Below, in pieces: positions 1-64,000 of a DNA stretch of 64,000 bases (position 1 is its first letter; the number at the start of each line of letters is the position of its first letter). Made by a program: the position numbers and the translations under genes. The notes under the pieces were generated by a model, which saw only the letters and a list, made by a program, of their open reading frames with translations, did not search any database and was not told where the DNA came from. The DNA lies in IMG/VR virus record IMGVR_UViG_3300050821_005035, positions 1 through 64,000 of that record; one strand, given 5' to 3'. Source of the stretch: a virus.

Positions 1-1620
1 GTTCGAGCCATCGGCGACGAGCCTGTGCTAGGTCCGGACGGGACGCCCACATTCGATAAGAACAAGAACCCTGTTACCGTTCCCCGATACGCGATTATCA
101 CCAAGGCAACCAAAGACGGCCAGAAGGACGACAAGGTCGTAACACCGGAGTGGAGCGCGGACATCCAGAAGTACTACGGCTCCAATATCCCCGCAGGCAC
201 GAAGCTGACCACAGACCAGTACGCTGCGCTCGACACGACCATGAACAGCACCAGAAACACGGTGAAGATTTTAAGCGATACCAACGGGAAGCCGTTGAGC
301 GACGAGCAGATGAAGTCTCTCCGGTCTGACCTCGCCGACCCGACAATCCAAGGCGCGATAACTCACGTCCCAGGCTCCGCTTACGCGGGCATCCAAGAGT
401 ACTTGTCGAACGCGGACCAGCACATCGCCCAGCTAAACAAGCAGATGGACGCGGCGAAGGCCTCCAAGAACCAACAGGCTTACGACACCGCGAACACCCA
501 GCTGCAGGACATCAAAGAAGACCGCCAGAAAGTGGCCGATTTCTCCCGGATGGCAATCGACAAGAAGCAGATCGACGAGTACAACAAGAAGGAAGAGAAG
601 GGCGACGACATGATGTCGCAGGCCATGAACGATCCGAAGGTCATGGAAGGCCATACACCAGCGTACACTGGAGTTCTCTCCAAGATCAAGGACGACCCAA
701 GCGAGTCACCAGCCCGCCGTAAACAGGCCAGCGATCTACTCGGCGTGGTCGGAGATATTCAAAGACAGGAAGTAAATCTGGAGAAAGAAAAGGCTGCGGG
801 AAAGAAAGAAGCCTCCACCGGATTCGAAGGCGACATTAATGCCAAGACTCCTGAAGCGTTTCTTGCAAGCTTGAAGCCAGAGGAGCAGTCTCTCGTATCA
901 ATGGTCGGGAAGGGCAAGATGGCGGTGAACCGCATCGAGTATCTCGCCGCGCGCCAGCCTGCGGTTTTGGAAGCCGTTGCGAAAGCGTATCCCGACTTCG
1001 ATTCATCCAAGGTCGCAAGCTACGGCACCACTTACAAGGATTTCACGTCCGGTAAAACGAGCGTGGCTTTGAACGCTGGCGGCACAGCTATGGGCCACTT
1101 GAACGAGTTGAAGAATCTAAACACAGCAGCCAGCCACATCCCTCACACCCCAGCATGGACAGCTTATCAGAACAAGGCCGATACCCTGGCGACAGAGTTG
1201 GCTAAGTTTTACGGAGACGCAACAGTCCCCGCAATCGCGAGCATCAAAGACACTCTCACGTCCACGCTGCCGGGTAACAGAGACGCTGCGATCAAAACCC
1301 AGGCCCAGTCTATGGGTGATAAGTTGAGCGCGTTCGAACAGACGTGGAAGAACGCAGCGCCGAGCGCCGCATACGAAGCGCCTCTCCCGTTCATATCAAC
1401 GCAAGCAAAGAAGGCCTTTGCTAGCTTGAATCCAGAATACGCTGCAGAACATCCAGAGCTAGCTCCCGCGCAATCCGCTGCACCAGCAGCCGCTGCGAAA
1501 CCCGTCGCCCCGTCGGGCGGCACGCATCCGATGGTATCAAATGACGGTAAGACGCCGATTTGGCTTGTCAACAATAAGTGGGTTACAGCAGACGGCCAGC
1601 CGTACGTGGCAAAGCCGTAA
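1..1620 (+). CDS. Large Ala/Lys/Asp-rich virion-associated protein, 5' end outside window
   Basis: The frame is open from base 1. A GTG at 25 could be read as a start, but there is no ribosome site and the frame continues upstream, so this is the C-terminal part (about 539 codons) of a longer protein. It is hydrophilic, with long helical stretches around residues 120-270 that look like coiled coil (many Lys, Gln, Glu, Ala). A low-complexity Ala/Pro linker near residues 490-505 leads into a short C-terminal module around the sequence PIWLVNNKWV. I do not recognise a family. The position directly before the giant protein at 1632 (11-base gap) and on the same strand suggests an internal virion, tail or injection protein. 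The function is inferred from context only. Confidence 0.75.
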   Translation, partial: VRAIGDEPVLGPDGTPTFDKNKNPVTVPRYAIITKATKDGQKDDKVVTPEWSADIQKYYGSNIPAGTKLTTDQYAALDTTMNSTRNTVKILSDTNGKPLSDEQMKSLRSDLADPTIQGAITHVPGSAYAGIQEYLSNADQHIAQLNKQMDAAKASKNQQAYDTANTQLQDIKEDRQKVADFSRMAIDKKQIDEYNKKEEKGDDMMSQAMNDPKVMEGHTPAYTGVLSKIKDDPSESPARRKQASDLLGVVGDIQRQEVNLEKEKAAGKKEASTGFEGDINAKTPEAFLASLKPEEQSLVSMVGKGKMAVNRIEYLAARQPAVLEAVAKAYPDFDSSKVASYGTTYKDFTSGKTSVALNAGGTAMGHLNELKNLNTAASHIPHTPAWTAYQNKADTLATELAKFYGDATVPAIASIKDTLTSTLPGNRDAAIKTQAQSMGDKLSAFEQTWKNAAPSAAYEAPLPFISTQAKKAFASLNPEYAAEHPELAPAQSAAPAAAAKPVAPSGGTHPMVSNDGKTPIWLVNNKWVTADGQPYVAKP

Positions 1621-1631
1621 TAGGATAAAGC

Positions 1632-4600
1632 ATGGCCGACCAGTCAACCGATTTATCGACAACGAATCAACCAGCGGGAACCACGAGCATTGACAACGGC
1701 ATCGCCTACGACGTTGCGGGCAAGCCGCTTGGACCTGCGAATATGGGAGCGCAGGAAGCTGCGCCGCCGCCTCCTCCTGGATTTAAGCCTGTGACAGTGA
1801 GCGGGCAAGACGCGCCTCCTCCACCTCCCGGATTCAAGCCCGTTGCTGAAAAAGCAGAGCAGTCCGCTGCACCAGCACCCAAGGCCGAGGAAGACAGTGC
1901 TGCGTACAAGTCTTTGAAGAACTTCGCGGGTGCGTTCAACCTCACGTTGACAGGCTCCGAAGACGCGGACTCGTTGAAGAAAAAGGTCTCGGACTATATT
2001 CAATCGCAGCCTCCCGGCTGGACAAAGAATTTCTCCCCTCAGTTCCAAGAGATGACAAAGGCCGCTAGCGGCGTCATCGGAATGGCGAAGGGTGCGTACG
2101 ACTCTCAGAAGCACGAGATGGATACCGGAATTGCGCAGATGCAGCAACCGGGAATCGCTAATAAGGCGTCCGGCGCGGCGCGTTATGCGCAAGGTCTTGT
2201 TCCGTTCATAGGCCCAGCAATGGGAGCCATCGAAGACAATTTCGCGAACGGAGATTACGCGAAGGGATTAGGCACCGCGTTCGCGCTGCTTGTTCCCGGA
2301 GCAGCGGAGCACTACGGCCCAGGCCTCATTGAGGACTTAAACAGCCGCGCGGCGAAGGTAGCTACCACCGACACGAAGAGACTGATTCAAGCAGCCAAGA
2401 CCCAGGACAGCGCCAAGGTACTGTACGACGGTCGCACCCGGGAGCACAACGTCGCGGTACAGCAGGTTAAGGACGCAGAGACGCGCGCCGACGCAGCTAG
2501 AGAGGCACAAGTCGCTGGCACAGGAACCAAGGCGCAAGCAGACGAGGCAGCAACCAACGCGTCAGCCGCGAGAGCGAACTTAGGGAAGGCAGAGTCTGCG
2601 GTAACGGACGCGAGGGACGCGCACGCGAACGCGTCGGTACGAGTCGAGCAATTAACGAGAAAGGCTCAAGCCAGCCTCGGAAAGGCAGCGGGCACCAAGA
2701 CCGCGTCACCGGAGCAGGTCGAGAAGTCTCACTCAGATTTCGAGCAAGCTATTCCGTCAGGGAAAGGAAAGTCCGCGTACACGAGAAACGATCTCGTGAC
2801 CGCGAGGCCGATTTTAGAAGCTGCGCACGCCGATACTCCAATAGACAGTCCGGAAGCGGTAGTAGGCGCGTTGGAAAGTGACCGGGTATCTAGAGACAAC
2901 CAGGTCTTGGGCGCGGTAGACAAGTATAAGAACGAGCCTATCAGAGTGGAAGGCGAAGACGGCAAGACAGTCAGCTTGAAGCAGAAGCTGGTCGACTCAT
3001 TGAAGGAAGACGAGGCCGTTCGTCCTGGCTTCACTGAAGCCGCGTTGAAAGAGTTGGAAAGGTTTAACACCACCGATATGTCGGTCGGGGAAGCTGACGC
3101 GCTTCGTAAGTCTTTGAATACGGAAAACCGCGACATGTTGAACACGAGCGGCGGCTGGAGAGACGTCGCAGACGCAAGGGAAACAGACCCGAAGTTTGCC
3201 GCCAGATACGAGCTACAAGAAATTCTTCGCAACGGAGTTTACGGCACGCTGGAAGATAAGGGCGTCGAAGGCGCGAGAGAATCCCGCAAGGTAGACGCGT
3301 CGGTCATAAGAATCAAGAACGCTGCGTTGAGGCAGCTTAATAAGCCTGGAACAATCATGAGAGGGACCGGAGAAGCCGGACCTGTCAGACGGGCTGCGGC
3401 GTGGGCTGCGGAAAAAGCTGGCATAGCTGGCGGCGTGGCCGCAGGCGCAGCTACCGGGATACCAGGCGCACCAGAAGTACTCGGCGTGGCTGGCGGCGGA
3501 ATAGGCGGGAAGATTTCAAGGGCGCTTAATCCAGGCGATCTAACACGCAGCGAACAACTAGGTCGTTCTTTGAAGGTAAGGCACGGCGGGGAAGTTCCGA
3601 CCATTGACGTGTCCGGCTCTCTGCCGAGCAACCCCCCTGCGTTCGGACAGCCTCCCGCTGTAGAGCCTCCGGTAAATCCGAGAGAGAACACAGAACTGCA
3701 CGCTCAGTTAGTCGCTCACTACGACGAGGACATGGGAGACAGCACGTACTCCGAGTTGGAGCAGCGTCTCTTGGAAGATATCGCGATCAAAAAGAAACAC
3801 GGCGTACCTGTTGACCCAGCCGAAAAGAAACTCAACCTGGATATTCAAAAGTCCAAGGTCGAAGAAATTCAAAAGGCGCGCGGTCAACACGAGGAGCAAC
3901 TCAAGGTTACGGCCAAGGCTGCGGCGGAAGCGCAGAAGCAGCAGGAAGCAGCTATCGAATCTAGGAAGACAGGCACGGTCAAGACGGATGTTAATCCGGA
4001 ACTCGACAGACTAGGACGCGGCGACGAGTCCGCCTTGGTATCTCACTCGCCCGCGATGAAGGCGCATAGTCCTGCGTCTGTAATCCCCGGCCTACCGGAA
4101 GGCGTTACCTCCGAGGACGGACATATCCACGAGTGGGCGCACATGGCAATCGGTTCGGTCGACGGACTAGAACCTGTCGAGATTCGTTCCGACATCCACC
4201 CGAAGAGCGAGAAGGGCGCTGGAGCTACCGCAGTGTTCAATGGCTCCGCGCTGCGCGACGCTGCGGGCAATATCGACCCGGAGGCCTTGGGAAATCAGGA
4301 AACGCAGTGGCTGACCCAGAAGATGGCAGGCCCGGCGTCCCACGAAGTCTTCAAGGGAATGACGCGCGACGAGGTAAAGGCCTCTCCCGCGACCCGTTCC
4401 GACTTCCGCACGTCACGCGCTATAGTGCGAGAGGTTCACCCGGATTTCACCGCATCCCAGGTCGAAGCGGTCGTTGACGCGGCCTACGAACGCGCCAGAG
4501 ATTTTCTAACTAAGCCACACATCGCAGACCGCATCCGTGCGAACGCTGCGGTGAGAGAAGACGGACTGTCACAAACGCTCCATGCTAGTCATGGACGTGT

Positions 4601-7600
4601 AAGCCAATTTGCGGAGGATATACGAAATGCCCACAATGAATACACCGGAACTGACGTTGAACCAGATGGCGGCGGGGCTGGGGAAGGCGTCGAGAAAGCT
4701 GAGAAGCCAGCAGCCGAAGAAGGGAAGAAGGACGCAGGAAGAAGTGAAGAGCGAGGCGGGAAAGGAACACCAAAGCCTGCTAGCGAAGCTGCAGCAGCCC
4801 GTGGGGTCGTTGAAAGCGAAGTAGGCAAGATTCCCGTCCCGAAGGAAACGACAACCGGGAAGCCGGAAGTCGACGAGGCCATCCGCGCGGGCGGGGGCAT
4901 CCCGGGCGGCATTCAGAAGGGCTTCGAGTACAAGGACAAGACTACGGGCGAGACTCGTCAGTACCCGGACACCGCGTACGTACACGAGCCGACCTCGGGC
5001 ACCTCGTTGAACTTTCCCATAGATCAGATCACATCGGAGTTCGTGAAGCAGCGACTGGATGAGAAGCGGGCCGAGTATGCTGCGGCAGAGAAGCCGAAAG
5101 TAGAAGAGAGCCAGGTCTCCAAGAAGGAAGAGGAGAACTATCATCCGGACCTTCAAGCGGTAGCCAATAAGTACGGCACGTCAACGGACCCGACAGGAGT
5201 TAAGCGCGGCGCTTCGTTCATCGCACCGGACGGAAAATTTATTCACCTGGGAGCCACGGAACACCCGGTCGCTATCGAATCTGCGACTAACCGAGTTGGC
5301 GATGCGGAAGCAGTCGGCGCGAAGATGACACGCTCGAACGGGCCGGAAGACAGTCGAATCGGATTCTTGAAAGACACCGGAGCTATACGTACCCGCTTCC
5401 GTTCATCGGTCGCCGGTAAAGAATTGGTCGCGTCCGTACCCGCAGCAGGCGTATCAGAAGAGCAGATATCTGCACTGAGACAAGCTGTAGGACAAGGATT
5501 GGGACGAGACGGAAATTTTCTAATGGAAGTTGGAGAGCCAGGCGGAAAGTCGGCCACGAAGGAATTCGCTTCACCTCGCGACGTCGAACCGATGCTGCGA
5601 GAGATCGGCGCTCACCCGGAACAGAAGGCCGCACCAGAGAGCCAAATAGATGTCCACGAGAAAACAGGCGGCTCCACATTTACACCGGAAGGCAAGAACC
5701 TCGCGGGTTCAGACTTGCATGCGGTCGCGCCGTACCCGGAGCGTTCTCAGGTAGTTGATAAGCTGACGCCGGAAAACTTGGCCGCATACAAAGCCAAGAA
5801 CGCGGACCTTTTGAGCGACGGTGAACACGCTGTCGGAACCTGGAAGGACCCGGAGAGCGGCAAGACGTATCTCGATATCTCTAAGACCATTGCCGACAGA
5901 CAGGACGCGATCCGAGCCGGACAGGACGCGAACCAGAAGGCTATTTACAATTTGAAAACAGGGGAGACGATTCCGACAGGCGGCACCGGAGAGGCAGAAA
6001 CACCTTTTGATGTAGCCAAAACTCGCCCAGAACGCGTCGCAGAAATTCAAAGCAGAATGGACCGAAATCTGCGCGCAGGAGATAACCAGTACAAAGGCTT
6101 GAGTCCAGAAGAGCGGAACATCATGGCTTGGGATGCCCAAAACGGGATGGACCAAGTTCGCGGTGCGATCTCTAAGGCGGGAGCCAGATTTGCAGGAGGC
6201 CCGCTGGCAGATGGCCGTTGGAACGTCCAAGACCCGGAGACCGGACAATACGCCACTGTAAGTGACTTGAAGCCGAAGAGTATCCAAGATGCGTTGAAAG
6301 CTGCAAGATCAGGCCAGCAGATGCAATTGCCAGATGGCTCATGGACAACGCAACCGGATAATATTTTGGAGATGAGCCAGATCGGAAAGTCTCCCAAGGG
6401 TTCCTCGGTTCCTTTGATGACGAACCCGCTGGAAGTCAAGGGCACCGGAGAGAAGGGCCGCATCTCTACTCTAGACGTTGCACAAGCGTTGAACGATTAC
6501 AGCAAGGAAAAGAACCCCGCGCTGGAACCAGGCAGCAACGCGAAGACGATGACAGACCGCGCTCAAAAGATTGCGGAGGACGAGGCCAAGTACCAGCTTG
6601 CACAAGGTAAGACGGGTACCGAGTGGTACACCACCGAGATGAAGGACCACGACGCAGCACTACAGGGTATGCGTCCAGAACTCGCGGGCGGTGAAACGCT
6701 CGACTCAGTTCCCGGGCACCCTGTGAAGCTGTCGCTGTTCAAGGCTGCGGAAGCGGTCTTGTCATCCGGCCAGAAGCCTTACGGAAACTTCAAGGCAGCT
6801 GTGAAGGCCTGGGACGCTTACAACGAAACAGGAAAGTTCCCACGACTGAATCCGGCAACAGGAAAATCTTGGGGACCTCGGGGCGAAGCTGCGTACGGCA
6901 ACGCTCTCGACATGATTAACAAACTGGTCGCCGACAAGGGCGAGAAGGGCGCGGCTGAGTGGCTGCTCACCGACCACCCGGTATCGGAGTTGAAGGAGTT
7001 GAACTCCACGACTAAGGGAAAGAAGACCGACATGCGTCCTGGAGCTATCATCCTGGGCGAGAAGCGGGGGCCTTTCATGCAGAACCTCCACGGCATCGAG
7101 TCCGCGTTCACCGCCGATATGTGGGTCTCCCGTACTTGGAACCGCTGGATGGGTACGATGGAATTCGGAAAGGACAAGGAAGGCGTCGACGAGATCAAGA
7201 GCGACTCCCCACGCAACGGTGCGGAACGCGACCTGATGAAGCAGTCCTTCGAAGGCACGGCTAAGAAGCTGGGTCTCACCACATCCAGCCTGCAGGCCGT
7301 CCTCTGGTACTACGAGCAGGCGTTGTACGGCGCGCAGGGCATCCCGAAGGAGTCTTGGTCGTTCCGGGACGCGGCACAAAGAGCCGCTAAGGAAGAGGCT
7401 GCGGTACCGGAAGCGGAACAGACGGGCTTCCAGTTCGGGGCGAACAAGGAAAAGGGCGGGATATCGAACATGGGCAGCTTGACCGCTAACCCGAAGTTCG
7501 ACGCTCTGGGAAGACCTTTCGGCGGCGGAAAGATGAATCTGGAAGAGTCTCATATCACTCAGGAACCAACGTACACCGTCCCAAAAGGGTGGAGTAAAAC

Positions 7601-7982
7601 AGGACCTGCGAAGGCACCCGGTATGATTAGTCCCGGAAATATTGACCTGACAACTCGGCCAGTGGTGAAGAACGACGACGGAACAACCAGCAGCGAATAT
7701 TCCACCTCAATGGAAGATGAGAACGGACACGAGGTCTTGGTCCCCACGGTGGTAAACGGAAAGTTCTTAACACCAGATGGCAAGAAGCCTCCAGAGGGTC
7801 ACCACGAGAAGCAGGCCAACGGAAGCGACCGATACGTACCCAGCCCGCAGGAGAAGATGATGTTCCAAAAGGCTTGGCAGCATTACAAGCAGACAGGCCA
7901 GCACTTGGGCATATTCGATAACGGCGAACACGCGGACGCGGCAGCGGACGCAATTCACAGCCGACCGCCTGTGAAGAAATAA
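1632..7982 (+). CDS. Giant (2116 aa) multidomain virion protein with M41-like peptidase signature
   Basis: Very long phage protein that resembles the large polyvalent virion or injected proteins of tailed phages. The N-terminus has two copies of a PPPPPGFKPV segment (residues about 47-71). Residues 200-350 are helical and coiled-coil-like. H833-E834-W-A-H837 is an HExxH zinc-peptidase motif. It is followed by a MAGPASHEVF segment and a SDFRTSRAIV segment (D924), the same order as the FtsH M41 peptidase (HEAGH, then GGRAAEE, then the zinc-ligand Asp in NDLxxAT). Residues about 1775-1900 (GPFMQNL, then DMWVSR, then LQAVLWYYEQ) match a domain I know from large phage polyvalent proteins. Residues about 1998-2110 end in a TGQHLGIFDN segment, also common at the C-terminus of such proteins. 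I infer a particle protein that may cleave itself, another virion protein or a host target. The peptidase assignment comes from motif spacing only. Confidence 0.85.
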   Translation: MADQSTDLSTTNQPAGTTSIDNGIAYDVAGKPLGPANMGAQEAAPPPPPGFKPVTVSGQDAPPPPPGFKPVAEKAEQSAAPAPKAEEDSAAYKSLKNFAGAFNLTLTGSEDADSLKKKVSDYIQSQPPGWTKNFSPQFQEMTKAASGVIGMAKGAYDSQKHEMDTGIAQMQQPGIANKASGAARYAQGLVPFIGPAMGAIEDNFANGDYAKGLGTAFALLVPGAAEHYGPGLIEDLNSRAAKVATTDTKRLIQAAKTQDSAKVLYDGRTREHNVAVQQVKDAETRADAAREAQVAGTGTKAQADEAATNASAARANLGKAESAVTDARDAHANASVRVEQLTRKAQASLGKAAGTKTASPEQVEKSHSDFEQAIPSGKGKSAYTRNDLVTARPILEAAHADTPIDSPEAVVGALESDRVSRDNQVLGAVDKYKNEPIRVEGEDGKTVSLKQKLVDSLKEDEAVRPGFTEAALKELERFNTTDMSVGEADALRKSLNTENRDMLNTSGGWRDVADARETDPKFAARYELQEILRNGVYGTLEDKGVEGARESRKVDASVIRIKNAALRQLNKPGTIMRGTGEAGPVRRAAAWAAEKAGIAGGVAAGAATGIPGAPEVLGVAGGGIGGKISRALNPGDLTRSEQLGRSLKVRHGGEVPTIDVSGSLPSNPPAFGQPPAVEPPVNPRENTELHAQLVAHYDEDMGDSTYSELEQRLLEDIAIKKKHGVPVDPAEKKLNLDIQKSKVEEIQKARGQHEEQLKVTAKAAAEAQKQQEAAIESRKTGTVKTDVNPELDRLGRGDESALVSHSPAMKAHSPASVIPGLPEGVTSEDGHIHEWAHMAIGSVDGLEPVEIRSDIHPKSEKGAGATAVFNGSALRDAAGNIDPEALGNQETQWLTQKMAGPASHEVFKGMTRDEVKASPATRSDFRTSRAIVREVHPDFTASQVEAVVDAAYERARDFLTKPHIADRIRANAAVREDGLSQTLHASHGRVSQFAEDIRNAHNEYTGTDVEPDGGGAGEGVEKAEKPAAEEGKKDAGRSEERGGKGTPKPASEAAAARGVVESEVGKIPVPKETTTGKPEVDEAIRAGGGIPGGIQKGFEYKDKTTGETRQYPDTAYVHEPTSGTSLNFPIDQITSEFVKQRLDEKRAEYAAAEKPKVEESQVSKKEEENYHPDLQAVANKYGTSTDPTGVKRGASFIAPDGKFIHLGATEHPVAIESATNRVGDAEAVGAKMTRSNGPEDSRIGFLKDTGAIRTRFRSSVAGKELVASVPAAGVSEEQISALRQAVGQGLGRDGNFLMEVGEPGGKSATKEFASPRDVEPMLREIGAHPEQKAAPESQIDVHEKTGGSTFTPEGKNLAGSDLHAVAPYPERSQVVDKLTPENLAAYKAKNADLLSDGEHAVGTWKDPESGKTYLDISKTIADRQDAIRAGQDANQKAIYNLKTGETIPTGGTGEAETPFDVAKTRPERVAEIQSRMDRNLRAGDNQYKGLSPEERNIMAWDAQNGMDQVRGAISKAGARFAGGPLADGRWNVQDPETGQYATVSDLKPKSIQDALKAARSGQQMQLPDGSWTTQPDNILEMSQIGKSPKGSSVPLMTNPLEVKGTGEKGRISTLDVAQALNDYSKEKNPALEPGSNAKTMTDRAQKIAEDEAKYQLAQGKTGTEWYTTEMKDHDAALQGMRPELAGGETLDSVPGHPVKLSLFKAAEAVLSSGQKPYGNFKAAVKAWDAYNETGKFPRLNPATGKSWGPRGEAAYGNALDMINKLVADKGEKGAAEWLLTDHPVSELKELNSTTKGKKTDMRPGAIILGEKRGPFMQNLHGIESAFTADMWVSRTWNRWMGTMEFGKDKEGVDEIKSDSPRNGAERDLMKQSFEGTAKKLGLTTSSLQAVLWYYEQALYGAQGIPKESWSFRDAAQRAAKEEAAVPEAEQTGFQFGANKEKGGISNMGSLTANPKFDALGRPFGGGKMNLEESHITQEPTYTVPKGWSKTGPAKAPGMISPGNIDLTTRPVVKNDDGTTSSEYSTSMEDENGHEVLVPTVVNGKFLTPDGKKPPEGHHEKQANGSDRYVPSPQEKMMFQKAWQHYKQTGQHLGIFDNGEHADAAADAIHSRPPVKK

Positions 7983-7983
7983 C

Positions 7984-8012
7984 TTGACAAATACGAAGGG
8001 ACGTGATACTCT
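7984..8012 (+). promoter_or_regulatory. Sigma-70-like promoter, extended -10
   Basis: TTGACA at 7984-7989, a 17-bp spacer ending in TGA, and TACTCT at 8007-8012. It lies in the gap after the giant virion gene and precedes the small gene at 8031, so it can express 8031-9282 independently of the structural operon. It has the same architecture as the minus-strand promoters of the window. Confidence 0.75.
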
Positions 8013-8030
8013 ATCTTCGGAGGTGAAACT

Positions 8031-8204
8031 ATGCCAGATGAGAAGAAACTAGGACCATCCGATTTCAAAGCGGAGGTAGAGCGGCTGCACGCTGCGGGCA
8101 AACTGCCCCAGCTTCACGAGCTACTTGGTGCGGTCGCTGACAGCAGGAAAGAGTTCGCCGGTAAAATACTGGAAGCACGGAAACAGCCAGCCGATTCAGA
8201 ATAG
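8031..8204 (+). CDS. Small hypothetical protein (57 aa)
   Basis: ATG at 8031 follows a good ribosome site (GGAGGTG) and the promoter at 7984-8012. The product is charged and helical: MPDEKKLGPS, then a Leu/Ala/Lys-rich helix to the end. It is the first gene of the short unit 8031-9282. No family recognised. Confidence 0.75.
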   Translation: MPDEKKLGPSDFKAEVERLHAAGKLPQLHELLGAVADSRKEFAGKILEARKQPADSE

Positions 8205-8213
8205 GAGAAAACA

Positions 8214-8579
8214 ATGTCCAACGACGTAGGAAGTGGTGACCGTTTAGCAAGAGGCGCAACCAGGGCGACGTTTCGCTCCGACGGGCGCAAGATGACCGAT
8301 CAGCAGTGGAACAGTAAGTTTGAAGGCAGCACGGGACAGCAGTTTCAGTACATCTACGAGTGCCCGACCCACGGACACTTCTCAGCAGACCGCGCATCCG
8401 ATATCTTCTTCGGAGCGCCTTACCTGGGCAAAACCTCGAAGTGTTTGAAGGCCGAGTGCGACGAGACGGCGGTTTACGGTGGAGAGCAGCCTTATGGAAG
8501 CAGTGGTCGCAATCCCTACAGCGAACCGACCGGAACTACTCGCGCTAACGCTGGAAAGGCTAAGCGCCGCAAGCGGTAG
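8214..8579 (+). CDS. Hypothetical zinc-ribbon-like protein (121 aa)
   Basis: Starts 9 bases after the previous stop behind AGGAGAAA. It contains a CPTHGHFS segment and then a CLKAEC segment (residues about 50-85), a Cys/His pattern compatible with one zinc site. The tail is basic (KAKRRKR). The last 86 bases overlap the glycosyltransferase start at 8494 in another frame. This resembles small zinc-binding phage proteins but I recognise no specific family. Confidence 0.7.
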   Translation: MSNDVGSGDRLARGATRATFRSDGRKMTDQQWNSKFEGSTGQQFQYIYECPTHGHFSADRASDIFFGAPYLGKTSKCLKAECDETAVYGGEQPYGSSGRNPYSEPTGTTRANAGKAKRRKR

Positions 8580-9282
8580 GCCGGAAGTTCACATTTACGC
8601 AGACTCGATGCCAGAGGCGCGCCTCCGTGAGATAGAGATCGTTCGCGATCTTTACCTTCCGGAGGCTTTTTTATTTCACGCCGCGCCTCATGTTAAAGTG
8701 CCGAGCGGCTGCTGGAACATACTTAATGCCATAAAAAGCTCGTCCAGATGCTCCCAGAACGTTTATCTGGTAGAGGAAGATGTCCTAGTATACCCGAATT
8801 TCTTCTCCCGTCACGAGTCAACCTTAAAGAGTTGCGAATCCTCGGGACAACTGAATAAGGTTGCCGCGTCTTGTGGCCGGATGCACCCGGACCCCCGCTG
8901 GCAGTACAGGCATCTCTACACCAACCCAGGCTCGTGCCTCACTCGCCCGCTTCTCGACGCTCTCGTCCCCCACATCAACGCGGAGTACTTCCAGGACACG
9001 AAGGCTTACTGCGAAAAGTATTTTGAACCTTGGGACGTCTCCACTTTGGACGATTGGTTGATTCGGAGGGTGATGCGCCAAGAGGGAATGACCGCCGCAT
9101 ACGGGCCAGCTGTGTGCGCGCACGTCGGATTTCGCAACTACAACGTGCTTGATATCTACCAGAACAAGGAAGGCAGTTTGGAGGAGAGGATAGCAAAAGC
9201 TCGCCATTTACTAGCCACAACCTCGCCGTCAGACAGGTACGCGAGGGACTTCGAGCCTTACCTCCCTACAGAATCTTCTTAA
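8494..9282 (+). CDS. Glycosyltransferase-like protein (GT-A type, 262 aa)
   Basis: The start at 8494 gives MEAVVAIPTANRPELL, a typical first beta strand and sugar-nucleotide loop of a GT2/GT-A fold, with a GGAGAG ribosome site upstream. An in-frame GTG at 8479 would add 5 residues and is less likely. The segment YLVEEDVLVYPNF (about residues 90-102) holds an acidic cluster at the place of the DXD metal motif. A conserved-looking region around PWDVSTLDDWL follows. It lies apart from the main glycan locus (19276-30836) and on the opposite strand, directly downstream of the virion genes, so a role in decorating a virion or surface polymer is possible. The gene runs into the convergent minus-strand gene at 9266-9397, overlapping by 17 bases with no terminator visible. 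Confidence 0.75.
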   Translation: MEAVVAIPTANRPELLALTLERLSAASGRPEVHIYADSMPEARLREIEIVRDLYLPEAFLFHAAPHVKVPSGCWNILNAIKSSSRCSQNVYLVEEDVLVYPNFFSRHESTLKSCESSGQLNKVAASCGRMHPDPRWQYRHLYTNPGSCLTRPLLDALVPHINAEYFQDTKAYCEKYFEPWDVSTLDDWLIRRVMRQEGMTAAYGPAVCAHVGFRNYNVLDIYQNKEGSLEERIAKARHLLATTSPSDRYARDFEPYLPTESS

Positions 9283-9397
9283 CGAGAAACTGAATCCACT
9301 TTGCCAGCAGCACCGCGATTGACACCCAAAAGAAGCTCGCGACCGCCAAGAAGCCGACGATTGATGCGATCAGTTCCAAAACTTTCCAAAATCCCAT
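9266..9397 (-). CDS. Small membrane protein (43 aa)
   Basis: Begins MGFWKVLELI behind AGGAGGAAAC and has one hydrophobic helix (about residues 8-35, with IVGFLAVASFF). It ends in a basic tail. It is convergent with the plus-strand glycosyltransferase and overlaps its end. Together with 9406-9516 it looks like a pair of tiny membrane proteins next to each other. A holin-like role is possible but not shown. Confidence 0.7.
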   Translation of the reverse strand: MGFWKVLELIASIVGFLAVASFFWVSIAVLLAKWIQFLVKKIL

Positions 9398-9405
9398 GTT
9401 TCCTC

Positions 9406-9516
9406 CTAAAAAAGTTTTATAATCGCGTAAAATGCAAACCACAATGTGGCGATTTTAAGCGTACTAGATATTTTGTTGAGAACTGCGATCAGCTGCGCTG
9501 CTTGTTCTGTTGTCAT
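9406..9516 (-). CDS. Small membrane protein (36 aa)
   Basis: Begins MTTEQAAQLI behind AGGAGG, followed by a hydrophobic C-terminal helix (TLWFAFYAIIKLF). Its stop lies inside the ribosome site of the next small membrane gene. A one-helix membrane microprotein; no family recognised. Confidence 0.65.
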   Translation of the reverse strand: MTTEQAAQLIAVLNKISSTLKIATLWFAFYAIIKLF

Positions 9517-9577
9517 GTTCCCTCCTAAATTTACTCCTGTTGTAAATATGGCCTCTCGATTAAATATGCCACTGCTT

Positions 9578-9781
9578 TCAGTTGATTACGTTGTGAACGA
9601 CAATCCGGTAAGCGTTGCCCTTCGCGTTCTCTCCCTCGTCGACCAGGGGTGAGCAAGCGCACTTCAAAGAGAGGTAGTGCCCGTACATCAGATAGCCCTC
9701 GACTGCGGGAGCGACGTGGATGCCGCCGTTTGTGTCGTAGAACCGGCCCCAGCTGATTGCTGGAATCCCGGGACCCGGCAC
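9578..9781 (-). CDS. Hypothetical protein (67 aa)
   Basis: The GTG start at 9781 shares its first base with the TAG stop of the upstream gene (TAGTG), the tight coupling used throughout this phage. The product begins with Pro/Gly (PGPGIPAISW) and is about half hydrophobic. No family recognised. Confidence 0.6.
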   Translation of the reverse strand: MPGPGIPAISWGRFYDTNGGIHVAPAVEGYLMYGHYLSLKCACSPLVDEGENAKGNAYRIVVHNVIN

Positions 9782-10128
9782 TAAATTTTCCCCGACACGT
9801 AGTCGTGGTATCTATTGAGCGCGTCCTGGAGACACTTCTCCGCATTTTTGGTCAGTTCCCTCTCGTGCTGGACCGCGAATTTCAACACCTGGTTTTCTTC
9901 AACTAGCCGCTGATAATCAGCAGACGACTTCTTCGACTCCTCGATCAGCGTACTTAAAGGCCCCAGGTTCACCGGGTAGAACCTTCCGTTAACCCAGAAG
10001 CCCAGCTGTGCCTCTACCTCGCATAAAACGCCGTGGCTGTTCACCGAACGCCAGTCGACGCACTCGAACTGCTTCGCGTGAGGCTCTCCCGATTGCATGC
10101 AGATTCCCTGCTCTCTAAGGTCTGTCAT
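9781..10128 (-). CDS. Hypothetical protein with C-terminal coiled coil (115 aa)
   Basis: Starts behind AGAGGAGAG and overlaps the stop of 10125-10298 (ATGA). The N-terminal half is compact (LGFWVNGRFYPVNLGP). The C-terminal half (from about residue 62) is a Glu/Lys/Leu heptad-like helix. Function unknown. Confidence 0.75.
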   Translation of the reverse strand: MTDLREQGICMQSGEPHAKQFECVDWRSVNSHGVLCEVEAQLGFWVNGRFYPVNLGPLSTLIEESKKSSADYQRLVEENQVLKFAVQHERELTKNAEKCLQDALNRYHDYVSGKI

Positions 10129-10298
10129 CGTCTCTCCTCTTTCATAAAATTCGTGTCCATGAACTTCTCTGCTGCGATCTTCAAAGCGGCTTCCATCTGG
10201 TCGTCCGTCGCTCCGGTCTTCTTTTGAACGTCGTCGTAGATATCTTGAATGCTCTTCTCAATCGCTTCCCAGCTGAAATTTGAGTAGTCTTCCATCAT
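10125..10298 (-). CDS. Hypothetical acidic helical protein (57 aa)
   Basis: Two adjacent ATG codons at 10298 and 10295 follow AGAGGAGA. The second has the better spacing (giving 56 aa). The product is an acidic amphipathic protein (WEAIEKSIQDIYDDV). It is coupled on both sides by ATGA-type overlaps. Confidence 0.7.
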   Translation of the reverse strand: MMEDYSNFSWEAIEKSIQDIYDDVQKKTGATDDQMEAALKIAAEKFMDTNFMKEERR

Positions 10299-10414
10299 TC
10301 TCCTCTCTTAAATCTGTCTATGAAGTGCTTGCACATCTTGCTCCACGCCCAGTCCTCCAGCCGACTCTCACTCTTGCTGAGGACGTAAATCCACTTGTAG
10401 AAAAAGAATCTCAT
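10295..10414 (-). CDS. Small aromatic-rich protein (39 aa)
   Basis: Begins MRFFFYKWIYVL. The start overlaps the integrase stop (ATGA) and the stop overlaps the next start. The aromatic N-terminus and Lys/Arg C-terminus suggest a membrane-surface peptide. Its place straight after the integrase might make it an accessory factor, but nothing specific supports that. Confidence 0.6.
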   Translation of the reverse strand: MRFFFYKWIYVLSKSESRLEDWAWSKMCKHFIDRFKRGE

Positions 10415-11307
10415 ATTGTGAACCCCAGTCCTGCGCGCTTTGCCCAATCCTTACGTTCTTGAATCTGCGCGCCCATCTTAGTGTACTTCTCTGTTTGGTC
10501 AGAGGCCGCGTGTCCGGCCCAAAACTTGGTCAACATCTGTGGTACGTTCTCACCTTGAAGGTGGGTGATGCGGAACCGGCGCATCGAGTGGAAGCCGTGG
10601 ATGCCCAGTTCCTCTATTCGGCGCCGCAAAGTGCGCTCCGAGGAGCTAAATATTCGCCCTTCGCGATTCGCGAACTGCGAACACATAAACTCGTTCAGTC
10701 TGCTGTCCAGGTCCACAACCCGAGTTCCGGCCTTCGTCTTGGTCGAGTTCTGGACGCTGCCCTTAACCATCGTGGTGCGGATGGTCAAAGTCTTGACCTC
10801 CGGGTCCCAGAAGCTGTTGACCTGGTCGTCCGGCCCTACCATCAAGGAAAGCGCCTCCCCGACCCGCAGGCCGGTCCCAGCGAGTAAAGCTATCAGACCA
10901 CCCAATTCACCCTTCAGGCTCGCCACGGCGCTGGAAAGGGCCTTCGCGGTGGCAATTGGGGCCTTCTGGGTGGTTGGGTCGACCTTGGGCGCGTCGATGA
11001 AGCCGGTGTTCCACGTCCGGGGGTATAACTGGTCGCCCTCGTCGTTCACAGCCGACTTGACGACCTGTTTCAAAAGGCTGACCGCCAGGTTTATCGTGGC
11101 CGGACTCAACCCCGCCAGGACCAGCTGGCCGACCAGTACCTTGGCCGCCTTGTTGGTGATGTTCACCAGGTCAAGCTGACCGACCTGGGGGAGGATGCGG
11201 CGGTCTAGCAGGGACCGGTAAACGGCGATAGTGTTCCTCTTGACCGGGTCACACTGCCGGGTCGCGATCTCGTTCATGAAGCATTCAGCTTGGGTTTGGA
11301 ATGTCAT
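10411..11307 (-). CDS. int: Tyrosine recombinase / phage integrase
   Basis: 298 aa, the usual length for a phage integrase with a SAM-like core-binding domain (about 1-85) and a C-terminal catalytic domain (about 115-298). All catalytic residues are visible: R148 in GTGLRVGEAL, K192 in TKTKAGTR, H240 and R243 in FHSMRRFR, H266 in WAGHAAS and the nucleophile Y275 in EKYTKM. This implies site-specific integration of the phage, or resolution of multimers. A dedicated promoter lies at 11323-11351, 16 bases before the ATG. No obvious attP core or excisionase was identified nearby. A tRNA-like gene, a common integration target type, lies far away at 49358. Confidence 0.95.
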   Translation of the reverse strand: MTFQTQAECFMNEIATRQCDPVKRNTIAVYRSLLDRRILPQVGQLDLVNITNKAAKVLVGQLVLAGLSPATINLAVSLLKQVVKSAVNDEGDQLYPRTWNTGFIDAPKVDPTTQKAPIATAKALSSAVASLKGELGGLIALLAGTGLRVGEALSLMVGPDDQVNSFWDPEVKTLTIRTTMVKGSVQNSTKTKAGTRVVDLDSRLNEFMCSQFANREGRIFSSSERTLRRRIEELGIHGFHSMRRFRITHLQGENVPQMLTKFWAGHAASDQTEKYTKMGAQIQERKDWAKRAGLGFTI

Positions 11308-11322
11308 ATAATCTCCAAGGCA

Positions 11323-11351
11323 ACTGTCTCACACTTTCGAATACTTGTCAA
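11323..11351 (-). promoter_or_regulatory. Integrase promoter
   Basis: Minus strand TTGACA (11346-11351), 17-bp spacer ending in TGA, and -10 GACAGT (11323-11328). Position fits transcription of the integrase starting at 11307. Confidence 0.65.
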
Positions 11352-11386
11352 GGGAAAAATGAGGCGGCAGCTTCGCCGCCCCCTGA

Positions 11387-11575
11387 CTATTTGCCTGGGA
11401 TAGCGAGGCAGTAAGGGATGTTCCACGGAATCGGAAGCAGCAGACAAGGCAGCACGTTCGGGTTCGAAGGCTGCTCTCCCTCCACCGTCGGTGGGGGCGC
11501 TGTCCCGTTTGCGAGCATCGGTTTGGTTGAGAACAGAAACATAACTGCCAGAACTACCGCGAGCGACTTTTTCAT
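11387..11575 (-). CDS. Small secreted protein (62 aa)
   Basis: Strong ribosome site (AGGAGGAAC). The N-terminal signal peptide is MKKSLAVVLAVMFLFST with probable cleavage after MLA-N (about residue 22). The mature part is Pro-rich with two Cys (LPCLLLPI and IPYC). Predicted periplasmic or secreted; no family recognised. Confidence 0.75.
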   Translation of the reverse strand: MKKSLAVVLAVMFLFSTKPMLANGTAPPPTVEGEQPSNPNVLPCLLLPIPWNIPYCLAIPGK

Positions 11576-11583
11576 AGTTCCTC

Positions 11584-11760
11584 CTAGATTTTACTTCTAC
11601 TTGGCCTGACTAATATCGTGACGTGGTACCTCGACACCCGGACCATGTGGGTCCCGTAAATCGCGTCGATCAGCCGGGCGGTGTACATCCCGACGGTGAG
11701 AAATATGGCGACGGTAATCAGCGTGGCGGCTAAGTAGATCAGTGCGCGGGTGTGTTTCAT
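11584..11760 (-). CDS. Small membrane protein (58 aa)
   Basis: Start chosen at 11760 (MKHTRALIYL) because AGGAGG lies 5 bases upstream. One hydrophobic helix spans about residues 6-30, followed by a basic C-terminus. The upstream stop overlaps (ATGA). Function unknown. Confidence 0.7.
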   Translation of the reverse strand: MKHTRALIYLAATLITVAIFLTVGMYTARLIDAIYGTHMVRVSRYHVTILVRPSRSKI

Positions 11761-11927
11761 TGGTCCTCCTGAGGACAGAACTTGTGCTTGAAGCATCTGT
11801 CTTGACAGGCCCGGTCACCGCGCGCACACTGATTGTGGCACTGCGACTGGATGTAGACCACGGTGAACGCCCACACGAGTATGCAGGCGCCTATGAACAA
11901 CGACAAGCCTAAGAAGTGCTTTTTCAT
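11757..11927 (-). CDS. Membrane-anchored Cys-rich small protein (56 aa)
   Basis: Not an obvious long ORF, but coupled on both sides (ATGA at 11924-11927 and 11757-11760). Begins MKKHFLGLSLFIG with a membrane helix to about residue 26. A periplasmic-side tail follows with five Cys in C-x3-C, C-x3-C and C patterns (QCHNQC, ACQDRC, FC), suggesting disulfides or metal binding. Function unknown. Confidence 0.65.
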   Translation of the reverse strand: MKKHFLGLSLFIGACILVWAFTVVYIQSQCHNQCARGDRACQDRCFKHKFCPQEDQ

Positions 11928-12316
11928 ATGCGGGTTCCAAATAAGTAATCACCGAGCGGCAGCCAGACGTTCCAGTTTCCCTCTTTCAAATCCGCGTGGT
12001 GGGTCATGTGGTGACCCCTCAAGTGGAACCTATGAATCAAAAGATGGACAGCCTCCAGCATGACGAAGTAGTAGAACGTGAACACCGCCAACGGCAACCA
12101 GCCTAGGGGCGCGAAGAGCAGCGCGTTTCCGCCGATAAGCAGCGTGGCGAGCAGCGCGCCTCTCAGGTTGTGGACGAAGAGCACCGTGTGACTGGAGTCG
12201 TTGTGGTGACCGGAGTGCTGGTTCCACAGCCAGCCGTGGAGCATCCACCGGTGAATCGCGTACTCTAATAGGTTGGCGTAAACGAGGAGGCCGATGATCT
12301 CTAATACTGTTTTCAC
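11924..12316 (-). CDS. Fatty acid hydroxylase superfamily protein (membrane di-iron)
   Basis: 130 aa with the eight-His pattern of the fatty acid hydroxylase / sterol desaturase superfamily: H22-x4-H27, H34-SG-H37-H38, then H95, H98, H102-H103 and H106-H107. There are two or three membrane segments between, and a NWNVWLPLGDYLFGT ending typical of small hydroxylases of this group. Such enzymes use a membrane di-iron site to hydroxylate or desaturate lipids or carotenoids. The GTG start at 12316 overlaps the previous stop (GTGA). It is unusual in a phage and may remodel host lipids or the lipid part of a surface glycan. The substrate cannot be told from sequence. Confidence 0.85.
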   Translation of the reverse strand: MKTVLEIIGLLVYANLLEYAIHRWMLHGWLWNQHSGHHNDSSHTVLFVHNLRGALLATLLIGGNALLFAPLGWLPLAVFTFYYFVMLEAVHLLIHRFHLRGHHMTHHADLKEGNWNVWLPLGDYLFGTRI

Positions 12317-12477
12317 TTGCCCCTCGCGTTCTGGTTTACAAATTCGACATCGCTTAAGTGCTTTTGCTTATCTGCCAAGTTCTGCCAGTGTCGGGCGGCT
12401 GCTTCGGCAAAATTCTGCGACACTACCGCGCGAAGGTTCATCTCCCGCCAGGTCAGGATTACTTTGTCCGGTCTCAC
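12313..12477 (-). CDS. Hypothetical protein (54 aa)
   Basis: GTG start at 12477 behind AGGAGGCAAA, overlapping the upstream stop. Helical and hydrophilic, with a central run WREMNLRAVVSQNF and many Ala, Gln and Lys. Coupled to the hydroxylase gene downstream (GTGA overlap). No family recognised. Confidence 0.65.
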   Translation of the reverse strand: MRPDKVILTWREMNLRAVVSQNFAEAAARHWQNLADKQKHLSDVEFVNQNARGK

Positions 12478-12626
12478 TTTGCCTCCTGTTTCAACGCGTT
12501 CGTGGCCGGGAGCAGTGCCTCGTAGAGGTCACACGCGGCGTCGTAACCCAGCCTGCCGGTCAGATACTCGTACCAGATCGCGACCTTGACGCGAAGCAGC
12601 GTCATTGACTCCATTGTTTTAATCAC
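12474..12626 (-). CDS. Hypothetical protein (50 aa)
   Basis: GTG at 12626 preferred because AGGGGGG lies 8 bases upstream and it overlaps the preceding TAA region. The later ATG at 12611 is an alternative. The product contains WYEYLTGRLGYDAAC and is mostly helical. Function unknown. Confidence 0.6.
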   Translation of the reverse strand: MIKTMESMTLLRVKVAIWYEYLTGRLGYDAACDLYEALLPATNALKQEAK

Positions 12627-12777
12627 TGATTTCCCCCCTAACTTCCACCTCGACAACCTTGGCCGCGTAACGTGCTGCGTTCATAGCCTTCTTGCGGGCC
12701 GTCCATGCTGCGTGTGCTGCGGGGTTCTTCCTCTTCGTGTGTGACTTTGAATCGTTGCTCTTCGTCTTGGTGTTCAT
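12619..12777 (-). CDS. Small basic protein (52 aa)
   Basis: Start at 12777 (MNTKTKSND) behind GGGAGATAAG. Very Lys/Arg/Ala-rich (TKRKNPAAHAAWTARKK), so possibly nucleic-acid-binding. Ends in an acidic tail. No family recognised. Confidence 0.65.
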   Translation of the reverse strand: MNTKTKSNDSKSHTKRKNPAAHAAWTARKKAMNAARYAAKVVEVEVRGEISD

Positions 12778-12778
12778 C

Positions 12779-12997
12779 TTATCTCCCTTGCCTCGAATAG
12801 TAATCTTCCATGATGATATCGTTCCACTCATAGATAATCGCGTTCACCTTGTCTATGGCAATTTGTACGTTTCTTCTCAATTGTTTGGCCATGTTGCTTT
12901 CAAGATAATCTTCTAACAACTTTTCTTGCCGCTTGCACTTCTTGCTGGCTATATTTTGTCGTCTTTGGCAGTCTGCAAGTCTTTCCTGTTTTGTCAT
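12779..12997 (-). CDS. Hypothetical charged helical protein (72 aa)
   Basis: Start at 12997 (MTKQERLADC) has GGAGGCCGT in front, better than the longer frame. Lys/Arg/Glu-rich helices; no family recognised. The start overlaps the stop of the 21-codon gene at 12994-13059. Confidence 0.7.
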   Translation of the reverse strand: MTKQERLADCQRRQNIASKKCKRQEKLLEDYLESNMAKQLRRNVQIAIDKVNAIIYEWNDIIMEDYYSRQGR

Positions 12998-13059
12998 ACG
13001 GCCTCCAGCCAGCTTATAAAAGATTTCCACTTCACAGACTTCGTGTCGATGATTCTCAT
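12994..13059 (-). CDS. 21-aa microprotein, copy of the C-terminus of 13256-13459
   Basis: ATG at 13059 behind GAGGGAACA, with ATGA overlaps on both sides. Its IDTKSVKWKSFISWLEAV closely matches VDTNSPKWETFIKWLDKV at the C-terminus of the protein at 13256-13459. It is either a functional minigene or the remnant of a tandem duplication kept in the coupled operon. Too short for a family call. Confidence 0.5.
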   Translation of the reverse strand: MRIIDTKSVKWKSFISWLEAV

Positions 13060-13259
13060 TGTTCCCTCTCGGTAGAAAGCGCGTCATGAATCTCCCGGCG
13101 AACTTCGTTGCGGCCCTTCGCCAAGGCGGCTTGCACCAGCCGGTAGGTGAAGTAGTCGAGGTTCCGGCGTTCCGGGGCGCAGTTGTCGATACTGACTATG
13201 ACGTAGGTCAAAAATTTTCCTTCAGATACCTCTTCCGTCTTCGCTTCAAATAGCCTCAT
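13056..13259 (-). CDS. Hypothetical protein (67 aa)
   Basis: ATG behind GGAGGGCGA; start and stop both overlap neighbours by 4 bases. An N-terminal beta-like segment (KFLTYVIVSIDNC) is followed by charged helices. No family recognised. Confidence 0.75.
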   Translation of the reverse strand: MRLFEAKTEEVSEGKFLTYVIVSIDNCAPERRNLDYFTYRLVQAALAKGRNEVRREIHDALSTEREQ

Positions 13260-13459
13260 TCGCCCTCCACTTTATCCAGCCACTTTATAAATGTCTCCCA
13301 CTTCGGAGAGTTCGTGTCGACGTAGTTCGTAACGCCCGAGTTCGGCCACTCGATGTTTACCACTGGCCCAACTTTGACAACCGTTCCTATTTCGAATCCC
13401 TCACCCTCCAGCCGTACCCGGGCGCCGAGAGGTAATTTTGCTAGTTGTTCTGAAGTCAT
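13256..13459 (-). CDS. Hypothetical small beta-barrel-like protein (67 aa)
   Basis: The middle (GARVRLEGEGFEIGTVVKVGP) looks like an SH3-like or KOW-type strand pattern. The C-terminal KWETFIKWLDKV is duplicated in the microprotein at 12994-13059. The start overlaps the lipoprotein stop. Function unknown. Confidence 0.7.
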   Translation of the reverse strand: MTSEQLAKLPLGARVRLEGEGFEIGTVVKVGPVVNIEWPNSGVTNYVDTNSPKWETFIKWLDKVEGE

Positions 13460-13938
13460 GGCATCTGCTCCGAGTAGTTGTCGATGATAAGTTCCCGGAA
13501 CGCGCCCTGCGTGTCCAGGTTAATCATGCACGCGCGCCAAGCACGACCGTGGTCGACCTGCTGGCCCAGCGTCATGTCGTGCATCCAAGTTTTTACGTGG
13601 CACTGCTCGTGGAGCATCGTTTGGTCTGCGATACGGGGCGCGGCGACGTATTTCGGATTGAAGTGGATAACGCAGCTGCCGTCCGGCTCGCACATCGTGC
13701 TAGCCATATTTCCCTGGTCCGGTTCCAGTAGGTCGATAACGACGTCCTGGGTCAGCTTGTTTTGGAAGTAGCCCTCGTTGTAGTCGGCGTAGATGTGCTT
13801 CAAGTAGTCGACGGTGGTGGTGCCGTCGGCGGGCGCGGGGATGCTGACCCAGTGTTGCTGGGAGCAGCCGCCGAGCCAAAACCATATAAACGCCAGCAAG
13901 ATTGTGAGGAGAACCTTTTCTCTAAGACTCAGTTTCAT
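13456..13938 (-). CDS. Secreted lipoprotein with SprT-like zinc metalloprotease motif
   Basis: 160 aa. The N-terminal lipoprotein signal has a lipobox LGGC (Cys25), so the protein is expected to be anchored in an envelope membrane. The zinc motif H110-E111-Q-C-H114 is followed by H130-GRAWRACM, the spacing and flavour of SprT/WSS1-type metallopeptidases, where a third ligand His lies about 16 residues on. Two further Cys (CEPDGSC) may form a disulfide. A phage-encoded envelope protease might act in superinfection exclusion, receptor modification or lysis. This is inferred; only the signal and motif are seen. Confidence 0.75.
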   Translation of the reverse strand: MKLSLREKVLLTILLAFIWFWLGGCSQQHWVSIPAPADGTTTVDYLKHIYADYNEGYFQNKLTQDVVIDLLEPDQGNMASTMCEPDGSCVIHFNPKYVAAPRIADQTMLHEQCHVKTWMHDMTLGQQVDHGRAWRACMINLDTQGAFRELIIDNYSEQMP

Positions 13939-14233
13939 CTTTTACCTCTTCCTCAAGTCGGATGATGTCTTGATGCTCGTACAGGCTATCAGAGTTTTGG
14001 TCGGTTGTCAAGGGAAATAATTCGACCTCGGGAAGTTTCGGCTGGGTGAGCAGTGGCGAGTCCGACGGCAGGACTACGAATTTAGGCTTCACCATAACCC
14101 ACTCGTGGGTCTCCGAGTCCTCCCGGTAGATCACGGCCTCCGCGACGTTGTAGCGGTTCGGGACGGTCTCGTCCGGCTTCAAGACGACGCGCGCATCCCG
14201 AACGCTGCCACCGGGCTGGTAGCCGACGATCAC
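13922..14233 (-). CDS. Hypothetical protein (103 aa)
   Basis: The GTG at 14233 overlaps the stop of the upstream membrane gene (GTGA) and is preferred over a TTG further up. Beta-rich first half (YNVAEAVIY, EWVMVKPKFVVLP), acidic C-terminus. The promoter-like sequence at 13983-14011 lies inside its 3' end. No family recognised. Confidence 0.65.
   Translation of the reverse strand: MIVGYQPGGSVRDARVVLKPDETVPNRYNVAEAVIYREDSETHEWVMVKPKFVVLPSDSPLLTQPKLPEVELFPLTTDQNSDSLYEHQDIIRLEEEVKDETES
13983..14011 (-). promoter_or_regulatory. Possible intragenic promoter
   Basis: TTGACA (14006-14011), 17-bp spacer ending in TGA, and -10 TAGCCT (13983-13988), inside the end of the preceding gene. Would transcribe the secreted metalloprotease-like gene at 13456-13938. 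Confidence 0.5.
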
Positions 14234-14403
14234 TTGGTTGACCCGAAGAAAGAAGCAAGCCAAAGGATTGAGAATACGACTATGCAGAAACCAAGTGATA
14301 CGATGCCATCTTTATCGTGGACCCACACGAAGTGAAGGAACGATATAAGTGCCTCGATTATTAGCAGAGTTAGAAGTCCGTTGAACCACTGCGCGCTTTT
14401 CAT
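14230..14403 (-). CDS. Small two-helix membrane protein (57 aa)
   Basis: Coupled by ATGA at both ends. Begins MKSAQWFNGL, with hydrophobic helices at about residues 9-27 and 38-55 and a short DKDG turn between. No family recognised; holin-like architecture but no other support. Confidence 0.65.
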   Translation of the reverse strand: MKSAQWFNGLLTLLIIEALISFLHFVWVHDKDGIVSLGFCIVVFSILWLASFFGSTK

Positions 14404-14633
14404 TGTCGGTCATCCTTGTGCGCCCAAAGAAAGTCCACGATCTCCTGGGTGCAGTTGACGTCGAAGATCGCGTTGTTCAAAGTGCCCCAAACGTACTTTC
14501 TCCAAGTGGGGCGGTACTCAATGAAGCCTAGTTGTCCCGCGTTGGAACCCTGCGCGGCGGCAACGTTCACAATTATCCACCGACACGTCTTATTGCCAGG
14601 ATTGGCGACAGGTTCAAACCGTAGATGTGCCAT
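14400..14633 (-). CDS. Hypothetical protein (77 aa)
   Basis: Begins MAHLRFEPVANPG. Mixed alpha/beta with WRKYVWGTLNNAIF and a C-terminal helix ending DDRQ. It overlaps the previous gene by 20 bases. No family recognised. Confidence 0.7.
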   Translation of the reverse strand: MAHLRFEPVANPGNKTCRWIIVNVAAAQGSNAGQLGFIEYRPTWRKYVWGTLNNAIFDVNCTQEIVDFLWAHKDDRQ

Positions 14634-14862
14634 CTGTTCCCTCGTCTGGGAGCGTTGGTCCCTCGATGATATTTTTCAAAGACGTGTTCGCTGCGGCCAA
14701 CTCCAAGTTCGCCGCGTCCAAGCTGCGGAGGACGGCTGCGGTCGCCTGTTGGCTAGGATAAATTCCAGACTTCAAGTCGATGCGGAGTAGGCGAATCAGT
14801 TCCTCGTCCGGGATGACCTGCTTCGCTGTCTTCTCTTCTGTACGGCCTTGTGATTTTGACAT
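14614..14862 (-). CDS. Hypothetical protein (82 aa)
   Basis: Strong start (AGGAGGAAAC before ATG). Basic N-terminus, then a helical Ala/Leu/Asn-rich core (SLDAANLELAAANTSL) and an acidic Thr/Gly tail. No family recognised. Confidence 0.7.
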   Translation of the reverse strand: MSKSQGRTEEKTAKQVIPDEELIRLLRIDLKSGIYPSQQATAAVLRSLDAANLELAAANTSLKNIIEGPTLPDEGTDGTSTV

Positions 14863-14877
14863 GTTTCCTCCTGAATT

Positions 14878-15084
14878 TTAAACTTGAAACCAATCCTTGC
14901 AATCTCTGTTCTTCGGGTGCGGCGTGAAGTGCGTCTTGCACGCTCCCAGCGCGACCGCTTCCTGTTCGAACACATACGCGGTATAGCTTTGCTTGTCCCC
15001 GGTCTTTACCACGGTCATATCGTAAAAGCCGCCACCGATAGACCTGACCGCGTCCACTTCGATGCCGCCTATCAGATATCGCAC
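14878..15084 (-). CDS. Hypothetical protein (68 aa)
   Basis: Beta-rich start (MRYLIGGIEVDAVRSIG), then an ALGACKTHF segment with two Cys in the C-terminal half (CKTHFTPHPKNRDC) that could bind a metal. It starts within the end of the upstream gene (13-base overlap). Function unknown. Confidence 0.7.
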   Translation of the reverse strand: MRYLIGGIEVDAVRSIGGGFYDMTVVKTGDKQSYTAYVFEQEAVALGACKTHFTPHPKNRDCKDWFQV

Positions 15085-15335
15085 TGTTCGTTCTCATAAT
15101 CGTGGTCGACGTCGTCGTAAAAACTGTCGTCCATACTATATTGAGAGTCCGCGTTCGCCTTGACCAGTTCGAAATCTTTGACCGAGTAGTCGGCGGTGAA
15201 GCTGATATTAGACCGGAGCGCCTCCGCGTGCAAGTCGTTCAACTCATTGAACGCGTCCACGGGTGTGGTCAGTCCGGCCTCCACCGATGCGATGATTCCT
15301 AAAAAGTTTCTCTGCACTGTCGTCAACGATAGCAT
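15072..15335 (-). CDS. Hypothetical acidic protein (87 aa)
   Basis: AGGAGGGCTTA precedes the ATG. First gene after the promoter at 15360-15388. The C-terminal third is very acidic (DDSFYDDVDHDYENE), reminiscent of DNA-mimic or host-inhibitor proteins, but that is only compositional. Confidence 0.7.
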   Translation of the reverse strand: MLSLTTVQRNFLGIIASVEAGLTTPVDAFNELNDLHAEALRSNISFTADYSVKDFELVKANADSQYSMDDSFYDDVDHDYENEQCDI

Positions 15336-15359
15336 TAAGCCCTCCTGATGAACGATCTC

Positions 15360-15388
15360 ACCCTACCACAATAAAGCTGAACTGTCAA
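15360..15388 (-). promoter_or_regulatory. Extended -10 promoter
   Basis: TTGACA (15383-15388), 17-bp spacer ending in TGG, and -10 TAGGGT (15360-15365). Transcribes the operon starting at 15335. The 90 bases between it and the next gene (15389-15474) show no gene. Confidence 0.7.
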
Positions 15389-15474
15389 GAACAAAATTCC
15401 TGGGTCGCTGCCGACCAGCAAACGGAAGAGATTGGGGATGATACCGTGCTGAGGGCAAAAGAAAACTTCGTACA

Positions 15475-15813
15475 TTAGTATTTCTTTCCGTGCTTGTAAG
15501 GTCTGGACTCGTTGAACTCAATCTTCGCAATAACAGCCCGAGCTACATCTAGATCGAAGTGATGCGCTGCGTCCATAATTCGAATGATGACGTCCGCGAA
15601 CTCTTCCTCGACACCGCTGAACTCCGGTATGTGATCGCTAGGAGGGTCGCCGTGTCGGTTAGCCTCCAACGCCTCGGATAACTCCGCGTGCATCAGCGCG
15701 ATAACTTCGCCGAAGTTTTTCGGTTCCTCGTGGAAGCCGTGGGCCTTGGAGCACTCATAAGCCCTGCGTTCCTTGACCTGAAAAGATGCAACAAATGAAT
15801 CTTGGAATGTCAT
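15475..15813 (-). CDS. MazG-like nucleotide pyrophosphohydrolase
   Basis: 112 aa all-alpha protein. The HAELSEALEANR segment (ExxE) and the EEEFADVIIRIMD segment (ExxxD) match the metal-binding helices of the MazG/dUTPase-like superfamily. Such enzymes hydrolyse NTPs or dNTPs to the monophosphate and are frequent in phages, where they tune nucleotide pools or (p)ppGpp signalling. The start overlaps the stop of the upstream membrane gene (TAATG). Confidence 0.8.
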   Translation of the reverse strand: MTFQDSFVASFQVKERRAYECSKAHGFHEEPKNFGEVIALMHAELSEALEANRHGDPPSDHIPEFSGVEEEFADVIIRIMDAAHHFDLDVARAVIAKIEFNESRPYKHGKKY

Positions 15814-15971
15814 TACATTATCCTCACTGCGACCATAATCCCGGTCGCGCTTACCCAGTACAATACCCGTTTCCAGTCGCCTTGAAGGCCGTAGCCGATT
15901 GCCGCCAAGACGTCTAGCACTATTCCTGCGGAGACAAAGAAATTGCCCCAGTTGATCGAGTACAGATTCAT
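15813..15971 (-). CDS. Small membrane protein (52 aa)
   Basis: GGGAG before the ATG at 15971; ATGA and TAATG overlaps at its two ends. Two hydrophobic segments (NFFVSAGIVLDVLAAIG and VLYWVSATGIMVAV). No family recognised. Confidence 0.65.
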   Translation of the reverse strand: MNLYSINWGNFFVSAGIVLDVLAAIGYGLQGDWKRVLYWVSATGIMVAVRIM

Positions 15972-16066
15972 GGGCGCTCCCTTAGCCTTGCGGAGATTAT
16001 AACGAACAAGTTCATCCCGTGAAGGACTATAGCCGTTGCGATGAAGAGCGCAAAGAAGGTGCTCAT
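15968..16066 (-). CDS. Single-helix membrane microprotein (32 aa)
   Basis: MSTFFALFIATAIVLH and onward forms one membrane helix, with a basic end (ARLRERP). Both ends overlap neighbours (ATGA), so it is probably translated by coupling. No family recognised. Confidence 0.55.
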   Translation of the reverse strand: MSTFFALFIATAIVLHGMNLFVIISARLRERP

Positions 16067-16398
16067 CGGGGGTACGAGTTCAGCTTCGCAAAAGGGTTTT
16101 CCAGTGTCTTGGTATTTTCCAAGACGGTGAGTAGAATCGCGCCGAGTCCGACGGTCAGTCCGGCTTGGGCCACGGGCGGCTTGCCGGAGTATTCTTTCCG
16201 AATGACCTTCTTCAAAACCTTCACGAGTTGGCCGTGAGACAATAAAGGCAACGTGCGACCGAACGCCTCCACACGATCTCGTTCCACTTTGGCTTCCGCT
16301 TGGGCCTTCAACTTCGCGGCCTGGAGGGCTGCGAACTCTTCCTGGGTCAGGGGTGTTGCTGGCTTCTGGGACTTCTTGTAAGGCTTTTTATCGCTCAT
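16063..16398 (-). CDS. Hypothetical protein with C-terminal membrane segment (111 aa)
   Basis: Lys/Pro/Gln-rich N-terminus, Ala/Lys/Glu helix (about 20-45), then a hydrophobic stretch near residues 78-93 (AGLTVGLGAILLTVL). Looks like a tail-anchored protein. Function unknown. Confidence 0.7.
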   Translation of the reverse strand: MSDKKPYKKSQKPATPLTQEEFAALQAAKLKAQAEAKVERDRVEAFGRTLPLLSHGQLVKVLKKVIRKEYSGKPPVAQAGLTVGLGAILLTVLENTKTLENPFAKLNSYPR

Positions 16399-16873
16399 GG
16401 TTTACTCCCTTTGATGGAATCATTTCACCGCCGTTACCGTCTACTAAATGCCCGTCTACAACCGAAACAAATTCAAAAACTCCGTGCGGGTCGTGGTCTC
16501 CTCCAAAAATGATCTCCACGATGTCGCGGGTCCAGTTCGTTGGACAAGTGTGCTCGTCGTAGAAATACTGCTGATGGCTCGCGTAGTCTTCCGCCGAATC
16601 TTCCTGACTGTGAGAATACTTCCAGGTGTTCAGCTTCAAGGTTATCTTTGGCTCTGTGATTGACTGCAGGGTCACGGTCACGGGGGTTTGTTTCCGTCCG
16701 TTGGATGTGACCTCGAAATCGCTGTAGGTAAGCCGTTCGATACTCGACTCGTTGTAACACTTGTCGCAGGACCACGTGGTCTTGAATCCGACATTGATTT
16801 GGTCGGCACGCCACTTGCCCTTGGTGCAGCTAGAGCATGGGATGTACAGTTGAATCTTGGCTTGAACTATCAC
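16388..16873 (-). CDS. Zinc-ribbon protein (161 aa)
   Basis: GTG at 16873 with GGGAGG 5 bases upstream. Two Cys pairs, CSSC (about residues 13-16) and CDKC (about 36-39), form a likely zinc ribbon. The rest is beta-rich with an acidic Asp/His segment (GGDHDPHGVFEF). It overlaps the upstream gene by 44 bases. No specific family recognised. Confidence 0.7.
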   Translation of the reverse strand: MIVQAKIQLYIPCSSCTKGKWRADQINVGFKTTWSCDKCYNESSIERLTYSDFEVTSNGRKQTPVTVTLQSITEPKITLKLNTWKYSHSQEDSAEDYASHQQYFYDEHTCPTNWTRDIVEIIFGGDHDPHGVFEFVSVVDGHLVDGNGGEMIPSKGVNHER

Positions 16874-17048
16874 GTAACCTCCCGTCTAAGATAAGTTCTT
16901 CAAACTTCCCGGCCCGGTTCTTCCACTTCCAAACTTCCTCTGAATCGAAAAAGACCGCCTTGTGTTTGCACACGTAGCACTGATGGCAACGGGAGCACAT
17001 CCATATGTACTCCCCCGCGTTGCCTTGCAGCTTGCAGTTGTGGGTCAC
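16830..17048 (-). CDS. Zinc-finger-like protein (72 aa)
   Basis: GTG at 17048 overlaps the stop of the previous gene (GTGA). Cys pattern CSRCHQCYVCKH (about residues 19-30) suggests a compact zinc knuckle, with another Cys near the start (THNC). Charged C-terminal half. Function unknown. Confidence 0.65.
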   Translation of the reverse strand: MTHNCKLQGNAGEYIWMCSRCHQCYVCKHKAVFFDSEEVWKWKNRAGKFEELILDGRLRDSSSQDSTVHPML

Positions 17049-17440
17049 GCCCACACCGCAAACGTGTCCGGCTCGAAGCACCTGATATTTTCCTGGTGCC
17101 TCTTATACTCGGCGTGAGGGATTCTCTTCGCCTTATGAAAGTGCTCCGTCCAAAAGATTCGTCCGGTGCGGAGCACACCTTCCAGATACTTAGGCGACTT
17201 CTCCCTGACCAGGGCCACGAACATCGGGTGGATATCGACGTTGATATTGTCGATGAAATCTTTGCCGTTGGTCTCGTTGTAATCTTGCATATAAACCGTC
17301 GCCAGTTCGTCCAGGTCGTGTCTCCAAGGAACTTCCTTGACCTTGTCCTCGGTCCAGTAGACGGCGTCCGGCTGTCCTTGATCGCGAATTTTGAGGTAGT
17401 TGTCCAGGTACTTTTGGGCCACCGTGTGAATTTCCGACAT
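17045..17440 (-). CDS. Hypothetical protein (131 aa)
   Basis: Start at 17440 (MSEIHTVAQK) chosen because GAGGAG precedes it and the promoter at 17481-17509 fires just upstream; the longer frame would overlap the promoter. Helical and charged, with many aromatic residues (HAEYKRHQENIRCF). No family recognised. Confidence 0.75.
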   Translation of the reverse strand: MSEIHTVAQKYLDNYLKIRDQGQPDAVYWTEDKVKEVPWRHDLDELATVYMQDYNETNGKDFIDNINVDIHPMFVALVREKSPKYLEGVLRTGRIFWTEHFHKAKRIPHAEYKRHQENIRCFEPDTFAVWA

Positions 17441-17480
17441 GCTCCTCTTTTCAGGTTCGTTAGAACCACCATCTGTAAAG

Positions 17481-17509
17481 AGAGTATCAGAGTTCCTCGG
17501 ACTTGTCAA
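17481..17509 (-). promoter_or_regulatory. Extended -10 promoter
   Basis: TTGACA (17504-17509), 17-bp spacer ending in TGA, and -10 TACTCT (17481-17486), the same -10 as the plus-strand promoter at 8007. Lies at the end of the upstream gene; expresses 17440 leftwards. Confidence 0.75.
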
Positions 17510-18011
17510 GTGTTATTTTTTCACACCAGATACACATCGCAAAAGGAACTAGTAGCTCGTAGAAATAGACAGGGCACGCGCAGATGATGCACTTCTCATC
17601 GGGTGGAGGGGGAGGGACGTACTTGTTAACCTGGGGCGGTTGGGGGGAGAGGTCTTCCTTGTCGATATAGCCTTTCTCGGGGATGACCAGAGCGTGCTTG
17701 ATCTGTTGTACTACGTCACGCTTCTTCTTTACGGACTTGGTGTACTCTTTCGCTTCGGCCTTGATCTTCGAATTCTTGGCCTCCATCTCCGAGATGGACG
17801 CGTAGTTGGCCTTAGCCTCTGCGGTTATTGTTAAACCGCTCGGCGGACGGTTCTCTCTCAGCTTCTGTAGCGGCGCGGCCTTGGATGTCCACCAGACCCA
17901 CGCGCCCGTGCTCATGTCGGGCTTGAATCCGGCAGCTTTGACGGCGCTTAAATCTCCGGAAAAATCTTGAGAGAATTCGGCCTCAAAACGATTATTCCAA
18001 CGGAGGTTCAT
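17487..18011 (-). CDS. Hypothetical protein with C-terminal Cys cluster (174 aa)
   Basis: Start at 18011 (MNLRWNNRFE) overlaps the upstream stop (ATGA). A Trp-rich N-terminal part (GAWVWWTSK) is followed by a Lys/Glu coiled coil (about 75-115), a Pro-rich linker (PQPPQVNKYVPPPPP) and a CIICAC plus CIWC cluster likely to bind zinc. Function unknown. Confidence 0.7.
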   Translation of the reverse strand: MNLRWNNRFEAEFSQDFSGDLSAVKAAGFKPDMSTGAWVWWTSKAAPLQKLRENRPPSGLTITAEAKANYASISEMEAKNSKIKAEAKEYTKSVKKKRDVVQQIKHALVIPEKGYIDKEDLSPQPPQVNKYVPPPPPDEKCIICACPVYFYELLVPFAMCIWCEKITLDKSEEL

Positions 18012-18226
18012 ACCTGCTCGACGTAACGGGCGAACCCCTTCATGGCTAACTGGTCTAGGGTGTAATGATTCAAGTGCCCGCAGTCGTACCAACCGCCCCC
18101 ACAAACGGGGCACGGAATCTTGGCCAGCAATTCCAAGGGCGGCTTACCGATCACGCGGACGACCAGATTATCCGCCTGGTTGATTCTAAAGACCCGCCGT
18201 ATCATCCGCCTAAGTTTGGGGATCAT
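18008..18226 (-). CDS. Zinc-binding protein (72 aa)
   Basis: Start at 18226 (MIPKLRRMIR) overlaps the upstream stop. Basic N-terminus, then CPVCGGGWYDCGHLNH (about residues 41-56), a CxxC...CxH zinc motif. No family recognised. Confidence 0.7.
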   Translation of the reverse strand: MIPKLRRMIRRVFRINQADNLVVRVIGKPPLELLAKIPCPVCGGGWYDCGHLNHYTLDQLAMKGFARYVEQV

Positions 18227-18444
18227 AATTCCAGCGCGTTTCTCGTCAGCTGCAGCTTGCGGCGCAGGTCGGCGTTCTCTTTCAAGAGGTCGTCCATAGC
18301 CTGGTCCAAAATTTGCCACTGCTCCAAGACTCGGACAGCGATAGTGGTATCGCCTCCAGACTTCTCCACATCCGAGGCCGCGTGCTCCAGTTCTGAGCCT
18401 AGCCAACCTTGGGCGAACATGATTGTTTTTATGTCGTGTCTCAT
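18223..18444 (-). CDS. Hypothetical helical protein (73 aa)
   Basis: ATG at 18444 (MRHDIKTIMF) two bases after the upstream TAA. Acidic and helical, with a C-terminal Leu/Lys/Glu coiled coil (MDDLLKENADLRRKLQL). No family recognised. Confidence 0.7.
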   Translation of the reverse strand: MRHDIKTIMFAQGWLGSELEHAASDVEKSGGDTTIAVRVLEQWQILDQAMDDLLKENADLRRKLQLTRNALEL

Positions 18445-18446
18445 TT

Positions 18447-18839
18447 TTACAGTCCCATCCTTTTGCGTCGTTCCGGGTCGTTGAAATCCTTCTTGTCCCG
18501 GTCGTCCATTTCCTTGAAGTAGTTCCTGTTCTTCATCAAGTAGTTCGCGTACAGCGCGTACCACATATCATAACAAAGCAAACAAACAGGATGATTGGCG
18601 GCGCCGTACACCTGCTTGCACGTGCATGCTGTATCCTTGCAAATGAAGACCAGTTCTCTCACGGCCTTCTCGTCCCTAGACACAGTCGCGTCGCAGATTG
18701 TGCAGCGGGTCTTCAAGACCATACGGACCCGGTCGTACTCGTGACAGTTTAAAAACTGGGTCCTCCCGGTCTCCGGGTGCTTCAGCCCGGGAATCCAGGA
18801 GACGATTGTTGCCATCCACGCCTTACCCATTGTTATCAT
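18447..18839 (-). CDS. Zinc-binding protein (130 aa)
   Basis: Cys pairs CTIC, CKDTACTC and CLLC (about residues 46-90) suggest one or two zinc sites. The C-terminus is strongly charged (KEMDDRDKKDFNDPERRKRM). The start overlaps the endolysin stop (TGATG). Function unknown. Confidence 0.7.
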   Translation of the reverse strand: MITMGKAWMATIVSWIPGLKHPETGRTQFLNCHEYDRVRMVLKTRCTICDATVSRDEKAVRELVFICKDTACTCKQVYGAANHPVCLLCYDMWYALYANYLMKNRNYFKEMDDRDKKDFNDPERRKRMGL

Positions 18840-19312
18840 CAGCTGTTGATGCGCCTTACCCAGCCGCTGACGAAGACGCTCGTCTCTGGCTTGTTGTTGA
18901 CCACGTTCATGCAGTGGTTTATTAAAATCGTGCGGTACGCGGGGAGCAGGTTCGCGTTCTGGTTCACGGCAGACAGCGTGCCGGGGCCGAACTCGCCGTC
19001 GGTGACCAGACTGACTTTGTTCACCAGCGTGATCTGCAGCATCTTGACAGCGGTCTTGACTCCGAAGAGCACGCCCATATCGAAAAGTTTTTCAGCTATC
19101 GCCTGGTCGACGATCTGGGTGTAGAACTGGTTCCAGTAATGCGCAGCGTAATAAGCAATGGCGTGTTCCTGGGTAACGGTTTTCATATCGACTCCAGGCA
19201 TGTCGGCTTGGGTGATGCCGTATTTCGTAGCCCCTCCTGGGTCGTTCGGGCTGTCAACGAATCCACCCTCGTGAATTAAGGTTTTCTGAACAGCCTGAGT
19301 AAAGTCTGCCAT
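18839..19312 (-). CDS. Endolysin, glycoside hydrolase 108 (N-acetylmuramidase-type)
   Basis: 157 aa from MADFTQAVQK, start preferred for GAGAGGAG just upstream. HEGGF (catalytic Glu15) followed by SPNDPGGATKYGITQ is the GH108 signature. The C-terminal half (about 90-157: LQITLVNKVSLVTDGEFGPGT) resembles the peptidoglycan-binding half of this family. No signal peptide, so it needs a holin or spanin partner to reach peptidoglycan. Its position at the end of the carbohydrate operon, rather than with an obvious lysis cassette, is unusual. The start lies within the end of the upstream glycosyltransferase gene. Confidence 0.9.
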   Translation of the reverse strand: MADFTQAVQKTLIHEGGFVDSPNDPGGATKYGITQADMPGVDMKTVTQEHAIAYYAAHYWNQFYTQIVDQAIAEKLFDMGVLFGVKTAVKMLQITLVNKVSLVTDGEFGPGTLSAVNQNANLLPAYRTILINHCMNVVNNKPETSVFVSGWVRRINS

Positions 19313-20073
19313 AGTGATCTCCTCTCGATTTTGAATTCGGAAGTCTGACGGCCCTTCCAGTTGGTGCCCATCCCGGCGTCTTCCGACTCCAAGTGGTAGC
19401 ATACAATTTCTGGAACAAATCCGCGCCTGCCGCGAGGCCACTGCTTAGCGAACAGCATATCAGTGCGGCCCGCGTCGCTGTGCGCCTTCGGGTAACGGTA
19501 AACGCTGCTGACCCAAGGGTGCCACAGCTGGAAGAATCCTATCGGTATCCACCCGGTATCGTGCGCCATGACTCGGGTCGCGATATCGAACTCGCAGTTG
19601 TTCAAGTGGATGTAAGCCTCGTCCTCGTGTTGAAGCTTGGGGGAGTGGAGGAAGTTGCCCCACGCTCGGGCGCCCTTGACGTTGAAACGGTCGGAGCCGT
19701 AAATCATACCCTTATCGAGGCAGGCGCGCTCTAAAAGTCTTCGGGTTTGGGGAGGGAGCCAGATGTCTGCGTCCAAGTGTAGGACCCAGCCGTCCAGGTC
19801 GAGGTGAGAGAGGCCGAGGTCGATAGCGTCGCCCTTGAACATCCCGGGGTCGCTCAGCTGGGGGCATATCACGCACTGGACGTGGTAGAACTCGCACAGC
19901 TTCCGGGTCTTACGATCTTCCTTGCTGGTGACCACCACCAGCTTATCGAACAGTTGTTTGTTGTTGGGGAGGGTGTAAGCGAGGAAGTCAGAATATTCCC
20001 GGCACACGATCACGCACTCTAGCTTGAAGTTCTTTTCTCTCTTCTCTTCTCCGCACTTTTCCATATGATACAT
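19276..20073 (-). CDS. Glycosyltransferase-like protein (265 aa)
   Basis: Start at 20073 (MYHMEKCGEE) because AGGGGG precedes it and the promoter at 20099-20127 lies just upstream. ECVIVCREYSDFLAYTL forms the first strand. HLDADIWLP (about residues 103-111) carries a DAD motif typical of metal-dependent GT-A enzymes. A HLNNCEFDIATR and WHPW region follows, resembling the acceptor side of GT2-like phage glycosyltransferases. Acceptor and donor unknown. It has its own promoter and lies next to gmd. Confidence 0.75.
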   Translation of the reverse strand: MYHMEKCGEEKREKNFKLECVIVCREYSDFLAYTLPNNKQLFDKLVVVTSKEDRKTRKLCEFYHVQCVICPQLSDPGMFKGDAIDLGLSHLDLDGWVLHLDADIWLPPQTRRLLERACLDKGMIYGSDRFNVKGARAWGNFLHSPKLQHEDEAYIHLNNCEFDIATRVMAHDTGWIPIGFFQLWHPWVSSVYRYPKAHSDAGRTDMLFAKQWPRGRRGFVPEIVCYHLESEDAGMGTNWKGRQTSEFKIERRSLWQTLLRLFRKP

Positions 20074-20098
20074 CCGGCCCCCTATTAGCGACTCCCTT

Positions 20099-20127
20099 AC
20101 CGTATCACACTTTCGGAAATTTGTCAA
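20099..20127 (-). promoter_or_regulatory. Promoter for glycosyltransferase/endolysin unit
   Basis: TTGACA (20122-20127), 17-bp spacer ending in TGA, and -10 TACGGT (20099-20104), overlapping the last codons of gmd. Drives 20073 leftwards to the endolysin and beyond. Confidence 0.65.
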
Positions 20128-21068
20128 CCTATTTCTAGCTCCGCGTCGATCATCATCCGGACCAGTTCGTTGAATCGCACTTTTGGCTCCCAACCCAGTA
20201 CCCGGCGAGCCTTGCTAGAGTCGCCGATCAGAACGTCTACCTCGGTTGGGCGGTACAGCCTCTCGTCGGTCTCAACGTGCTTCCGCCAATCTAGGTTGAG
20301 ATATCCGAATGCCTCGTCAAGAAACTCTTTTACGGAGTGCGCTTCCCCTGTTGCGATCACGTAGTCGTCCGGGAACGGCTGCTGGAGCATCAGGTGCATA
20401 GCCTCCACGTAATCTCCTGCGAATCCCCAATCTCGCATGGCGTCTAGATTGCCGAGGAACAACTTATCTTGCAAGCCTCGGGAGATGCGAACTGCGGCTT
20501 TCGTTATCTTTCTCGTAACGAAAGTTTCGCCGCGCCGGGGTGACTCGTGGTTGAAGAGGATGCCGTTGCACGCGAAGGTACCGTAAGCCTCCCGATGATT
20601 TACTGCAGACCAGTACGCGAACAGCTTGGCGATAGCGTACGGTGAGCGGGGGTGGAACGGGGTGCTCTCGTTAGTGGCCGTCGTATAGACCCCGCCATAC
20701 AGTTCCGAACTGCTGGCTTGATAAAATTTTATGCCCTTTTCTTTAATGGCTTCCAGTATGTTAAGGGCCGCGATCCCTGTGGCCTCTGCGGTGACGACCG
20801 GGATGTCGAAGCTGGTGCGAACCTGGCTTTGCGCGGCCAGGTGATAAACCTCGTCCGGCCCGATCATGTCGATGGTGTTCGTGGTGGAACTGGCGTCGGT
20901 CACGTCGCCGTAATGCAAGTGCAGGTCTCTGAATATGTGGTCAATCCGGCTGGTGTTGATCGAGGAGGAGCGGCGGATAATCCCGTGGACCTCGTAACCT
21001 TTGGACAACAAGAGTTCTGCGAGGTATGAGCCGTCCTGCCCGTTTATGCCCGTTATCAAAGCCTTCAT
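20124..21068 (-). CDS. gmd: GDP-mannose 4,6-dehydratase
   Basis: 314 aa short-chain dehydrogenase of the extended type. Converts GDP-D-mannose to GDP-4-keto-6-deoxy-D-mannose, precursor of GDP-L-fucose, perosamine, rhamnose and colitose. Visible: NAD(P) loop [12 protein letters not shown] at residues 5-16, SSSELYG with catalytic Ser/Glu, Y-x3-K in [25 protein letters not shown] (a near-diagnostic Gmd segment) and [19 protein letters not shown]. Slightly shorter than typical bacterial Gmd (about 340-370 aa). No GDP-fucose synthase is seen in this window, so the next step is either host-supplied or made by the neighbouring unusual dehydratase/SDR pair. Confidence 0.93.
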
Positions 21069-21871
21069 GACGCCCCCTCCAAGTTCAGCTTCTCAATCAG
21101 CCATTTCGTCTTCAATGTGTGGTATTCAGGTGAGCGGTGGTTCCAGTTCGACGCGCGCAAGTAGTGAATCCCGATAGGCTTGTCGTTTATGGAAATATTC
21201 TCGTACTCGGACGGATGAAAGTCGGTCGTCGGGTCGTCTGGAACGAAGTACTGCTGGATAAGAGTCGGATTCAGTTCCGGGTGAGATTGCAAGTAGAAGA
21301 AGCTCTGCCCTCCGATGTCTGTGACTATCCCGTTCACGAAGCTGCCCCACCAGTTGATTTGCTCCGGGTTCGGAAGTCTCGACATGTCGGCCAGCACCAG
21401 CGCGTCGTGCATGTGAATCCCGCCCAGGTTGGGGCGAGACTGCGGTATAAAGCACAGCGGCGTCGTTACCAGGTAGTCAGTCAGCTTGATAGGCTGGGTG
21501 AAGAACATGTCCGGGTGGAGGAGGCAGATGGCGCCCTTCTCTTTCATAATGTGGAACTCCCACGTATAAAAGCACCCGTAACAACCAGCGCAGTTGGGAT
21601 TGCTCCAAGAGCCTTGGCGGTTGAATACCGTGCACGACTTCTCTACAGCGTTGCACTTGTCTTCCAAGGACTGGACCCGCTCGACGTCGAATACCGCGAT
21701 TCCAAGCCTCCTGCATGTCTCGTCGATCTTGATACGTTCCGCTGGACGGTCAAACTTGGCGTTGTTTAAGATCGTAAACGTGAAGTCCTCTTGGATATAC
21801 TTCCAGAAAGACTTCAGCTGCAGTTCGATTAGGTCCGACCGGTTGCTCGTGAACGCGAATATGTTAATCAT
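21065..21871 (-). CDS. Putative glycosyltransferase (GT-A-like, 268 aa)
   Basis: [21 protein letters not shown] gives a GT-A-like first strand and helix. [11 protein letters not shown] (about residues 113-123) is at the DXD position, with [14 protein letters not shown] near the C-terminus may be the late catalytic or metal-binding His region. A CAGCYGC cluster sits in the middle. Coupled to gmd and to the next transferase by 4-base overlaps. No exact family. Confidence 0.6.
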
Positions 21872-22800
21872 CTGCTCTCCTGTGCTAGCTTGGCGCCGTC
21901 CAATAGGTTGTCGATTTTGTTTAAGTAGGTGTGGTTTTTGGCGACCTCATCCATCAGCGCGTGGAGAGTTTCCGGTGTGGTTCTAGATAGTTGTTCTCTC
22001 GCGTCATAAAACAGCGCGCGTGTATCCCAGTTATAAATCAGCTTTCCACGGAAAATCTCGTTAGCCCAAGGGTTGTTGGTCGCGCACATCTGGCCGTAAG
22101 ACAGCGCCTTGAAGACCCGACACGGCATGTACCCGACCTTGATTTGATACGCTAGGGAGATCGCTGGCGCGATATATGAGGCCTGCACCAGACGTACGTT
22201 CTCTTCCACAGATACGGGGGAGCCGCCGAATCCGCCGACCAGCTTAAAGTTGATTCCACTTTCTTTGCAGGCTGCAGCGAACGGAGCTAGCTCTGGTACC
22301 GAAGTGCCCACGTAGTTGACGTCCCGGCTCCAGTCTCGAAAGACCTTGCTCGGCTTGTTCGCCATAATCTCGTGAGGCAGGAGGTCTGTGGCCCAGCGGA
22401 AGACTACAGCGTCGTAAGAGTCCCAAGGCTGGGGGAAGAAGAACGCGTCCTTGCTCAGTTCCACCGCGTTCGAGGGTAGCTCCATGCTGTTCACGTAAAG
22501 GCCGTAGTTGATAGTTAAAAAGCCCTTCGTGTACTCTTTAGCCCGGGCTTCCATGTTGTGGACCGCGTAAATGCAGTCTGTCCGTAGAGGCATCCCCTTT
22601 ACAGCGTACTCCATGCTGATGAAGAAGGTGTTGGAGAAATCTATCTTAGAGATGTCGTCGTGCGCGTCCAGCCAAAGGACCTGGCGCTCCGGGAATCTGA
22701 ACTTAAGCGCGCGGTAAAAGGCCTCCAGTATGTGACGGAAGGAGTTGTACGCTCCGCTTTTAAATCCCCAAACGCAGAAGTTGCAGTTCTCCAGCTTCAT
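21868..22800 (-). CDS. Putative GT-B glycosyltransferase (310 aa)
   Basis: NYVGTSVPELAPFAAACKESGINFKLVGG (split by the Rossmann strand around residues 165-190) and then CRVFKALSYGQMCATNN (about 225-241) resemble the C-terminal nucleotide-sugar-binding half of GT-B enzymes. There, the family 4 E-x7-E is often reduced in phages. No DXD. Coupled on both sides. Acceptor unknown. Confidence 0.65.
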   Translation of the reverse strand: MKLENCNFCVWGFKSGAYNSFRHILEAFYRALKFRFPERQVLWLDAHDDISKIDFSNTFFISMEYAVKGMPLRTDCIYAVHNMEARAKEYTKGFLTINYGLYVNSMELPSNAVELSKDAFFFPQPWDSYDAVVFRWATDLLPHEIMANKPSKVFRDWSRDVNYVGTSVPELAPFAAACKESGINFKLVGGFGGSPVSVEENVRLVQASYIAPAISLAYQIKVGYMPCRVFKALSYGQMCATNNPWANEIFRGKLIYNWDTRALFYDAREQLSRTTPETLHALMDEVAKNHTYLNKIDNLLDGAKLAQESR

Positions 22801-23978
22801 TTGTATCCCAGGAAATATCCGTGAATAAGCTCGCCTACGTATCGAATGTCTTCAGGAGTTAGGTTCTGATGAATCCCGATCATGAACCCGCTGCGGGCCA
22901 GGTTTTGAGAGACCGGGTACTGCTCCATCATCCGGGGGAAAAGTTTCCTGTATGCGGGACTTTCCAAAAGTGGAAACATGTGGCGGGTTTCCACGCCGTG
23001 CTCTTCCAGATACATGAGCAGCTTCTCCCTGTCTACATACGGCTTGCAGATAATCGGGAACATCATCCACGAGTGAGTCGAGTCGTAAGGGACGTAAGGA
23101 AGTTGAATCTCCGAGATGCCGGAAAGAAGATTTATCAGCTGGCTCGCGTTCGCCTGCCGTTTTGCTGCGTTTTGAGAGAAGTGTCCCAGTTCCGCTAGCG
23201 CCAGCGCGGCCTCTATTTCCGTTGCCCTGTAAGAATATCCGACCCGGTCGAACTTGAATCGGCGCTCGACTATGTTTTGAAGACCAGAACCTGTCAGCCC
23301 GTTGGCCGCGTCGATGCTCGAATACACGCTGTCGCGCCCGTGAGCCATTAAGGAGCGGCACAGTTCGGCCAGCTTACCATCGTTGGTTGTAACCAGACCG
23401 CCTACGCCGCCGACTATGTGGTGGTTGACGTATGTGCTGAAGCATCCCATGTCCCCGAAGCTACCCACTGACTTTCCGTCAACTGTAGACCCAACCGATT
23501 CGCAGCTGTCCTCGATGACCTGCAGGCTGTGACTCTCGGCGATGTACATAATCTCAGGCATCTCTGCGGGTAGTCCGAAGAGGTGAACCGGGATAATTGC
23601 GCGAGTTTTCCGTGTGATCTTCTCTCCTATTTTGCCTGAAGCCATATTGAAGGTTCTAGGATTGACGTCGACAAAGACCGGGACCATGTTGTTTTGAAGG
23701 ACGATGTTGGATGTTGCGATGAAGGTCGTTGCGGGGACCAGAACCTCGTCGCCGTCTTTGTATCCGTGAACTTCTTTCAACGCTGTTAGCGCGACTTGGA
23801 GCGCGCTCGTTCCGCTGTTCATGAAGATGCCATGCTTGCAGCCGTGCATCGCTGCGAACTTCTCCTCGAACTCTCGCGTGTACTTTCCGTATGAAAGCCT
23901 GTTCGTGTCGAGGCAGTCGTTCACATACCTCTTGCCTTGATCTGAGATAGACAGCGTTCCCAGCGTAATTTTTCTCAT
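22797..23978 (-). CDS. DegT/DnrJ-type PLP enzyme with His in place of the Schiff-base Lys: sugar 3-dehydratase
   Basis: 393 aa from MRKITLGTLS, start preferred because of the GGGGGGACG ribosome site and ATGA overlap. Fold type I signatures: NSGTSALQVAL (54-64), VPATTFIATS (81-90), IEDSCESVGS (155-164). At the usual PLP-lysine position the sequence is STYVNHHIVGGVGGLV, with H186 instead of Lys. That exchange is the hallmark of PLP 3-dehydratases such as ColD, which removes the 3-OH of GDP-4-keto-6-deoxymannose. It therefore probably deoxygenates C3 of the Gmd product rather than transaminating it. No [2Fe-2S] cysteine motif was obvious, which favours a ColD-like over an E1/RfbH-like mechanism. 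Confidence 0.85.
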   Translation of the reverse strand: MRKITLGTLSISDQGKRYVNDCLDTNRLSYGKYTREFEEKFAAMHGCKHGIFMNSGTSALQVALTALKEVHGYKDGDEVLVPATTFIATSNIVLQNNMVPVFVDVNPRTFNMASGKIGEKITRKTRAIIPVHLFGLPAEMPEIMYIAESHSLQVIEDSCESVGSTVDGKSVGSFGDMGCFSTYVNHHIVGGVGGLVTTNDGKLAELCRSLMAHGRDSVYSSIDAANGLTGSGLQNIVERRFKFDRVGYSYRATEIEAALALAELGHFSQNAAKRQANASQLINLLSGISEIQLPYVPYDSTHSWMMFPIICKPYVDREKLLMYLEEHGVETRHMFPLLESPAYRKLFPRMMEQYPVSQNLARSGFMIGIHQNLTPEDIRYVGELIHGYFLGYK

Positions 23979-24544
23979 CGTCCCCCCGTGAACATGCTGT
24001 TCGGTCCTAACCACGATTCTCTGGCGGTTCTGGCGAACTTGTCACGGTCAGATAGAATCGGGTTATCCGTCAAAGGCCAGTCGATGCCGATGTCTGGGTC
24101 ATTCCAAAGGACCGCCCGGTCTTCGCCGACGTACTCGTCGCAGTTATATAGAACGATTGTGTTGGGTTCCAAGGCGCAGTATCCGCGCGCAAATCCTGCT
24201 GGCGCCCAGACTTGATAATTATTACGCTCGTGAGCGATGACGTTGTGGTACCTCAAAAATGTGGGAGAATTCATGCGGATATCGACGGCCACCAGGTAAG
24301 CCGCGCCGTTGATGACCTGCATCAGCTTCCCCATCGGCGGGTCTAGCTGGTAGTGAAGGCCCCGGATGACTCCGCGCTCCGAGCGGGAGACCATCTGTCG
24401 AAGGACGCGGGACGGGAAACAAAACAGTGGGTCGTCTTGTAGCCGGGTCACAGTTAACGAGCCTCGGTTATCTGAGAAGGTTGTTGGTTGAATGACCTTG
24501 ACTTCTCCGTTGAAGTGCTCGTCTACAATTTCAAAGAGTCTCAT
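23975..24544 (-). CDS. dTDP-4-dehydrorhamnose 3,5-epimerase-like cupin (RfbC family)
   Basis: 189 aa, the usual RfbC length. RGSLTVTR, then VIRGLHYQLDPPMGKLMQVINGAAYLVAVDIR, carries the catalytic His of GLHYQ and the cupin core. AGFARGYCAL and VLYNCDEYVGEDR (catalytic Tyr region) follow, then DIGIDWPL. The family epimerises C3/C5 of NDP-4-keto-6-deoxy sugars. In this cluster it may set stereochemistry of a 4-keto-(di)deoxyhexose. The true nucleotide (GDP or dTDP) is unknown. Coupled by ATGA to both neighbours. Confidence 0.88.
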   Translation of the reverse strand: MRLFEIVDEHFNGEVKVIQPTTFSDNRGSLTVTRLQDDPLFCFPSRVLRQMVSRSERGVIRGLHYQLDPPMGKLMQVINGAAYLVAVDIRMNSPTFLRYHNVIAHERNNYQVWAPAGFARGYCALEPNTIVLYNCDEYVGEDRAVLWNDPDIGIDWPLTDNPILSDRDKFARTARESWLGPNSMFTGGR

Positions 24545-25530
24545 AGTCCACCTTTATGCCACTCGATTGTGTTTCTTAATCCCTCTTCCAGTCCCACAAA
24601 ATGTGCTTTCTTAAACTCGTTCATAACCCGCCAGACGTCCATCACGACGTTGCCTGACGCGCCTGCCATCTGGTTTGAGCCGGTAAAGAGTCGGGAGCCG
24701 GATAGCCGGGCGATCTCGCAGGCGACGTTCTCGATGGTGTAGCTGTTTGGAGAGCCGACATTGTACACGGCCTTCGTGCCGTGGAGGAGAATATTCCACA
24801 TGATCTCGACCGCGTCTCTAATGTAGCAGAAGGTACGTAGCTCGTCCCCGGAAAATTTCATCGCAACCACCCCGTCTTTCAAAGACTGGTCGATGAACGT
24901 GCTGACCGCTCTGGAATCGCCTCGTCGAGCGCCAGGCCCGTATACGAGAGACAGCCTTGCAGACTGCGCGTCGACGACTCCGGTTTCACGGAACGCGTTT
25001 ACGACAGCCTCTCCGCAGCGTTTGCCTTCGATGTACCCGGCCCTGGGGTGATACGGGTTAGTGGTTCCGATCTGATACTCGTCCGCGTTACTCAGCCCGC
25101 TGTAAACCTCGGAGGAGCTAGCGAAGAGAAACTTTCCACCAGGCTTCAAATATTGTAGCAGCTGGCGGGTCCACTCCACGTTGATGCGAATGGTCTCCGC
25201 TGGATTCTTTGTGAACCGGGAAGGCTGCGCGTACCCGGCGAGATGAATCACCGCGTCTAGGTCGGTGAAGACATTCTGTTCTGATAACAGCTGGATATCA
25301 TCCAGGCAGGCGATCTCCTTGGTGTGGTCCTCTGGCTCCGAGTGGCAGTAGCCGTACGCCTTAATCTTCATACCGTCGTTCTTCAAGAGACCCAGGGTCG
25401 CTAGGAAGTGCGTCCCGATCTGGCCTGTGGCGCCGGTGACCAGGACAGACTTTCCCTCCAGCCAGCTGAAGTCCACGGCCTCGATGACCTTGTGCGCGTC
25501 CGAGTAGATGATGCCAAGCCTATTTTTCAC
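24541..25530 (-). CDS. NAD-dependent epimerase/dehydratase (extended SDR, 329 aa)
   Basis: The GTG start at 25530 follows GGAG and overlaps the end of the TPP subunit gene; the promoter at 25557-25585 lies upstream. Rossmann loop VTGATGQIGTHFL (about 34-46), FASSSEVYSG with the catalytic Ser, Y-x3-K in YIEGKRCGE, and YGPGARRGDSRAVSTFI. It may reduce or epimerise the 4-keto group at the end of the nucleotide-sugar route, or act as a 4,6-dehydratase-like enzyme. The exact reaction cannot be told. Confidence 0.85.
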   Translation of the reverse strand: MKNRLGIIYSDAHKVIEAVDFSWLEGKSVLVTGATGQIGTHFLATLGLLKNDGMKIKAYGYCHSEPEDHTKEIACLDDIQLLSEQNVFTDLDAVIHLAGYAQPSRFTKNPAETIRINVEWTRQLLQYLKPGGKFLFASSSEVYSGLSNADEYQIGTTNPYHPRAGYIEGKRCGEAVVNAFRETGVVDAQSARLSLVYGPGARRGDSRAVSTFIDQSLKDGVVAMKFSGDELRTFCYIRDAVEIMWNILLHGTKAVYNVGSPNSYTIENVACEIARLSGSRLFTGSNQMAGASGNVVMDVWRVMNEFKKAHFVGLEEGLRNTIEWHKGGL

Positions 25531-26059
25531 TATAGTAGTCTCCGAATTCCACGCATATAGTAGCACGTCCGTCCGTTCTTGTCAAGGCCTTTTCGTAGGC
25601 CGGGAAGATGTCCTCTGGCTCGTCTAGCCGGATGACCTCGACCGTCGTCAGCATTTGTCTCAGCGGTTCTGTGAAGTCGCCGACATGCTGCGCTTGAGGA
25701 TGCAAAGGCCTTTCACTCCCTATTCCCACTCGAACAATTACATTAGGGCAATAACCATTCTGGCTCATTTGAGAAAGTTTGTCAAGGTGTAAAATCAGCT
25801 GATTCATGGCGAGCAACAAAAAGTTGTACCGGGGATATATTGTCACCGGGATGAAGCCAGCGAGGGCCAGACCGATACTCGCTCCTAGCTGTAATTCTTC
25901 CGCAACGGGAAATTCTGTGAGCTTTTCTTTAGGAACATTGACGAGCGTGCCGCTCATACCGGTTCCAGGATAAGCGACCGCTTGCCCTAAGAAAATCGTG
26001 CGAGGGTCGGCTCCCAGATAATCCATAGCTCTGGTTAGTTCTTGTTGGTATTTTCCCAT
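25520..26059 (-). CDS. TPP-dependent enzyme, PYR-domain subunit (transketolase/E1-beta-like, 179 aa)
   Basis: Start at 26059 (MGKYQQELTR) by TGATG coupling. LGQAVAYPG, then FPVAEELQLGASIGLALAGFIPV, contains the conserved Glu (in AEE) that activates thiamine diphosphate. RPLHPQAQHVGDF follows, as in E1-beta/transketolase PYR domains. The usual C-terminal third domain is missing, so with the next gene it makes a minimal two-subunit TPP enzyme. Similar pairs occur in branched-sugar clusters, where a two-carbon unit is added to a ketosugar. That role is inferred. Confidence 0.8.
   Translation of the reverse strand: MGKYQQELTRAMDYLGADPRTIFLGQAVAYPGTGMSGTLVNVPKEKLTEFPVAEELQLGASIGLALAGFIPVTIYPRYNFLLLAMNQLILHLDKLSQMSQNGYCPNVIVRVGIGSERPLHPQAQHVGDFTEPLRQMLTTVEVIRLDEPEDIFPAYEKALTRTDGRATICVEFGDYYSEK
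25557..25585 (-). promoter_or_regulatory. Internal promoter of the sugar operon
   Basis: TTGACA (25580-25585), 17-bp spacer, and -10 TACTAT (25557-25562), inside the 3' end of the TPP subunit gene. Gives separate expression of the SDR, epimerase, dehydratase and gmd block downstream. Confidence 0.7.
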
Positions 26060-26688
26060 CAGAAGGTCACTCTTTTCCCTGCCCCAGCGTGGGGCCACTT
26101 CTCGGCCTTGTATCTAAAATGCGTAACGTGATCTGAGAACTTACTTTTGTGTTCTGCGTCTGTTGTAAACTCGTCGCCGAATTCGTTCTTCAATCCCCAC
26201 GCCAGTCGAGTATCCGTGCAGACAGAAAGGTTGTTGTCCTCGACGTGGAAGTATACTGGTAGATCAAAATTTTCTACGTACTTAATGCTTTCGTAAGCTA
26301 TCCCTGTTTCGGCTGTCATGTCACCTAGAAAAATATGGACGCGCTCATTACCACATCTGCGCTGGATAGCCATGCCAAGGCCTACACCGATGGGTAAAAC
26401 CCCACCAATGATTGCACTAGATAAAATGCGGTACTCAGGAAAGCTGAGAGCAATTGAGTATCCAGCCATAATCTTGGTTTTCAACTCTGCGGGAGGCACT
26501 CCTTTTAAAAGGCAGGGGTAATGGCTTCTCCACGAACAAAGCACCCAATCTTGGGCGCGTATGCCTTTGAAGATTTCGATCAGTTCTTTCTCCCCGCCAG
26601 AGTAAAGATGAGTAGGACTTCTTATCAGACCAGCGTTAAACTCAGCGGCGATGTCATCTTCGAATGCTATTAGTTCTTCCGGTGTCAT
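26059..26688 (-). CDS. TPP-dependent enzyme, PP-domain subunit (E1-alpha-like, 209 aa)
   Basis: Strong start (GGAGATAAC). SWRSHYPCLLKG, then IIGGVLPIGVGLGMAIQ, then FLGDMTAETGIAYESIKYV and VEDNNLSV, form the TPP-magnesium motif. GDM replaces the usual GDG, with the Asn pair about 28 residues on. It pairs with the PYR subunit downstream (TGATG overlap). Reaction probably decarboxylation of a 2-oxo acid and transfer of the fragment to an acceptor; a nucleotide-activated ketosugar acceptor is inferred from neighbours. Confidence 0.85.
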   Translation of the reverse strand: MTPEELIAFEDDIAAEFNAGLIRSPTHLYSGGEKELIEIFKGIRAQDWVLCSWRSHYPCLLKGVPPAELKTKIMAGYSIALSFPEYRILSSAIIGGVLPIGVGLGMAIQRRCGNERVHIFLGDMTAETGIAYESIKYVENFDLPVYFHVEDNNLSVCTDTRLAWGLKNEFGDEFTTDAEHKSKFSDHVTHFRYKAEKWPHAGAGKRVTF

Positions 26689-26689
26689 G

Positions 26690-27487
26690 TTATCTCCAGA
26701 GGTCCGGGTGCAGCAGGTGAATCAACCGCACCAGTCCGCCGTGTACTTTCGTGGCTTGTGTTATCATAGAAACTTTTTTGACTCGGTAGTGGAACAAAGG
26801 CTCGTTTACCACCCCGACGGTCCAACCGCGCTTCAAGATGTCGAGCCACATATTCCAGTCCTCGTATCCGAGAACTTTCGTGCTGCCCGCGACGTCGACG
26901 AAGATAGTCTCGTATCCGGGGGTTTGTTCGAAGGCCGTGCGGCGAATCAAAGAGCATACAGGAAGGTCATTGCTGACCATCTCGCTCGCGAGAGACAGTC
27001 CCTTCGGCGGGATGCGGTTGTGCAACAGTCCCTCGTACTGCATGTCCGTCGACACGATGCCGATGCCTTGGTTAACCATCAAGGGAACTGTGCGCTCCAA
27101 GTAGTTGGCCTCGATCCAGTCGTCGGAATCGAGGGGGAGGATAAACTCTCCGTCTCCAGCTTTTATGCCCTCGTTCCTGGACGTTGAGAGGCCTCGGTTC
27201 TCCCGGTCAATAATTTTCAGATTCCCGTTGAAGTTCCAGCACCCGGGGACTGGTTCCATCATCTCAGCTTCCGCGTAACGCTTGACCATCAACTCTCTCA
27301 TCTCTCCGTTCCAACGGTCTACTATCTCTCGCACGACCACCATCGAGTGGTCCGTGGAGCCGTCGTTGACTAGGGTTACATCGAAGTCCGGGTACGTCTG
27401 GGCCAACGCAGAATTCAAGCACTGCTCGATAAATTCCTCTTGGTTGAAAAGAGGAATCACGATGTTGACTTTGCCGACCTTAATCAT
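26690..27487 (-). CDS. Glycosyltransferase family 2
   Basis: Start at 27487 (MIKVGKVNIV) overlaps the upstream stop. Classic GT2 order: VIPLFNQEEFIEQCLNSALA (about 11-30), LVNDGSTDHS (about 38-47), DRENRGLSTSRNEGI (about 95-109), then LPLDSDDWIEANYL with the DSD metal motif, and a YEDWNMWL ED motif in the acceptor half. Inverting transfer of a sugar from an NDP donor. It sits beside the GT11/GT6/GT31/GT12 set and probably adds a core or branching residue of the same glycan. Confidence 0.9.
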   Translation of the reverse strand: MIKVGKVNIVIPLFNQEEFIEQCLNSALAQTYPDFDVTLVNDGSTDHSMVVVREIVDRWNGEMRELMVKRYAEAEMMEPVPGCWNFNGNLKIIDRENRGLSTSRNEGIKAGDGEFILPLDSDDWIEANYLERTVPLMVNQGIGIVSTDMQYEGLLHNRIPPKGLSLASEMVSNDLPVCSLIRRTAFEQTPGYETIFVDVAGSTKVLGYEDWNMWLDILKRGWTVGVVNEPLFHYRVKKVSMITQATKVHGGLVRLIHLLHPDLWR

Positions 27488-28197
27488 AGCCTGGTCCACC
27501 TTTCGGGTACGATATCCGAGTAATCTACATCTGGATTTGAGAACCACTTCTTCGGCGCCACAACCAACTTCTGGGGGCCGAGCCACGCTCCCCACCACCC
27601 ATAGCTGCTGTTGGCGATCACTTGGTACTCGCAGCTGGAGATAAGCGTTAAGTCCTCGTACTTGTTTCCGCCCTCGATGACCTTGAAGTCGGAGGGAAAG
27701 TTTTCCTTACACCATTGGCGGTCATCGGAGAATACCATCACAGGAACAAGTGCTCCCACTTCGCGCCGGATATGGGCGACCCCTTCTCGGTAATAGTCGA
27801 GAGTCGGCAGGCCGTGAAAGTGCTCCAGTCCGACGTAGTCTTGGCGACGGACGTGAACTGCGATAAAGGGAAGCAGAGGCCTGTTATTGAGAGGGAAGGC
27901 CAGACGAACCATCTGAGTGAAATACTTTTCTGACTGCCAGTAACCAATCATCGTGCAGTCTTCTGTTGGTTCCAGGTAGCTGGGGTTGTACCTCATGCCG
28001 TCTTCATAGACTTCTCTGCCACTCGATTTACCGTCGGCCTTTATTCCGAAGTATCCGAGAGAGTACTCGCGATGGGTGCCCTCGATCAAATAGGACCTGT
28101 CCAGCTGGACCTCATAGCCTCTGTCTTGCAGCGTCATAGCGAAGGCACACTGAAACATCTGGTTGCATAACCCGCCAAGTAGTCGTACCGTAATCAT
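27484..28197 (-). CDS. Alpha-1,2-fucosyltransferase-like (GT11)
   Basis: 237 aa. GT11 signatures: RLLGGLCNQMFQCAFAM at the N-terminus (G-G-L-N-Q-F pattern), HVRRQDYV (about residues 115-122; the HxRR GDP-fucose-binding motif) and ANSSYGWWGAWLG (about 192-204). These enzymes transfer L-fucose from GDP-fucose to the 2-OH of galactose, making the H antigen in animals. Somewhat shorter than typical bacterial FutC (about 290-300 aa). Directly between the GT6-like and GT2 genes with 4-base overlaps. gmd in the same cluster supplies the GDP-fucose precursor. Confidence 0.9.
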   Translation of the reverse strand: MITVRLLGGLCNQMFQCAFAMTLQDRGYEVQLDRSYLIEGTHREYSLGYFGIKADGKSSGREVYEDGMRYNPSYLEPTEDCTMIGYWQSEKYFTQMVRLAFPLNNRPLLPFIAVHVRRQDYVGLEHFHGLPTLDYYREGVAHIRREVGALVPVMVFSDDRQWCKENFPSDFKVIEGGNKYEDLTLISSCEYQVIANSSYGWWGAWLGPQKLVVAPKKWFSNPDVDYSDIVPERWTRL

Positions 28198-28889
28198 CGC
28201 GCGCCCTTATTCAGCGCCAGAATCTTTGGCGTGACGTTCAGTCCCGCTGCCTTCCACTTGTCTGTGTAATACGCGGACGCGCTTTCCGGGTAGCAGTAAG
28301 AGGGATCGAGAACCGTACAAGGCGGGTGCTCGTGAAGGTAGCGATTCAAGTGCGATTCGTCATGCCATACTGCGAGCACTCCGCAAGATTCATCCACACT
28401 GATGTGATAAGCTAGATCGGTAGCCATTCTCAAAAATGTTGAGGTTGCGCCGCCGTTGAATCCCCCACAAAAGTATTTATTTGCAGAACCTGGAGCAATA
28501 GAGGCCACTGAGTGTATTCTCCGTTCCGGAGTCCCGCACGAGCCAACGTATCCTGGGTGCAGGGTAGCGGTTATGCCGTTGGAGAAGACTTCCTCCCCGA
28601 CCGGAGCGACAAATCGCATATCAGAGTCTATCCAAAAAACTTGGTCGTACCCTTTCAATAGCCACTCCTGATTCAGAATTGTGTGATACCTGTATAGCGT
28701 TTCCTTGGGGAAACCGAGAGCTTTCTTGGTTAGTACAAATTTCGCATCGAAGGTGCTGGCCGCTTCCAGAGTATCCGTCCACACAATCGCATCGTGTTCG
28801 ACAAAAAACTCTTGAGCAGATTCCAAAAGTGGTGGTACGAATGCATGGTACTTTTCTCCTGTGGCGATCACGAGCAGAGCGGTCTTCAC
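28194..28889 (-). CDS. GT6-family (ABO blood-group type) alpha-1,3-Gal/GalNAc transferase-like
   Basis: 231 aa, matching the catalytic-domain length of bacterial GT6. Visible: VFWIDSDMRF (DSD, the DXD metal motif; many bacterial GT6 have NXN instead), HPGYVG, YFCGGFNGG and especially AVWHDESHLNRYLHEHPP followed by LDPSYCYPE. That last segment is the most conserved segment of ABO and alpha-1,3-galactosyltransferases. The family retains anomeric configuration and transfers Gal or GalNAc in alpha-1,3 linkage to a (fucosylated) galactose. Directly follows the GT31-like gene and precedes GT11. Donor specificity cannot be read. Confidence 0.9.
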   Translation of the reverse strand: MKTALLVIATGEKYHAFVPPLLESAQEFFVEHDAIVWTDTLEAASTFDAKFVLTKKALGFPKETLYRYHTILNQEWLLKGYDQVFWIDSDMRFVAPVGEEVFSNGITATLHPGYVGSCGTPERRIHSVASIAPGSANKYFCGGFNGGATSTFLRMATDLAYHISVDESCGVLAVWHDESHLNRYLHEHPPCTVLDPSYCYPESASAYYTDKWKAAGLNVTPKILALNKGAR

Positions 28890-29575
28890 GAATTCACCGT
28901 CCGGTACACGAGGTCCGCTGTTTCCATCCAGCGGTACTCAAGCTTATACCCCGACTTGTACTGCGACGACGGGAAGTGCGACGAGTAAGAGTTAGCAGGC
29001 AGGTCGAGCGCGATCATGTCGCCTCTTGCTAGTTCCTTGCCGAGCACCTGGCCCACCCATAGGTCTTCGGCCCACCCGTGAGGGAACGTGTCCGCGATCA
29101 CGCACATCGCGTCTCTAGAAAGGAAGTAGCCAAAACCGCCGCTGGCCCAGGGATAGCACTCCGGGATGTGAGTAACAATGCCACGGCGATCAATCGCGTC
29201 GTAAGGGAAGGTCTCGCCTATCGGCTTGCTGATCTTGCCCGTGTAGTCGTAACGCTGGTAGCCGCAGGTCAGCAGCTGGTTCACCTTCACGTACGTGTCG
29301 GTGTCCGCTAAAAACAGATGATCTACGTTCTTCCCAAAGGCCCACTGACATATCGCTCGTGTCTTTGATGGCAGAGAATTGTAGTCATCTTCTGTATCGA
29401 CTACGACCTCATCGCTTTTATAAACACGACTAGTCCTTCCATCTCTTTCTGCTCCCACGAAAAATTTTAGATGCGCTTTGCCTCTCAGTTCCTGCCCCCA
29501 CGTTTTTCTAATCACGTCGTGGTACCCGTTATCTAAGTCGGCCTTGCAGCTTTTAATTGCTATAATTAGGCTCAT
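28886..29575 (-). CDS. GT31-like beta-1,3-galactosyl/GlcNAc transferase
   Basis: 229 aa from MSLIIAIKSC (GGAGATAAA upstream, ATGA with the HNH gene). VIRKTWGQEL, then HLFLADTDTYVKVNQLL (DTD metal motif), YPWASGGFGYFLSRDAM and AEDLWVGQVLG are the four signature blocks of GT31 (beta-1,3-galactosyltransferase, B3GNT, Fringe). The enzyme transfers Gal or GlcNAc in beta-1,3 linkage. Combined with GT11 and GT6 it could make a type-1-like chain. No membrane anchor, unlike the animal enzymes. Confidence 0.87.
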   Translation of the reverse strand: MSLIIAIKSCKADLDNGYHDVIRKTWGQELRGKAHLKFFVGAERDGRTSRVYKSDEVVVDTEDDYNSLPSKTRAICQWAFGKNVDHLFLADTDTYVKVNQLLTCGYQRYDYTGKISKPIGETFPYDAIDRRGIVTHIPECYPWASGGFGYFLSRDAMCVIADTFPHGWAEDLWVGQVLGKELARGDMIALDLPANSYSSHFPSSQYKSGYKLEYRWMETADLVYRTVNS

Positions 29576-30072
29576 TTTATCTCCGGTTTGAAAGACGTTC
29601 CACAATTTGGGCAGCATACTTTACGTACTCGATTACCCGCTTGTTCTTTTGATGTTGCCCATCGAACGTTTCCTGGTTCGTAATTACCATCATTATCAAT
29701 TCTATCGACAGAGTGTTTTAAACTAGGTCGAGGTCCAATATCCTGAATAAACTCGCGGAAATCTGTGAATAAAAATTTTATTCCACGGCCTCCGTAGTTC
29801 ATCCAAGCCTTGTGCTTCGGATTCGTACACAGCAGCTTTGCAGACGCAAAAATTCTGTGCTCTCTTGTTCCGTAAACTCCGTGCGTTATTTTGTAGCAGG
29901 TATGGCACGCTTTTGTATCCCCGCTATTTAAAGCCGCCGTTCTAACTTTGGCAGTACGTCCACATATACAAAAACACAGCCACACGGTCGCTCTTTGCTG
30001 CCTTCCTGCAGGCCATGCAACCGTTAGTTTTCCAAAAATCATTCCTGATAAATCTTCGAAATCCGACCTCAT
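29572..30072 (-). CDS. HNH homing-type endonuclease
   Basis: 166 aa. C-terminal HNH core KHSVDRIDNDGNYEPGNVRW and then ATSKEQAGNR is typical of phage HNH homing endonucleases. Zinc-type cysteines lie before it (CFCIC, CHTC) and after it (CCPNC). It sits between GT31 and GT12 genes, coupled to both by 4-base overlaps, so it looks like a free-standing homing gene that entered the glycan locus without breaking it. Confidence 0.9.
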   Translation of the reverse strand: MRSDFEDLSGMIFGKLTVAWPAGRQQRATVWLCFCICGRTAKVRTAALNSGDTKACHTCYKITHGVYGTREHRIFASAKLLCTNPKHKAWMNYGGRGIKFLFTDFREFIQDIGPRPSLKHSVDRIDNDGNYEPGNVRWATSKEQAGNRVRKVCCPNCGTSFKPEIK

Positions 30073-30836
30073 AACTTAACCTCTTCGTCGAAGCCAAAAT
30101 ATTTCTTAATTCCCCGCTTCTTCATCATCAGCGCGTGCCCGGTCGTGAGGGCACGTTGTCGGAACGCTTTGTATCTGGGGTCCTGCTTCGAGGCATCATA
30201 TTCCATCTGATTTATATTTGCTTCCTGAAGGAACGCGACTACGATTTTTGCGGCCTTCAAATCAAGAAAGAAATCCACGTGTTCCCCGCCAATTTTAACT
30301 ATACTTTCATCCCACGGTACGGCTCGAAGAATACTGGTGCGCGCTAGAAAATAATTGGCCGCGATGTCGACCTTCCAAAGTTTGAACGGCAGAAGACGAA
30401 AAGGCAAATCCCCTAATGGGCGGCGATGTTCTTTAATATACTCGCCTGGTACGTATTCAAGGGTTCCTTCATAACATCTATCATTGACTCTGCCAGCGAC
30501 TACGTCGATTTCGTATCCCATGTTTACTTCTGATGAGCTTAATGCCTTTTCCATCTTGATAATCCCTTCTCGCGCTTCGTCTGTTGAGAAGTCAAAATCA
30601 TCTGAGCCAATTAGCGTGTACCGCGTTTGAACTTGCGCGACGCCCGCGTTCCGCTTTGCGGTGAGACCTGAGTCGTAGGGCAGATAAATCTCGTTCGCCG
30701 TTTGAGGAATCACTCCGTCGTCCGATACGACTATGACATCGCACTCCGGCAGGTTCTCCCGGATGCCAGCGAGGCAGTCCCTTAGGTAGCCTCGACGGTG
30801 GAATGTCGGGATGACGATTGTTATGTCACCTAGCAT
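30069..30836 (-). CDS. GT12/B4GALNT-like glycosyltransferase
   Basis: 255 aa. ITIVIPTFHRRGYLRDCL is the GT-A start. DVIVVSDDG, then SGLTAKRNAGVAQVQTRYTL and IGSDDFDF (DDF in place of DXD; about residues 56-82), then ANYFLARTSILRAVPWDES and GGEHVDFFLDL (about 158-188), follow the same order and wording as the animal beta-1,4-GalNAc transferases of GT12 (GLSAGRN..., DDDF, NFFLARTDKVREVGFDP, HLEFFLD). It could also be called a GT2-like enzyme. Predicted transfer of a hexosamine in beta-1,4 linkage. First transferase of the animal-like set in transcription order. Confidence 0.8.
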   Translation of the reverse strand: MLGDITIVIPTFHRRGYLRDCLAGIRENLPECDVIVVSDDGVIPQTANEIYLPYDSGLTAKRNAGVAQVQTRYTLIGSDDFDFSTDEAREGIIKMEKALSSSEVNMGYEIDVVAGRVNDRCYEGTLEYVPGEYIKEHRRPLGDLPFRLLPFKLWKVDIAANYFLARTSILRAVPWDESIVKIGGEHVDFFLDLKAAKIVVAFLQEANINQMEYDASKQDPRYKAFRQRALTTGHALMMKKRGIKKYFGFDEEVKL

Positions 30837-31177
30837 ACACGTCCTGATTTCCCGATGTACCTTATGCAGCGCGATATTTCCTTAGACGTTGGAGGTGTGT
30901 AAACCGGATAAAATGTCTGCTTCACCGTGACGTCGTACTCGGCTGGACTCAAGCATCCACCCGGGCCATAAACTCGGAAACGGTAATTGTAAGAGGCTCC
31001 GTCGTGATAGAAGCCGGGAGGGAACTCTGCCATATCAGCTTCCGGCTGCTTCTCTTTTAATGCGGTGAGCGATAGAGTGTATATCCATCGCTCAACGGAC
31101 TCAGCCGCGTACTCGGAGAACTCTTTCACCAACTCTTTCGAGTCGGTCTTGTGGACGGAGTGGAACTCCCAGTTCAC
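30830..31177 (-). CDS. Hypothetical protein (115 aa)
   Basis: GTG start overlapping the upstream TGA. Helical N-terminus, then a Pro/Tyr/Gly-rich part (PPGFYHDGASYNYRFRVYGPGG). No family recognised. Overlaps the GT12-like start by 7 bases. Confidence 0.7.
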   Translation of the reverse strand: MNWEFHSVHKTDSKELVKEFSEYAAESVERWIYTLSLTALKEKQPEADMAEFPPGFYHDGASYNYRFRVYGPGGCLSPAEYDVTVKQTFYPVYTPPTSKEISRCIRYIGKSGRVC

Positions 31178-31713
31178 AACAGTCCTTTGTTGATGCGCTT
31201 CGACACGTCAGCGCGGCGCCGGGCTGCACGGTCGCTGGCCTCGCGCTCTTCCCTGATATCTCGGGCGGCTAGCACGCGTGAGCGTTGGAGGTTAGCCTCG
31301 AACGATTCCTTCGAGCCGTCGAGCAGGAAGTGTAGGGATTCAAATACTTCCCTGGTCTTCTGGATGAGAATCAGCTTGATTCGTGAGTAATGCGGCTTCA
31401 GCCTTTTCTTCGCGTAAGACTGTCGGCCCATGACCTGGCCTCTGGTAGGCTTCTCGTCCGGTCGCATGCAGGTGCGGTAGTCGGGGACCAACTCGCCCTT
31501 GTCATCCTCTCGGAAGTATTCGTAGTCGCCGATACTGTACGTGAAAACTTGCTCGCACTTCTTCTCGTTCTTCCGGTGACGGGTGCTGCAGATGTGGCAC
31601 TTGAACATTTTCCCAAGTTCCGGGTGACGCTCGCTGTAAGACAGATTTCCAATGCTGGCTAGCGCCTTGTCAACTGCTGCCTGCAGTTCTATTGATGCGA
31701 TAAACTCTTCCAT
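31174..31713 (-). CDS. Hypothetical zinc-containing protein (179 aa)
   Basis: CHICSTRHRKNEKKC (about residues 39-53) forms a likely zinc site. The C-terminal half is a long Arg/Glu/Ala coiled coil (RDIREEREASDRAARRR). TAATG overlap with the upstream gene. Function unknown. Confidence 0.7.
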   Translation of the reverse strand: MEEFIASIELQAAVDKALASIGNLSYSERHPELGKMFKCHICSTRHRKNEKKCEQVFTYSIGDYEYFREDDKGELVPDYRTCMRPDEKPTRGQVMGRQSYAKKRLKPHYSRIKLILIQKTREVFESLHFLLDGSKESFEANLQRSRVLAARDIREEREASDRAARRRADVSKRINKGLL

Positions 31714-32351
31714 TAAACTGACCTCCCGTAGTCAAAGTCTCGTCCTTCTCCGCGCATCGCGTTGTTGTCCGGCTCAAATCTGATGGGCACTGGCGAGTAA
31801 GGCGGGTAGTTCGCGTCCTCGTACTCGGCCCAGGCCTCTTCGAACTCTTCGTTGGTCACGCCGACAGCCAGCTGGCGAAGGCGGTCTTTGATAATCAACA
31901 TCCCGTACTCCTCGATTCTTTCCACGGCCTCTTTGACTCCTGAGACATACGCGCGCTCGATGTGCTCACTTTCAATCGTCGCCACGCGGGGTGTCTTCGG
32001 CGCGAGCCACTTGCGCTTCTTCCTCTCGCTCTCGTCGACCGAGTCAGCCGAGGTGTAAACTATGTCGGTGCCGGGGATGTCTTCCGTATAAGACTCCTCC
32101 TGCTTCCCGGTTCCGGAGCACTTGGCGCAAATCTTAACGTCCTGCCCGCCCTTGCAGTGGGAGCAGATAACGTCTCTAACGCCACGGGTGCGCGACACCA
32201 CAATCCACTTGGCCTCGCCGCGCTTCACGATGGCAGTGGCCTCCGTGATGTTGATAATCAGGCGGCAAGAGCACTTCGGCGCCGGTGGTTCTTTCTCTTC
32301 TAAGACTACTGCTTCCTGCCCACGGCATGAGTGAATTTTCGAAACGTACAT
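31713..32351 (-). CDS. DnaJ-type zinc-finger-like protein (212 aa)
   Basis: CSHCKGGQDVKICAKCSGTGK (two CxxC pairs with glycines, about residues 73-92) resembles half of a DnaJ Cys-rich zinc domain. A further CSC lies upstream. The C-terminus is acidic and Pro-rich. Start taken at ATG 32351 behind GGAGACCCT. A GTG at 32393 (GTGA overlap) is the alternative, but that stretch is a repeated DNA element also found at 45102-45127. No specific family. Confidence 0.65.
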   Translation of the reverse strand: MYVSKIHSCRGQEAVVLEEKEPPAPKCSCRLIINITEATAIVKRGEAKWIVVSRTRGVRDVICSHCKGGQDVKICAKCSGTGKQEESYTEDIPGTDIVYTSADSVDESERKKRKWLAPKTPRVATIESEHIERAYVSGVKEAVERIEEYGMLIIKDRLRQLAVGVTNEEFEEAWAEYEDANYPPYSPVPIRFEPDNNAMRGEGRDFDYGRSV

Positions 32352-32368
32352 AGGGTCTCCGGTGTTGC

Positions 32369-32394
32369 TCACCAGTTCCCCCGTTGGGGTCACA
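32369..32394 (-). repeat. 26-bp dispersed repeat, copy 1
   Basis: A 26-bp element (plus strand starts TCACCAGTTCCC and ends TGGGGTCACA). Copy 2 at 45102-45127 matches 23 of 26 positions. A half copy (GATGGGGTCACA) is at 52228-52239. Each sits at the start of a minus-strand gene, so it may be a leader or regulatory element. Confidence 0.6.
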
Positions 32395-32779
32395 TATTCG
32401 GTGGTCGTCTCAGCGGTCCGGTATTATTGGCGCGCTGTCCTCTGGCGACTCGGCGCATGATTTTAAACGCCATCTTGGTTGCGTTAAGGGTCATGCCCAT
32501 CTCCTTGGCTACCTGGGAGTTGGACATCTGGACCCGATAGTAGAGATGAATAAGGCGGACCCAGCGGCCCGCACGGATAGCTTGCGCGTTGTTGGTGCGC
32601 AGCTTCGGGAAGGAGCGGAGAAGAACGGTCCGGACTTCCTTGTCGCTCAACGTCCACTCTGGTATATTGCGCTCCCTGGTGCGAACCTTCTTGATCTTGT
32701 GCGCGCTCATGAAGCCGTCGTCTGTGTCCAACCGCGACCGTAGTTTCTTCATATCCCTTCTTCTCTGGTCACTTGCCAT
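32390..32779 (-). CDS. Helix-turn-helix protein, sigma-factor-like region (129 aa)
   Basis: Start at 32779 (MASDQRRRDM) behind GGAGGAAGCC. NSQVAKEMGMTLNATKMAFK (about residues 88-107) reads as an HTH resembling sigma region 4 or a terminase-small-subunit-type HTH. The N-terminus is Arg/Lys-rich. Possibly a late transcription regulator or a DNA-packaging recognition protein. Uncertain. Confidence 0.65.
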   Translation of the reverse strand: MASDQRRRDMKKLRSRLDTDDGFMSAHKIKKVRTRERNIPEWTLSDKEVRTVLLRSFPKLRTNNAQAIRAGRWVRLIHLYYRVQMSNSQVAKEMGMTLNATKMAFKIMRRVARGQRANNTGPLRRPPNM

Positions 32780-32924
32780 CGGCTTCCTCCAGTGTTCCGT
32801 TGTCATTCAATTCGGGTTCCTCCTGCAGTCCAAGCTGGCGCTCTCCCAGCCCGTGACTTTTTAGCACGTCCTCCCAGTACGGGAAGTCCTCCCTGCTCAA
32901 ATCCGGCTTACTTATCGCTCTCAT
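32769..32924 (-). CDS. Small acidic protein (51 aa)
   Basis: ATGA overlap with the nuclease stop. Acidic, helical (DLSREDFPYWEDVL, then LQEEPELNDNGTLEEADG). No family recognised. Confidence 0.65.
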   Translation of the reverse strand: MRAISKPDLSREDFPYWEDVLKSHGLGERQLGLQEEPELNDNGTLEEADGK

Positions 32925-34120
32925 ATTGCCTCGTTGTCTTCTTCCGCGAAGATGTCAACGTCTTCGTCGGACTTGGTGAAGTTCAGTTCCTTGTATCCTT
33001 GCTCTTTCAAGACGAACGCGCGGAAGTACGGGTCGCTGCGGTCGTCGTGCGGGTATCGTACGCTAAACGTGTCCGGGTAGCTCTGTGACTTCCACGCGTT
33101 CACGATGCTGATAATCTGCCTCTGCGCTACCTTGCCCGCGTCTTCTGCCGACTCTACGGTAACGAATCCGGCGTTGAATTGCAAGCGTTGTTTTGTTACA
33201 GACTCCTCTTGCGCAAAGGTTCCGTTCTCTTCCAGCCACTTCGCGCGTCGTTCCTTCGCGACATTGGTCTGCTCCGTCTTCCCGTTCTTCTGCCCTTGGA
33301 CGCGCTCCATCTCCTCGACCATGAAGTCGTTCGGGAGAAGCCAGATGCCCTCGTCTTCCACCAGCGCGATCACGGCCTCTGCCCCGGCCTTCATGAACCC
33401 GACGTCTTCGAGCAGCGTGACCGAGTAGCCCTTCTGGATGCTCAGCCCCTTTTTAACGAACCAAGCCATCGCGACATCGCGTATGCCGCTGACCCACGAA
33501 TACAGTCGCAGCTGTATATCGTACGCAGCGATGCCGTACTGCTCCGGGAAGTCTGCCCCAGCTGTCTTGATGTCAACGATGATTGGCCGGAAAGCGCCGT
33601 ACTCAGGCTTCCAATCCAGCTTAGGTAACATAGGATGCTGGGGTTCAACGAAGGCGACGATGTCGAGCCTTCCTTCGAATTCGATCTCACCATAATTGGC
33701 GTCTCCTGGAAATACTTCCTTGCCGTATATTCTTTGGAACACAGCTTGCCCGCCGAGCGGAATAGGAAGACTCGGCTGGCGAATAGCGTACAGCTTCAGC
33801 CAATCCGTTCCGATGCGGAGGCACTGCGCCCAGTCTTTCTCGACTCGGGTGAACTGCAGTTCCTTGTTATCTCGGAACGCGTTCCACTGGGTCTCGAAGT
33901 GCTTAAGCGTCGAGGCCAGGTCGCCTCGGTTCTCGTGGTAATACTGGAACGACGACTCGAAGGCCTTTCCAAGTTCGAACCGTGCGAGCTTGTTCTTCTC
34001 ACGCCAGCCTAGAACCTTCTGGAGGTAATATTTAAAATTTGAGTGGTCCCAGGTAGACCCGGCGCTGTAGCTATGTTTGCGGTGCGGTCTTCCGGTCGGT
34101 CCTATGTAAAGGAATGCCAT
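32921..34120 (-). CDS. PD-(D/E)XK exonuclease (RecB/Cas4/lambda-exo-like)
   Basis: 399 aa from MAFLYIGPTG (GGGAGG upstream). Nuclease core: EFEGRLDIVAFV with the catalytic Asp, PIIVDIKTAG with the D-x-K pair, and YDIQLRLYSWV with the Gln-x2-x3-Tyr motif of RecB-type nucleases (about residues 150-215). Extra C-terminal domain of 180 residues, charged. Next to a helicase and upstream of an annealase-like gene, so probably part of a phage recombination or end-resection system. Confidence 0.87.
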   Translation of the reverse strand: MAFLYIGPTGRPHRKHSYSAGSTWDHSNFKYYLQKVLGWREKNKLARFELGKAFESSFQYYHENRGDLASTLKHFETQWNAFRDNKELQFTRVEKDWAQCLRIGTDWLKLYAIRQPSLPIPLGGQAVFQRIYGKEVFPGDANYGEIEFEGRLDIVAFVEPQHPMLPKLDWKPEYGAFRPIIVDIKTAGADFPEQYGIAAYDIQLRLYSWVSGIRDVAMAWFVKKGLSIQKGYSVTLLEDVGFMKAGAEAVIALVEDEGIWLLPNDFMVEEMERVQGQKNGKTEQTNVAKERRAKWLEENGTFAQEESVTKQRLQFNAGFVTVESAEDAGKVAQRQIISIVNAWKSQSYPDTFSVRYPHDDRSDPYFRAFVLKEQGYKELNFTKSDEDVDIFAEEDNEAI

Positions 34121-34122
34121 TC

Positions 34123-34596
34123 TTAGTCCTCCCACTTTTTTATGTACTTGATTATGGCGTATAGAATTCGTGTATCTTCTTGGGAGTGTCCAACTATGAA
34201 ATTACAGTTTACACACAGCAAATCTCTGCAAGTGCCTTCTCTCCCATGCTTGTGATCTACGTTAGGGGGTCCTGCCACTTTTCCGAATACTCTCTGGCAA
34301 GCGGCGCATCTGTTTCTTTGTTTACGCTTTTTCTCGTTAAAGGTGGCGACTGTTAAACCATATTTCTTTTTCAAACGATGTCGACGATATCTTGCCTTTG
34401 CTCTTTTTGGATTTAGCTTTGCCCACCGTCTTCTAAGAAACGCTCCGCGTTCTTGGTTTAAACTCTCCCATACTTTGACTCCGTCACAATCGAGACAGTA
34501 TTTTCTATGAGCATTAGCGTAACGAGTCCCTATTTTCTTAGTTCTCACTAAGAACCGCTTTTTGCACGTTTTGTTTTGACAAATTTTACTGCTCAT
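34123..34596 (-). CDS. Endonuclease VII-like HNH nuclease (157 aa)
   Basis: CxxC zinc pairs CAAC and CVNC around NVDHKHG and CRDLLCVNCNFIVGH in the order of the recombination endonuclease VII family. The N-terminus is very basic with its own Cys pairs. Cleaves branched DNA or acts as a homing nuclease. ATG at 34596 overlaps the helicase stop; GTG at 34608 is the alternative. One of two such genes (see 51772-52215). Confidence 0.87.
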   Translation of the reverse strand: MSSKICQNKTCKKRFLVRTKKIGTRYANAHRKYCLDCDGVKVWESLNQERGAFLRRRWAKLNPKRAKARYRRHRLKKKYGLTVATFNEKKRKQRNRCAACQRVFGKVAGPPNVDHKHGREGTCRDLLCVNCNFIVGHSQEDTRILYAIIKYIKKWED

Positions 34597-36208
34597 TGGT
34601 TTCACCAAAAATCTCTATGTCATCTATGAACTGATTCAAAAATTGGCTTCTGTTTTTTGAGAAAGAAATCTGTAATTCATCTGAACTCCTACTGCACGCG
34701 ACGAAGAATATGCGGCTCTCTTCCTGCAGTTCCCCGTCCTTGTGGGGCATAGTTCCCTGGTTGCACCCGACCACGAAGACGTGTTTGAATTCCCGGCCCT
34801 TCGCCTGGTGTACGGTCGATAGCGTCAGAATCGGCTCCGTCTTGGAGCGGCGCATGAACGTGATCTTGCGTAGCCAGTCTAAGAACTGCGGGACAGTCAA
34901 CGGCAGGCCTGTCTCTTTACTCTTGCGTCCGGCCATTCTCACCACGTCATTCATATTCTCAATCGGGTCCTTATCCATGCCGCCCTTGGTGTTGGTGTAC
35001 CGGTAGACCAGGTTGTGCTCTCGGATTAGTTCGGTCATCACCACGGCGGCGGGACGGGGGTCCGAGGTCTTTTCCTTCGTCAGGTCGATCAGGTGCTTGA
35101 CCTCGTTCTCCTGCCATACATTTTTCTTGCCGAGTATTTCTGCCTTGATGTTTCTAGACATCGCGCGCCGTTGAATCAGCTGCAGCTGGCGGTTGGTGCG
35201 AGCCAGCACGGCGGACTCTTCCGCGATGTCGCGGCTGTTGATCTCGTTTAATACCTCGTTGGCCTCTTCGTCCTCGCCCTGGTATCCGATGAAACGGACC
35301 TCGTCGCCTACGGGGCGCATCGAGACCATGCGGCTCGCCAGGCCGTTGTCGACCGGGAGAATCTTCTTCAAGAAGTCTACAAGTCTAACAGTCGACCGAT
35401 AATTAGAGCCAAGGTAGAGCGTCTTTGCTCCGGGGAAAGTTTTGGCAAAGTTAGAGAGATTTCCAGCTTGTGCTGATCTCCACTCGTAGATAAGTTGATT
35501 TTCATCTCCGACCACGAAGATGTTTCCTCCGTAGATGAGTTTGAGGAGTTGGAATTGAGTTGTGTCGGTGTCTTGGCACTCGTCGACCGCAACATATTTA
35601 CGTACATTTCGAAGTCTGACTCCATCATTTTCCTCCAAAAGTTTGACCGTCTCTTTAATCAGGCTGTCGAAGTCGAGCCAGCCTTGCCTTCTGCACTGGA
35701 TTTCATAATCTCGGAACGCGAGAGCGTAGAAGTAAGTTACCCCGCCGCTGAACTCTTGTTCCATAGCTTGTTCCGGACTCACGTTCCCGGCCTTCCACTC
35801 GCTGATGCGCTCTGACAGCGCGCGGTATGAGGTGATAGGCGGGTAGGTCTTGAGTAAATCTTTCATTAAGAGGAACTGCTCCCCGCGAACAGGGATGATC
35901 GAGGGGCAGGTCGGGAAAGACAAGTGCTCTCGTTCTCTTTTGAGGAGGTCAAGGCAATAGGAGTGGAATGTTCGAAAGACCTGGGTCGCGTCGAGGTACT
36001 GGCTCACGCGCTCGACCATTTCCTTGGCGGCTGCGCTCGTGAACGTCAGGTTCAAGATATCGGTGTCCGGGATGCCCGCCATTCGCATCTTCAGATAACG
36101 CTCCACCAACACGCGCGTCTTTCCCGCGCCAGGACCGGCTATCGTAACGAAATCTCCGTTGATAGAGTCGACGCAGATTTGTTGTTCCGGGTTGAGTTGT
36201 AAGGTCAC
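34586..36208 (-). CDS. UvrD/PcrA/Rep-type SF1 helicase
   Basis: 540 aa. Q-motif LNPEQQICV, Walker A GPGAGKTR (25-32), LTFTSAAAKEM (Ia), AVDECQDTD (II, DExQD), VVGDENQLIYEWRSA (III), YLGSNYRST (IV), STVHQAKGREFKHVFVVG (V) and FFVACSRSSDEL (VI). A 3'-5' DNA translocase for replication restart or recombination. Shorter than full UvrD (about 720 aa), lacking a C-terminal extension. Confidence 0.93.
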   Translation of the reverse strand: MTLQLNPEQQICVDSINGDFVTIAGPGAGKTRVLVERYLKMRMAGIPDTDILNLTFTSAAAKEMVERVSQYLDATQVFRTFHSYCLDLLKREREHLSFPTCPSIIPVRGEQFLLMKDLLKTYPPITSYRALSERISEWKAGNVSPEQAMEQEFSGGVTYFYALAFRDYEIQCRRQGWLDFDSLIKETVKLLEENDGVRLRNVRKYVAVDECQDTDTTQFQLLKLIYGGNIFVVGDENQLIYEWRSAQAGNLSNFAKTFPGAKTLYLGSNYRSTVRLVDFLKKILPVDNGLASRMVSMRPVGDEVRFIGYQGEDEEANEVLNEINSRDIAEESAVLARTNRQLQLIQRRAMSRNIKAEILGKKNVWQENEVKHLIDLTKEKTSDPRPAAVVMTELIREHNLVYRYTNTKGGMDKDPIENMNDVVRMAGRKSKETGLPLTVPQFLDWLRKITFMRRSKTEPILTLSTVHQAKGREFKHVFVVGCNQGTMPHKDGELQEESRIFFVACSRSSDELQISFSKNRSQFLNQFIDDIEIFGETNEQ

Positions 36209-36432
36209 TTAGCCTTCGGCTCGTCGGCTGGGTAAACCACGCCCGCCTTGCGGTCTATGTAATAGTCCGCGTCTTCCACAGCCGTAACGTAGATGACATC
36301 GCTGCTTGGATACTTCGGATGAATCATGTCGCACTTTACCAGTGTGCATTTGGTGTGCTCGCCTTCCGCCCTCCGGTCGAGCTTAGAGAGCAGGGTAAGA
36401 AGATTGCGTCGGGTCAGATATAGTTGTTGCAT
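36205..36432 (-). CDS. Hypothetical protein (75 aa)
   Basis: Begins MQQLYLTRRNLLTLLSKLDR, a helix with RR and then a beta-rich part (VIYVTAVEDADYYI). TAATG start with the annealase-like gene upstream. No specific family recognised; typical phage accessory protein. Confidence 0.75.
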   Translation of the reverse strand: MQQLYLTRRNLLTLLSKLDRRAEGEHTKCTLVKCDMIHPKYPSSDVIYVTAVEDADYYIDRKAGVVYPADEPKAK

Positions 36433-37745
36433 TACTTCACCCCCAACGAGTCGTTTATGTATTTCACAAGGCCCTTAGATGTATTGGTCGTAACGAAACT
36501 TTCGAACCAGACCAGCATCGTGTCCCACTGAGCGGTCGACATGAATTGAGGCGCGGTGCCGGATGTCTTGGTGATGAACGCGCGCATCTTTTGGACGGAG
36601 CCTATCCCCTCGCTGCTGGGCAGTTCGGATGTGTAGACCGAGACCCGCTTGCGATAGTCGGACATTTGTAGGTCGGTCGGCTTGCCGAGGAAGTCTGTAC
36701 CCTGATTGGGTACGCTCGTACCCGTTGTGGGTACAGGCGTCGATATTGTTTGTGACGAAACCCCCTCGGTAGGGGGGATTTGTGCAACAGAATGTGCTTG
36801 CGGCGGTGCAGCAGCTGCGGCTTGTATCGGCTCGCGGCGCAGTCCATCAAAATTATCGTTCGGCACATCAACGGGTGCTGGCTTGGAGACCGTTTCTGGC
36901 TCCACGTCCATGTTCACGGTGTTCTTTTGACGTCTGGCGCGGCGGGGGCGCGTGGGTTCCTCGGGGCTGCTCTCAAACGCCTCTGGCTGCTCCACGGCGG
37001 GCTGTACAGCGACTTCATCCCAGGTCTTGAGGAAAGCAGCCGCCTCAGACGAAAGGCGCGCCTGGTTGGCTACAAACTCGTTCTGAGCCTCTTCTGGTGT
37101 GAGTACCTTTCCGTCTCGGATGTATGGCTTTCCGTTCATATTGGCCGATGTCCAGCCAGATACCGTCTCAGGGGGCGCTGCTGTTGGGGTGACGTCGCGG
37201 CCCGGTGCGTTGTTTACGGAGACGGGCGCCGGGGGGATGACCATCGGACTGCCAGAAAGTGTCACTTGGGAGGCCGGATTCGAAAGGTCGGCCACGGTCG
37301 CGCGGAGCTCGCTCTCGTCTAGGATACCGAGGGAGGTGAACTGCATCGTAAGGCGGCGTTGCGCGCGGGTGCTCGCGGTCATGATCGAGTCGTCCAGCGC
37401 CTTGCCAGTAAGGGTGCCGAGGTGCTTAGAGCCTGTCGCGATCTCCTGCCTGCCTATCTCGTTCTTCCCGGTCGCGGTGAAGACGATAGAGCCGTTGACC
37501 ATCTTGTCGGTGAGCGAGGTGACGTTGATACCCAGCTTATTGCGGAGCACTTCGGCGGTGCCACGGCGTGCGTAAATGACCAGCGACTTGCCGGGTCCCT
37601 GCTCGTTGTCCATCCAGATTGTATCCAAAGCGTTCAAGTCTGGATCGAGGCCAATAAATTCGCTGACGTCTCGGAGGTACTGGTGAAGCTGTTCCGCGCT
37701 CATCTTGGAAAGGTCGTGCTGAATGACTAGCTTAGGTTTGCTCAT
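36432..37745 (-). CDS. Putative ssDNA-annealing recombinase (RecT/Erf-like)
   Basis: 437 aa. LVIYARRGTAEVLRNKLGI, then the Gly-rich middle (GKHLGTLTGKALDDSIMTA) and STRAQRRLTMQFTSLGILDESEL (about residues 125-150), resemble the core of phage RecT/Erf-type annealases, where a MKAETKAKRR and GLGFLDE pattern is common. A Pro/Thr/Ser-rich linker (170-360) with repeated PVPTTG follows, then a C-terminal helical module. It lies near a RecB-type nuclease, as in Red-like pairs. Strong promoter at 37762-37790. Confidence 0.65.
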   Translation of the reverse strand: MSKPKLVIQHDLSKMSAEQLHQYLRDVSEFIGLDPDLNALDTIWMDNEQGPGKSLVIYARRGTAEVLRNKLGINVTSLTDKMVNGSIVFTATGKNEIGRQEIATGSKHLGTLTGKALDDSIMTASTRAQRRLTMQFTSLGILDESELRATVADLSNPASQVTLSGSPMVIPPAPVSVNNAPGRDVTPTAAPPETVSGWTSANMNGKPYIRDGKVLTPEEAQNEFVANQARLSSEAAAFLKTWDEVAVQPAVEQPEAFESSPEEPTRPRRARRQKNTVNMDVEPETVSKPAPVDVPNDNFDGLRREPIQAAAAAPPQAHSVAQIPPTEGVSSQTISTPVPTTGTSVPNQGTDFLGKPTDLQMSDYRKRVSVYTSELPSSEGIGSVQKMRAFITKTSGTAPQFMSTAQWDTMLVWFESFVTTNTSKGLVKYINDSLGVK

Positions 37746-37761
37746 GTGCCCTCATTTAGAA

Positions 37762-37790
37762 ATAGTACCACATAAAATCGAAAATGTCAA
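37762..37790 (-). promoter_or_regulatory. Strong promoter for recombination genes
   Basis: TTGACA (37785-37790), 17-bp spacer ending in TGG, and -10 TACTAT (37762-37767), 17 bases before the ATG at 37745. Reads into the annealase, helicase and nuclease genes. Confidence 0.78.
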
Positions 37791-38146
37791 GACGTTTTTC
37801 TCTTCCGCGCCTGATTCACGCTCATCAGACGAGGCCACCCGGAAGCTATCTGTGCCATTGCCTTATCTGTTATGGGCCTCCCCCCGCCGCCCTCAAGCTT
37901 TGTTGAGTCGACCCACTTAGGCTTCGCGGTAATTTTTGGCTTAGGCAACGGGTCGCCTTCTTCCCGAGGAGATAGACGACGGACAAACGAGTCCGTAACT
38001 TGGAGGACGGTTCCGGACTCTAGGCGCAGGGTGGTGGTGGCGCCGGAGACCATGACGTACGGAAGTTCTGCCATGAATTCGAAGTAGGTGGGTATACGTC
38101 CGCCGACGGAGGAGTAGTGCTTCAACCAGGTTCCAGGAGTAATCAT
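37787..38146 (-). CDS. Hypothetical protein (119 aa)
   Basis: Begins MITPGTWLKHY, beta-rich (YVMVSGATTTLRLESGTVLQV), basic C-terminus (QARKRKTS). Its last codons overlap the -35 box of the promoter at 37762-37790. No family recognised. Confidence 0.7.
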   Translation of the reverse strand: MITPGTWLKHYSSVGGRIPTYFEFMAELPYVMVSGATTTLRLESGTVLQVTDSFVRRLSPREEGDPLPKPKITAKPKWVDSTKLEGGGGRPITDKAMAQIASGWPRLMSVNQARKRKTS

Positions 38147-38448
38147 TGCGGCCCGTCCAAGTGGTTCGGCGGCGCGTTCAAGACGTCCGGGTCGGAGTCT
38201 TTGTTGCCGAGGCCGAGGAGGATGAGCACCCGGGCGTCAGGCGCGTGTAAGACCTGCCAGCGGTGATCTCGGGCGATCTGGCGTAAGATGTCTTGGGTCT
38301 CTGTCCAAGTCTTGCCGGGCTGGTATCCGTGAGAGACGAGCGCGGATTGAATCTGCTTCAAGCGTTTCCCGTCCGGCTGCAGCTGATTTGCATTAACAAG
38401 GCCATGAAAGACGAACACGGCCATGATAATTAAAATTGCTCGTCTCAT
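38143..38448 (-). CDS. Secreted peptidoglycan-binding-like protein (101 aa)
   Basis: Signal peptide (MRRAILIIMAVFVFHGLVNA). The mature part, LKQIQSALVSHGYQPGKTW and then TQDILRQIARDHRWQ and DARVLILLGLG, resembles a short peptidoglycan-binding-like repeat I have seen in Acidobacteriota proteins. Probably periplasmic, near the transglycosylase gene. The host hint is weak. Confidence 0.65.
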   Translation of the reverse strand: MRRAILIIMAVFVFHGLVNANQLQPDGKRLKQIQSALVSHGYQPGKTWTETQDILRQIARDHRWQVLHAPDARVLILLGLGNKDSDPDVLNAPPNHLDGPQ

Positions 38449-38990
38449 TGGTACCTCGCTGCGGTCAGAACTTTAGTCGAGTACGTGTTCGTGTGGTCTC
38501 CGAATCCGTTGTAAGCGTGCAGCCCCTCTTCCACCCCGTACCGCTTGATGTAGCCTTTCAAGATTCCACATCCGACCGCCATGTTAACGGCTGGGTCTAG
38601 AAGCTGCCGCTTAGAATACCGCTTGTAAAGAGGGTAGTGTACCTGCATCAGCCCGATGTCTTTCGTGCTGGATTCTGCGTTCGGCTTGCAGGAAGATTCC
38701 ACGAAAATCAGCGCCGCTAAAATCCTGGGAGAGATTCCCATCTCGACAGCAAACTTACCGGTCAGCAACGAGTAGTCGTCACCACAGCCGTTGTAACGGT
38801 AGATGTCTCGTGCGATCTTTGCCGCCCTTGCGTACTGCTTCTCTAGCCGTTCCTGCTGGATGGATTCCTTTATCTGTTCTTGTGTGAAAGGCTGCGCCAA
38901 GACGGTCTTAACGTCCGGGGTCCCGTACTTGTCGTGGAACAAGGAACCGGACATGCATATTAGAAAAACCAGAGTCAGTAGTTTGCTCAT
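38445..38990 (-). CDS. Lytic transglycosylase (SLT domain), exported
   Basis: 181 aa from MSKLLTLVFL, a hydrophobic signal or anchor. ALIFVESSCKPNAESS with catalytic E98, GLMQV (113-117), and NMAVGCGILKGYIKRYG and YNGFG are the SLT/Slt70 lysozyme-fold motifs. Cleaves peptidoglycan from the periplasmic side, during DNA entry or lysis. The predicted transcription start coincides with the A of the ATG, so the mRNA may be leaderless; no ribosome site is visible. Confidence 0.88.
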   Translation of the reverse strand: MSKLLTLVFLICMSGSLFHDKYGTPDVKTVLAQPFTQEQIKESIQQERLEKQYARAAKIARDIYRYNGCGDDYSLLTGKFAVEMGISPRILAALIFVESSCKPNAESSTKDIGLMQVHYPLYKRYSKRQLLDPAVNMAVGCGILKGYIKRYGVEEGLHAYNGFGDHTNTYSTKVLTAARYQ

Positions 38991-38996
38991 GGTCAA

Positions 38997-39025
38997 AGCG
39001 TAGCATACACCTACCGGGTTGTCAA
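38997..39025 (-). promoter_or_regulatory. Promoter placing +1 at the start codon
   Basis: TTGACA (39020-39025), 17-bp spacer, and -10 TACGCT (38997-39002). The expected start is about 38990, the first base of the transglycosylase ATG. Confidence 0.7.
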
Positions 39026-39028
39026 GCT

Positions 39029-39199
39029 TTATTTGCAGCGGCAGTCCTCTATAGGAATTCTGTCGCCGTCTTTGACGTTGCATGGCAGGCAGTCATAGAC
39101 GCCAAACATGCTGTGAGACAGCGTCCCTATTTCCACTTTGAATTCCTTACCGCAGACGCATACCCAGGTTACCATTGGAACAAATTTAATTTCTTCCAT
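39029..39199 (-). CDS. Small zinc-ribbon protein (56 aa)
   Basis: ATG at 39199 behind GAGGG. CVC, then CLPC, then CRC in the last codons give three Cys pairs, a likely zinc ribbon. Beta strands KFVPMVTW. Just downstream of the polymerase. Function unknown. Confidence 0.7.
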   Translation of the reverse strand: MEEIKFVPMVTWVCVCGKEFKVEIGTLSHSMFGVYDCLPCNVKDGDRIPIEDCRCK

Positions 39200-39205
39200 A
39201 ATCCC

Positions 39206-40348
39206 TCACTTGTGAAAGTACGTGCTTTGAAATCCGTCTGCCCCTAATAAAAGCCCCGGCGCCCAGCTGACTTCCTTGCTCATTATTTCAACCATGTCGT
39301 GATAAGTCGGGCTGAGCAGGTCGTCCTCGACCAAGGCAATAGCCTCGTCGTGGGCGTGGCCGGTAACGGGCATTTCGGCCTCTTCGATCTCCACCATCTT
39401 GACCGCGAACACATCTCTCGCTATGCCTTGTACGGCATTCTGAAAAGTGTGCCCGCCGTGCGTCGAGATGCTGTTGCACCACTGCTTAGTCTTCTGATTC
39501 ATGCCCGCATAGATTAGCGAGTCGCGGTAGACGTCGATCTCGTTGCCCTCGTCGTCCTGGGTCTTCCACGGCATCATCGTCAGTTCTAAGCGCGCGTCCA
39601 GGTAGTGTAGGTATCGCCCGCTGGGCAGGCGCATCCTCATCATAGACTCCCGTTCCTTGTTGCCTTGGGAGTCGATGAAGTTAACCTTGTCAATCACCAC
39701 GCATCCGTTCGGCCCCAGCTTCCGTACCGTCGCAGGGTGGTCCGGGTGCATCACGTCGGCAACAGCGTCCTCGAATTTCCTCCAGATGCCAACCTTCGGG
39801 TCGCAGATTTCTGGATAAGAGTCTCGGAAGATACGCACGACTTCCGCCGACTGTTCCTGTGTCATCTCTATTCCCATTCCGTCAGCGTATCCAAAAAGGC
39901 CTGTCTTGACGCGGTCTCGAACCTCTTCACAGTGGCAGTACTTCTTGCCGACCTTCTTGATCTTTCCATTCTGCTGGGTGTAAGTGTCGTCCGCGTCGCA
40001 CAAATCGCCGTGGTCCTTATACGCGTTCGGACTCTTGCCCCAGCCGCCGCCTGACTGTCGGTAAACTGCGGCCAGGACTCCAGGCTTAGCGATCTGGCGC
40101 ATTCTCTTAGCAGCCAACTTACGTTCCTTGCCGTTCTTCCCTGTGTAGTCAGCCCAAAGCTGCTCGTAAGTCATTCCGTACATCTTTGCTGCGAACGCGA
40201 CATATGGGTCGCGACCGTTGCGCCAATGTACTCCAAACTGGTCTGTGTAAGGCTGGAAGACGTTCATTAGGTCAGTGCAGCCTGATAGCCACGCGGACAC
40301 GCGTGTTTCCACACCGTTAAGGTCGCACACGTTGAAGCGGGTTGTCAT
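39206..40348 (-). CDS. Family A DNA polymerase, C-terminal (polymerase palm/fingers) half
   Basis: 380 aa. Begins at motif A: FNVCDLNGVETRVSAWLSG (the Asp-x-Ser/Asn-x-x-Glu-x-Arg pattern). Motif B follows in a divergent form (KRMRQIAKPGVLAAVYRQSGGG). Motif C is GHAHDEAIALVEDD (the HDE triad). The polymerase is split: the upstream cistron (40345-41553) ends exactly before motif A, and the two overlap by ATGA. A functional polymerase presumably assembles from two chains, or the two are joined by a frameshift. There is an insertion with a Cys/His cluster (KKYCHCEEVRD) in the fingers region. Confidence 0.88.
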   Translation of the reverse strand: MTTRFNVCDLNGVETRVSAWLSGCTDLMNVFQPYTDQFGVHWRNGRDPYVAFAAKMYGMTYEQLWADYTGKNGKERKLAAKRMRQIAKPGVLAAVYRQSGGGWGKSPNAYKDHGDLCDADDTYTQQNGKIKKVGKKYCHCEEVRDRVKTGLFGYADGMGIEMTQEQSAEVVRIFRDSYPEICDPKVGIWRKFEDAVADVMHPDHPATVRKLGPNGCVVIDKVNFIDSQGNKERESMMRMRLPSGRYLHYLDARLELTMMPWKTQDDEGNEIDVYRDSLIYAGMNQKTKQWCNSISTHGGHTFQNAVQGIARDVFAVKMVEIEEAEMPVTGHAHDEAIALVEDDLLSPTYHDMVEIMSKEVSWAPGLLLGADGFQSTYFHK

Positions 40349-41553
40349 GACGCGACAAAGACCGTACGAATTAGTGATTTTACAACTAAGAGAACGCTCA
40401 GATATTTCTCCTTGAGTCCTTCATAATTTTCCGCGTACACCATCGCGCGTGCGTCTTGAACGACCGCTTGATCTTCGAAGTCGTATCCGGGAAAAGTATC
40501 CGTCTTCCCTACCACGCCGGGGCGGGCCATGTTCTGGAGTTGCACAGCGTTCCCCGACCAGCGACCGCAGCGGGGAGAACCCATGAAGATAAATTGCCCG
40601 CGTAGCATTCCGTCCGGCGAGACCGATTCCAATATCTTGCCCAGCTTCTGATAACTCGTGCTGGCCGCTTCCGCGCGCATCTTCAATGCCGTTCTGCACG
40701 CGTCGGTCAGCTTGATGTCTGGGTCCTTCAAGACCGATGTAACAGTGTCCTTGCGCAACGTGCTATAAGGATAGCCTTGTGTCTTCGCCCACTTCTTAAC
40801 CTGGTCCGGAGAGTTGGCGTTTAGTACGCCGGTCATCTTCTCGAAGTTCAGCTTTGCCTCTTCCTTCGCTCGCACGGCCAGCTTGTACATCTTGCGAACG
40901 AATTCAACGTCGACGGGCATCCCGCGATCATTGATCTTTTGGTCCAGTATCCACAGCTTCTGTTCAAACTCGGGCAACGGCAGGGCCTTCAAAATTCGCA
41001 TCCGACGGAGTAGCTCTCCCTCCGCGATAACGTCCTGCTTTCCATAAGCAAGAAACTGCTCCCACTCTTTCGGGTGCGAATTCCAGTCGTTGTAGTATTC
41101 TTTCGCCGGGTTCTTCTTAGTCGCCTTCACGATGACCTTGTCGCAGAAGAGCTTAATCAGCGCATCTCCGCGCTCGTCCTTAGATAGATGCTGTGGGACT
41201 CCCAAGACTTCGCACTGCACTTCCAAGCTGGCAGGCAGCGATAGATAACGACCGCCGACCTGGGGGTCGATGAAGCGGCTGGCGGGGATATCGTATCCCA
41301 GCTTGCACATCATATATCGTTCAAAGCAAGAATTAAAGGCCACAAGAAATACTTGTGGGTCTGCTAGCGAGTACATCAAATCGTTCGGGATAGGCTGCTT
41401 TTCCCAAATACGCCAGCACTGATATTCCCCATTGCCGATACGGTACCATAGGAAGAGAGCCTCGGTGTCTTTGGAAAAGATGTAATTGTGGAGGCCACGA
41501 TCAGACGGGCTGAACGTGCTTCGGCTTTCAAAGTCGATGTGGCACTCAATCAT
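40345..41553 (-). CDS. Family A DNA polymerase, N-terminal half (exonuclease plus thumb)
   Basis: 402 aa. 3'-5' exonuclease domain at the N-terminus: HIDFES (D7, E9), VAFNSCFERY and YGKQDVIAEGEL (Y-x3-D). Then a thumb-like region (LDQKINDRGMPVDVEFV, LNANSPDQVKKWAKTQGYPYST) and GSPRCGRWSGNAVQLQNMAR (the R-x2-S...Q-x2-P-like segment of family A). The chain ends in SLIRTVFVAS, which in intact enzymes leads straight into motif A, found at the start of the next gene. Proofreading should be intact. Confidence 0.9.
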   Translation of the reverse strand: MIECHIDFESRSTFSPSDRGLHNYIFSKDTEALFLWYRIGNGEYQCWRIWEKQPIPNDLMYSLADPQVFLVAFNSCFERYMMCKLGYDIPASRFIDPQVGGRYLSLPASLEVQCEVLGVPQHLSKDERGDALIKLFCDKVIVKATKKNPAKEYYNDWNSHPKEWEQFLAYGKQDVIAEGELLRRMRILKALPLPEFEQKLWILDQKINDRGMPVDVEFVRKMYKLAVRAKEEAKLNFEKMTGVLNANSPDQVKKWAKTQGYPYSTLRKDTVTSVLKDPDIKLTDACRTALKMRAEAASTSYQKLGKILESVSPDGMLRGQFIFMGSPRCGRWSGNAVQLQNMARPGVVGKTDTFPGYDFEDQAVVQDARAMVYAENYEGLKEKYLSVLLVVKSLIRTVFVAS

Positions 41554-43591
41554 TGTCGCCGCCGAAAGCCATGTCTCTGGTCAAGCTTAGCATCTTCGGG
41601 TCGCCCTTGCATCCCTTGCCAGATTCTAATACGAACCCCTCTTGCACCAGCGCCCAAAAAGATTTGCGCCAGATTGACAGGCCGTACTTGTTCGCGTTCA
41701 ACGCGCGCTCCACGTCCCGCTTCTCCATCGTCCCGCCGTTCTTTTTCAATAGCCGGACGACGCCTTGTTGAATCGCGGACTCGTCGTTCTTGGCCTCGAA
41801 GGTCATGAGGTAGTCCTTCACGGACTCCTCGTACTTGACCATCTCGATGCCGCGCGCTACGCAGTCCTCGTCAATTTCATCGAGCGATAGGTCAATCGAA
41901 AAATACAGTGCCCATTTTTCTGCGCGGGCTGCGGTGCGGTTGCCGTAGACTTCCAGGATTCGCTGCAGCGGAGTCTTATCGAAGAACTGGTACGTTCCCT
42001 TGGTAACAGCTGCGTCGATCACCTTGCGGGTCGCCAGCGCGGCCTCTTGGTAGTTTACCGCGTGCTCCAACTTCAAGTCTGGCAGTGTCTTCGGTTCCAA
42101 CACCCAGGTGAACCGGTCGTTTAATCCGGTGTCTTCCCCAGCGAGTTGAGACCACAGTTCAGCGAACTTCCGGTCGGTGGTCGCGGTGATAAGGGACGCG
42201 CAGTACGTGTTCGGGTCGATATTGAACGTGTCCTTCTTGCTCTTGATCGAGTTTGCGAAGTTGTTCGAGTCGTACAGCTTTAAAAGCGCGCTGCTCATCC
42301 CGCTGCCCTCGATGCGCGCCTTGCCGACCAGCGATGAGAGTTCGTCGTAGAACAGCACAGGGTTCTTGCAGTTGGTGCGCATCATGTCGGTGCCGAGTCC
42401 CTCCGGAGAGCCTGCTTCCCACACGAGAGACTTGCCGTCGGCGTTCTTAATATTCTTGGAGTACATCGAGAGCACGCTGGCGTATTCGAGGAACTTCATC
42501 CCGTCTTTAATCGAGGACGATTTATTCGCGCGGCCCTTCTTGCCGATCAGAACCATGTAGAAGCTGGGCTTCCAAGACGCGTAAGGAACCGAGACCTTGG
42601 TGCCGAGGTAGTTCATCATCATCACGGCTGTAGGCATCCATAAAAAGTAATCTATGCGTGAATTTACCGCGCAGTATGGTTTAACGAAACCCTCATATAT
42701 GCTGGTCCCAAAAAGAACGTGACGGGGGAATACTGGATATTCAATCGGGTCGAAGTTAAGCGGTTCCGCTTGTTCCGCGAGCGGTTGCGCGGTAGGGACT
42801 TGATCTAGTACAAGGCTTGTGTCTTTGCCTTCCGGGAAGTTGCATATTGAGCGGGACATCTGGATAACTTTCGAGTCGTCGATAGGCTCTTCGCACTGCT
42901 CGTGGACGATTCGAAGCAACGCGATCTTGATCTCTTCTTGCGTGAGGCCTGCGTTGCGCAGACGTCCGGCTTGAGATAACATGAAGCCGTGAATTCCGCC
43001 GTGGGCAACTTTTCCGCGCTCGTTTCGCGGAGCGTCTACGACCGCAGCGGAGGCGCTCTGTTTCTGAATCTTCTGTGATATCAGCCACTGGACCAGCCAG
43101 TCCGGCGCTTCTGCAATAGGCACGTTCCAGTTCAATGCCTCGTACGGCTTTCCGGTGTCTGGATGAATGCTGCCGGGACCGACAACATATTCTCGGTTGG
43201 TTCTAACGGACCAGTCCTGGCCTACGACATACGTCTGGCTAATATTTCCCATCGCGATAGACGCGGGCGTGTGGCGAAAATAAAAGTGTCCGCGTCCTGG
43301 TCGAGAGCGCACCATAAAAGTTGCAGGCATAGTCTGCCCTGTTTCTTTTTGTAAGCGGGGAAGGACGCTGGTGGAATCTGTCTCGAAGAACCAGACGCCG
43401 CCCTCTTCTGCGCGGGCGACACAAGCGACGTTGCAATCCGGGTGTTGCACTGACCAAACGCCAATTTGATCTAGGTCTGTTGTTGCGGTGGTGGGAAAGT
43501 CTGGTAGGAAGGCGCGCTTTGTTCCGGGGCGCACGGGTGTAACGGGTACACCCATCTTTGCAAGCGGTTCGGATATATCTCTAAATCCCAT
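41546..43591 (-). CDS. Primase-polymerase / primase-helicase-like protein (681 aa)
   Basis: N-terminal PrimPol-like domain: GVPVTPVRPGTKRAFLPDFP and then NVACVARAEEGGVWFFETD (catalytic Asp/Glu region), RSRPGRGHFYFRH and NREYVVGPGSIHPDTGKPYE (AEP core). A PriCT-like helical part lies around 195-250. The C-terminal part resembles DUF3987-type P-loop proteins (VLIGKKGRANKSSSIKDG as Walker A, VLFYDELSSLVG as Walker B). It probably primes phage DNA synthesis and may unwind DNA. It works with the split polymerase immediately downstream. Confidence 0.82.
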   Translation of the reverse strand: MGFRDISEPLAKMGVPVTPVRPGTKRAFLPDFPTTATTDLDQIGVWSVQHPDCNVACVARAEEGGVWFFETDSTSVLPRLQKETGQTMPATFMVRSRPGRGHFYFRHTPASIAMGNISQTYVVGQDWSVRTNREYVVGPGSIHPDTGKPYEALNWNVPIAEAPDWLVQWLISQKIQKQSASAAVVDAPRNERGKVAHGGIHGFMLSQAGRLRNAGLTQEEIKIALLRIVHEQCEEPIDDSKVIQMSRSICNFPEGKDTSLVLDQVPTAQPLAEQAEPLNFDPIEYPVFPRHVLFGTSIYEGFVKPYCAVNSRIDYFLWMPTAVMMMNYLGTKVSVPYASWKPSFYMVLIGKKGRANKSSSIKDGMKFLEYASVLSMYSKNIKNADGKSLVWEAGSPEGLGTDMMRTNCKNPVLFYDELSSLVGKARIEGSGMSSALLKLYDSNNFANSIKSKKDTFNIDPNTYCASLITATTDRKFAELWSQLAGEDTGLNDRFTWVLEPKTLPDLKLEHAVNYQEAALATRKVIDAAVTKGTYQFFDKTPLQRILEVYGNRTAARAEKWALYFSIDLSLDEIDEDCVARGIEMVKYEESVKDYLMTFEAKNDESAIQQGVVRLLKKNGGTMEKRDVERALNANKYGLSIWRKSFWALVQEGFVLESGKGCKGDPKMLSLTRDMAFGGDND

Positions 43592-43608
43592 GTGCCCTCG
43601 ATTCGAAT

Positions 43609-43639
43609 ATTATACCACGCGCTCTGGCGTGGGCGTCAA
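43609..43639 (-). promoter_or_regulatory. Replication-gene promoter with perfect -10
   Basis: TATAAT (43609-43614) preceded by TGG (extended -10), with TTGACG (43634-43639) at a long 19-bp spacing. It lies 18 bases before the PrimPol start at 43591. Confidence 0.65.
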
Positions 43640-43681
43640 GTCTTCTTTTTACCGGAGGACTTTCTCCGTTCGAGGGAAACT

Positions 43682-44341
43682 CTAGAACGCTTCTGGTGGA
43701 GGCGGTGCGGTCGCAAACGACACGTTATTCGGTGCCGGTGCCTGCGAGTACTGCGGTTGTTGTACAGGCTGTTGCTGGAATTGCTGTTGGATATGTGGCT
43801 GTGCAGGAGGAACTGCGTACGTCTGCACAGGACGGCCTTGGGGTCCGGCTTGGGTCTTCGGCTTATCCTTGCTGCGGACGAAGCCCTGGGGCGCCTGAGG
43901 TGCTACGAAACCCGCCTGCATCGGGAGGATGCCGACGACGTTGACGTAGAACTCGTTAGCCTTGTTCGGGTTCGCTTCTTTCGTGACCATCAGGATATTG
44001 GAGCGACCCATCAAAATTTGCTCCAGCTGGGTGGTCGAGGTGAGCAGAGGAGGCTGCTGTCCGTTCAACACGCCGACGATCACCTTGTAAAGGCTGCGGA
44101 ACAGCGGCTGTGTTGACTTCTCGTTCATCGCTGCGGTAACGTAGACGATGACTTCATGCGGCAGGCCTTCGGGGTTCAGATACGGCGCGCCGTTCATCTG
44201 GCTGATGACCCACTTGATTAGAACTTTGTTCTTGAGTCCGTACGCGGTCGCGACCTGGGGTTTGTCCACCACGTCAACAATCGTGCCGAGATACGTTCCT
44301 GCTTCCGGTGAGAAAAATACTTTGCCTTGGCTAATATCCAT
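43682..44341 (-). CDS. Putative ssDNA-binding protein (219 aa)
   Basis: N-terminal AGTYLGTIVDVVDKPQVATAYGLKNKVLIKWVI resembles the OB-fold start of phage SSB-like proteins. The C-terminal 80 residues are a Gln/Pro-rich disordered tail ending PPPPEAF, like SSB tails that recruit partners. Function likely ssDNA protection during replication. Not conclusive. Confidence 0.6.
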   Translation of the reverse strand: MDISQGKVFFSPEAGTYLGTIVDVVDKPQVATAYGLKNKVLIKWVISQMNGAPYLNPEGLPHEVIVYVTAAMNEKSTQPLFRSLYKVIVGVLNGQQPPLLTSTTQLEQILMGRSNILMVTKEANPNKANEFYVNVVGILPMQAGFVAPQAPQGFVRSKDKPKTQAGPQGRPVQTYAVPPAQPHIQQQFQQQPVQQPQYSQAPAPNNVSFATAPPPPEAF

Positions 44342-44356
44342 GTTTCTCCTTTGATT

Positions 44357-45082
44357 TTAGTCCTTGCTATCTTCCAAATCCTCCGGTAGGAGGTCTAGAA
44401 CTTGTAACGCAAACTCGTTGTTGACTGCCTTTGCTAGCGCGTCAATGTCGCACTCCTTCACGGCCTTCCACCAGATACTCTGCTCGGGATTCCAGCGAAA
44501 CTTATGCTTCTTAGCCTTGTTGTTCTCGTTCCGTCGCTGCATAGATTGAACCACGACGATAGGACTTTGCGCCCTTTCAAAAACTGTTTGGAAGTCAAAC
44601 TTCGCCACCAGCCGAAGCATCGCGCCAACGTCCGCGCCTGCCTCGTGCGGGTCGTAGTAAATTCCCATCTTGGCACACATCGTGATTAACTCTTGTCCTC
44701 GCATCGGCAGGTCGGTGAACGGGTCGATCAGAAGTTTGTTCGGAAATTCTTTCTTAACCCTCTTGGCCCAAGCCTGGCACATCGGAACGTCGAACCGTCT
44801 GCCGTTGAAGGCTACTAGAGCCTCGCCCTTGTCCATGAAGTATAGCATCTCGTCGAACGCGTCCGCTGGCTCGTATCCAAAGCTGTCGAGCATCCCGGGA
44901 GTGATACCTGTGATCTGCGTAATTTCTTCAGTCACGGGGACACCGTCGGACTTGATAAGTAAGGCACGGGTATCGAGGCTACGGTTATATTTCGTAGTCC
45001 ACACGGCGGCGCCAACTTCTATTGGGCGATCTTCCACCTTGTCGAGTCCGGTGCTTTCGATGTCAAATCCGACCAGTATCAT
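44357..45082 (-). CDS. DEDD-type 3'-5' exonuclease (DnaQ-like)
   Basis: 241 aa. VGFDIESTGLD (D-x-E, residues 6-8), ALVAFNGRRFDVPM, and HEAGADVGAMLRLV (H-x4-D, DEDDh) are the exonuclease motifs. Extra basic C-terminal part (RRNENNKAKKHKFRW). Could proofread alongside the split polymerase or degrade RNA/DNA ends. Confidence 0.88.
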   Translation of the reverse strand: MILVGFDIESTGLDKVEDRPIEVGAAVWTTKYNRSLDTRALLIKSDGVPVTEEITQITGITPGMLDSFGYEPADAFDEMLYFMDKGEALVAFNGRRFDVPMCQAWAKRVKKEFPNKLLIDPFTDLPMRGQELITMCAKMGIYYDPHEAGADVGAMLRLVAKFDFQTVFERAQSPIVVVQSMQRRNENNKAKKHKFRWNPEQSIWWKAVKECDIDALAKAVNNEFALQVLDLLPEDLEDSKD

Positions 45083-45101
45083 AATTTGTTTCCTTTAACG
45101 T

Positions 45102-45127
45102 TCACCAGTTCCCTAGATGGGGTCACA
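45102..45127 (-). repeat. 26-bp dispersed repeat, copy 2 (intergenic)
   Basis: Same element as 32369-32394 (23 of 26 identical), here in the 48-base gap between 45131 and 45082. It is therefore not constrained by coding and more likely regulatory. Confidence 0.6.
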
Positions 45128-45130
45128 ATA

Positions 45131-45481
45131 TTAGTGCTTCACAGGCTCCGTTCCGTTTTCCAAACGCTCCACTCCGTCGTTGTCCGGCATCGTCATCTCT
45201 CCGGTCATAGGAAGGACGTCGACATCCATTCTGGTAATCCACTTCATCGGCACTACCATCCGGTCGGCTGGCATCTTGTTCATGTCGATAATTGCGCCCT
45301 GGTCTTTCTGACATATCATCGCCTGCATTCTTAAGAACGCGCCCGTCTGGGCCTCGATGGCATCGTTGTACAAAGTTCGGTCGTAGCCTTTCATAAGCAG
45401 ATAGGCATAGATTACGGAAGGCAGTCCGTTCGACTGCCCTTCCCAGGATACGTATCCGTTGAATCTGATTACGTGGTCCAT
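45131..45481 (-). CDS. Hypothetical protein (116 aa)
   Basis: Begins MDHVIRFNGYVSWEGQ. Met/Asp-rich C-terminal half (RMDVDVLPMTGEMTMPDNDG). Coupled to 45482. No family recognised. Confidence 0.7.
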   Translation of the reverse strand: MDHVIRFNGYVSWEGQSNGLPSVIYAYLLMKGYDRTLYNDAIEAQTGAFLRMQAMICQKDQGAIIDMNKMPADRMVVPMKWITRMDVDVLPMTGEMTMPDNDGVERLENGTEPVKH

Positions 45482-45832
45482 TTAGCTCAGCTGAACTTTG
45501 GCGGGCTGTCCGGTTTTGATAGCCTCGTTGGTCTGGCGTGCGTTCGCGGCGGCTTGTGCGGCTGCTGCGATTGCTGCCGGGTTGCCCACAGCGATCTTCG
45601 GCTGTTCCAGAATGTTGTGGACTCCTGTGCCGATGGCCTTAACTTCGCAGACGTCTGAGCAGTAAACAAGGTTGCGTCCGTCAGCGGTTTGTGTTACGCG
45701 TGTCGCGCGCAGCCAGACGTTCTCCGCTAGCTCGAACGTTTCCTTCTCGGTCTTGCGGTCGTAGATGATCTGTTTTGCGCAGCCGGGGCCGTCGCAAGAG
45801 ATTGCTCTGATTTGTGTGTCGGTGATTCCCAT
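45482..45832 (-). CDS. Zinc-ribbon protein (116 aa)
   Basis: ISCDGPGCAKQ, then YCSDVCE, make a CxxxxC / CxxxC zinc site (about residues 13-62). The C-terminus is Ala-rich (AAIAAAAQAAANARQ). No specific family. Sits in the nucleotide-metabolism operon. Confidence 0.7.
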   Translation of the reverse strand: MGITDTQIRAISCDGPGCAKQIIYDRKTEKETFELAENVWLRATRVTQTADGRNLVYCSDVCEVKAIGTGVHNILEQPKIAVGNPAAIAAAAQAAANARQTNEAIKTGQPAKVQLS

Positions 45833-45852
45833 GTTATTCTCCTAAACTATTT

Positions 45853-46404
45853 TTAAAGTTGTGGCCCGCCGTAGTGAAGGATGTCGTAGAACCGGTCCAG
45901 GAATAACGCCTTGTTCACCCGGAACGATGTCTCCACGATCTTTACATCGGCTGCTACCTTGTCCTTGCTCCACGAATTCTTCCACTCGGTCGTCGGCATG
46001 ATCTGCGCCTTCTCGGCGTAGAGCATCTGATTGTCGATCTCGTGGATTATCTCTGGGTCCTTCTCGTCCAACCCAAACCTGTTGTAAATCATCCCTTGAA
46101 GAGGCCCCTCGATCTTGCGGTATTCGGCGCCTGCGGGCGTGAAATGTTTCAAAGGCCTGTTTACATCGCCTATGTACGTTTCGCTGGCGTCGTGCAAAAG
46201 AAACCGCATCGCGTACCACCTCGGCACAAGATAGCTTCCGAGTCGGCTGTGCTGCGATACCGGGTAAGGAAAGCGGCAGTGTCCGGTGAAACGGTTGCAC
46301 TGGCTCAACGAGTGCGCGATATCCTCGATGCACACCATGTCCGGTGTCGGCTCCAAGATATCGAAGGACAACCCAGTCGATGTAACAATCGTTGCTTGGC
46401 TCAC
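45853..46404 (-). CDS. HD-domain phosphohydrolase (YfbR-like 5'-nucleotidase)
   Basis: 183 aa. H52 in VSQHSRL, H71-D72 in LLHDASETYIGDV, and the later Asp in HEIDNQML complete the H...HD...D site. This arrangement is typical of phage dNMP phosphohydrolases that recycle or bias deoxynucleotides. Next to a dNMP-kinase-like gene (4-base overlap), consistent with nucleotide-pool control. Confidence 0.87.
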   Translation of the reverse strand: MSQATIVTSTGLSFDILEPTPDMVCIEDIAHSLSQCNRFTGHCRFPYPVSQHSRLGSYLVPRWYAMRFLLHDASETYIGDVNRPLKHFTPAGAEYRKIEGPLQGMIYNRFGLDEKDPEIIHEIDNQMLYAEKAQIMPTTEWKNSWSKDKVAADVKIVETSFRVNKALFLDRFYDILHYGGPQL

Positions 46405-46934
46405 TTCGTCTCCAATCTTCCCGCGTACTCCAAACTTACTAGGTCCCAGTACAGAGACAGGGTGTTAATCTTCAGCTGCTCCAGCGTGCCGTTGTTGTCG
46501 ATCACGTAGTTCGCCATCTCTTTCGTCACAGAGCACGATGTCGGCGGCTCCGGGGCCGCGTGCTTGCTGCGGTCGACCCAGATGCTGTAATCGTACAGTC
46601 CCTCTTTGCGTACCGCGTTTAGTTCGGCCTCGCTTCTCATGCCGACGTAGATGTCATTGTCAGCGTAAATTTCCCTAGCGAGTCGCGCGCAGTCCGGCGT
46701 GTTGAAGGCCTTGATCTGCGCGTACCAGTCTTGGCGGTGGTTGACCCGGTCGGCGTAGCACTCGTCCAGGCTGGCGTACGTGATTCCCTTGGATGCGAGG
46801 AACGGTACCATAACCCTCTCGGCGGCGGCGAAGGATGAAGACGCAAACTTAAGCTTCAGACTGTCACGTAATATTTCTGCGACCGTATCTTTGCCGTGGC
46901 GAGCGTGGCCTAAAATCATTAGCTTCAATTTCAT
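46401..46934 (-). CDS. Deoxynucleoside monophosphate kinase-like P-loop protein
   Basis: 177 aa. Walker A GHARHGKDT (9-17), followed by a helical lid with YADRVNHRQDW (a segment common in phage dNMP kinases) and a Arg-rich C-terminal half. Phosphorylates dNMPs for phage DNA synthesis. Specific nucleotide unknown. Confidence 0.8.
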   Translation of the reverse strand: MKLKLMILGHARHGKDTVAEILRDSLKLKFASSSFAAAERVMVPFLASKGITYASLDECYADRVNHRQDWYAQIKAFNTPDCARLAREIYADNDIYVGMRSEAELNAVRKEGLYDYSIWVDRSKHAAPEPPTSCSVTKEMANYVIDNNGTLEQLKINTLSLYWDLVSLEYAGRLETK

Positions 46935-47192
46935 TTAGTCTCCCGATTCCAGTTCACGCCGACGCTTAAGTCTAGCTGAGTAGAACAAGTCTAGCATATG
47001 CGTACCGACTTCGATAGCCTTATTTTCTTTCATCTGGTGCTGCTTCGCCAGGTGCCCGATCAGAGAGAGCGCGAATCCGGTGCGAAGAAACTGGTGACAG
47101 TCCTTGCACTCGATGACGCCGTACCCAGGCAGGTCGATATGCGCGGGCTGGGCCTTGGGTCCAAACATCCAACGGTGAACCATTGATAGCAT
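46935..47192 (-). CDS. Small zinc-finger protein (85 aa)
   Basis: VIECKDCHQFLR and SLIGHLAKQH give a CxxC...HxxxxH finger (about residues 29-51), followed by a basic helix (RLKRRRELE). Ribosome site weak; an internal ATG 4 codons in is an alternative start. Possibly DNA- or RNA-binding. Confidence 0.65.
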   Translation of the reverse strand: MLSMVHRWMFGPKAQPAHIDLPGYGVIECKDCHQFLRTGFALSLIGHLAKQHQMKENKAIEVGTHMLDLFYSARLKRRRELESGD

Positions 47193-47196
47193 TTTT

Positions 47197-47388
47197 CTAC
47201 GCGCCTCTCTTGATTGCTTCTCTGATATCGTTCGGCTCCGAGCAAATCGAGCACGGTACGACCTTGCGCTCCGGGTTCAGGTCGACTACCATCCAGAAGC
47301 CAGCGCACCGTTGACAGCCCAGCTTGCCGTTGAAGTAAATCACGTTCTTGGGTTTCATGTCTCGTTTCGGTCTGCGTTCTTCGCTCAT
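47197..47388 (-). CDS. Small zinc-ribbon protein (63 aa)
   Basis: Start at 47388 by ATGA overlap. GCQRCAG and PCSICSE give two CxxC pairs (about residues 23-45). Arg/Lys-rich N-terminus. Function unknown. Confidence 0.7.
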   Translation of the reverse strand: MSEERRPKRDMKPKNVIYFNGKLGCQRCAGFWMVVDLNPERKVVPCSICSEPNDIREAIKRGA

Positions 47389-47996
47389 TTCTGTAACCTG
47401 CCCTTTGCCCATGTTTTAGCTGCATGAAGATGACTTGCGTTCTCGCCGTTCTCTTTCAACTGCTTGTATCCCACATCTACCATTTCTACTGCCAACATTC
47501 TTAGCTGCTCAAAATCATCAACAGGCTCGCTCCTGTTCTTCCGTTTCTCTGTATGTGGCTGAGATTTTAGAAGACCAGATGAACTAATTTCGCCTCCCGC
47601 TTTGGTGACGTCTTCGACGTATTTTGCTGCTGTATCCTCTGGTACCCGTGACAGCTTTTGCCAATACTGGGCTGTCCTTTCAGACGTATCGGTCTCTTTA
47701 AGGGCTTTAGAATAAGCACTTTCTACAGGCGCAGCCGTTGCGGGAGTAGATTTTTTCTTGGTAGGCTCTCCGCCCTTTGACTTTTCTAGCTGACCAAGTA
47801 GTTCTCCTGCCCGCCGAGCGGCTAAGAGAGCTATCTCGGCTGCGTAATTCTGAGACTCTCGACCTAGATGAGCAGCCTTAGCATAAACTTTTGCCGCTTC
47901 TGCTACGTCCTTGATCTTGAGGACCTCAGACAAAGTTCTAGATTCTGATAAGGCTAGACGCGCTCTATCAAGTTTTGCTAGTGCGAATTCGCTCAT
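47385..47996 (-). CDS. Hypothetical helical protein (203 aa)
   Basis: Start at 47996 (MSEFALAKLD) overlaps the Mom-like stop. All-helical, Ala/Glu/Lys-rich. Two blocks separated by a KKKSTPATAAPV linker; the second (TAQYWQKLSRVPEDTAAKYVED) resembles helical domains found beside DNA-modification genes. Its position directly after the Mom-like gene may make it an accessory factor. Confidence 0.7.
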   Translation of the reverse strand: MSEFALAKLDRARLALSESRTLSEVLKIKDVAEAAKVYAKAAHLGRESQNYAAEIALLAARRAGELLGQLEKSKGGEPTKKKSTPATAAPVESAYSKALKETDTSERTAQYWQKLSRVPEDTAAKYVEDVTKAGGEISSSGLLKSQPHTEKRKNRSEPVDDFEQLRMLAVEMVDVGYKQLKENGENASHLHAAKTWAKGRLQK

Positions 47997-48772
47997 GCTG
48001 CCTTCTTGGGGTAAGACCGAATGCCCCAATGTAGGATAGATTTGTCCTGGCTATCTGCAAACCAAACGTACCTGTGTTTTATGCTGCGAGAAACTCGAAA
48101 TACCCTATGCTCTTTTCCAGAGCTATCTGTTAAAACGTCCTTCGAAGCCCACTCGCGTTTGTTTGTTTTCTTAGAAGGCTCCCCGCACTTGGGACAGTTT
48201 CTAAGCAGCGGGATATTCCCGTCTTCTACATAAGGTGAAACAAATCCGCCGTGCTCCCCACACTTGTAAATAAATCCGCCTCGTAGATACTGAGGAACGC
48301 TTCTGTAGTCGACAAAACCCTCGACGGCGATATCTATGAACGGCGTAGATGACCCTGTATAAATCCAATTTGTAGCTTGATAAACATATCCGACATGTCC
48401 CTGCTTACCGTCTGCATAACTGACCAGAATTGCAGAGGGATTCTTCTTTCGGAGTTCCTTCAAACACCAGGCTATGAATCTGCTCTCGCTGTTTCTTGGC
48501 AGGCTGTCATCGAGCCATAGCCTGTTTAATTCATAAACATCGTGTGTCCTAGCCGCTGGATTCTTCATCTGGAGTTTATTTTCTCCAACCAGTCCGCACG
48601 AGGTAGACCATGACGCGGGCTTTCCTATCGTTAAAACACCCTTTGTTTCTTCGCCAATCTTTATACCCCACGCATACGAGATTGGGCATTTTCTGTGAAG
48701 ATAGTGTTTCTCTATCACTAACTCGACTGCTTCTCTCTTCTCTATTTGAACAAAATTAGGATTGGATGTCAA
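47993..48772 (-). CDS. Mom-like DNA modification protein
   Basis: 259 aa. KHYLHRKCPISYAWGIKIG, GVLTIGKPAS, the ELNRLWLDDSLPRNSESRFI block and SYADGKQGHVGYVYQATNW follow the pattern of the phage Mu Mom family (a GNAT-fold protein that modifies adenines in phage DNA to block restriction). A zinc-like CGEHGG and CPKCG follow, with a C-terminal VWFADS segment. Predicted to hypermodify adenine in this phage DNA and so protect it. The chemistry is known only for Mu Mom. Confidence 0.82.
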   Translation of the reverse strand: MTSNPNFVQIEKREAVELVIEKHYLHRKCPISYAWGIKIGEETKGVLTIGKPASWSTSCGLVGENKLQMKNPAARTHDVYELNRLWLDDSLPRNSESRFIAWCLKELRKKNPSAILVSYADGKQGHVGYVYQATNWIYTGSSTPFIDIAVEGFVDYRSVPQYLRGGFIYKCGEHGGFVSPYVEDGNIPLLRNCPKCGEPSKKTNKREWASKDVLTDSSGKEHRVFRVSRSIKHRYVWFADSQDKSILHWGIRSYPKKAA

Positions 48773-49338
48773 ATCCCCTCCCCTGATTCTAAGACGCGAA
48801 CGTGAGGTAGGACTTTCAGTGCAAATTCTTTCCTACCGATCTGGTAATAGCCAGAAAAAAGACGGATTGGATTGAAGTATATGCCTGTTTTCAAATCTAT
48901 GTCGGGGATGTTAGGGTCGGGGATAAGGAGGTCATACTTCGCGCCGTGGGTGCTTTCGGCTACAGTTTTCACGTAATCAGGCGCATTTTCCAGACCTGCG
49001 TCGGACAATTCTCTCTGTGTGGTTTCTACGCTATCTGGAGAAGCGCTGACAGTCAAAATCCAGTTAGAAGATGCTTGAGAAAGCAGTTCGTCCATACCGT
49101 CTTTTGAAAAGTCAACAGGGGCATCAAATGTACTCTCGTTACCCTCGTAGGGAGCATATTTACTAGCGAATATTGGCGTGGTCACAATCGAGCCAGCGAT
49201 TACCCTAATTTTTGACGGCCGGATAGACAGTTGATTTCTTTTAATCCAAAATGGGCCTTTTTCACTATAAATTTGCGCTAGAGATGATGTGAATTGAAGT
49301 ATATCGACCTTTTGCAAGCCGTAATATGCTGTTAACAC
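48769..49338 (-). CDS. Hypothetical protein (189 aa)
   Basis: Begins MLTAYYGLQKVDILQF. Mixed alpha/beta with AGSIVTTPIFASKY and PDPNIPDIDLKTGIYF. Coupled to the Mom-like gene (4-base overlap) and lies just downstream of the tRNA-like gene in the same transcript. No family recognised. May be a Mom partner or an RNA/tRNA-related enzyme, unsupported. Confidence 0.7.
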   Translation of the reverse strand: MLTAYYGLQKVDILQFTSSLAQIYSEKGPFWIKRNQLSIRPSKIRVIAGSIVTTPIFASKYAPYEGNESTFDAPVDFSKDGMDELLSQASSNWILTVSASPDSVETTQRELSDAGLENAPDYVKTVAESTHGAKYDLLIPDPNIPDIDLKTGIYFNPIRLFSGYYQIGRKEFALKVLPHVRVLESGEGI

Positions 49339-49357
49339 ATGAGCCTCTTTCTAAAAA

Positions 49358-49435
49358 TGGAGCGAAGGGGTCGGAGTTGAACCGCCGTCCGCAGGGGGTT
49401 TAAGCCTGCGTGCTCTACCCTTGAACTACCTCCGC
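49358..49435 (-). tRNA. Unusual tRNA-like gene (78 nt, encoded CCA), anticodon uncertain
   Basis: Acceptor stem GCGGAGG / CCTTCGC (one G-U), discriminator T and encoded CCA, D arm GTTC/GAGC, T loop TTCAACT. Two oddities. The anticodon stem CGCAGG/CCTGCG leaves a 9-nt loop (CTTAAACCC) instead of 7. The T stem has a bulged A. Reading the loop from its first two bases as in a normal tRNA would give anticodon TAA (Leu), but the short variable loop does not fit a leucine tRNA. It could be a nonfunctional, frameshifting or decoy tRNA. The expected transcription start falls on its 5' end. Confidence 0.6.
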
Positions 49436-49442
49436 ATTTAAG

Positions 49443-49471
49443 ACAATATCACAATCGAGCCTATTTGTCAA
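49443..49471 (-). promoter_or_regulatory. tRNA-like gene promoter
   Basis: TTGACA (49466-49471), 17-bp spacer ending in TGA, and -10 TATTGT (49443-49448). The tRNA 5' end is 8 bases from the -10. The gap to the next gene upstream (49472-49480) holds nothing else. Confidence 0.75.
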
Positions 49472-49480
49472 GAGTTATTT

Positions 49481-51088
49481 TTACGCTCTCCATTTTTCTG
49501 CGTAAATTGTGGCTAACGCTCTCTTGCCGTTCGGGTATGTGAAGATGTGCGTGTGAGACCAGTTGCTAGGGCCTTGGTTGTAATTCCACCGAAGATTGGT
49601 GCTCGTTCCAGCCACGTAGAGACCGCCGTAAATTCCGCAGCTGTGGGTGTGCGCCGTGTTGGCCTTGCGTGCCATCGTTGCCAAGTTCAATGGGCTGCCC
49701 CACCGTCCCGCAGGACCTAGATGGCCGTGTTGCCCGTTCTCGATCTTCTTCCCGCACGTCAGGTAAGACTCGTCGGAGAGTAGAAACTTTGTCCGAGCAT
49801 TATATCCTGCGTTCTTTAAGAACCATTCGAGCATGTTCACATCTCGGACCATCTTGCCCTTTCGCAATTCCGAGTACATGTACGCCTGCGCTTTCAAGAA
49901 CAATTCGGAGTTGGCCGGGTCTTTTCTGTAGTCGTATTTTTGCAGCCAGGACTTCAGCCACGGGTCGTCGTGATTCGAGTAAACGATCACGGTCTTGGCG
50001 AAGTCGTAGTTAAACCAGTTAAGAACTCCTACAGTCTTTTCCAGTTCTGCGTCGAGTCGGGTAAGACCACGCATCCAGGTCATAAAGCGCGCGTGAGGAT
50101 TGTCGGATTCGTGGTGGTTTACGGACGCACCCTCCATTACGTCGTGGAGGAAGATGTGCTTAGGTTTCAGTGTTGCGATGATATTTCGAGAAATAGACAT
50201 AACGTCTGGGTCTATTTGAGTTGCGTGAATGTCGCCCAGGGTGATTGATTCAATACGATTGCCTGTGGTGACCTTGCCGTTCTTCGAGACGACGTCGAGG
50301 TCTTGTATAGTGCCACTCTCGTCTTCGTTTAGTTGCCGGACCCACCAGTTGCCGTCGGAGTTAACCTCGACGAGAAGGCCGCCGTAGATGTGGTGAAACT
50401 CCGCGATCATGCCTTCTCGCTTCTGGATGTAGTTGCGTTGGGTGATGGTGCCCGTGGTGTAGTTCATCTTGACGCCTTCGCCCTGCATCGTAGCGATGGA
50501 GCGCATCGCTAGCTTGGCGTGGGGGAAGATTGCGCTGTTGCGACCTGTGTAAGATTCCAGGGACGCCAGCGGCTGCACTGCGGTCGGGAGGATGTTCATC
50601 TCTCCGCACCACACCAGGCCGGGGGCGAGTTGAATGCGGCGGTCTTGGATGTGATCGGTAATTTTTGGGTCGTACCAGAGTTCTTTCTCTTCCATCTTGT
50701 CGGTGCCGCGCTTAACGCTCAGCTTGCCGAATCGGTTCTGGTTGTACGTGTAAGTGCCGACGATGATCTCCGCGTTGTAATGCTTCGCGAGAGCGTTCAA
50801 GTTCCTCCACGCTGACTCGTGAACGTACGTGTTGTTCTGTGCTGACGTCAGGACGTATCGACGAACCTCGCCCTTCACCGGCAGCTTCTGCTTCTCTGCC
50901 TTGGTGCCGTCGATGGTGCCGGACGCGAGAGGCTTCTTCATCAGGCCGAGCGGTGTTATGATGCGGCGCACGGTGTGGCGGCTGATGCCTAACTCTTTCG
51001 ATGTGGCGCGGACGTTGCCGCCGTTTCTCTCGAAGGATGCTGCGACTACATCTTGGGGCGTGCGATCTCTTTTCTTAACTGCGCTCAT
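49481..51088 (-). CDS. T5 A1-like protein: HTH plus metallophosphoesterase-like (535 aa)
   Basis: An N-terminal HTH (NVRATSKELGISRHTVRRII, about residues 26-45) is followed by a large domain. KGEVRRYVLTSAQNN, then TLGDIHATQID (D-x-H), HESDNPH, VYSNHDDPWL (NHD) and AHTHSCGIYGG (H-x-H), have the order of a calcineurin-like metallophosphoesterase. From memory this resembles the T5 A1 family, involved in second-step DNA transfer and host DNA breakdown. If so, this is an early host-takeover nuclease or phosphatase. Family call by eye. Confidence 0.7.
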   Translation of the reverse strand: MSAVKKRDRTPQDVVAASFERNGGNVRATSKELGISRHTVRRIITPLGLMKKPLASGTIDGTKAEKQKLPVKGEVRRYVLTSAQNNTYVHESAWRNLNALAKHYNAEIIVGTYTYNQNRFGKLSVKRGTDKMEEKELWYDPKITDHIQDRRIQLAPGLVWCGEMNILPTAVQPLASLESYTGRNSAIFPHAKLAMRSIATMQGEGVKMNYTTGTITQRNYIQKREGMIAEFHHIYGGLLVEVNSDGNWWVRQLNEDESGTIQDLDVVSKNGKVTTGNRIESITLGDIHATQIDPDVMSISRNIIATLKPKHIFLHDVMEGASVNHHESDNPHARFMTWMRGLTRLDAELEKTVGVLNWFNYDFAKTVIVYSNHDDPWLKSWLQKYDYRKDPANSELFLKAQAYMYSELRKGKMVRDVNMLEWFLKNAGYNARTKFLLSDESYLTCGKKIENGQHGHLGPAGRWGSPLNLATMARKANTAHTHSCGIYGGLYVAGTSTNLRWNYNQGPSNWSHTHIFTYPNGKRALATIYAEKWRA

Positions 51089-51101
51089 GAGTTCTCCGTT
51101 T

Positions 51102-51794
51102 TTAAGGCTTCAAAAGCGTGCGACCGATAAACCCTACCACTACTCCGGCTCCAAACCACTTCAGCTTACCCTTGCGGCATTCGTCCTTCGCGGCCTTCAG
51201 CACTTCGCCGTCAGTCTTGATCTGTCCGGCTAGCACGACCGCGTCCTGTTTGATGATTCCGGCTTGATCTGTAATCGTGCCGAGTTGGTTCTTGATAACG
51301 CCAGCTTGCTGTACAACGGTCTGAGAGTCTGCCAGTCCCTGGTCCAGCTTTGCTACGATCTCTTGACCGAGCGGGAGCGGAACAATAAGATTCTGGGACG
51401 GGTCGAGGGTGATTGTGTTTTGTTTGAATCCGGTTAGCGTCTCGATGCGGTGCCCCAGTTCCGGCGCCGGTAGCGCTTGGTCGTGGATAATCTGGACCTT
51501 GGTCTGGGATTGAATCTGCGCGATAGACGCGAGGAAGGTCGCGTTCTCTTTTTGGCGTTCCGCTTCGTTGGCCGCGTACGCTGCCGCGAGTTGTGACGAG
51601 TGATCTTTCTCTACCGCTAGCGCCTGCTCAGCGGCTGTAGCGCGTGCTTCCTGGATAGATGCTAGCTTTCCCTCGACCTCGTAAATTCCAAAGCCTAGAG
51701 CGCACGCCAGCGCCACGTAGAGCACAACGTGGTGGGCTGTCAGGAAGAGTACCGCTTCGGCTTCGACTGATTTAATTTCCGTTGGAACTGTCAT
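51102..51794 (-). CDS. Membrane protein with long coiled coil, spanin-like (230 aa)
   Basis: N-terminal membrane helix (VVLYVALACALGFG, about 24-37), a long Ala/Gln/Glu coiled coil (45-110), a beta segment, a second helical segment, and a C-terminal hydrophobic end (WFGAGVVVGFIGRTLL). The N-in, coiled-coil-out topology resembles an Rz-type i-spanin, although the second hydrophobic end is atypical. No o-spanin partner seen. Confidence 0.6.
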   Translation of the reverse strand: MTVPTEIKSVEAEAVLFLTAHHVVLYVALACALGFGIYEVEGKLASIQEARATAAEQALAVEKDHSSQLAAAYAANEAERQKENATFLASIAQIQSQTKVQIIHDQALPAPELGHRIETLTGFKQNTITLDPSQNLIVPLPLGQEIVAKLDQGLADSQTVVQQAGVIKNQLGTITDQAGIIKQDAVVLAGQIKTDGEVLKAAKDECRKGKLKWFGAGVVVGFIGRTLLKP

Positions 51795-52215
51795 TCTTTT
51801 CCCTCGCTTCCTTCTTCAATCTTTTGCGGTGCGCCTTCGTCCCGGTCCTCCCGGGATATCCGAAGTGGTCTCTGCCTAGTGCCTGCCACGCAGGCGTTAG
51901 TTTCAAATACTGTCCGACTCTGCACACGAACGTTGCCACGCTCAGCGTCACGACCTTGCCGAGTCCGTACCTCTTGTACGCGTTCTCGATCTTGCCGAGC
52001 AACGGATTACACCGGCTGCAAAGTAGGCCGCGAATCTTTCCGTCGGCGTGGTCGTGGTCCACAGACAACCTTCGGCCCTTTACTGGTTCCGGCTGGTCGC
52101 AGACGTAACAAACGCCGCATTGAAACTGCCAGATGAAATCGTACATCTCGGGCGTCAGCTTGTACCCGTCCATAAGACGCTTAGCTCTTGCGCGTAACTT
52201 TGTTTTGTCTTCCAC
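51772..52215 (-). CDS. Endonuclease VII-like HNH nuclease (147 aa)
   Basis: QCGVCYVCDQPEP, then LSVDHDHADGKIRGLLCSRCNPLLG, is the recombination endonuclease VII pattern (CxxC, DHDH, CxxC). C-terminal basic tail. GTG start at 52215. Half of a dispersed repeat lies just before it (52228-52239). Resolves branched DNA or acts as a homing nuclease. Second of two such genes in the window. Confidence 0.9.
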   Translation of the reverse strand: MEDKTKLRARAKRLMDGYKLTPEMYDFIWQFQCGVCYVCDQPEPVKGRRLSVDHDHADGKIRGLLCSRCNPLLGKIENAYKRYGLGKVVTLSVATFVCRVGQYLKLTPAWQALGRDHFGYPGRTGTKAHRKRLKKEAREKNDSSNGN

Positions 52216-52227
52216 ATAAGTTACGGG

Positions 52228-52239
52228 GATGGGGTCACA
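52228..52239 (-). repeat. Half copy of the dispersed repeat
   Basis: GATGGGGTCACA on the plus strand, 13 bases before the endonuclease VII start. Matches the right half of the elements at 32369 and 45102. The rest of the 52216-52303 gap holds short inverted repeats (AAGGTC/GACCTT) but no clear terminator. Confidence 0.45.
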
Positions 52240-52303
52240 ACAGGTCCAATACTCCCTCCCCCAGTTTTGGTTTCCAAGGTCCGAAAAGTCTTACCGACCT
52301 TTT

Positions 52304-52612
52304 CTATAAGTCCGGAAGGTTTTCCGGCTTAATTTCGGCGCCTGTGGTGTCGGAATAAAACTGGTTGACGGAACGGGTCGGGTCTTGCTCTACAAGTTTG
52401 GCAGAGCACTCCGCGCAATATGGCGGTGTGTCGATTTGCAGCATCATCGCCTCAATATTCATAGACGGTACCAGTTCATGGTACCAGCATTCAGGCGCGC
52501 GGGAATCGCCTGTCGACGCTACGGTATATTCTTCTGTGCCGCCCGGGCCTGTGTGTCCGCATCCGGTGCAGACCAAGGTCAGAGCGGGGCCGACAATAAG
52601 TGTCATCTTCAC
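52304..52612 (-). CDS. Zinc-binding hypothetical protein (102 aa)
   Basis: CTGCGHTG, then CAEC and a Cys in PECWYH, make a likely zinc site (about residues 15-70). Coupled to the next gene (4-base overlap). The 3' end forms a CCGGAA/TTCCGG hairpin overlapping the stop. Function unknown. Confidence 0.7.
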   Translation of the reverse strand: MKMTLIVGPALTLVCTGCGHTGPGGTEEYTVASTGDSRAPECWYHELVPSMNIEAMMLQIDTPPYCAECSAKLVEQDPTRSVNQFYSDTTGAEIKPENLPDL

Positions 52613-52881
52613 AGTGCCGCCTCCGGGTAAGAATTTGGCAGTCGTTCCTTCTCGATCTCGTAATACCAGTCATGTGCCAGAATGACGGTGATAACTTCGA
52701 CCTCGGGGCCGTCATCGGTCGGGTCATACATCTTCGCAAAAGCAAACTCGCGATTCTGGTGCGCCCAATATTCCTCGTGCACTGTCAGCGGCTCGAAGAT
52801 GTCGCCTTCGCCTTGGAACTTGTTTTCGCCATAGTTCCCGGTAATGTATCGGTCCAGGTCCTGCCGTTGTCTACCGTCCAC
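52609..52881 (-). CDS. Hypothetical acidic protein (90 aa)
   Basis: GTG start at 52881 overlapping the upstream stop region. Aromatic/acidic (EYWAHQNREFAFAKMYDPTDDG), C-terminal helix. No family recognised. Confidence 0.7.
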   Translation of the reverse strand: MDGRQRQDLDRYITGNYGENKFQGEGDIFEPLTVHEEYWAHQNREFAFAKMYDPTDDGPEVEVITVILAHDWYYEIEKERLPNSYPEAAL

Positions 52882-53014
52882 TTGTGGCCTCCTGGGGGGC
52901 TTGTACGGCCTCTCTAATCTCTCGCTGGGCTTCGGCCTTGATAATGCGGTCGATGGCCTTCTGGGGCGTCCCTGACGCTTCCCGGCTGTACGGCTGCTTC
53001 CATGTCTTACTCAT
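52871..53014 (-). CDS. Hypothetical protein (47 aa)
   Basis: ATGA-coupled start. Begins MSKTWKQPYSREASG and continues as a Glu/Ala/Arg helix. Overlaps the next gene by 11 bases. No family recognised. Confidence 0.6.
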   Translation of the reverse strand: MSKTWKQPYSREASGTPQKAIDRIIKAEAQREIREAVQAPQEATSGR

Positions 53015-53169
53015 GACTGGATGTCCTCCTGGGCGACAACCTGGGCTTGCCCGTCGATCTCGACCAGCACTTCTCCGTTGCCGAGCAGGCCTAGAATAAA
53101 GCCCTCGACTTCGGTACCGCGTTCCCTGGTGACTCGAACGACCTGATACTTTTTAAACGGCTGCGACAT
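53011..53169 (-). CDS. Small beta-barrel-like protein (52 aa)
   Basis: KKYQVVRVTRERGTEVEGF, then ILGLLGNGEVLVEID, then AQVVAQED: five short strands as in an SH3-like or translation-factor KOW fold. Overlaps the upstream stop by 17 bases and the next start by 4. Function unknown. Confidence 0.65.
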   Translation of the reverse strand: MSQPFKKYQVVRVTRERGTEVEGFILGLLGNGEVLVEIDGQAQVVAQEDIQS

Positions 53170-53356
53170 TGTCTTCCTCTTTCTTAAAAACTACTTCCTT
53201 GGCGCACTTTTCGCACGCGTCGAAAACTTGTCCCCGTTCTATGCGCCCGAATCCAGCGACGTTGCGGGAGTCCTGGGTCGGGTGAGTCTTCTCACTCTTC
53301 CCGCAAAATCCGCACTTGTCTCGGTCGTATGGTCCGACGAACTGTTGTTCACTCAT
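53153..53356 (-). CDS. Zinc-ribbon protein (67 aa)
   Basis: CGFCGKSEKTHP and ACEKCAKE give two CxxC pairs separated by about 30 residues. Such a ClpX-type zinc-ribbon spacing is common in small phage regulators. Coupled to the membrane microprotein upstream. Confidence 0.7.
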   Translation of the reverse strand: MSEQQFVGPYDRDKCGFCGKSEKTHPTQDSRNVAGFGRIERGQVFDACEKCAKEVVFKKEEDNVAAV

Positions 53357-53442
53357 CGGCTGCGCCCTTCGCTGCGTCCCATGTCAATCACGGTGATTGC
53401 GGTGATTAAGAAAAGTATCCAGAAAATAATCCAACCGCCCAT
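53353..53442 (-). CDS. Membrane microprotein (29 aa)
   Basis: AGGAGGATAC before the ATG. MGGWIIFWILFLITAITVI is one membrane helix, then a polar tail (GRSEGRSR). First gene after the structured RNA region, coupled by ATGA to 53153-53356. Confidence 0.6.
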   Translation of the reverse strand: MGGWIIFWILFLITAITVIDMGRSEGRSR

Positions 53443-53514
53443 GTATCCTCCTGTGCAATTATTGAAAAAGTGCCGAGAACGTGCAATCGGCGAAAATTGT
53501 TGGAGGCGTCTTTT

Positions 53515-53785
53515 AAAGACTCACTGGCCCCAACTGGTGGTAACCAGTAGCCTCCTGAGTCAATCTTTGTGATTCGCGGCGCATATCAGGTCGGACATCG
53601 TCCGTTTACTCTCTTCCGAGAGAATCTATGCGCCTTGCAGTAACGTTAGAGGTCTAGGGGCGTCCCGTTTAGAAGCGGGCCTAGTCTTTGCGAGGGCGGT
53701 GCCTTGCCGCCTACGTCATAACGTTACTGCGAGAAGCACTGACTGGTGCCCCGGGTCTCTCAGGTCCGGGGCTGCTCTCCCACTG
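53515..53785 (-). ncRNA. Highly structured putative noncoding RNA (~270 nt)
   Basis: A 400-base gap with no credible ORF on either strand. Read on the minus strand it folds into three consecutive domains. Domain 1: GAGAGCA/TGCTTCTC around a 7-bp GC hairpin (53748-53772). Domain 2: a perfect 12-bp helix (53637-53648 with 53719-53730) enclosing two hairpins (CTAGG/CCTAG with CCCG/CGGG, and GGCGG/CCGCC). Domain 3: a 7-bp helix (53579-53585 with 53627-53633) enclosing CGGAC/GTCCG and CTCTC-GGAA-GAGAG with a GNRA tetraloop. A further GACTCA/TGAGTC closed hairpin ends near 53518. The GTAC-box promoter at 53791-53819 points at its 5' end. No known RNA family recognised. It may be an independent RNA or a long leader of 53442. 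Confidence 0.6.
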
Positions 53786-53790
53786 AAACC

Positions 53791-53844
53791 AGCTTACCAC
53801 CGATCTGGTTTTCATGCAATAGTACTTCGGTACTGTTTTGGTAC
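53791..53844 (-). promoter_or_regulatory. GTAC-box promoter 1 (structured RNA)
   Basis: -10 TAAGCT (53791-53796), TGG before it, 17-bp spacer, -35 TTGCAT (53814-53819). The box AGTAC at 53821-53825 touches the -35; further boxes are at 53829-53833 and 53840-53844. The last box contains the TAG stop of 53844-54293. Same layout as six other promoters up to 59643. Confidence 0.75.
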
Positions 53845-54293
53845 TACCGGGCGACCGAGGCGCCGTACCGACCGACCTGTTGACGGACGAAGTGCAGGTG
53901 CTTGCAGTTAAGCTTCTTCGCGAACTTGCTCAGCAGGAAGCTTTCGCAGGAGCAAATCCAGCCGCGAAAGTTTGGACGGCGGAAGTACGCGAACTTGTAG
54001 ACCTTGCCAGACTCGCCTTTCACTTCGCCGTACACTTTCAAACTCGTGTCATCGTTCTTGGGACGGGTAACCTTCAAAATTTCCATCACGCTGTCGGTGA
54101 CGGTGGAGCGTTGAACCTCGTCGAGGGTAAAAGCGCCTTGACGGCCTTTCGCAGCGCCTGTTAGCATTTTCACGCTTACGGCTTCTCCGAAGTTCTCGTC
54201 AGCTTCAAAAACTTGGTCAACGGTCCCAGTGCCTGTCCAGTAGATATTCGCAGAAGCAGGGATAAAAACCTTGTCTCCGATTTCGTATGCCAT
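53844..54293 (-). CDS. SWIM zinc-finger protein (149 aa)
   Basis: GDKVFIPASANIYWTGTG begins an SH3/KOW-like strand pattern. The C-terminal part GWICSCESFLLSKFAKKLNCKHLHFV is a CxC...CxH SWIM zinc finger (about residues 112-137), usually involved in DNA/protein interaction. Stop codon inside a GTAC box. Preceded by two tandem hairpins. Confidence 0.75.
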   Translation of the reverse strand: MAYEIGDKVFIPASANIYWTGTGTVDQVFEADENFGEAVSVKMLTGAAKGRQGAFTLDEVQRSTVTDSVMEILKVTRPKNDDTSLKVYGEVKGESGKVYKFAYFRRPNFRGWICSCESFLLSKFAKKLNCKHLHFVRQQVGRYGASVAR

Positions 54294-54307
54294 ATTAAAC
54301 TTCCTCC

Positions 54308-54349
54308 TTCGACTTAGAGTCGAACTAGAGAGGCAAGCCCTCGCTTGCC
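54308..54349 (-). repeat. Two tandem hairpins before a ribosome site
   Basis: TTCGACT/AGTCGAA (54308-54324, 3-nt loop) and GGCAAGC/GCTTGCC (54332-54349, 4-nt loop) in the gap upstream of the SWIM gene. No U-run follows, so they are not clear terminators. The first sits directly next to the AGGAGG ribosome site and may gate translation or RNA decay. Confidence 0.55.
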
Positions 54350-54363
54350 CCCTTGATTCGCTT

Positions 54364-54687
54364 CTAGGCTTTACGTACCGTGTTCGATGTCTTATCTACT
54401 ACCATGCCGTCAAAGTACATATCGCGCTCGATCTTGAGACCGAATTGCAGGCGAACAGACTGCAGTTCTGAAAGGGCAAAGTATCCCAGTTCTTTTTCTT
54501 GCAGGTCCGCGAGGCCGAAGAAATTCCAGTCGCCTTCTTCCGTCTTCTCGGCTTCCAAGACGTACCAGCTGCCTGAGCCGCAGGGGTTGAAGAACTTAAC
54601 GATCACGGGGGCCACGTCCAATTTTTCGGTCGAGTACAGCGGGGTCTTCTCCAGCTGTTTAATAATCGCTGCGGTCAGGAGTTTCAT
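54364..54687 (-). CDS. DUF2958-like protein (107 aa)
   Basis: MKLLTAAIIKQLEKTPLYSTE, then VIVKFFNPCGSGSWYVLEAE, then FFGLADLQEKELGYFALSEL, match a small family of unknown function (DUF2958) common on mobile elements and phages. Start at 54687 overlaps the upstream stop. Role unknown. Confidence 0.78.
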   Translation of the reverse strand: MKLLTAAIIKQLEKTPLYSTEKLDVAPVIVKFFNPCGSGSWYVLEAEKTEEGDWNFFGLADLQEKELGYFALSELQSVRLQFGLKIERDMYFDGMVVDKTSNTVRKA

Positions 54688-54884
54688 TACGACACCTTCG
54701 CAATCAGGCCGTTGGACATCGTAACGCTGGCGAACCACTTGCGCTGGGTGGGGCTGGGTCCGACCACGCAGAACGTGCCGTCTGCCTTATACTCGGGACC
54801 GAAGAAAGATGTTTCCTCGTATCGCAGCGACTGTCCGACTGCGGCCTTAAGGTCCTTCTTTGATTTGTAGCTTGCTCCCATCAT
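54687..54884 (-). CDS. Hypothetical protein (65 aa)
   Basis: First ATG at 54884 behind GGAGGATACACC, downstream of the GTAC promoter at 54907-54949. Lys-rich helix followed by strands (TFCVVGPSPTQRKWFASVTM). The longer upstream frame would run through the promoter and is rejected. Confidence 0.7.
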   Translation of the reverse strand: MMGASYKSKKDLKAAVGQSLRYEETSFFGPEYKADGTFCVVGPSPTQRKWFASVTMSNGLIAKVS

Positions 54885-54906
54885 CGGTGTATCCTCCAAT
54901 GAAAGA

Positions 54907-54949
54907 ATTGTCTCATACTTCCCGAAATACGTCAATGGTACTTTAGTAC
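54907..54949 (-). promoter_or_regulatory. GTAC-box promoter 2
   Basis: -10 GACAAT (54907-54912) after TGA, 17-bp spacer, -35 TTGACG (54930-54935), boxes GGTAC 54937-54941 and AGTAC 54945-54949. The TAA stop of 54943 lies in the boxes. Drives 54884 leftwards. Confidence 0.75.
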
Positions 54950-55143
54950 TGGTTCGACTCCCATATAGCAAATATCGCCTTGCGGTGCTTCTCTGGCTTG
55001 CTGCGCTTGTCCTCGATCTTGCGTGTCGCTCCTGGCTTCTGTGCCTGGTTGCGTGCCACGCGGCGCGCGTTGGTGGCTTGGTCGAAGACTCCGCTTAGAG
55101 TTCCGTTTCTGTTACCTTGTACGGTAAATTTTCGCTTGCCCAC
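54943..55143 (-). CDS. Basic hypothetical protein (66 aa)
   Basis: GTG at 55143 behind AGGAGGCTCAAAA. Very Arg/Lys/Gln-rich (RRVARNQAQKPGATRKIEDKR), so likely nucleic-acid-binding. Overlaps the upstream gene by 49 bases. No family recognised. Confidence 0.65.
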   Translation of the reverse strand: MGKRKFTVQGNRNGTLSGVFDQATNARRVARNQAQKPGATRKIEDKRSKPEKHRKAIFAIWESNQY

Positions 55144-55430
55144 TTTTGAGCCTCCTCGTGTGTATCGAAGCGTGCCTCGATTTTTCTCTTGCCAATAAAG
55201 CCTACCCACTTGCCAGTAAACCGATTATACCCAAAGTGGCGGCGCTGGCTGTGCGGTACCACAAGCTCGACGGGTTTCTCTTCCTCGCCCAGACAGTCTG
55301 ATATAGCTTCCTTGATACTGATGCCGACCTCGTCATCTAAAATCTGCGCGTAAGGCGAGAGTTCTTGGTCGCACTTAAAGTGCTCGTTGATCGCCTCCAG
55401 AATTTCAATCGCCCTTCTTATTCTGCTCAT
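55095..55430 (-). CDS. Hypothetical protein (111 aa)
   Basis: Helical N-terminus, then RRHFGYNRFTGKWVGFIGKRKIEARFDTHEEAQKWASE, an AP2-like or phage beta-sheet/helix pattern. Coupled to the upstream gene. No confident family. Confidence 0.7.
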   Translation of the reverse strand: MSRIRRAIEILEAINEHFKCDQELSPYAQILDDEVGISIKEAISDCLGEEEKPVELVVPHSQRRHFGYNRFTGKWVGFIGKRKIEARFDTHEEAQKWASENLPYKVTETEL

Positions 55431-55614
55431 TTTCTGCCTCCGTCTTCCTAATCTGTGTGTACGTCACGTCTAGAACTTTTTTGAACGTCCCGGTGCCGCG
55501 AGCGTGTGCCCGTCTCTCGACGCATCGAACGCCCGTTGCTCCGAAGCCTAGCCAGCACTCCCGGCGCTTTTGTCCGCAGCGGGTGCAGAATCCTTCTGTG
55601 TATAAGTCGCTCAC
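55405..55614 (-). CDS. Zinc-binding protein (69 aa)
   Basis: GTG at 55614 behind GGAGGAGACC and overlapping the upstream stop. CTRCGQKRREC and a later Cys (RCVERR) suggest one zinc site. Basic C-terminal half. Confidence 0.65.
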   Translation of the reverse strand: MSDLYTEGFCTRCGQKRRECWLGFGATGVRCVERRAHARGTGTFKKVLDVTYTQIRKTEAENEQNKKGD

Positions 55615-55829
55615 GGTCTCCTCCAGGTGTAAGTCTGTGATGGTAAAGATAACAACATGCATCCGAGATAACTTTGTCGCCAATATCCCCACAGCGTTGC
55701 TATGCGGGACTGGCCTATGAGACTGAGTCGGCGCTGGCCGAGGCCGTGCAGGTACCACGATGTGCTGGTGGCCTGGGCGGGGTCGGTGTTGTCGACCTCG
55801 ATTACTTGGAACGGCGCGCGTATCTTCAT
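55611..55829 (-). CDS. Hypothetical protein, paralogue of 55993-56151 (72 aa)
   Basis: Behind AGGAGAGCAGC. N-terminus MKIRAPFQVIEVD is nearly the same as MRIKAPFEIVKLQ at 55993-56151, so the two are diverged copies. The central part (QRRLSLIGQSRIATLWGYW) may be membrane-near. Function unknown. Confidence 0.7.
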   Translation of the reverse strand: MKIRAPFQVIEVDNTDPAQATSTSWYLHGLGQRRLSLIGQSRIATLWGYWRQSYLGCMLLSLPSQTYTWRRP

Positions 55830-55996
55830 GCTGCTCTCCTGGTTGCTTTCAATTCTTCGTTCATCGAATCCGCTTCCAGCCGCAGGTCCCTGGCCTTCAT
55901 CCGGCCTGCCTCGCTCTGTCGGTCTTCGAAGAGATTCGCTTCCCGGTAGAGCATCGAAATCTTTGCGCGAATTGCGTAACGCTCGCCCTTGCTCAC
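55826..55996 (-). CDS. Small helical protein (56 aa)
   Basis: GTG at 55996 overlaps the upstream stop (GTGA). Charged helix (KISMLYREANLFEDRQSE). Coupled between the two paralogues. No family recognised. Confidence 0.6.
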   Translation of the reverse strand: MSKGERYAIRAKISMLYREANLFEDRQSEAGRMKARDLRLEADSMNEELKATRRAA

Positions 55997-56151
55997 GATT
56001 TTACCCTACTGATGACTGCTACACAACGCTTGTCGGGAGTAACTTGAACGTGCCCGATGATGATTTTACGGCTGGCTGCTAGTGCCTGTAATCCGCGCCA
56101 TGCGGACGTTCCTTGTAATTTCACTATTTCAAATGGCGCTTTGATCCTCAT
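55993..56151 (-). CDS. Hypothetical protein, paralogue of 55611-55829 (52 aa)
   Basis: Start at 56151 behind GGGAGGCCGT. MRIKAPFEIVKLQGTS matches the N-terminus of 55611-55829. Then RKIIIGHVQVTPDKRCVAVI. Possibly a nucleic-acid- or protein-binding module used twice. Confidence 0.65.
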   Translation of the reverse strand: MRIKAPFEIVKLQGTSAWRGLQALAASRKIIIGHVQVTPDKRCVAVISRVKS

Positions 56152-56300
56152 TACGGCCTCCCTGTGACGATGAAGTACCACACGATACTTGCGACCACGA
56201 CCGCCAGCATTATAAATCCGATGTTGCCGTCCAGCCAATCGGCGATTGCGGTGATGCGGCCTTTCAGGACTGCTATCGAAAGTGCTATCAGGTAGCTCAT
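56151..56300 (-). CDS. Small two-helix membrane protein (49 aa)
   Basis: GTGGAGGAAGTG before the ATG. Helix about 3-16, then IADWLDGN, then a membrane helix (IGFIMLAVVVASIVWYFIV). First gene behind GTAC promoter 3. Function unknown. Confidence 0.65.
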   Translation of the reverse strand: MSYLIALSIAVLKGRITAIADWLDGNIGFIMLAVVVASIVWYFIVTGRP

Positions 56301-56319
56301 CACTTCCTCCACTGTCAGA

Positions 56320-56378
56320 AGTGTACCGCGAGTCCGAGTTTATTGCAATAGTACGGAAGTACCGATCTTTGCTAGTAC
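56320..56378 (-). promoter_or_regulatory. GTAC-box promoter 3
   Basis: -10 TACACT (56320-56325), TGG-like extension, 17-bp spacer, -35 TTGCAA (56343-56348), boxes at 56350-56354, 56358-56362 and 56374-56378. The TAG stop of 56378 is part of the last box. Confidence 0.75.
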
Positions 56379-56926
56379 TAAAGCTGGGCCAGCTTCGCGG
56401 CAATGGCGCGGCGCTGGTACTCTTCCGCTGAGAACCGGGGGCGGTCGGTGACCACCGGTTGAACCGCGATGTAGGGGTTGACTGCAGGCATCAGGGAGGC
56501 CGCTGGGACCTCTTTAGATGTCATAGTGACCTGTAGAGCCACCCGCATCCTGGCGCGTGTCTTCGAGCCTTCGATGTTGTCGTACAAAATTCCATCAGTG
56601 TAGGCGAAGGCGTGGGTGGTGCAGCATAGAAAGAAACGGCCAGCGCGAGGAAGACGGTATAGGAAGTGCGAGACAGTGGGGCGCATATGCGAGTTTGTAA
56701 AGATTGATTTGTACTCTGAGACGATACCCTCAGCCTTCAAATCGGCCAGCACCGCGTCGATCATAGGAAGTTTGGTGCCACGGCGCGTCCTGCGGCCTTT
56801 GGCCTTGAGTCTGGAATGGATGTCGGCGTACGGAAGGCCTGTCGCGTTAGCCAGCGCGATGACGCCGCAGTCGTTCGTCTCTCCGGGGATTCTGTCCTTC
56901 GTCGCGCCAGCTGATGTCTTGAACAC
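56378..56926 (-). CDS. Papain-like cysteine protease candidate (182 aa)
   Basis: GTG at 56926 chosen because GGAGG lies 8 bases upstream and upstream ATGs overlap the promoter. NDCGVIALANATGLPYADIHSRL (Cys at the start of a helix) followed by THAFAYTDGILYDN (His, then Asp/Asn) is the C...H...D/N order of C39/papain-like peptidases. A phage early protease or deamidase that modifies a host target is possible. Residue spacing fits but the family is unproven. Confidence 0.6.
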   Translation of the reverse strand: MFKTSAGATKDRIPGETNDCGVIALANATGLPYADIHSRLKAKGRRTRRGTKLPMIDAVLADLKAEGIVSEYKSIFTNSHMRPTVSHFLYRLPRAGRFFLCCTTHAFAYTDGILYDNIEGSKTRARMRVALQVTMTSKEVPAASLMPAVNPYIAVQPVVTDRPRFSAEEYQRRAIAAKLAQL

Positions 56927-56948
56927 TTGGTGTTCCTCCACTGGATAC

Positions 56949-56983
56949 ATGGTCTCATGGAACCGAAATTGGTGCAATAGTAC
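56949..56983 (-). promoter_or_regulatory. GTAC-box promoter 4
   Basis: -10 GACCAT (56949-56954), spacer 17 bp ending in TGA, -35 TTGCAC (56972-56977), box AGTAC (56979-56983). Followed by the leader ATCCAGTGGAGGAACACC, which recurs at the next two promoters. Confidence 0.75.
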
Positions 56984-57012
56984 TAGTAGACAATTCTTTG
57001 GCACCCGGCGTG

Positions 57013-57204
57013 CTAGCGGCCTCGGGCCAGAGTAATCAGTCCCGCGTGGTCGAGAAGCTTGGCGGCAAAGTGTGCGTTGGCGCCCTGGGGGTTCTCGACG
57101 CCGTCTATCTCACCGTTCTCGCATGCGTCTGAGAACCAGCCTAGAATCTTCTCGGCTGATACGACGCGGTTGTCGGGGTATAGGATGTGGAATGTCTCGG
57201 ACAT
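57013..57204 (-). CDS. Hypothetical protein (63 aa)
   Basis: Start at 57204 by TAATG overlap. SETFHILYPDNRVVSAEKI and a helical acidic C-terminus. Not clearly related to a known family. Confidence 0.7.
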   Translation of the reverse strand: MSETFHILYPDNRVVSAEKILGWFSDACENGEIDGVENPQGANAHFAAKLLDHAGLITLARGR

Positions 57205-57434
57205 TACTCGGCCACCCTTTCCGTATCCTGGGACCACTTGCAACCGTGAATCGTTCCGTTTTCGTTAGTGTCAGTGCAGTCGCAGTCTTCTTCTTCGGTG
57301 ATTGAGACCACATCAACGTGGCTGGAGGAGCAGTTCATGCAGCGAACGACTTCGTCGTCCATAATGAACTGGGGATTCGTTTCGCCGTTCAGCGTTCCGT
57401 TACCGCAGTCCTTGCAGATTGCAATGATGTTCAT
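57204..57434 (-). CDS. Zinc-ribbon protein (76 aa)
   Basis: Start at 57434 (MNIIAICKDC) behind GAGGAACACC. CKDC and CMNC pairs (about residues 7-40), then an acidic region with CDC. Probably binds zinc. First gene of GTAC promoter 5. Confidence 0.7.
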   Translation of the reverse strand: MNIIAICKDCGNGTLNGETNPQFIMDDEVVRCMNCSSSHVDVVSITEEEDCDCTDTNENGTIHGCKWSQDTERVAE

Positions 57435-57453
57435 GGTGTTCCTCACTGGATGC

Positions 57454-57512
57454 ATTCTCTCACAACCCTGGAAAGCTTGCAATAGTACTTTAGGTTCAAT
57501 TTTCACTAGTAC
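57454..57512 (-). promoter_or_regulatory. GTAC-box promoter 5
   Basis: -10 GAGAAT (57454-57459), spacer 17 bp ending TGA, -35 TTGCAA (57477-57482), boxes AGTAC 57484-57488 and AGTAC 57508-57512, 24 bases apart. The TAG stop of 57512 adjoins the second box. Confidence 0.75.
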
Positions 57513-57682
57513 TACTTGCGTTCCTCCTCGACCTGCATAATGCAGCAGCCGCCGTAACTGTACCGTGAGACTTGGAAGACCTCTTGGCCGTCGATAGGAC
57601 GGGTGCAGCGTGCGCAGCAGAGGGTCAGGGCGCCTTTGACGCGTTGGACGGTCTCGTGTGTGACCTTAGTTATAGGCTTCAT
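57512..57682 (-). CDS. Zinc-ribbon protein (56 aa)
   Basis: ATGA-coupled start. LCCARCTRP and GGCCIM hold two Cys pairs. Ends EEERK directly in the GTAC box. Function unknown. Confidence 0.65.
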   Translation of the reverse strand: MKPITKVTHETVQRVKGALTLCCARCTRPIDGQEVFQVSRYSYGGCCIMQVEEERK

Positions 57683-57903
57683 AGTCCCAGCCCGGCATTT
57701 AAAATTACGATCTCGGAGTCTGATAACACGCGCGTTGGCGGTATTCTGTCGGTTAACTTTCTTATTGCTCTCCTGGTGCGCTTGTCTTGGAATGACATTC
57801 GTGTTTCGCCTTTCAGCTGGTCATTCTCAGGCATACGGGAGAATGCCGCGCGAATCAAGTTAATCTCTGCCTGGGATAATTCTACGATGAATGCTGGGTT
57901 CAT
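57679..57903 (-). CDS. Hypothetical protein (74 aa)
   Basis: Begins MNPAFIVELSQAEINLIRAAF, helical, basic middle (DKRTRRAIRKLTDR), hydrophobic end. No family recognised. Confidence 0.7.
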   Translation of the reverse strand: MNPAFIVELSQAEINLIRAAFSRMPENDQLKGETRMSFQDKRTRRAIRKLTDRIPPTRVLSDSEIVILNAGLGL

Positions 57904-58109
57904 CCGGTCACCGCCGACAGTTCGATATTGTACACCTTGCTGCCGTCGGTCAAGGTTTCCTCGACCAGTTTCAGCTTGACGCTGTCGGAGTTAATGGTAA
58001 CGTACGTGGTGTCATCATACATCGAAGGACATCCGAGTAAGTCTTCCAGTGCCTCGATAAGTTCCTTAGCCGTTGTTGCTCGTGCGGTGTCGATCAGCTT
58101 TTTGCTCAT
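57900..58109 (-). CDS. Hypothetical protein (69 aa)
   Basis: Start at 58109 (MSKKLIDTAR) by ATGA overlap. Helix (TAKELIEALEDLLG), then beta strands (TYVTINSDSVKLKLVEE). No family recognised. Confidence 0.7.
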   Translation of the reverse strand: MSKKLIDTARATTAKELIEALEDLLGCPSMYDDTTYVTINSDSVKLKLVEETLTDGSKVYNIELSAVTG

Positions 58110-58186
58110 CCTCGTATTCCTTTCCACAAATAGAACAGAACGATTTTGATTGCGAAGAGAACCACGATGCGCTTATCCGTTGACAT
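58106..58186 (-). CDS. Membrane microprotein (26 aa)
   Basis: MSTDKRIVVLFAIKIVLFYLW is one membrane helix with a basic end. Overlaps the upstream stop by 14 bases and the next start by 4. One of several such microproteins in this phage. Confidence 0.5.
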   Translation of the reverse strand: MSTDKRIVVLFAIKIVLFYLWKGIRG

Positions 58187-58457
58187 AAGCCACCACTTCC
58201 CACCGGCCAGACTCCATACGGTAAAAGGATGCGGTCAGCCAGAGGCCTTCTCCGATTTCTTCGTGAATTCCTTCATCCGCCCACGTGCCTAAGGAAGAGA
58301 CAACGTCAAAGTCGTGCAGGCCGAGGATAGAGTTAATCTGGTAGAGAGGAACGCCGTCGTGGTAGGTGAGGCCGAGCTTGTGCAGGTCGGCGTTAACGGC
58401 CTGTTTACGTGCCCTCAGGCTTGGAATTTTTGCTTTGCAGTTGGTGCAGAGTGTCAT
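58173..58457 (-). CDS. Hypothetical protein with N-terminal Cys pair (94 aa)
   Basis: Begins MTLCTNCKAKIPSL, a zinc-type pair with no second pair visible. Then helical and beta segments (GLWLTASFYRMESGRWEVVAYV). No family recognised. Confidence 0.7.
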   Translation of the reverse strand: MTLCTNCKAKIPSLRARKQAVNADLHKLGLTYHDGVPLYQINSILGLHDFDVVSSLGTWADEGIHEEIGEGLWLTASFYRMESGRWEVVAYVNG

Positions 58458-58459
58458 GG

Positions 58460-58678
58460 TCAGTTGCCTCCGTCGTAAGGCTTGACTACGCCGAAAAATA
58501 CCATCGCGTCGAAGGTGTGGGTCATCACATTGACCTTAAGGTCCTGGACGGCTATGTCCAGCTGGCGGTTCATCTCGTGGATAGCAGCGGGGTGCGCGAG
58601 GGTGCGGATGTCCTTCGCTAACAGCTGCGCGAATAATGAGACGCGAACGACTGAACTAACTGCGTTGTTGTTTTCCAT
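58460..58678 (-). CDS. Hypothetical helical protein (72 aa)
   Basis: First gene behind GTAC promoter 6. SVVRVSLFAQLLAKDIRTLAHP and IAVQDLKVNVMTHTF. No family recognised. Confidence 0.7.
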   Translation of the reverse strand: MENNNAVSSVVRVSLFAQLLAKDIRTLAHPAAIHEMNRQLDIAVQDLKVNVMTHTFDAMVFFGVVKPYDGGN

Positions 58679-58684
58679 GTTCGT

Positions 58685-58743
58685 ATTCTCTCACCGATCC
58701 CGATTTGTGTCAATGGTACTCGTGTAGTACTTTTGATCGGTAC
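58685..58743 (-). promoter_or_regulatory. GTAC-box promoter 6
   Basis: -10 GAGAAT (58685-58690), spacer 17 bp ending TGA, -35 TTGACA (58708-58713), boxes GGTAC 58715-58719, AGTAC 58726-58730 and GGTAC 58739-58743. The TAG stop of 58743 is in the last box. Confidence 0.78.
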
Positions 58744-58997
58744 TAATCGACCCAGGTCCCGCAGCAACCTATCTTAGCATCATCGGCCATCGCGCCTAAC
58801 ATCCGGTCGCCCTCCTCGTTGTCGCTGATGCACATAGGCTGAATGTCGACCAGGTCGCCGAGGGTGCCGTTGTCGTTGACTTCGAATTCAAACGTGATGG
58901 GCACAAACTCATCGAGGCCATTGCAAGGCCACGACTGCGCGAACGTTGCGACCTCCGCTGCAGAGTAGCGAACTTTTTGAAAGCCTCGTGCGCTCAT
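58743..58997 (-). CDS. Hypothetical acidic protein (84 aa)
   Basis: Beta-rich with acidic segments (FEFEVNDNGTLGDLVDI) and C-terminal GCCGTW. The stop is TAG inside the GTAC box. No family recognised. Confidence 0.7.
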   Translation of the reverse strand: MSARGFQKVRYSAAEVATFAQSWPCNGLDEFVPITFEFEVNDNGTLGDLVDIQPMCISDNEEGDRMLGAMADDAKIGCCGTWVD

Positions 58998-59206
58998 GAC
59001 TTCCTCTCTTTCATTGCTCTGGCAATCTGGCCCTCGTCTGGTCTATTGCTCACTTCCAATCGTAGTACGGTGGTGACCTGTTTGCCGTCGGCCCAGGTCT
59101 CTTCGAACTCCCGGCAGGTGCGGCCTGACGCTGCAGCTGAGACAACGAACGCGTTGCGTTGGTCTTGTCCGGCTGGTGTGTTGGGGAAGGTGAAAGTGTC
59201 GGTCAT
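58994..59206 (-). CDS. Hypothetical protein (70 aa)
   Basis: Begins MTDTFTFPNTPAGQDQR, one Cys, and a basic end. 4-base overlaps on both sides. No family recognised. Confidence 0.7.
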   Translation of the reverse strand: MTDTFTFPNTPAGQDQRNAFVVSAAASGRTCREFEETWADGKQVTTVLRLEVSNRPDEGQIARAMKERKS

Positions 59207-59589
59207 GCTGCCTCCGTCGGGGAAATAGGTGCAACCAGTTTCATTCTCGCGATTGCCGCGTCTGTCTCGGGTGTTGCGTAGCAGCCGCCGATTGAGAAAA
59301 AGTTGGACGGCGATGTGTGGTCAAGCTTGTAGAACGTGTAGGTGCCGCCGAAACGTGTCCGGAATCTAATGTGGTGAACGTCCTTCGGGTCCAATGCCTC
59401 TATCATCGCAACCTGTGTTGCAATCGTTGCGCAGCGCGCACAGTCGATCTCTAGTCCTATAATAGTGGTGTCGGGGAACAGGTTGTAGTTTCCAGAGTAC
59501 TCCTCGTGCCCACAAGACAGATGCGCAACATACACGGTACCGAATCCGCTTGATGTTGGGTGATTGGAGAAGCTGAGAATTTTGCTCAC
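59203..59589 (-). CDS. Hypothetical protein (128 aa)
   Basis: GTG at 59589 (behind GAGGAACAAC) is preferred because longer frames overlap GTAC promoter 7. SCGHEEY and CARCAT suggest a zinc site. VYVAHLSCGH is beta-rich. No family recognised. Confidence 0.7.
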   Translation of the reverse strand: MSKILSFSNHPTSSGFGTVYVAHLSCGHEEYSGNYNLFPDTTIIGLEIDCARCATIATQVAMIEALDPKDVHHIRFRTRFGGTYTFYKLDHTSPSNFFSIGGCYATPETDAAIARMKLVAPISPTEAA

Positions 59590-59608
59590 GTTGTTCCTCA
59601 CTGGTTGC

Positions 59609-59643
59609 ATCGTCTCACGCATCCGGATTTCACGCAATAGTAC
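59609..59643 (-). promoter_or_regulatory. GTAC-box promoter 7
   Basis: -10 GACGAT (59609-59614), spacer 17 bp ending TGA, -35 TTGCGT (59632-59637), box AGTAC (59639-59643). The TAG stop of 59643 is part of the box. The leader (CAACCAGTGAGGAACAAC) resembles those at promoters 4 and 5. Confidence 0.75.
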
Positions 59644-59807
59644 TACTGGCTAATTCTTTGGCCCTCGGATTGCTTGGCATCTTTGGACTCGAACCACTCG
59701 GACACGATGAGTCTGACCAGGTGCGCGACCGAGACCTGGTTGCGGTCGGCTGTGCGCTTGAGTCGGTCGAGCAGTTCAGGCGGCATGTGGAGGAGGAATG
59801 GCTTCAT
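59643..59807 (-). CDS. Ribbon-helix-helix (Arc/CopG-like) protein (54 aa)
   Basis: FLLHMPPELLDRLKRTADRNQVSVAHLVRLIVSEWFES reads as one beta strand followed by two helices, the standard RHH layout. It would bind DNA as a dimer or tetramer. Sits next to the control region at 60281-60540 and is a candidate regulator of the GTAC boxes or of the ACCTATATAGGT operators. Start overlaps the upstream stop. Confidence 0.75.
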   Translation of the reverse strand: MKPFLLHMPPELLDRLKRTADRNQVSVAHLVRLIVSEWFESKDAKQSEGQRISQ

Positions 59808-60280
59808 TGGAATATGTCCGGCCTCAGGAGCATGTAACGATAGAAGTGGTCGAGTCCTCGCTCTTTCAGAATCCTGTATGGCGGGATGATACCGAATTCT
59901 AGAATCAACTCTTGAGCAGTCGCGATGTGCATTTTTCTCTCTTCGTCCTTGCGCTGCAATCTTGTCTTAGAACCATTTGTGTCGCTACCACACAGCGCAC
60001 ATCGTCTGTTGTATACAGGATGATGCTCATGAATAAGTCTGTCCTCTTCGTTCCTTGCCTCTTCCACGGTCTCGAAGAAGTCGACCGAAACCTGGTCGCA
60101 TTCTGTAAAGGCCTTAGATCGAAGTCCTTCCTTCTTGAGTTTGCCTCTAAGCACTCGGGAATACCCTATAGACGAAGAACCAACGTATGTCGGCTTGCCT
60201 GCCTTGCTGACCACATAAGTGCAGGGAGACCAAAACATGCGTAACGACTCTTTGTCTATTATGGTGTTGCCAGTTCTCAT
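59804..60280 (-). CDS. GIY-YIG nuclease-like protein (158 aa)
   Basis: TYVVSKAGKPTYVGSSSIGYSRVLRG (the GIY and YIG strands are TYV...YVG), then FFETVEEARNEEDRLIHEHHPVYNRR with the catalytic Glu and Asn. CALCG and a C-terminal helical part (ELILEFGIIPPYRILKE) follow. Homing or repair-type endonuclease. ATG at 60280 is 8 bases from the -10 box of the operator-bearing promoter, so the mRNA may be leaderless. Confidence 0.8.
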   Translation of the reverse strand: MRTGNTIIDKESLRMFWSPCTYVVSKAGKPTYVGSSSIGYSRVLRGKLKKEGLRSKAFTECDQVSVDFFETVEEARNEEDRLIHEHHPVYNRRCALCGSDTNGSKTRLQRKDEERKMHIATAQELILEFGIIPPYRILKERGLDHFYRYMLLRPDIFQ

Positions 60281-60287
60281 GTCGGGA

Positions 60288-60316
60288 AGCATAGCAAACC
60301 TATATAGGTTTGTCAA
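60288..60316 (-). promoter_or_regulatory. Leftward promoter with operator O1 in the spacer
   Basis: -10 TATGCT (60288-60293), 17-bp spacer, -35 TTGACA (60311-60316). The spacer holds the perfect 16-bp palindrome AAACCTATATAGGTTT (60296-60311). A repressor bound there would block transcription of the GIY-YIG gene and everything behind it. Confidence 0.78.
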
Positions 60317-60442
60317 CGCCAAACTCGCAGAATTGTGTCCAATATGATACCCCATTTTATGACACCTTGTTGGGGCAGGAAAGTAGAGGACAGTGCCAAA
60401 CACGGTGTCATGAAAGTGGCGGTCTGGGACACGAGCTCGCTG

Positions 60443-60475
60443 AAACCTATATAGGTCTCGTGGAAGTCAGGTCAA
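60443..60475 (-). promoter_or_regulatory. Leftward promoter with operator O2 over the -10
   Basis: TTGACC (60470-60475), 16-bp spacer, -10 TATATA (60448-60453) inside a second copy of the palindrome (60443-60458, ACCTATATAGGT at 60445-60456). Confidence 0.6.
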
Positions 60476-60502
60476 TAGTAACTAATTGAACACAAAAAAT
60501 GG

Positions 60503-60536
60503 TTCACATAAGGATATTCAAGACCTATATAGGTTT
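60503..60536 (+). promoter_or_regulatory. Rightward promoter with operator O3 over the -10
   Basis: TTCACA (60503-60508), 17-bp spacer, TATATA (60526-60531) inside the third palindrome (60521-60536). Divergent from O1/O2. No clear rightward gene follows before 61570, so it may make an RNA or start the origin transcript. Confidence 0.6.
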
Positions 60537-60539
60537 GAA

Positions 60540-61440
60540 ACTTCGCGCGTCAGGCCCGGACGCCTTTTCCGTATGACACAATCCAATCGCGCGCTGGTAA
60601 GTCCTTCCGCGTTGATATGTTACGAGCGGATTTTTCCAAAACACGGTGTCATACAGGTCAAATGACACAATCCTGTGACGCGCTCGACCTCCGAATGTCC
60701 GAAAAACTCCCCATTCTTCGAACATAGACACAAAGTGTCAACTCGATCACGTCAGAGCGGCGCCCAAGGTCAAATCATTGCAGTGACCCCAACCGCGATA
60801 CTTTTGACAGCTTGCGGGTGACCTTACCCAGTGACGAATCACTCCGATTCAACCCAACAGAAACACTCGGCACCACGCGCAACCTGCTTAATCTTAAAGA
60901 CTTACAAGATGTGACAACACATGGGCAGCGAGCCGCGATTGTCAGCAAATTCTTAGAGAGCGATTTTCTCGCCGCAACTCCAGCATTTTCAACGATTTCC
61001 CACTTCGGCAACGATCTTGCTCCCCCAGCAAGCCAAGGGCCAAAGCTTAAACCACTGATTCGACGGCATTTAGCCTCGATCTGGCAGTTTGTCATTTAAT
61101 AGTGCATTAATCGCCAACCCTCCTTGCAAGGGTTCGGGCAACGATCTAGGTCTGGGCAGCTGGCCCGAGCATAGAGCGCCGACTTCCTTGGCGCTGTTGA
61201 TATCAAACGACTTACGAAATATTTTCGAGTATGGCCTCGATCTTGCTCCCCCAGCAATTGCATGGCCGGGGGCACTGGCATGCCGCAGTCGCCCCTAGGC
61301 GGCCTCGACCGTCCGCCCACGTATTCGTGGCAAGTGCTCATGTACCCAGGGGATGTCACACCCCCAGGATAAGTACCGCCTTATCTATAGGTTACCCCCG
61401 CCACCCTGCCAGGGGGCGGTCACCAGACCCACCCCGCCTT
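60540..61440. other. Noncoding-looking region with a duplicated 20-mer
   Basis: No frame has a good ribosome site, family match or operon context. Overlapping open frames on both strands (for example plus 60812-61099 and minus 60775-61095) are probably chance. The same 20-mer occurs at 61012-61031 and 61238-61257, and GCAACGATCT recurs near 61137. A strong GC hairpin with one bulge (CCGCC/GGCGG with CCCT/AGGG) lies at about 61403-61423. The region could be an origin, a pseudogene or a packaging or regulatory region. Confidence 0.5.
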
Positions 61441-61445
61441 TTCTC

Positions 61446-61474
61446 TTGACATAGGCCGGGATGTGTGGTATAGT
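61446..61474 (+). promoter_or_regulatory. Strong rightward promoter
   Basis: TTGACA (61446-61451), 17-bp spacer ending in TGG, -10 TATAGT (61469-61474). Transcribes the plus-strand operon starting at 61570, with a leader of about 90 nt. Confidence 0.85.
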
Positions 61475-61499
61475 GTTTTCAGTATTCAGAAGTTAGGAA

Positions 61500-61548
61500 C
61501 GTCCGGCCTGATCTCCGGACGCGCGGTGGGGTGCTCATATCACCCCAC
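61500..61548 (+). promoter_or_regulatory. Two stable hairpins in the leader
   Basis: CGTCCGG/CCGGACG (61500-61521, 8-nt loop) followed by GTGGGGTG/CACCCCAC (61526-61548, 7-nt loop), then a short gap and the AGGAGG ribosome site (61562-61567). They may protect the mRNA 5' region, act as an attenuator or be a protein or RNA-binding site. Confidence 0.65.
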
Positions 61549-61569
61549 TGCCCCTTATATGAGGAGGCT

Positions 61570-61854
61570 GTGATTAGCAACAATTATGTGGAACCCACAA
61601 ACCCGTTCGATGTTATTCTACCTGGCGACCCTGGTTATGTGGAACCCACAAAGTCTAACTATGTGGAACCCACAAAGTCTAACTATGTGGAACCCACAAG
61701 CGACCGGCACAGCACCAAAGGATTCACGGTTCGTGTGGAACCCACAACGAGAGAGCAGATACGAAGGCTCTCCGAGAGAACAGGTTTTTCGACAAACGAC
61801 ATAATCAAGGCATGCATCAAGCGGGCTATGCCTTACCTGGAAGATAAGTTTTAA
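61570..61854 (+). CDS. Ribbon-helix-helix regulator with repeated YVEPT motif (94 aa)
   Basis: C-terminal GFTVRVEPTTREQIRRLSE and TGFSTNDIIKACIKRAMPYL form the RHH fold (strand, two helices), as in Arc/CopG/ParG DNA-binding proteins. The N-terminal half has four YVEPT copies (NNYVEPT, PGYVEPT, SNYVEPT twice). The same pentapeptide in the RHH strand (RVEPT) makes a fifth. Each is encoded by TGTGGAACCCACA. The start is uncertain: GTG at 61570 is only 2 bases from GGAGG, while ATT at 61573 has a normal 5-base spacing. A transcription or partition regulator; autoregulation suspected. Confidence 0.8.
   Translation: MISNNYVEPTNPFDVILPGDPGYVEPTKSNYVEPTKSNYVEPTSDRHSTKGFTVRVEPTTREQIRRLSERTGFSTNDIIKACIKRAMPYLEDKF
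61587..61746. repeat. Five copies of the palindrome TGTGGAACCCACA inside the gene
   Basis: TGTGG-AAC-CCACA at 61587-61599, 61638-61650, 61662-61674, 61686-61698 and 61734-61746. Start-to-start spacing is 51, 24, 24 and 48 bases. All five copies are identical over 13 bp although only 5 codons of them are constrained by the protein. This suggests selection on DNA, such as operator or partition-site function. Confidence 0.8.
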
Positions 61855-61894
61855 ACACAATCCCCCTAGAAAGTAGGGGATAAGGAAGCACCCA

Positions 61895-62608
61895 ATGGAA
61901 GTCAAACCACAATCGGTCGAGCAGTTCCTCGTCGAGCAGCTGGACAAGATCGCTCCCGGCAGGTATACCCTCGCGAGCGCGCTGCAGCTTTTCAAGACCC
62001 GGCTCCGGTTCCCCTGCAACCACTTGAAGGGCGGCGGGCGCAGGTACTCCCTCCTGTCTCCGGGGAAAGACTACAACATAAGCATCTTCACGTTCCCTAC
62101 CGGCGTCACCGAGATCAAGTGCCTTTACAACTGTGGCCTTAAAGTTCGCAGCGACGAGAAAGAGTTGGTTTCAGCGTACAACGAGATATTCGACCTCCCA
62201 ACGTCCAACTACAAGGCGTCGGCAGAAGTCATAACGCTTATGAAGAACGGCAAAGTTATCCCCTTAGACCCGGGACCCGCGCCGACGTGCTCCGACGACC
62301 ATCGTAAGTGTATTAGGGAATCGAACGAGCTGTTCTTAGAATATCTTGAACGAGGCCTCCGCGACGGACGCATCTTACCGAACAACCAGATTCTCGGCGG
62401 AACTTTTCCTCACCCGGACCCGATTGAGGCGCCGGAATCCAGCCTACCGCGTAAGATAGTCGAACGCTTCCGGAAGATGAAGCAACGCCAGGCTATATTG
62501 AAAGCAACAGCCTCTTTCCAAGATTTAATCCCGGCACTAGAACCAGTGAAAGTTAACACCAAGATTCGAAAGGCCCGTAAGACCCAATCCCGCAAACGCG
62601 GAAAGTAA
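61895..62608 (+). CDS. Hypothetical protein with Cys/His cluster (237 aa)
   Basis: Ribosome site weak, but it is in the operon of 61446. FPCNHLKGGGRRYS and then KCLYNCGLKV give C-x-H and C-x3-C residues (about residues 37-80), a possible zinc site like CHC2-type zinc domains. The C-terminal 60 residues are very Lys/Arg-rich (IRKARKTQSRKRGK), suggesting DNA binding. No family recognised. Confidence 0.72.
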   Translation: MEVKPQSVEQFLVEQLDKIAPGRYTLASALQLFKTRLRFPCNHLKGGGRRYSLLSPGKDYNISIFTFPTGVTEIKCLYNCGLKVRSDEKELVSAYNEIFDLPTSNYKASAEVITLMKNGKVIPLDPGPAPTCSDDHRKCIRESNELFLEYLERGLRDGRILPNNQILGGTFPHPDPIEAPESSLPRKIVERFRKMKQRQAILKATASFQDLIPALEPVKVNTKIRKARKTQSRKRGK

Positions 62609-62618
62609 GGACTACCCA

Positions 62619-63398
62619 ATGAAAACGAACCTGAAGACAGCCGAACTGCTGGCGAAGCTCCAAGACCGAATCTCCCGCGTTGCGGAAGAGACGGCCAACG
62701 TCGTCGATAAGATCGAAGCCAGGCTCAACAGCACCGACCAGGCCGTTCGCAATATCGGCGGGGTGCTCGAAGTTCTAGACAATCGCGTCACCGAGACCTG
62801 CCAGGTGCTCGAAGTCCTAGACACACGCATTATCGAACTCCGCGACAAGGAATTTGAAGCCAAAAACAACTTCATACGTCTCAACAGCGCCATCGCCTCT
62901 ACAGCCGAGAGAATCGACGAAGTCCGATTCAAGAACGACAAGCGGGAAGAAGCTCAGACCTCCCGGGACCAGTCGAGCGTCCAGTCCATCAAGGAGCTCA
63001 CCGACCGGACCAAGGTAGCATTCGAGAAAGTCCAGAAAGACGTCGATACCCTTAACAAGTCCGACCAAAGATTAGCAGAACGAGTCTACCAACTAGAGAA
63101 CGCCCCGGTCGCCGAAGTCCCGGCCCCCGAGCCGTCCCTCCCGTCTGACCACAAGTGGGTCAACAACAAGCTTGCCAGCGTTTACGAGTACGTGACCGAG
63201 TTGGAGACCAGACTGAGCAAGTTGGAAAACCACACCGTCGGCGTAGACTTCGATTACGGCATCCAGGAACCAACGACAGTTTTTGCTCCTCCAGTCGTCA
63301 GTAAAGAAGGTTTCTGCACAGACACAGCTTGCAGTAATAAGGGATTCAACGAACACTATTTCGGCCCCGGATGCCGTTTCTACACGGTAAAGGGATGA
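62619..63398 (+). CDS. Coiled-coil protein with C-terminal Cys motif (259 aa)
   Basis: Residues 1-170 are a long coiled coil (AELLAKLQDRISRVAEETANV onward). A Pro/Ala/Glu linker (VAEVPAPEPSLPSD) follows, then a second helix. The end is FCTDTACSNKGFNEHYFGPGCRFY (three Cys, one His), probably zinc-binding. Resembles phage scaffold-like or regulatory coiled-coil proteins. Function unknown. Confidence 0.72.
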   Translation: MKTNLKTAELLAKLQDRISRVAEETANVVDKIEARLNSTDQAVRNIGGVLEVLDNRVTETCQVLEVLDTRIIELRDKEFEAKNNFIRLNSAIASTAERIDEVRFKNDKREEAQTSRDQSSVQSIKELTDRTKVAFEKVQKDVDTLNKSDQRLAERVYQLENAPVAEVPAPEPSLPSDHKWVNNKLASVYEYVTELETRLSKLENHTVGVDFDYGIQEPTTVFAPPVVSKEGFCTDTACSNKGFNEHYFGPGCRFYTVKG

Positions 63399-63769
63399 GC
63401 CGCAAGTCCGTCACGATTCTCGGCGTCAAGATTCCACTTTCGAATTTGACCCCGGTGGCGGTCGCCCCAACCGACCCTTATACACACTACTGGATATCGT
63501 CTGACGGGTCGTCGTGTGGTACTTACCTCGGGGCAGCGGGCAGGATGTGCGATTGCGCCCTACGAAGTTTCTGGGAAGGCGATTGCGACTTCTGCCGCGA
63601 CTACCAGGCGCCGCCCGAGCCAGCCAAGAGTTACAACGACTATTGCAACTTCTCCACCTTCGCGGTGGACAACTCTTTCGGAAACGATATCATGGAAGCC
63701 GCTCGCGAGGCGGGCGCGGAGTACGCTCGACGACTCAACAAGCTGGTCGAGTTCGAGGTCGGGATATGA
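63395..63769 (+). CDS. Hypothetical Cys-containing protein (124 aa)
   Basis: ATG at 63395 overlaps the previous TGA (ATGA). Begins MSRKSVTILGVKIPLSN; CGTYLGAAGRMCDC and CDFC (about residues 43-68) suggest metal binding. Helical C-terminus. No family recognised. Confidence 0.7.
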   Translation: MSRKSVTILGVKIPLSNLTPVAVAPTDPYTHYWISSDGSSCGTYLGAAGRMCDCALRSFWEGDCDFCRDYQAPPEPAKSYNDYCNFSTFAVDNSFGNDIMEAAREAGAEYARRLNKLVEFEVGI

Positions 63770-63981
63770 ACATATGTCCCGAGCACGGCATAGCGCATTA
63801 TTCTGGCGACCCAGGGCCGCATACTCACGGAGAAGACAAGCCGTGTCTCGCGTGCTTCGCGGAGTACATAGAGTTTAATCACGGCCTGCCAACTTCTCCT
63901 ATGGATTTGGAAGATGAGCTAGAGACGGGGATACACGACAAGAATCCGTCCCTCACGGCGTTGATACGGGACCAGTCATGA
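63766..63981 (+). CDS. Small zinc-finger-like protein (71 aa)
   Basis: ATGA-coupled start (MNICPEHGIAH). CPEHGIAHYSG and HTHGEDKPCLAC provide C-x2-H, His and C-x2-C ligands for zinc. Acidic tail. Function unknown. Confidence 0.7.
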   Translation: MNICPEHGIAHYSGDPGPHTHGEDKPCLACFAEYIEFNHGLPTSPMDLEDELETGIHDKNPSLTALIRDQS

Positions 63982-64000
63982 GCAAAAAGAACATCCTCTC
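63978..64000 (+). CDS. Next gene of the operon, cut by the window end
   Basis: ATG at 63978 overlaps the previous TGA in the usual ATGA manner. Only the first residues (MSKKNIL) are in the window. Confidence 0.5.

Follow-up and report, generated by a model that had tools for sequence, protein, structure and literature searches.

Five identical inverted repeats within a small RHH-type gene of an uncultured phage, and a different palindrome within the gene of its relative

The locus, its promoters and its distribution

A small RHH-type gene in an uncultured-phage virus record (75,133 bases, or 75 kb; termed G000) was analyzed within a 64-kb window, by which we mean the whole stretch of DNA studied, positions 1 to 64,000 of the record. 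The gene is placed at the switch between leftward and rightward gene blocks and is read on the plus strand from a GTG at 61570 to a stop at 61854, yielding 94 codons and a protein of 94 aa. The ribosome-binding site, GAGGAGG (61561-61567, +), stands 2 bases upstream of the GTG. Farther upstream is a sigma-70-type promoter, TTGACA-17-TATAGT with an extended -10 (61446-61474, +), followed by a leader with two hairpins (61500-61551, +), the first formed by CGTCCGG/CCGGACG (61500-61521, +) and the second by GCGGTGGGGTG/CACCCCACTGC (61523-61551, +). A further hairpin, CCCCTAGAAAGTAGGGG (61863-61879, +), lies between the RHH-type gene and the next gene, which encodes a 237-aa protein of unassigned function (61895-62608, +) that is 55-72% identical to its relatives.

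Six related contigs were found through this downstream 237-aa gene; the protein itself had no match in genome_contigs. Only one of the six, L033 (IMGVR_UViG_3300021479_000013, or G001; an 82-kb contig of 82,399 bases), contains a detected relative of the RHH-type gene, with the same promoter layout, leader and position, so that the two members detected are those of G000 and L033. The leader stems differ in L033 yet still pair, and the hairpin behind the gene has likewise changed its bases and kept its pairing (CCCGTAGAAAGTACGGG). More generally, the hairpin ahead of the 237-aa gene varies in its stem with pairing retained at all four places where it was noted (61863-61879 in the window, 4969-4985 in L033, 1245-1261 in L036 and 899-915 in L037). 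L037 (G004) has this promoter and leader too, but they are followed by an HNH endonuclease gene (481-885) in place of the RHH-type gene, as though accessory genes could land at the leader. Neither the cassette promoter nor the RHH-type gene is present in L035, L036, L042 or L043, as judged from a promoter scan of L035, L036 and L042 and from the sequences, L043 having the same sequence as L035. Since four of the six other related contigs lack the RHH-type gene and a fifth has an HNH gene where it would stand, we consider it an accessory gene and not a core replication gene. In these comparisons, promoter, leader and RHH-type gene behave as a unit. As a tyrosine integrase is encoded in four of the seven records, the phage group is probably temperate.

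Other features of these genomes were observed as well. A conserved repeat, TTGCTCCCCCAGCAA, often with TTTGGCAACG / GCCAAA arms, occurs at 61003-61050 and 61230-61270 of the window and, in one or two copies, in the long noncoding stretch of every relative but G001, where GCTTGCCCCAGCAAGC is found, with similar copies in L035, L036, L037, L042 and L043. It may be a structured element of RNA or DNA; it had no match in Rfam, and the Rfam search as a whole returned nothing significant. In addition, the translations of a run of minus-strand genes at 20124-29617 resemble glycosyltransferases, a nucleotide-sugar epimerase and aminotransferases, probably serving surface or glycan modification.

The same control region also serves a second, leftward RHH gene (59643-59807, -; 2967-3113 in L033 and 3164-3334 in L042). 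Its promoter, TTGACA-17-TATGCT (60288-60316, -), has the palindrome CAAACCTATATAGGTTTG as its spacer, and further copies of ACCTATATAGGT lie at 60445-60456 and 60523-60534. Among the relatives, the leftward promoter again has a palindrome in or at its spacer, with more copies upstream and with a different sequence in each: ACCTATATAGGT in G000, AGTGATATCACT in L033 and ACTGATATCAGT in L042, while the leftward region of L035 has related GATATC-centred sites, CGATATCG. These arrays extend over 60288-60534 (-) of the window, 3145-3440 of L033, 3531-3979 of L042 and 3660-4850 of L035. The palindromes apparently serve the leftward RHH repressor, and, read from their sequence and placement, they form a clear series of what would be classical promoter operators whose specificity changes between relatives. 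A leftward RHH gene accompanied by relative-specific palindromes indicates that the pairing of an RHH protein with changing palindromes is normal in these phages.

Different palindromes within the same gene

The rightward cassette promoter contains no copy of its gene's palindrome; all copies in G000 are inside the ORF. There, TGTGGAACCCACA is found five times within 160 bp, at 61587-61599 (offset 17 from the start codon), 61638-61650, 61662-61674, 61686-61698 and 61734-61746, all without strand assignment, so that the candidate sites span +17 to +176 of the ORF. All five are in one codon phase and encode (Y/R)VEPT with the identical codons GTG GAA CCC ACA, as an earlier note on this DNA had observed. 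That note had called the repeat a palindrome; the copies are indeed identical, and each is an inverted repeat with 5-bp arms flanking a 3-nt AAC centre, not a perfect palindrome. In the genome-wide motif count that the note had proposed, the whole 75,133-base record has no further exact copy of TGTGGAACCCACA outside the gene, and the one-mismatch TGTGGNNNCCACA versions elsewhere in the 64-kb window are isolated and at chance level. When the protein was recoded 20,000 times with phage codon usage, five identical 13-mers were never obtained; the maximum was four, reached twice.

The five copies do not, by their number, represent five events. Copies 2-4 are inside a 24-bp tandem repeat, TATGTGGAACCCACAAAGTCTAAC, which reduces the array to about three independent events. 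Outside the palindrome, copy 1 agrees with the others at little more than a few flanking bases, and copy 5 at a single one. Searches with the array returned no viral match and three ordinary tandem repeats in MAGs; in one of these (L079, from a Clostridia MAG) the word also codes for VEPT, there as part of a proline-rich linker repeat that is unrelated, and the other two are plain tandem repeats. Searching viral contigs with a 16-base word gave single, chance-level matches only. Because the phase of the sites is constant, part of the array is tandem and the word codes for VEPT in the unrelated L079, the G000 array by itself is ambiguous and would fit a peptide repeat too.

The relative in L033 provides the decisive comparison. 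Its protein has in common with that of G000 an N-terminal NPFDV(I/L)LPGD-GYV(E/D)PTKS and an RHH-like C-terminus, and yet its gene lacks the TGTGGAACCCACA array. Instead, the 318-bp gene carries four copies of another palindrome, GGGGCCCC (the longest being ACTAAGGGGCCCCTTAGT), in codon phases 0, 1, 2 and 1, that is, in all three frames, encoding GAP, RGP, KGP and GGP. These are all four of the GGGGCCCC copies in the 82,399-base contig, and five relatives have none; in 20,000 recodings of the L033 protein, more than two copies never appeared. The places of the first and last sites correspond between the two genes: the centre of the first site is 23 bases from the start codon in G000 and 22 in L033, and the last site falls in both at the turn between the strand and helix 1 of the predicted RHH domain. 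In G000 this last site is copy 5, over RVEPTTREQIRRL, in agreement with the earlier placement of the last copy in the RHH strand region. Comparing L033 with G000, the array is conserved at the DNA level and the sequence of the site has been exchanged.

The L033 sites are, moreover, kept against a group-wide avoidance of the word that they contain. GGGCCC is absent from G000, G002, G003, G004 and G005, where about 134 occurrences would be expected from base composition and about 48 from a maximal-order Markov model, and G001 has seven, four of them in the RHH-type gene. Many 6-bp palindromes are strongly avoided in the window and in G001-G005 (L056-L077), among them CGATCG, GGATCC, CCGCGG, CTCGAG, GCCGGC and GGGCCC, and GATC-containing words are missing in G002, G003 and G005. 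This pattern suggests heavy restriction pressure in the host.

Since the L033 array lies in other frames with its first and last sites in matching places, the best reading of the two genes is that the repeats were selected as DNA sites, the peptide repeat being a by-product, and we consider it very probable that they are functional at the DNA level. The earlier note had proposed such a by-product, and a relative without the YVEPT repeat and with another palindrome in three frames supports it. It had also named the case that would speak for the opposite, a relative that keeps the peptide repeat and has lost the palindrome; L033 shows the reverse, with the reservation that it retains a single GYVDPT whose site, the counterpart of copy 2, has decayed to GTGGACCCCAC.

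The sites could, however, belong to another phage or host protein, the RHH-type gene being a mere carrier. We infer binding by the gene's own product, which leaves room for such a protein, and GGGCCC, a word of restriction type, is one that the group avoids. Against this, the sites occur only inside the RHH-type gene, and between G000 and G001 they change along with the RHH domain, the RHH proteins being 30% identical and those of the next gene 72%; we therefore regard a foreign binder as unlikely. A repeat of peptide or minisatellite type that has no regulatory meaning, and in which YVEPT spread by slippage and brought the palindrome along, would account for the tandem copies 2-4 and for the VEPT-coding word in the L079 linker and in ordinary tandem repeats elsewhere. 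Such a one-frame repeat at the peptide level, with the whole unit duplicated, is nevertheless confined to copies 2-4 of G000; it explains neither copy 5 nor an L033 array that lies in three frames and encodes no peptide repeat, and it seems to us quite improbable.

The predicted protein and other roles for the array

The predicted G000 protein has a low-confidence N-terminal half and an RHH-like C-terminal half (GFTVRVEPTTREQIRRLSERTGFSTNDIIKACIKRAM). Profile searches gave weak matches to PHROGs of Arc-like repressors (E 0.03) and transcriptional regulators (E 0.03), and Pfam RHH_1 matched the domain at E 0.08, below the cut-off. When aligned with the leftward RHH proteins, the domain shows a clean common strand-helix-helix pattern, and a joint profile of the domain and the leftward RHHs had AvtR (0.007) and ParG (0.017) as its best two matches in the PDB. 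Two helices, at residues 61-71 and 75-91, were predicted in a low-confidence single-sequence monomer model, for which Foldseek returned matches too weak to be informative, among them the RHH proteins AmrZ, NikA and CdbA at E above 5. The profile matches and the alignment pattern are consistent with an RHH identity and argue for it weakly.

As a direct query against viral contigs, phages and plasmids, the RHH protein found nothing useful. The phage match MT835973 proved spurious, with no RHH gene there, and matches in L045 and L046 have only an LPGDPGYVEP stretch in common with the RHH protein. This stretch belongs to an unrelated phage contig (L045, 4739-5054; L046), in which a small protein has LLPGDPGYVEPATQG at its end, resembling ILPGDPGYVEPTKS of the RHH protein. 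This likeness is probably due to chance, as the pattern itself partly selected it.

Multiple inverted repeats within the gene of the protein that binds them are also the layout of phage lambda O, whose iterons lie inside its own gene and in which extra iterons add residues to the protein (PMC5043065, PMC7466680). Lambda O with ori-lambda, likewise a (near-)palindromic array inside a gene, is the closest architectural precedent. By analogy, the G000 array could consist of iterons, and the protein could be a replication or nucleoprotein initiator with the origin in its own gene, a role for which the location at the switch between gene blocks would be suitable. Lambda O, however, is a core gene with an adjoining A+T-rich region and is not an RHH protein, whereas four of the six other contigs lack the RHH-type gene and a fifth has an HNH gene in its place. 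Next to the array there is no strongly A+T-rich stretch (the best 40 bp in or beside the gene are 65% AT, versus 75% at 60472), the GC content being 49% in the array and 44% in the rest of the gene; GC skew, inspected by eye, gives no usable test for an origin, since the genes switch direction at that same point. We know of no RHH initiators of this kind, and we judge an origin within the gene to be rather improbable.

A partition or centromere-like array had been offered as an option in the earlier note; the RHH protein would then be a ParG- or omega-like adaptor and the array its centromere. ParG combines an unstructured N-terminal part with an RHH domain at its C-terminus and ranks second among the PDB matches of the RHH profile, and arrays of short sites are typical of such systems. 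This option has lost ground, in that a search with AAA_31 found no ParA-type ATPase in G000, G001, G002, G004 or G005, records that may be incomplete, and the integrases in four of the seven records point to integration and not to plasmid maintenance; we hold it to be very unlikely. Finally, that the sites act as mRNA hairpins in translational control or attenuation is very improbable: UGUGG-AAC-CCACA is a possible 5-bp hairpin (-4.6 kcal/mol) and the G000 transcript folds better than shuffled versions (z -4.1), but much of that signal comes from the leader hairpins and inter-repeat pairing, and three of the four L033 sites, having almost no loop, fold as short RNAs worse than most shuffles.

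Related arrangements and a candidate mode of autorepression

The sites are most readily explained as operators of the RHH protein itself, and binding of the palindromes by the gene's own product is, in our estimation from the sequences, likely. In its predicted RHH-like C-terminal domain and palindromic sites about 12 bp long, the gene resembles Arc, Mnt, CopG, AvtR and ParG. The operators of those proteins are usually at promoters or centromeres, whereas the sites in the G000 gene are inside the coding sequence.

Binding within a regulator's own ORF has been described for C.Kpn2I, which acts there as a roadblock to RNA polymerase in a negative feedback, and its authors suggest that such sites are perhaps widespread in that family (PMC6237814). 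Like C.Kpn2I, the G000 product would be a small DNA-binding regulator with sites, here candidate ones, in its own ORF downstream of the promoter. C.Kpn2I, however, belongs to the C-protein family and not to the RHH proteins, and it has a single C-box near the start that also serves a divergent methyltransferase promoter; its setting is restriction-modification, as opposed to a phage cassette with a five-site array. Stoperators of cluster A mycobacteriophages offer another parallel, as the repressor acts on elongation via many short sites (PMC6550527, PMC9283540) whose sequence changes between relatives, with the differences that stoperators are asymmetric, genome-wide and not packed in the repressor gene, and that the repressor is not an RHH protein. 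The earlier note's remark that it knew of no described example thus fails in general, given C.Kpn2I and lambda O, and stands for a multi-site intragenic array of an RHH protein, which was not found in the literature searched. Related arrangements are known; an RHH multi-site array in its own gene is not among them.

On this basis, we propose that the locus is an accessory cassette of a probably temperate phage, consisting of a promoter, a structured leader and one RHH repressor gene, that would have been inserted before the rightward operon. The five palindromes would be operators of the RHH protein within its own coding sequence, an arrangement that the earlier note had also inferred, with autoregulation by road-block as one option. 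Being away from the promoter, bound dimers could not compete with RNA polymerase for it; they would instead halt the elongating polymerase as a roadblock, lowering both the cassette transcript and read-through into the 237-aa gene. The spacings of the sites (51, 24, 24 and 48 in G000; about 70, 37 and 59 in L033) have no helical phasing, and a defined cooperative complex is accordingly not evident. We infer all three steps, namely recognition of the sites by the protein that the gene encodes, repression, and a block to elongation, and autorepression by this full mechanism is, on balance, somewhat favoured.

The N-terminal half of the protein would then be mostly a reading of the operator array. 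We suggest, tentatively and with some doubt, that this half exists mainly as a carrier of operators, so that operators and DNA-binding domain, tied to each other by a single ORF, change together and bring a new, self-consistent specificity whenever recombination exchanges them. In the same reading, even the last operator coincides with codons for the strand and turn that would read the DNA, a suggestion to which we give similarly limited credence.

If true, the gene would be a compact regulator that passes on its switch, operators and specificity together, and this would explain how mosaic phages can swap repressor specificities with the match between operator and repressor intact. G000 and L033 would then constitute a two-member natural experiment in which the code of the DNA-binding strand and the operator change together in one frame, and the very short list of proteins known to repress from within their own coding sequence would gain an RHH, multi-site example.
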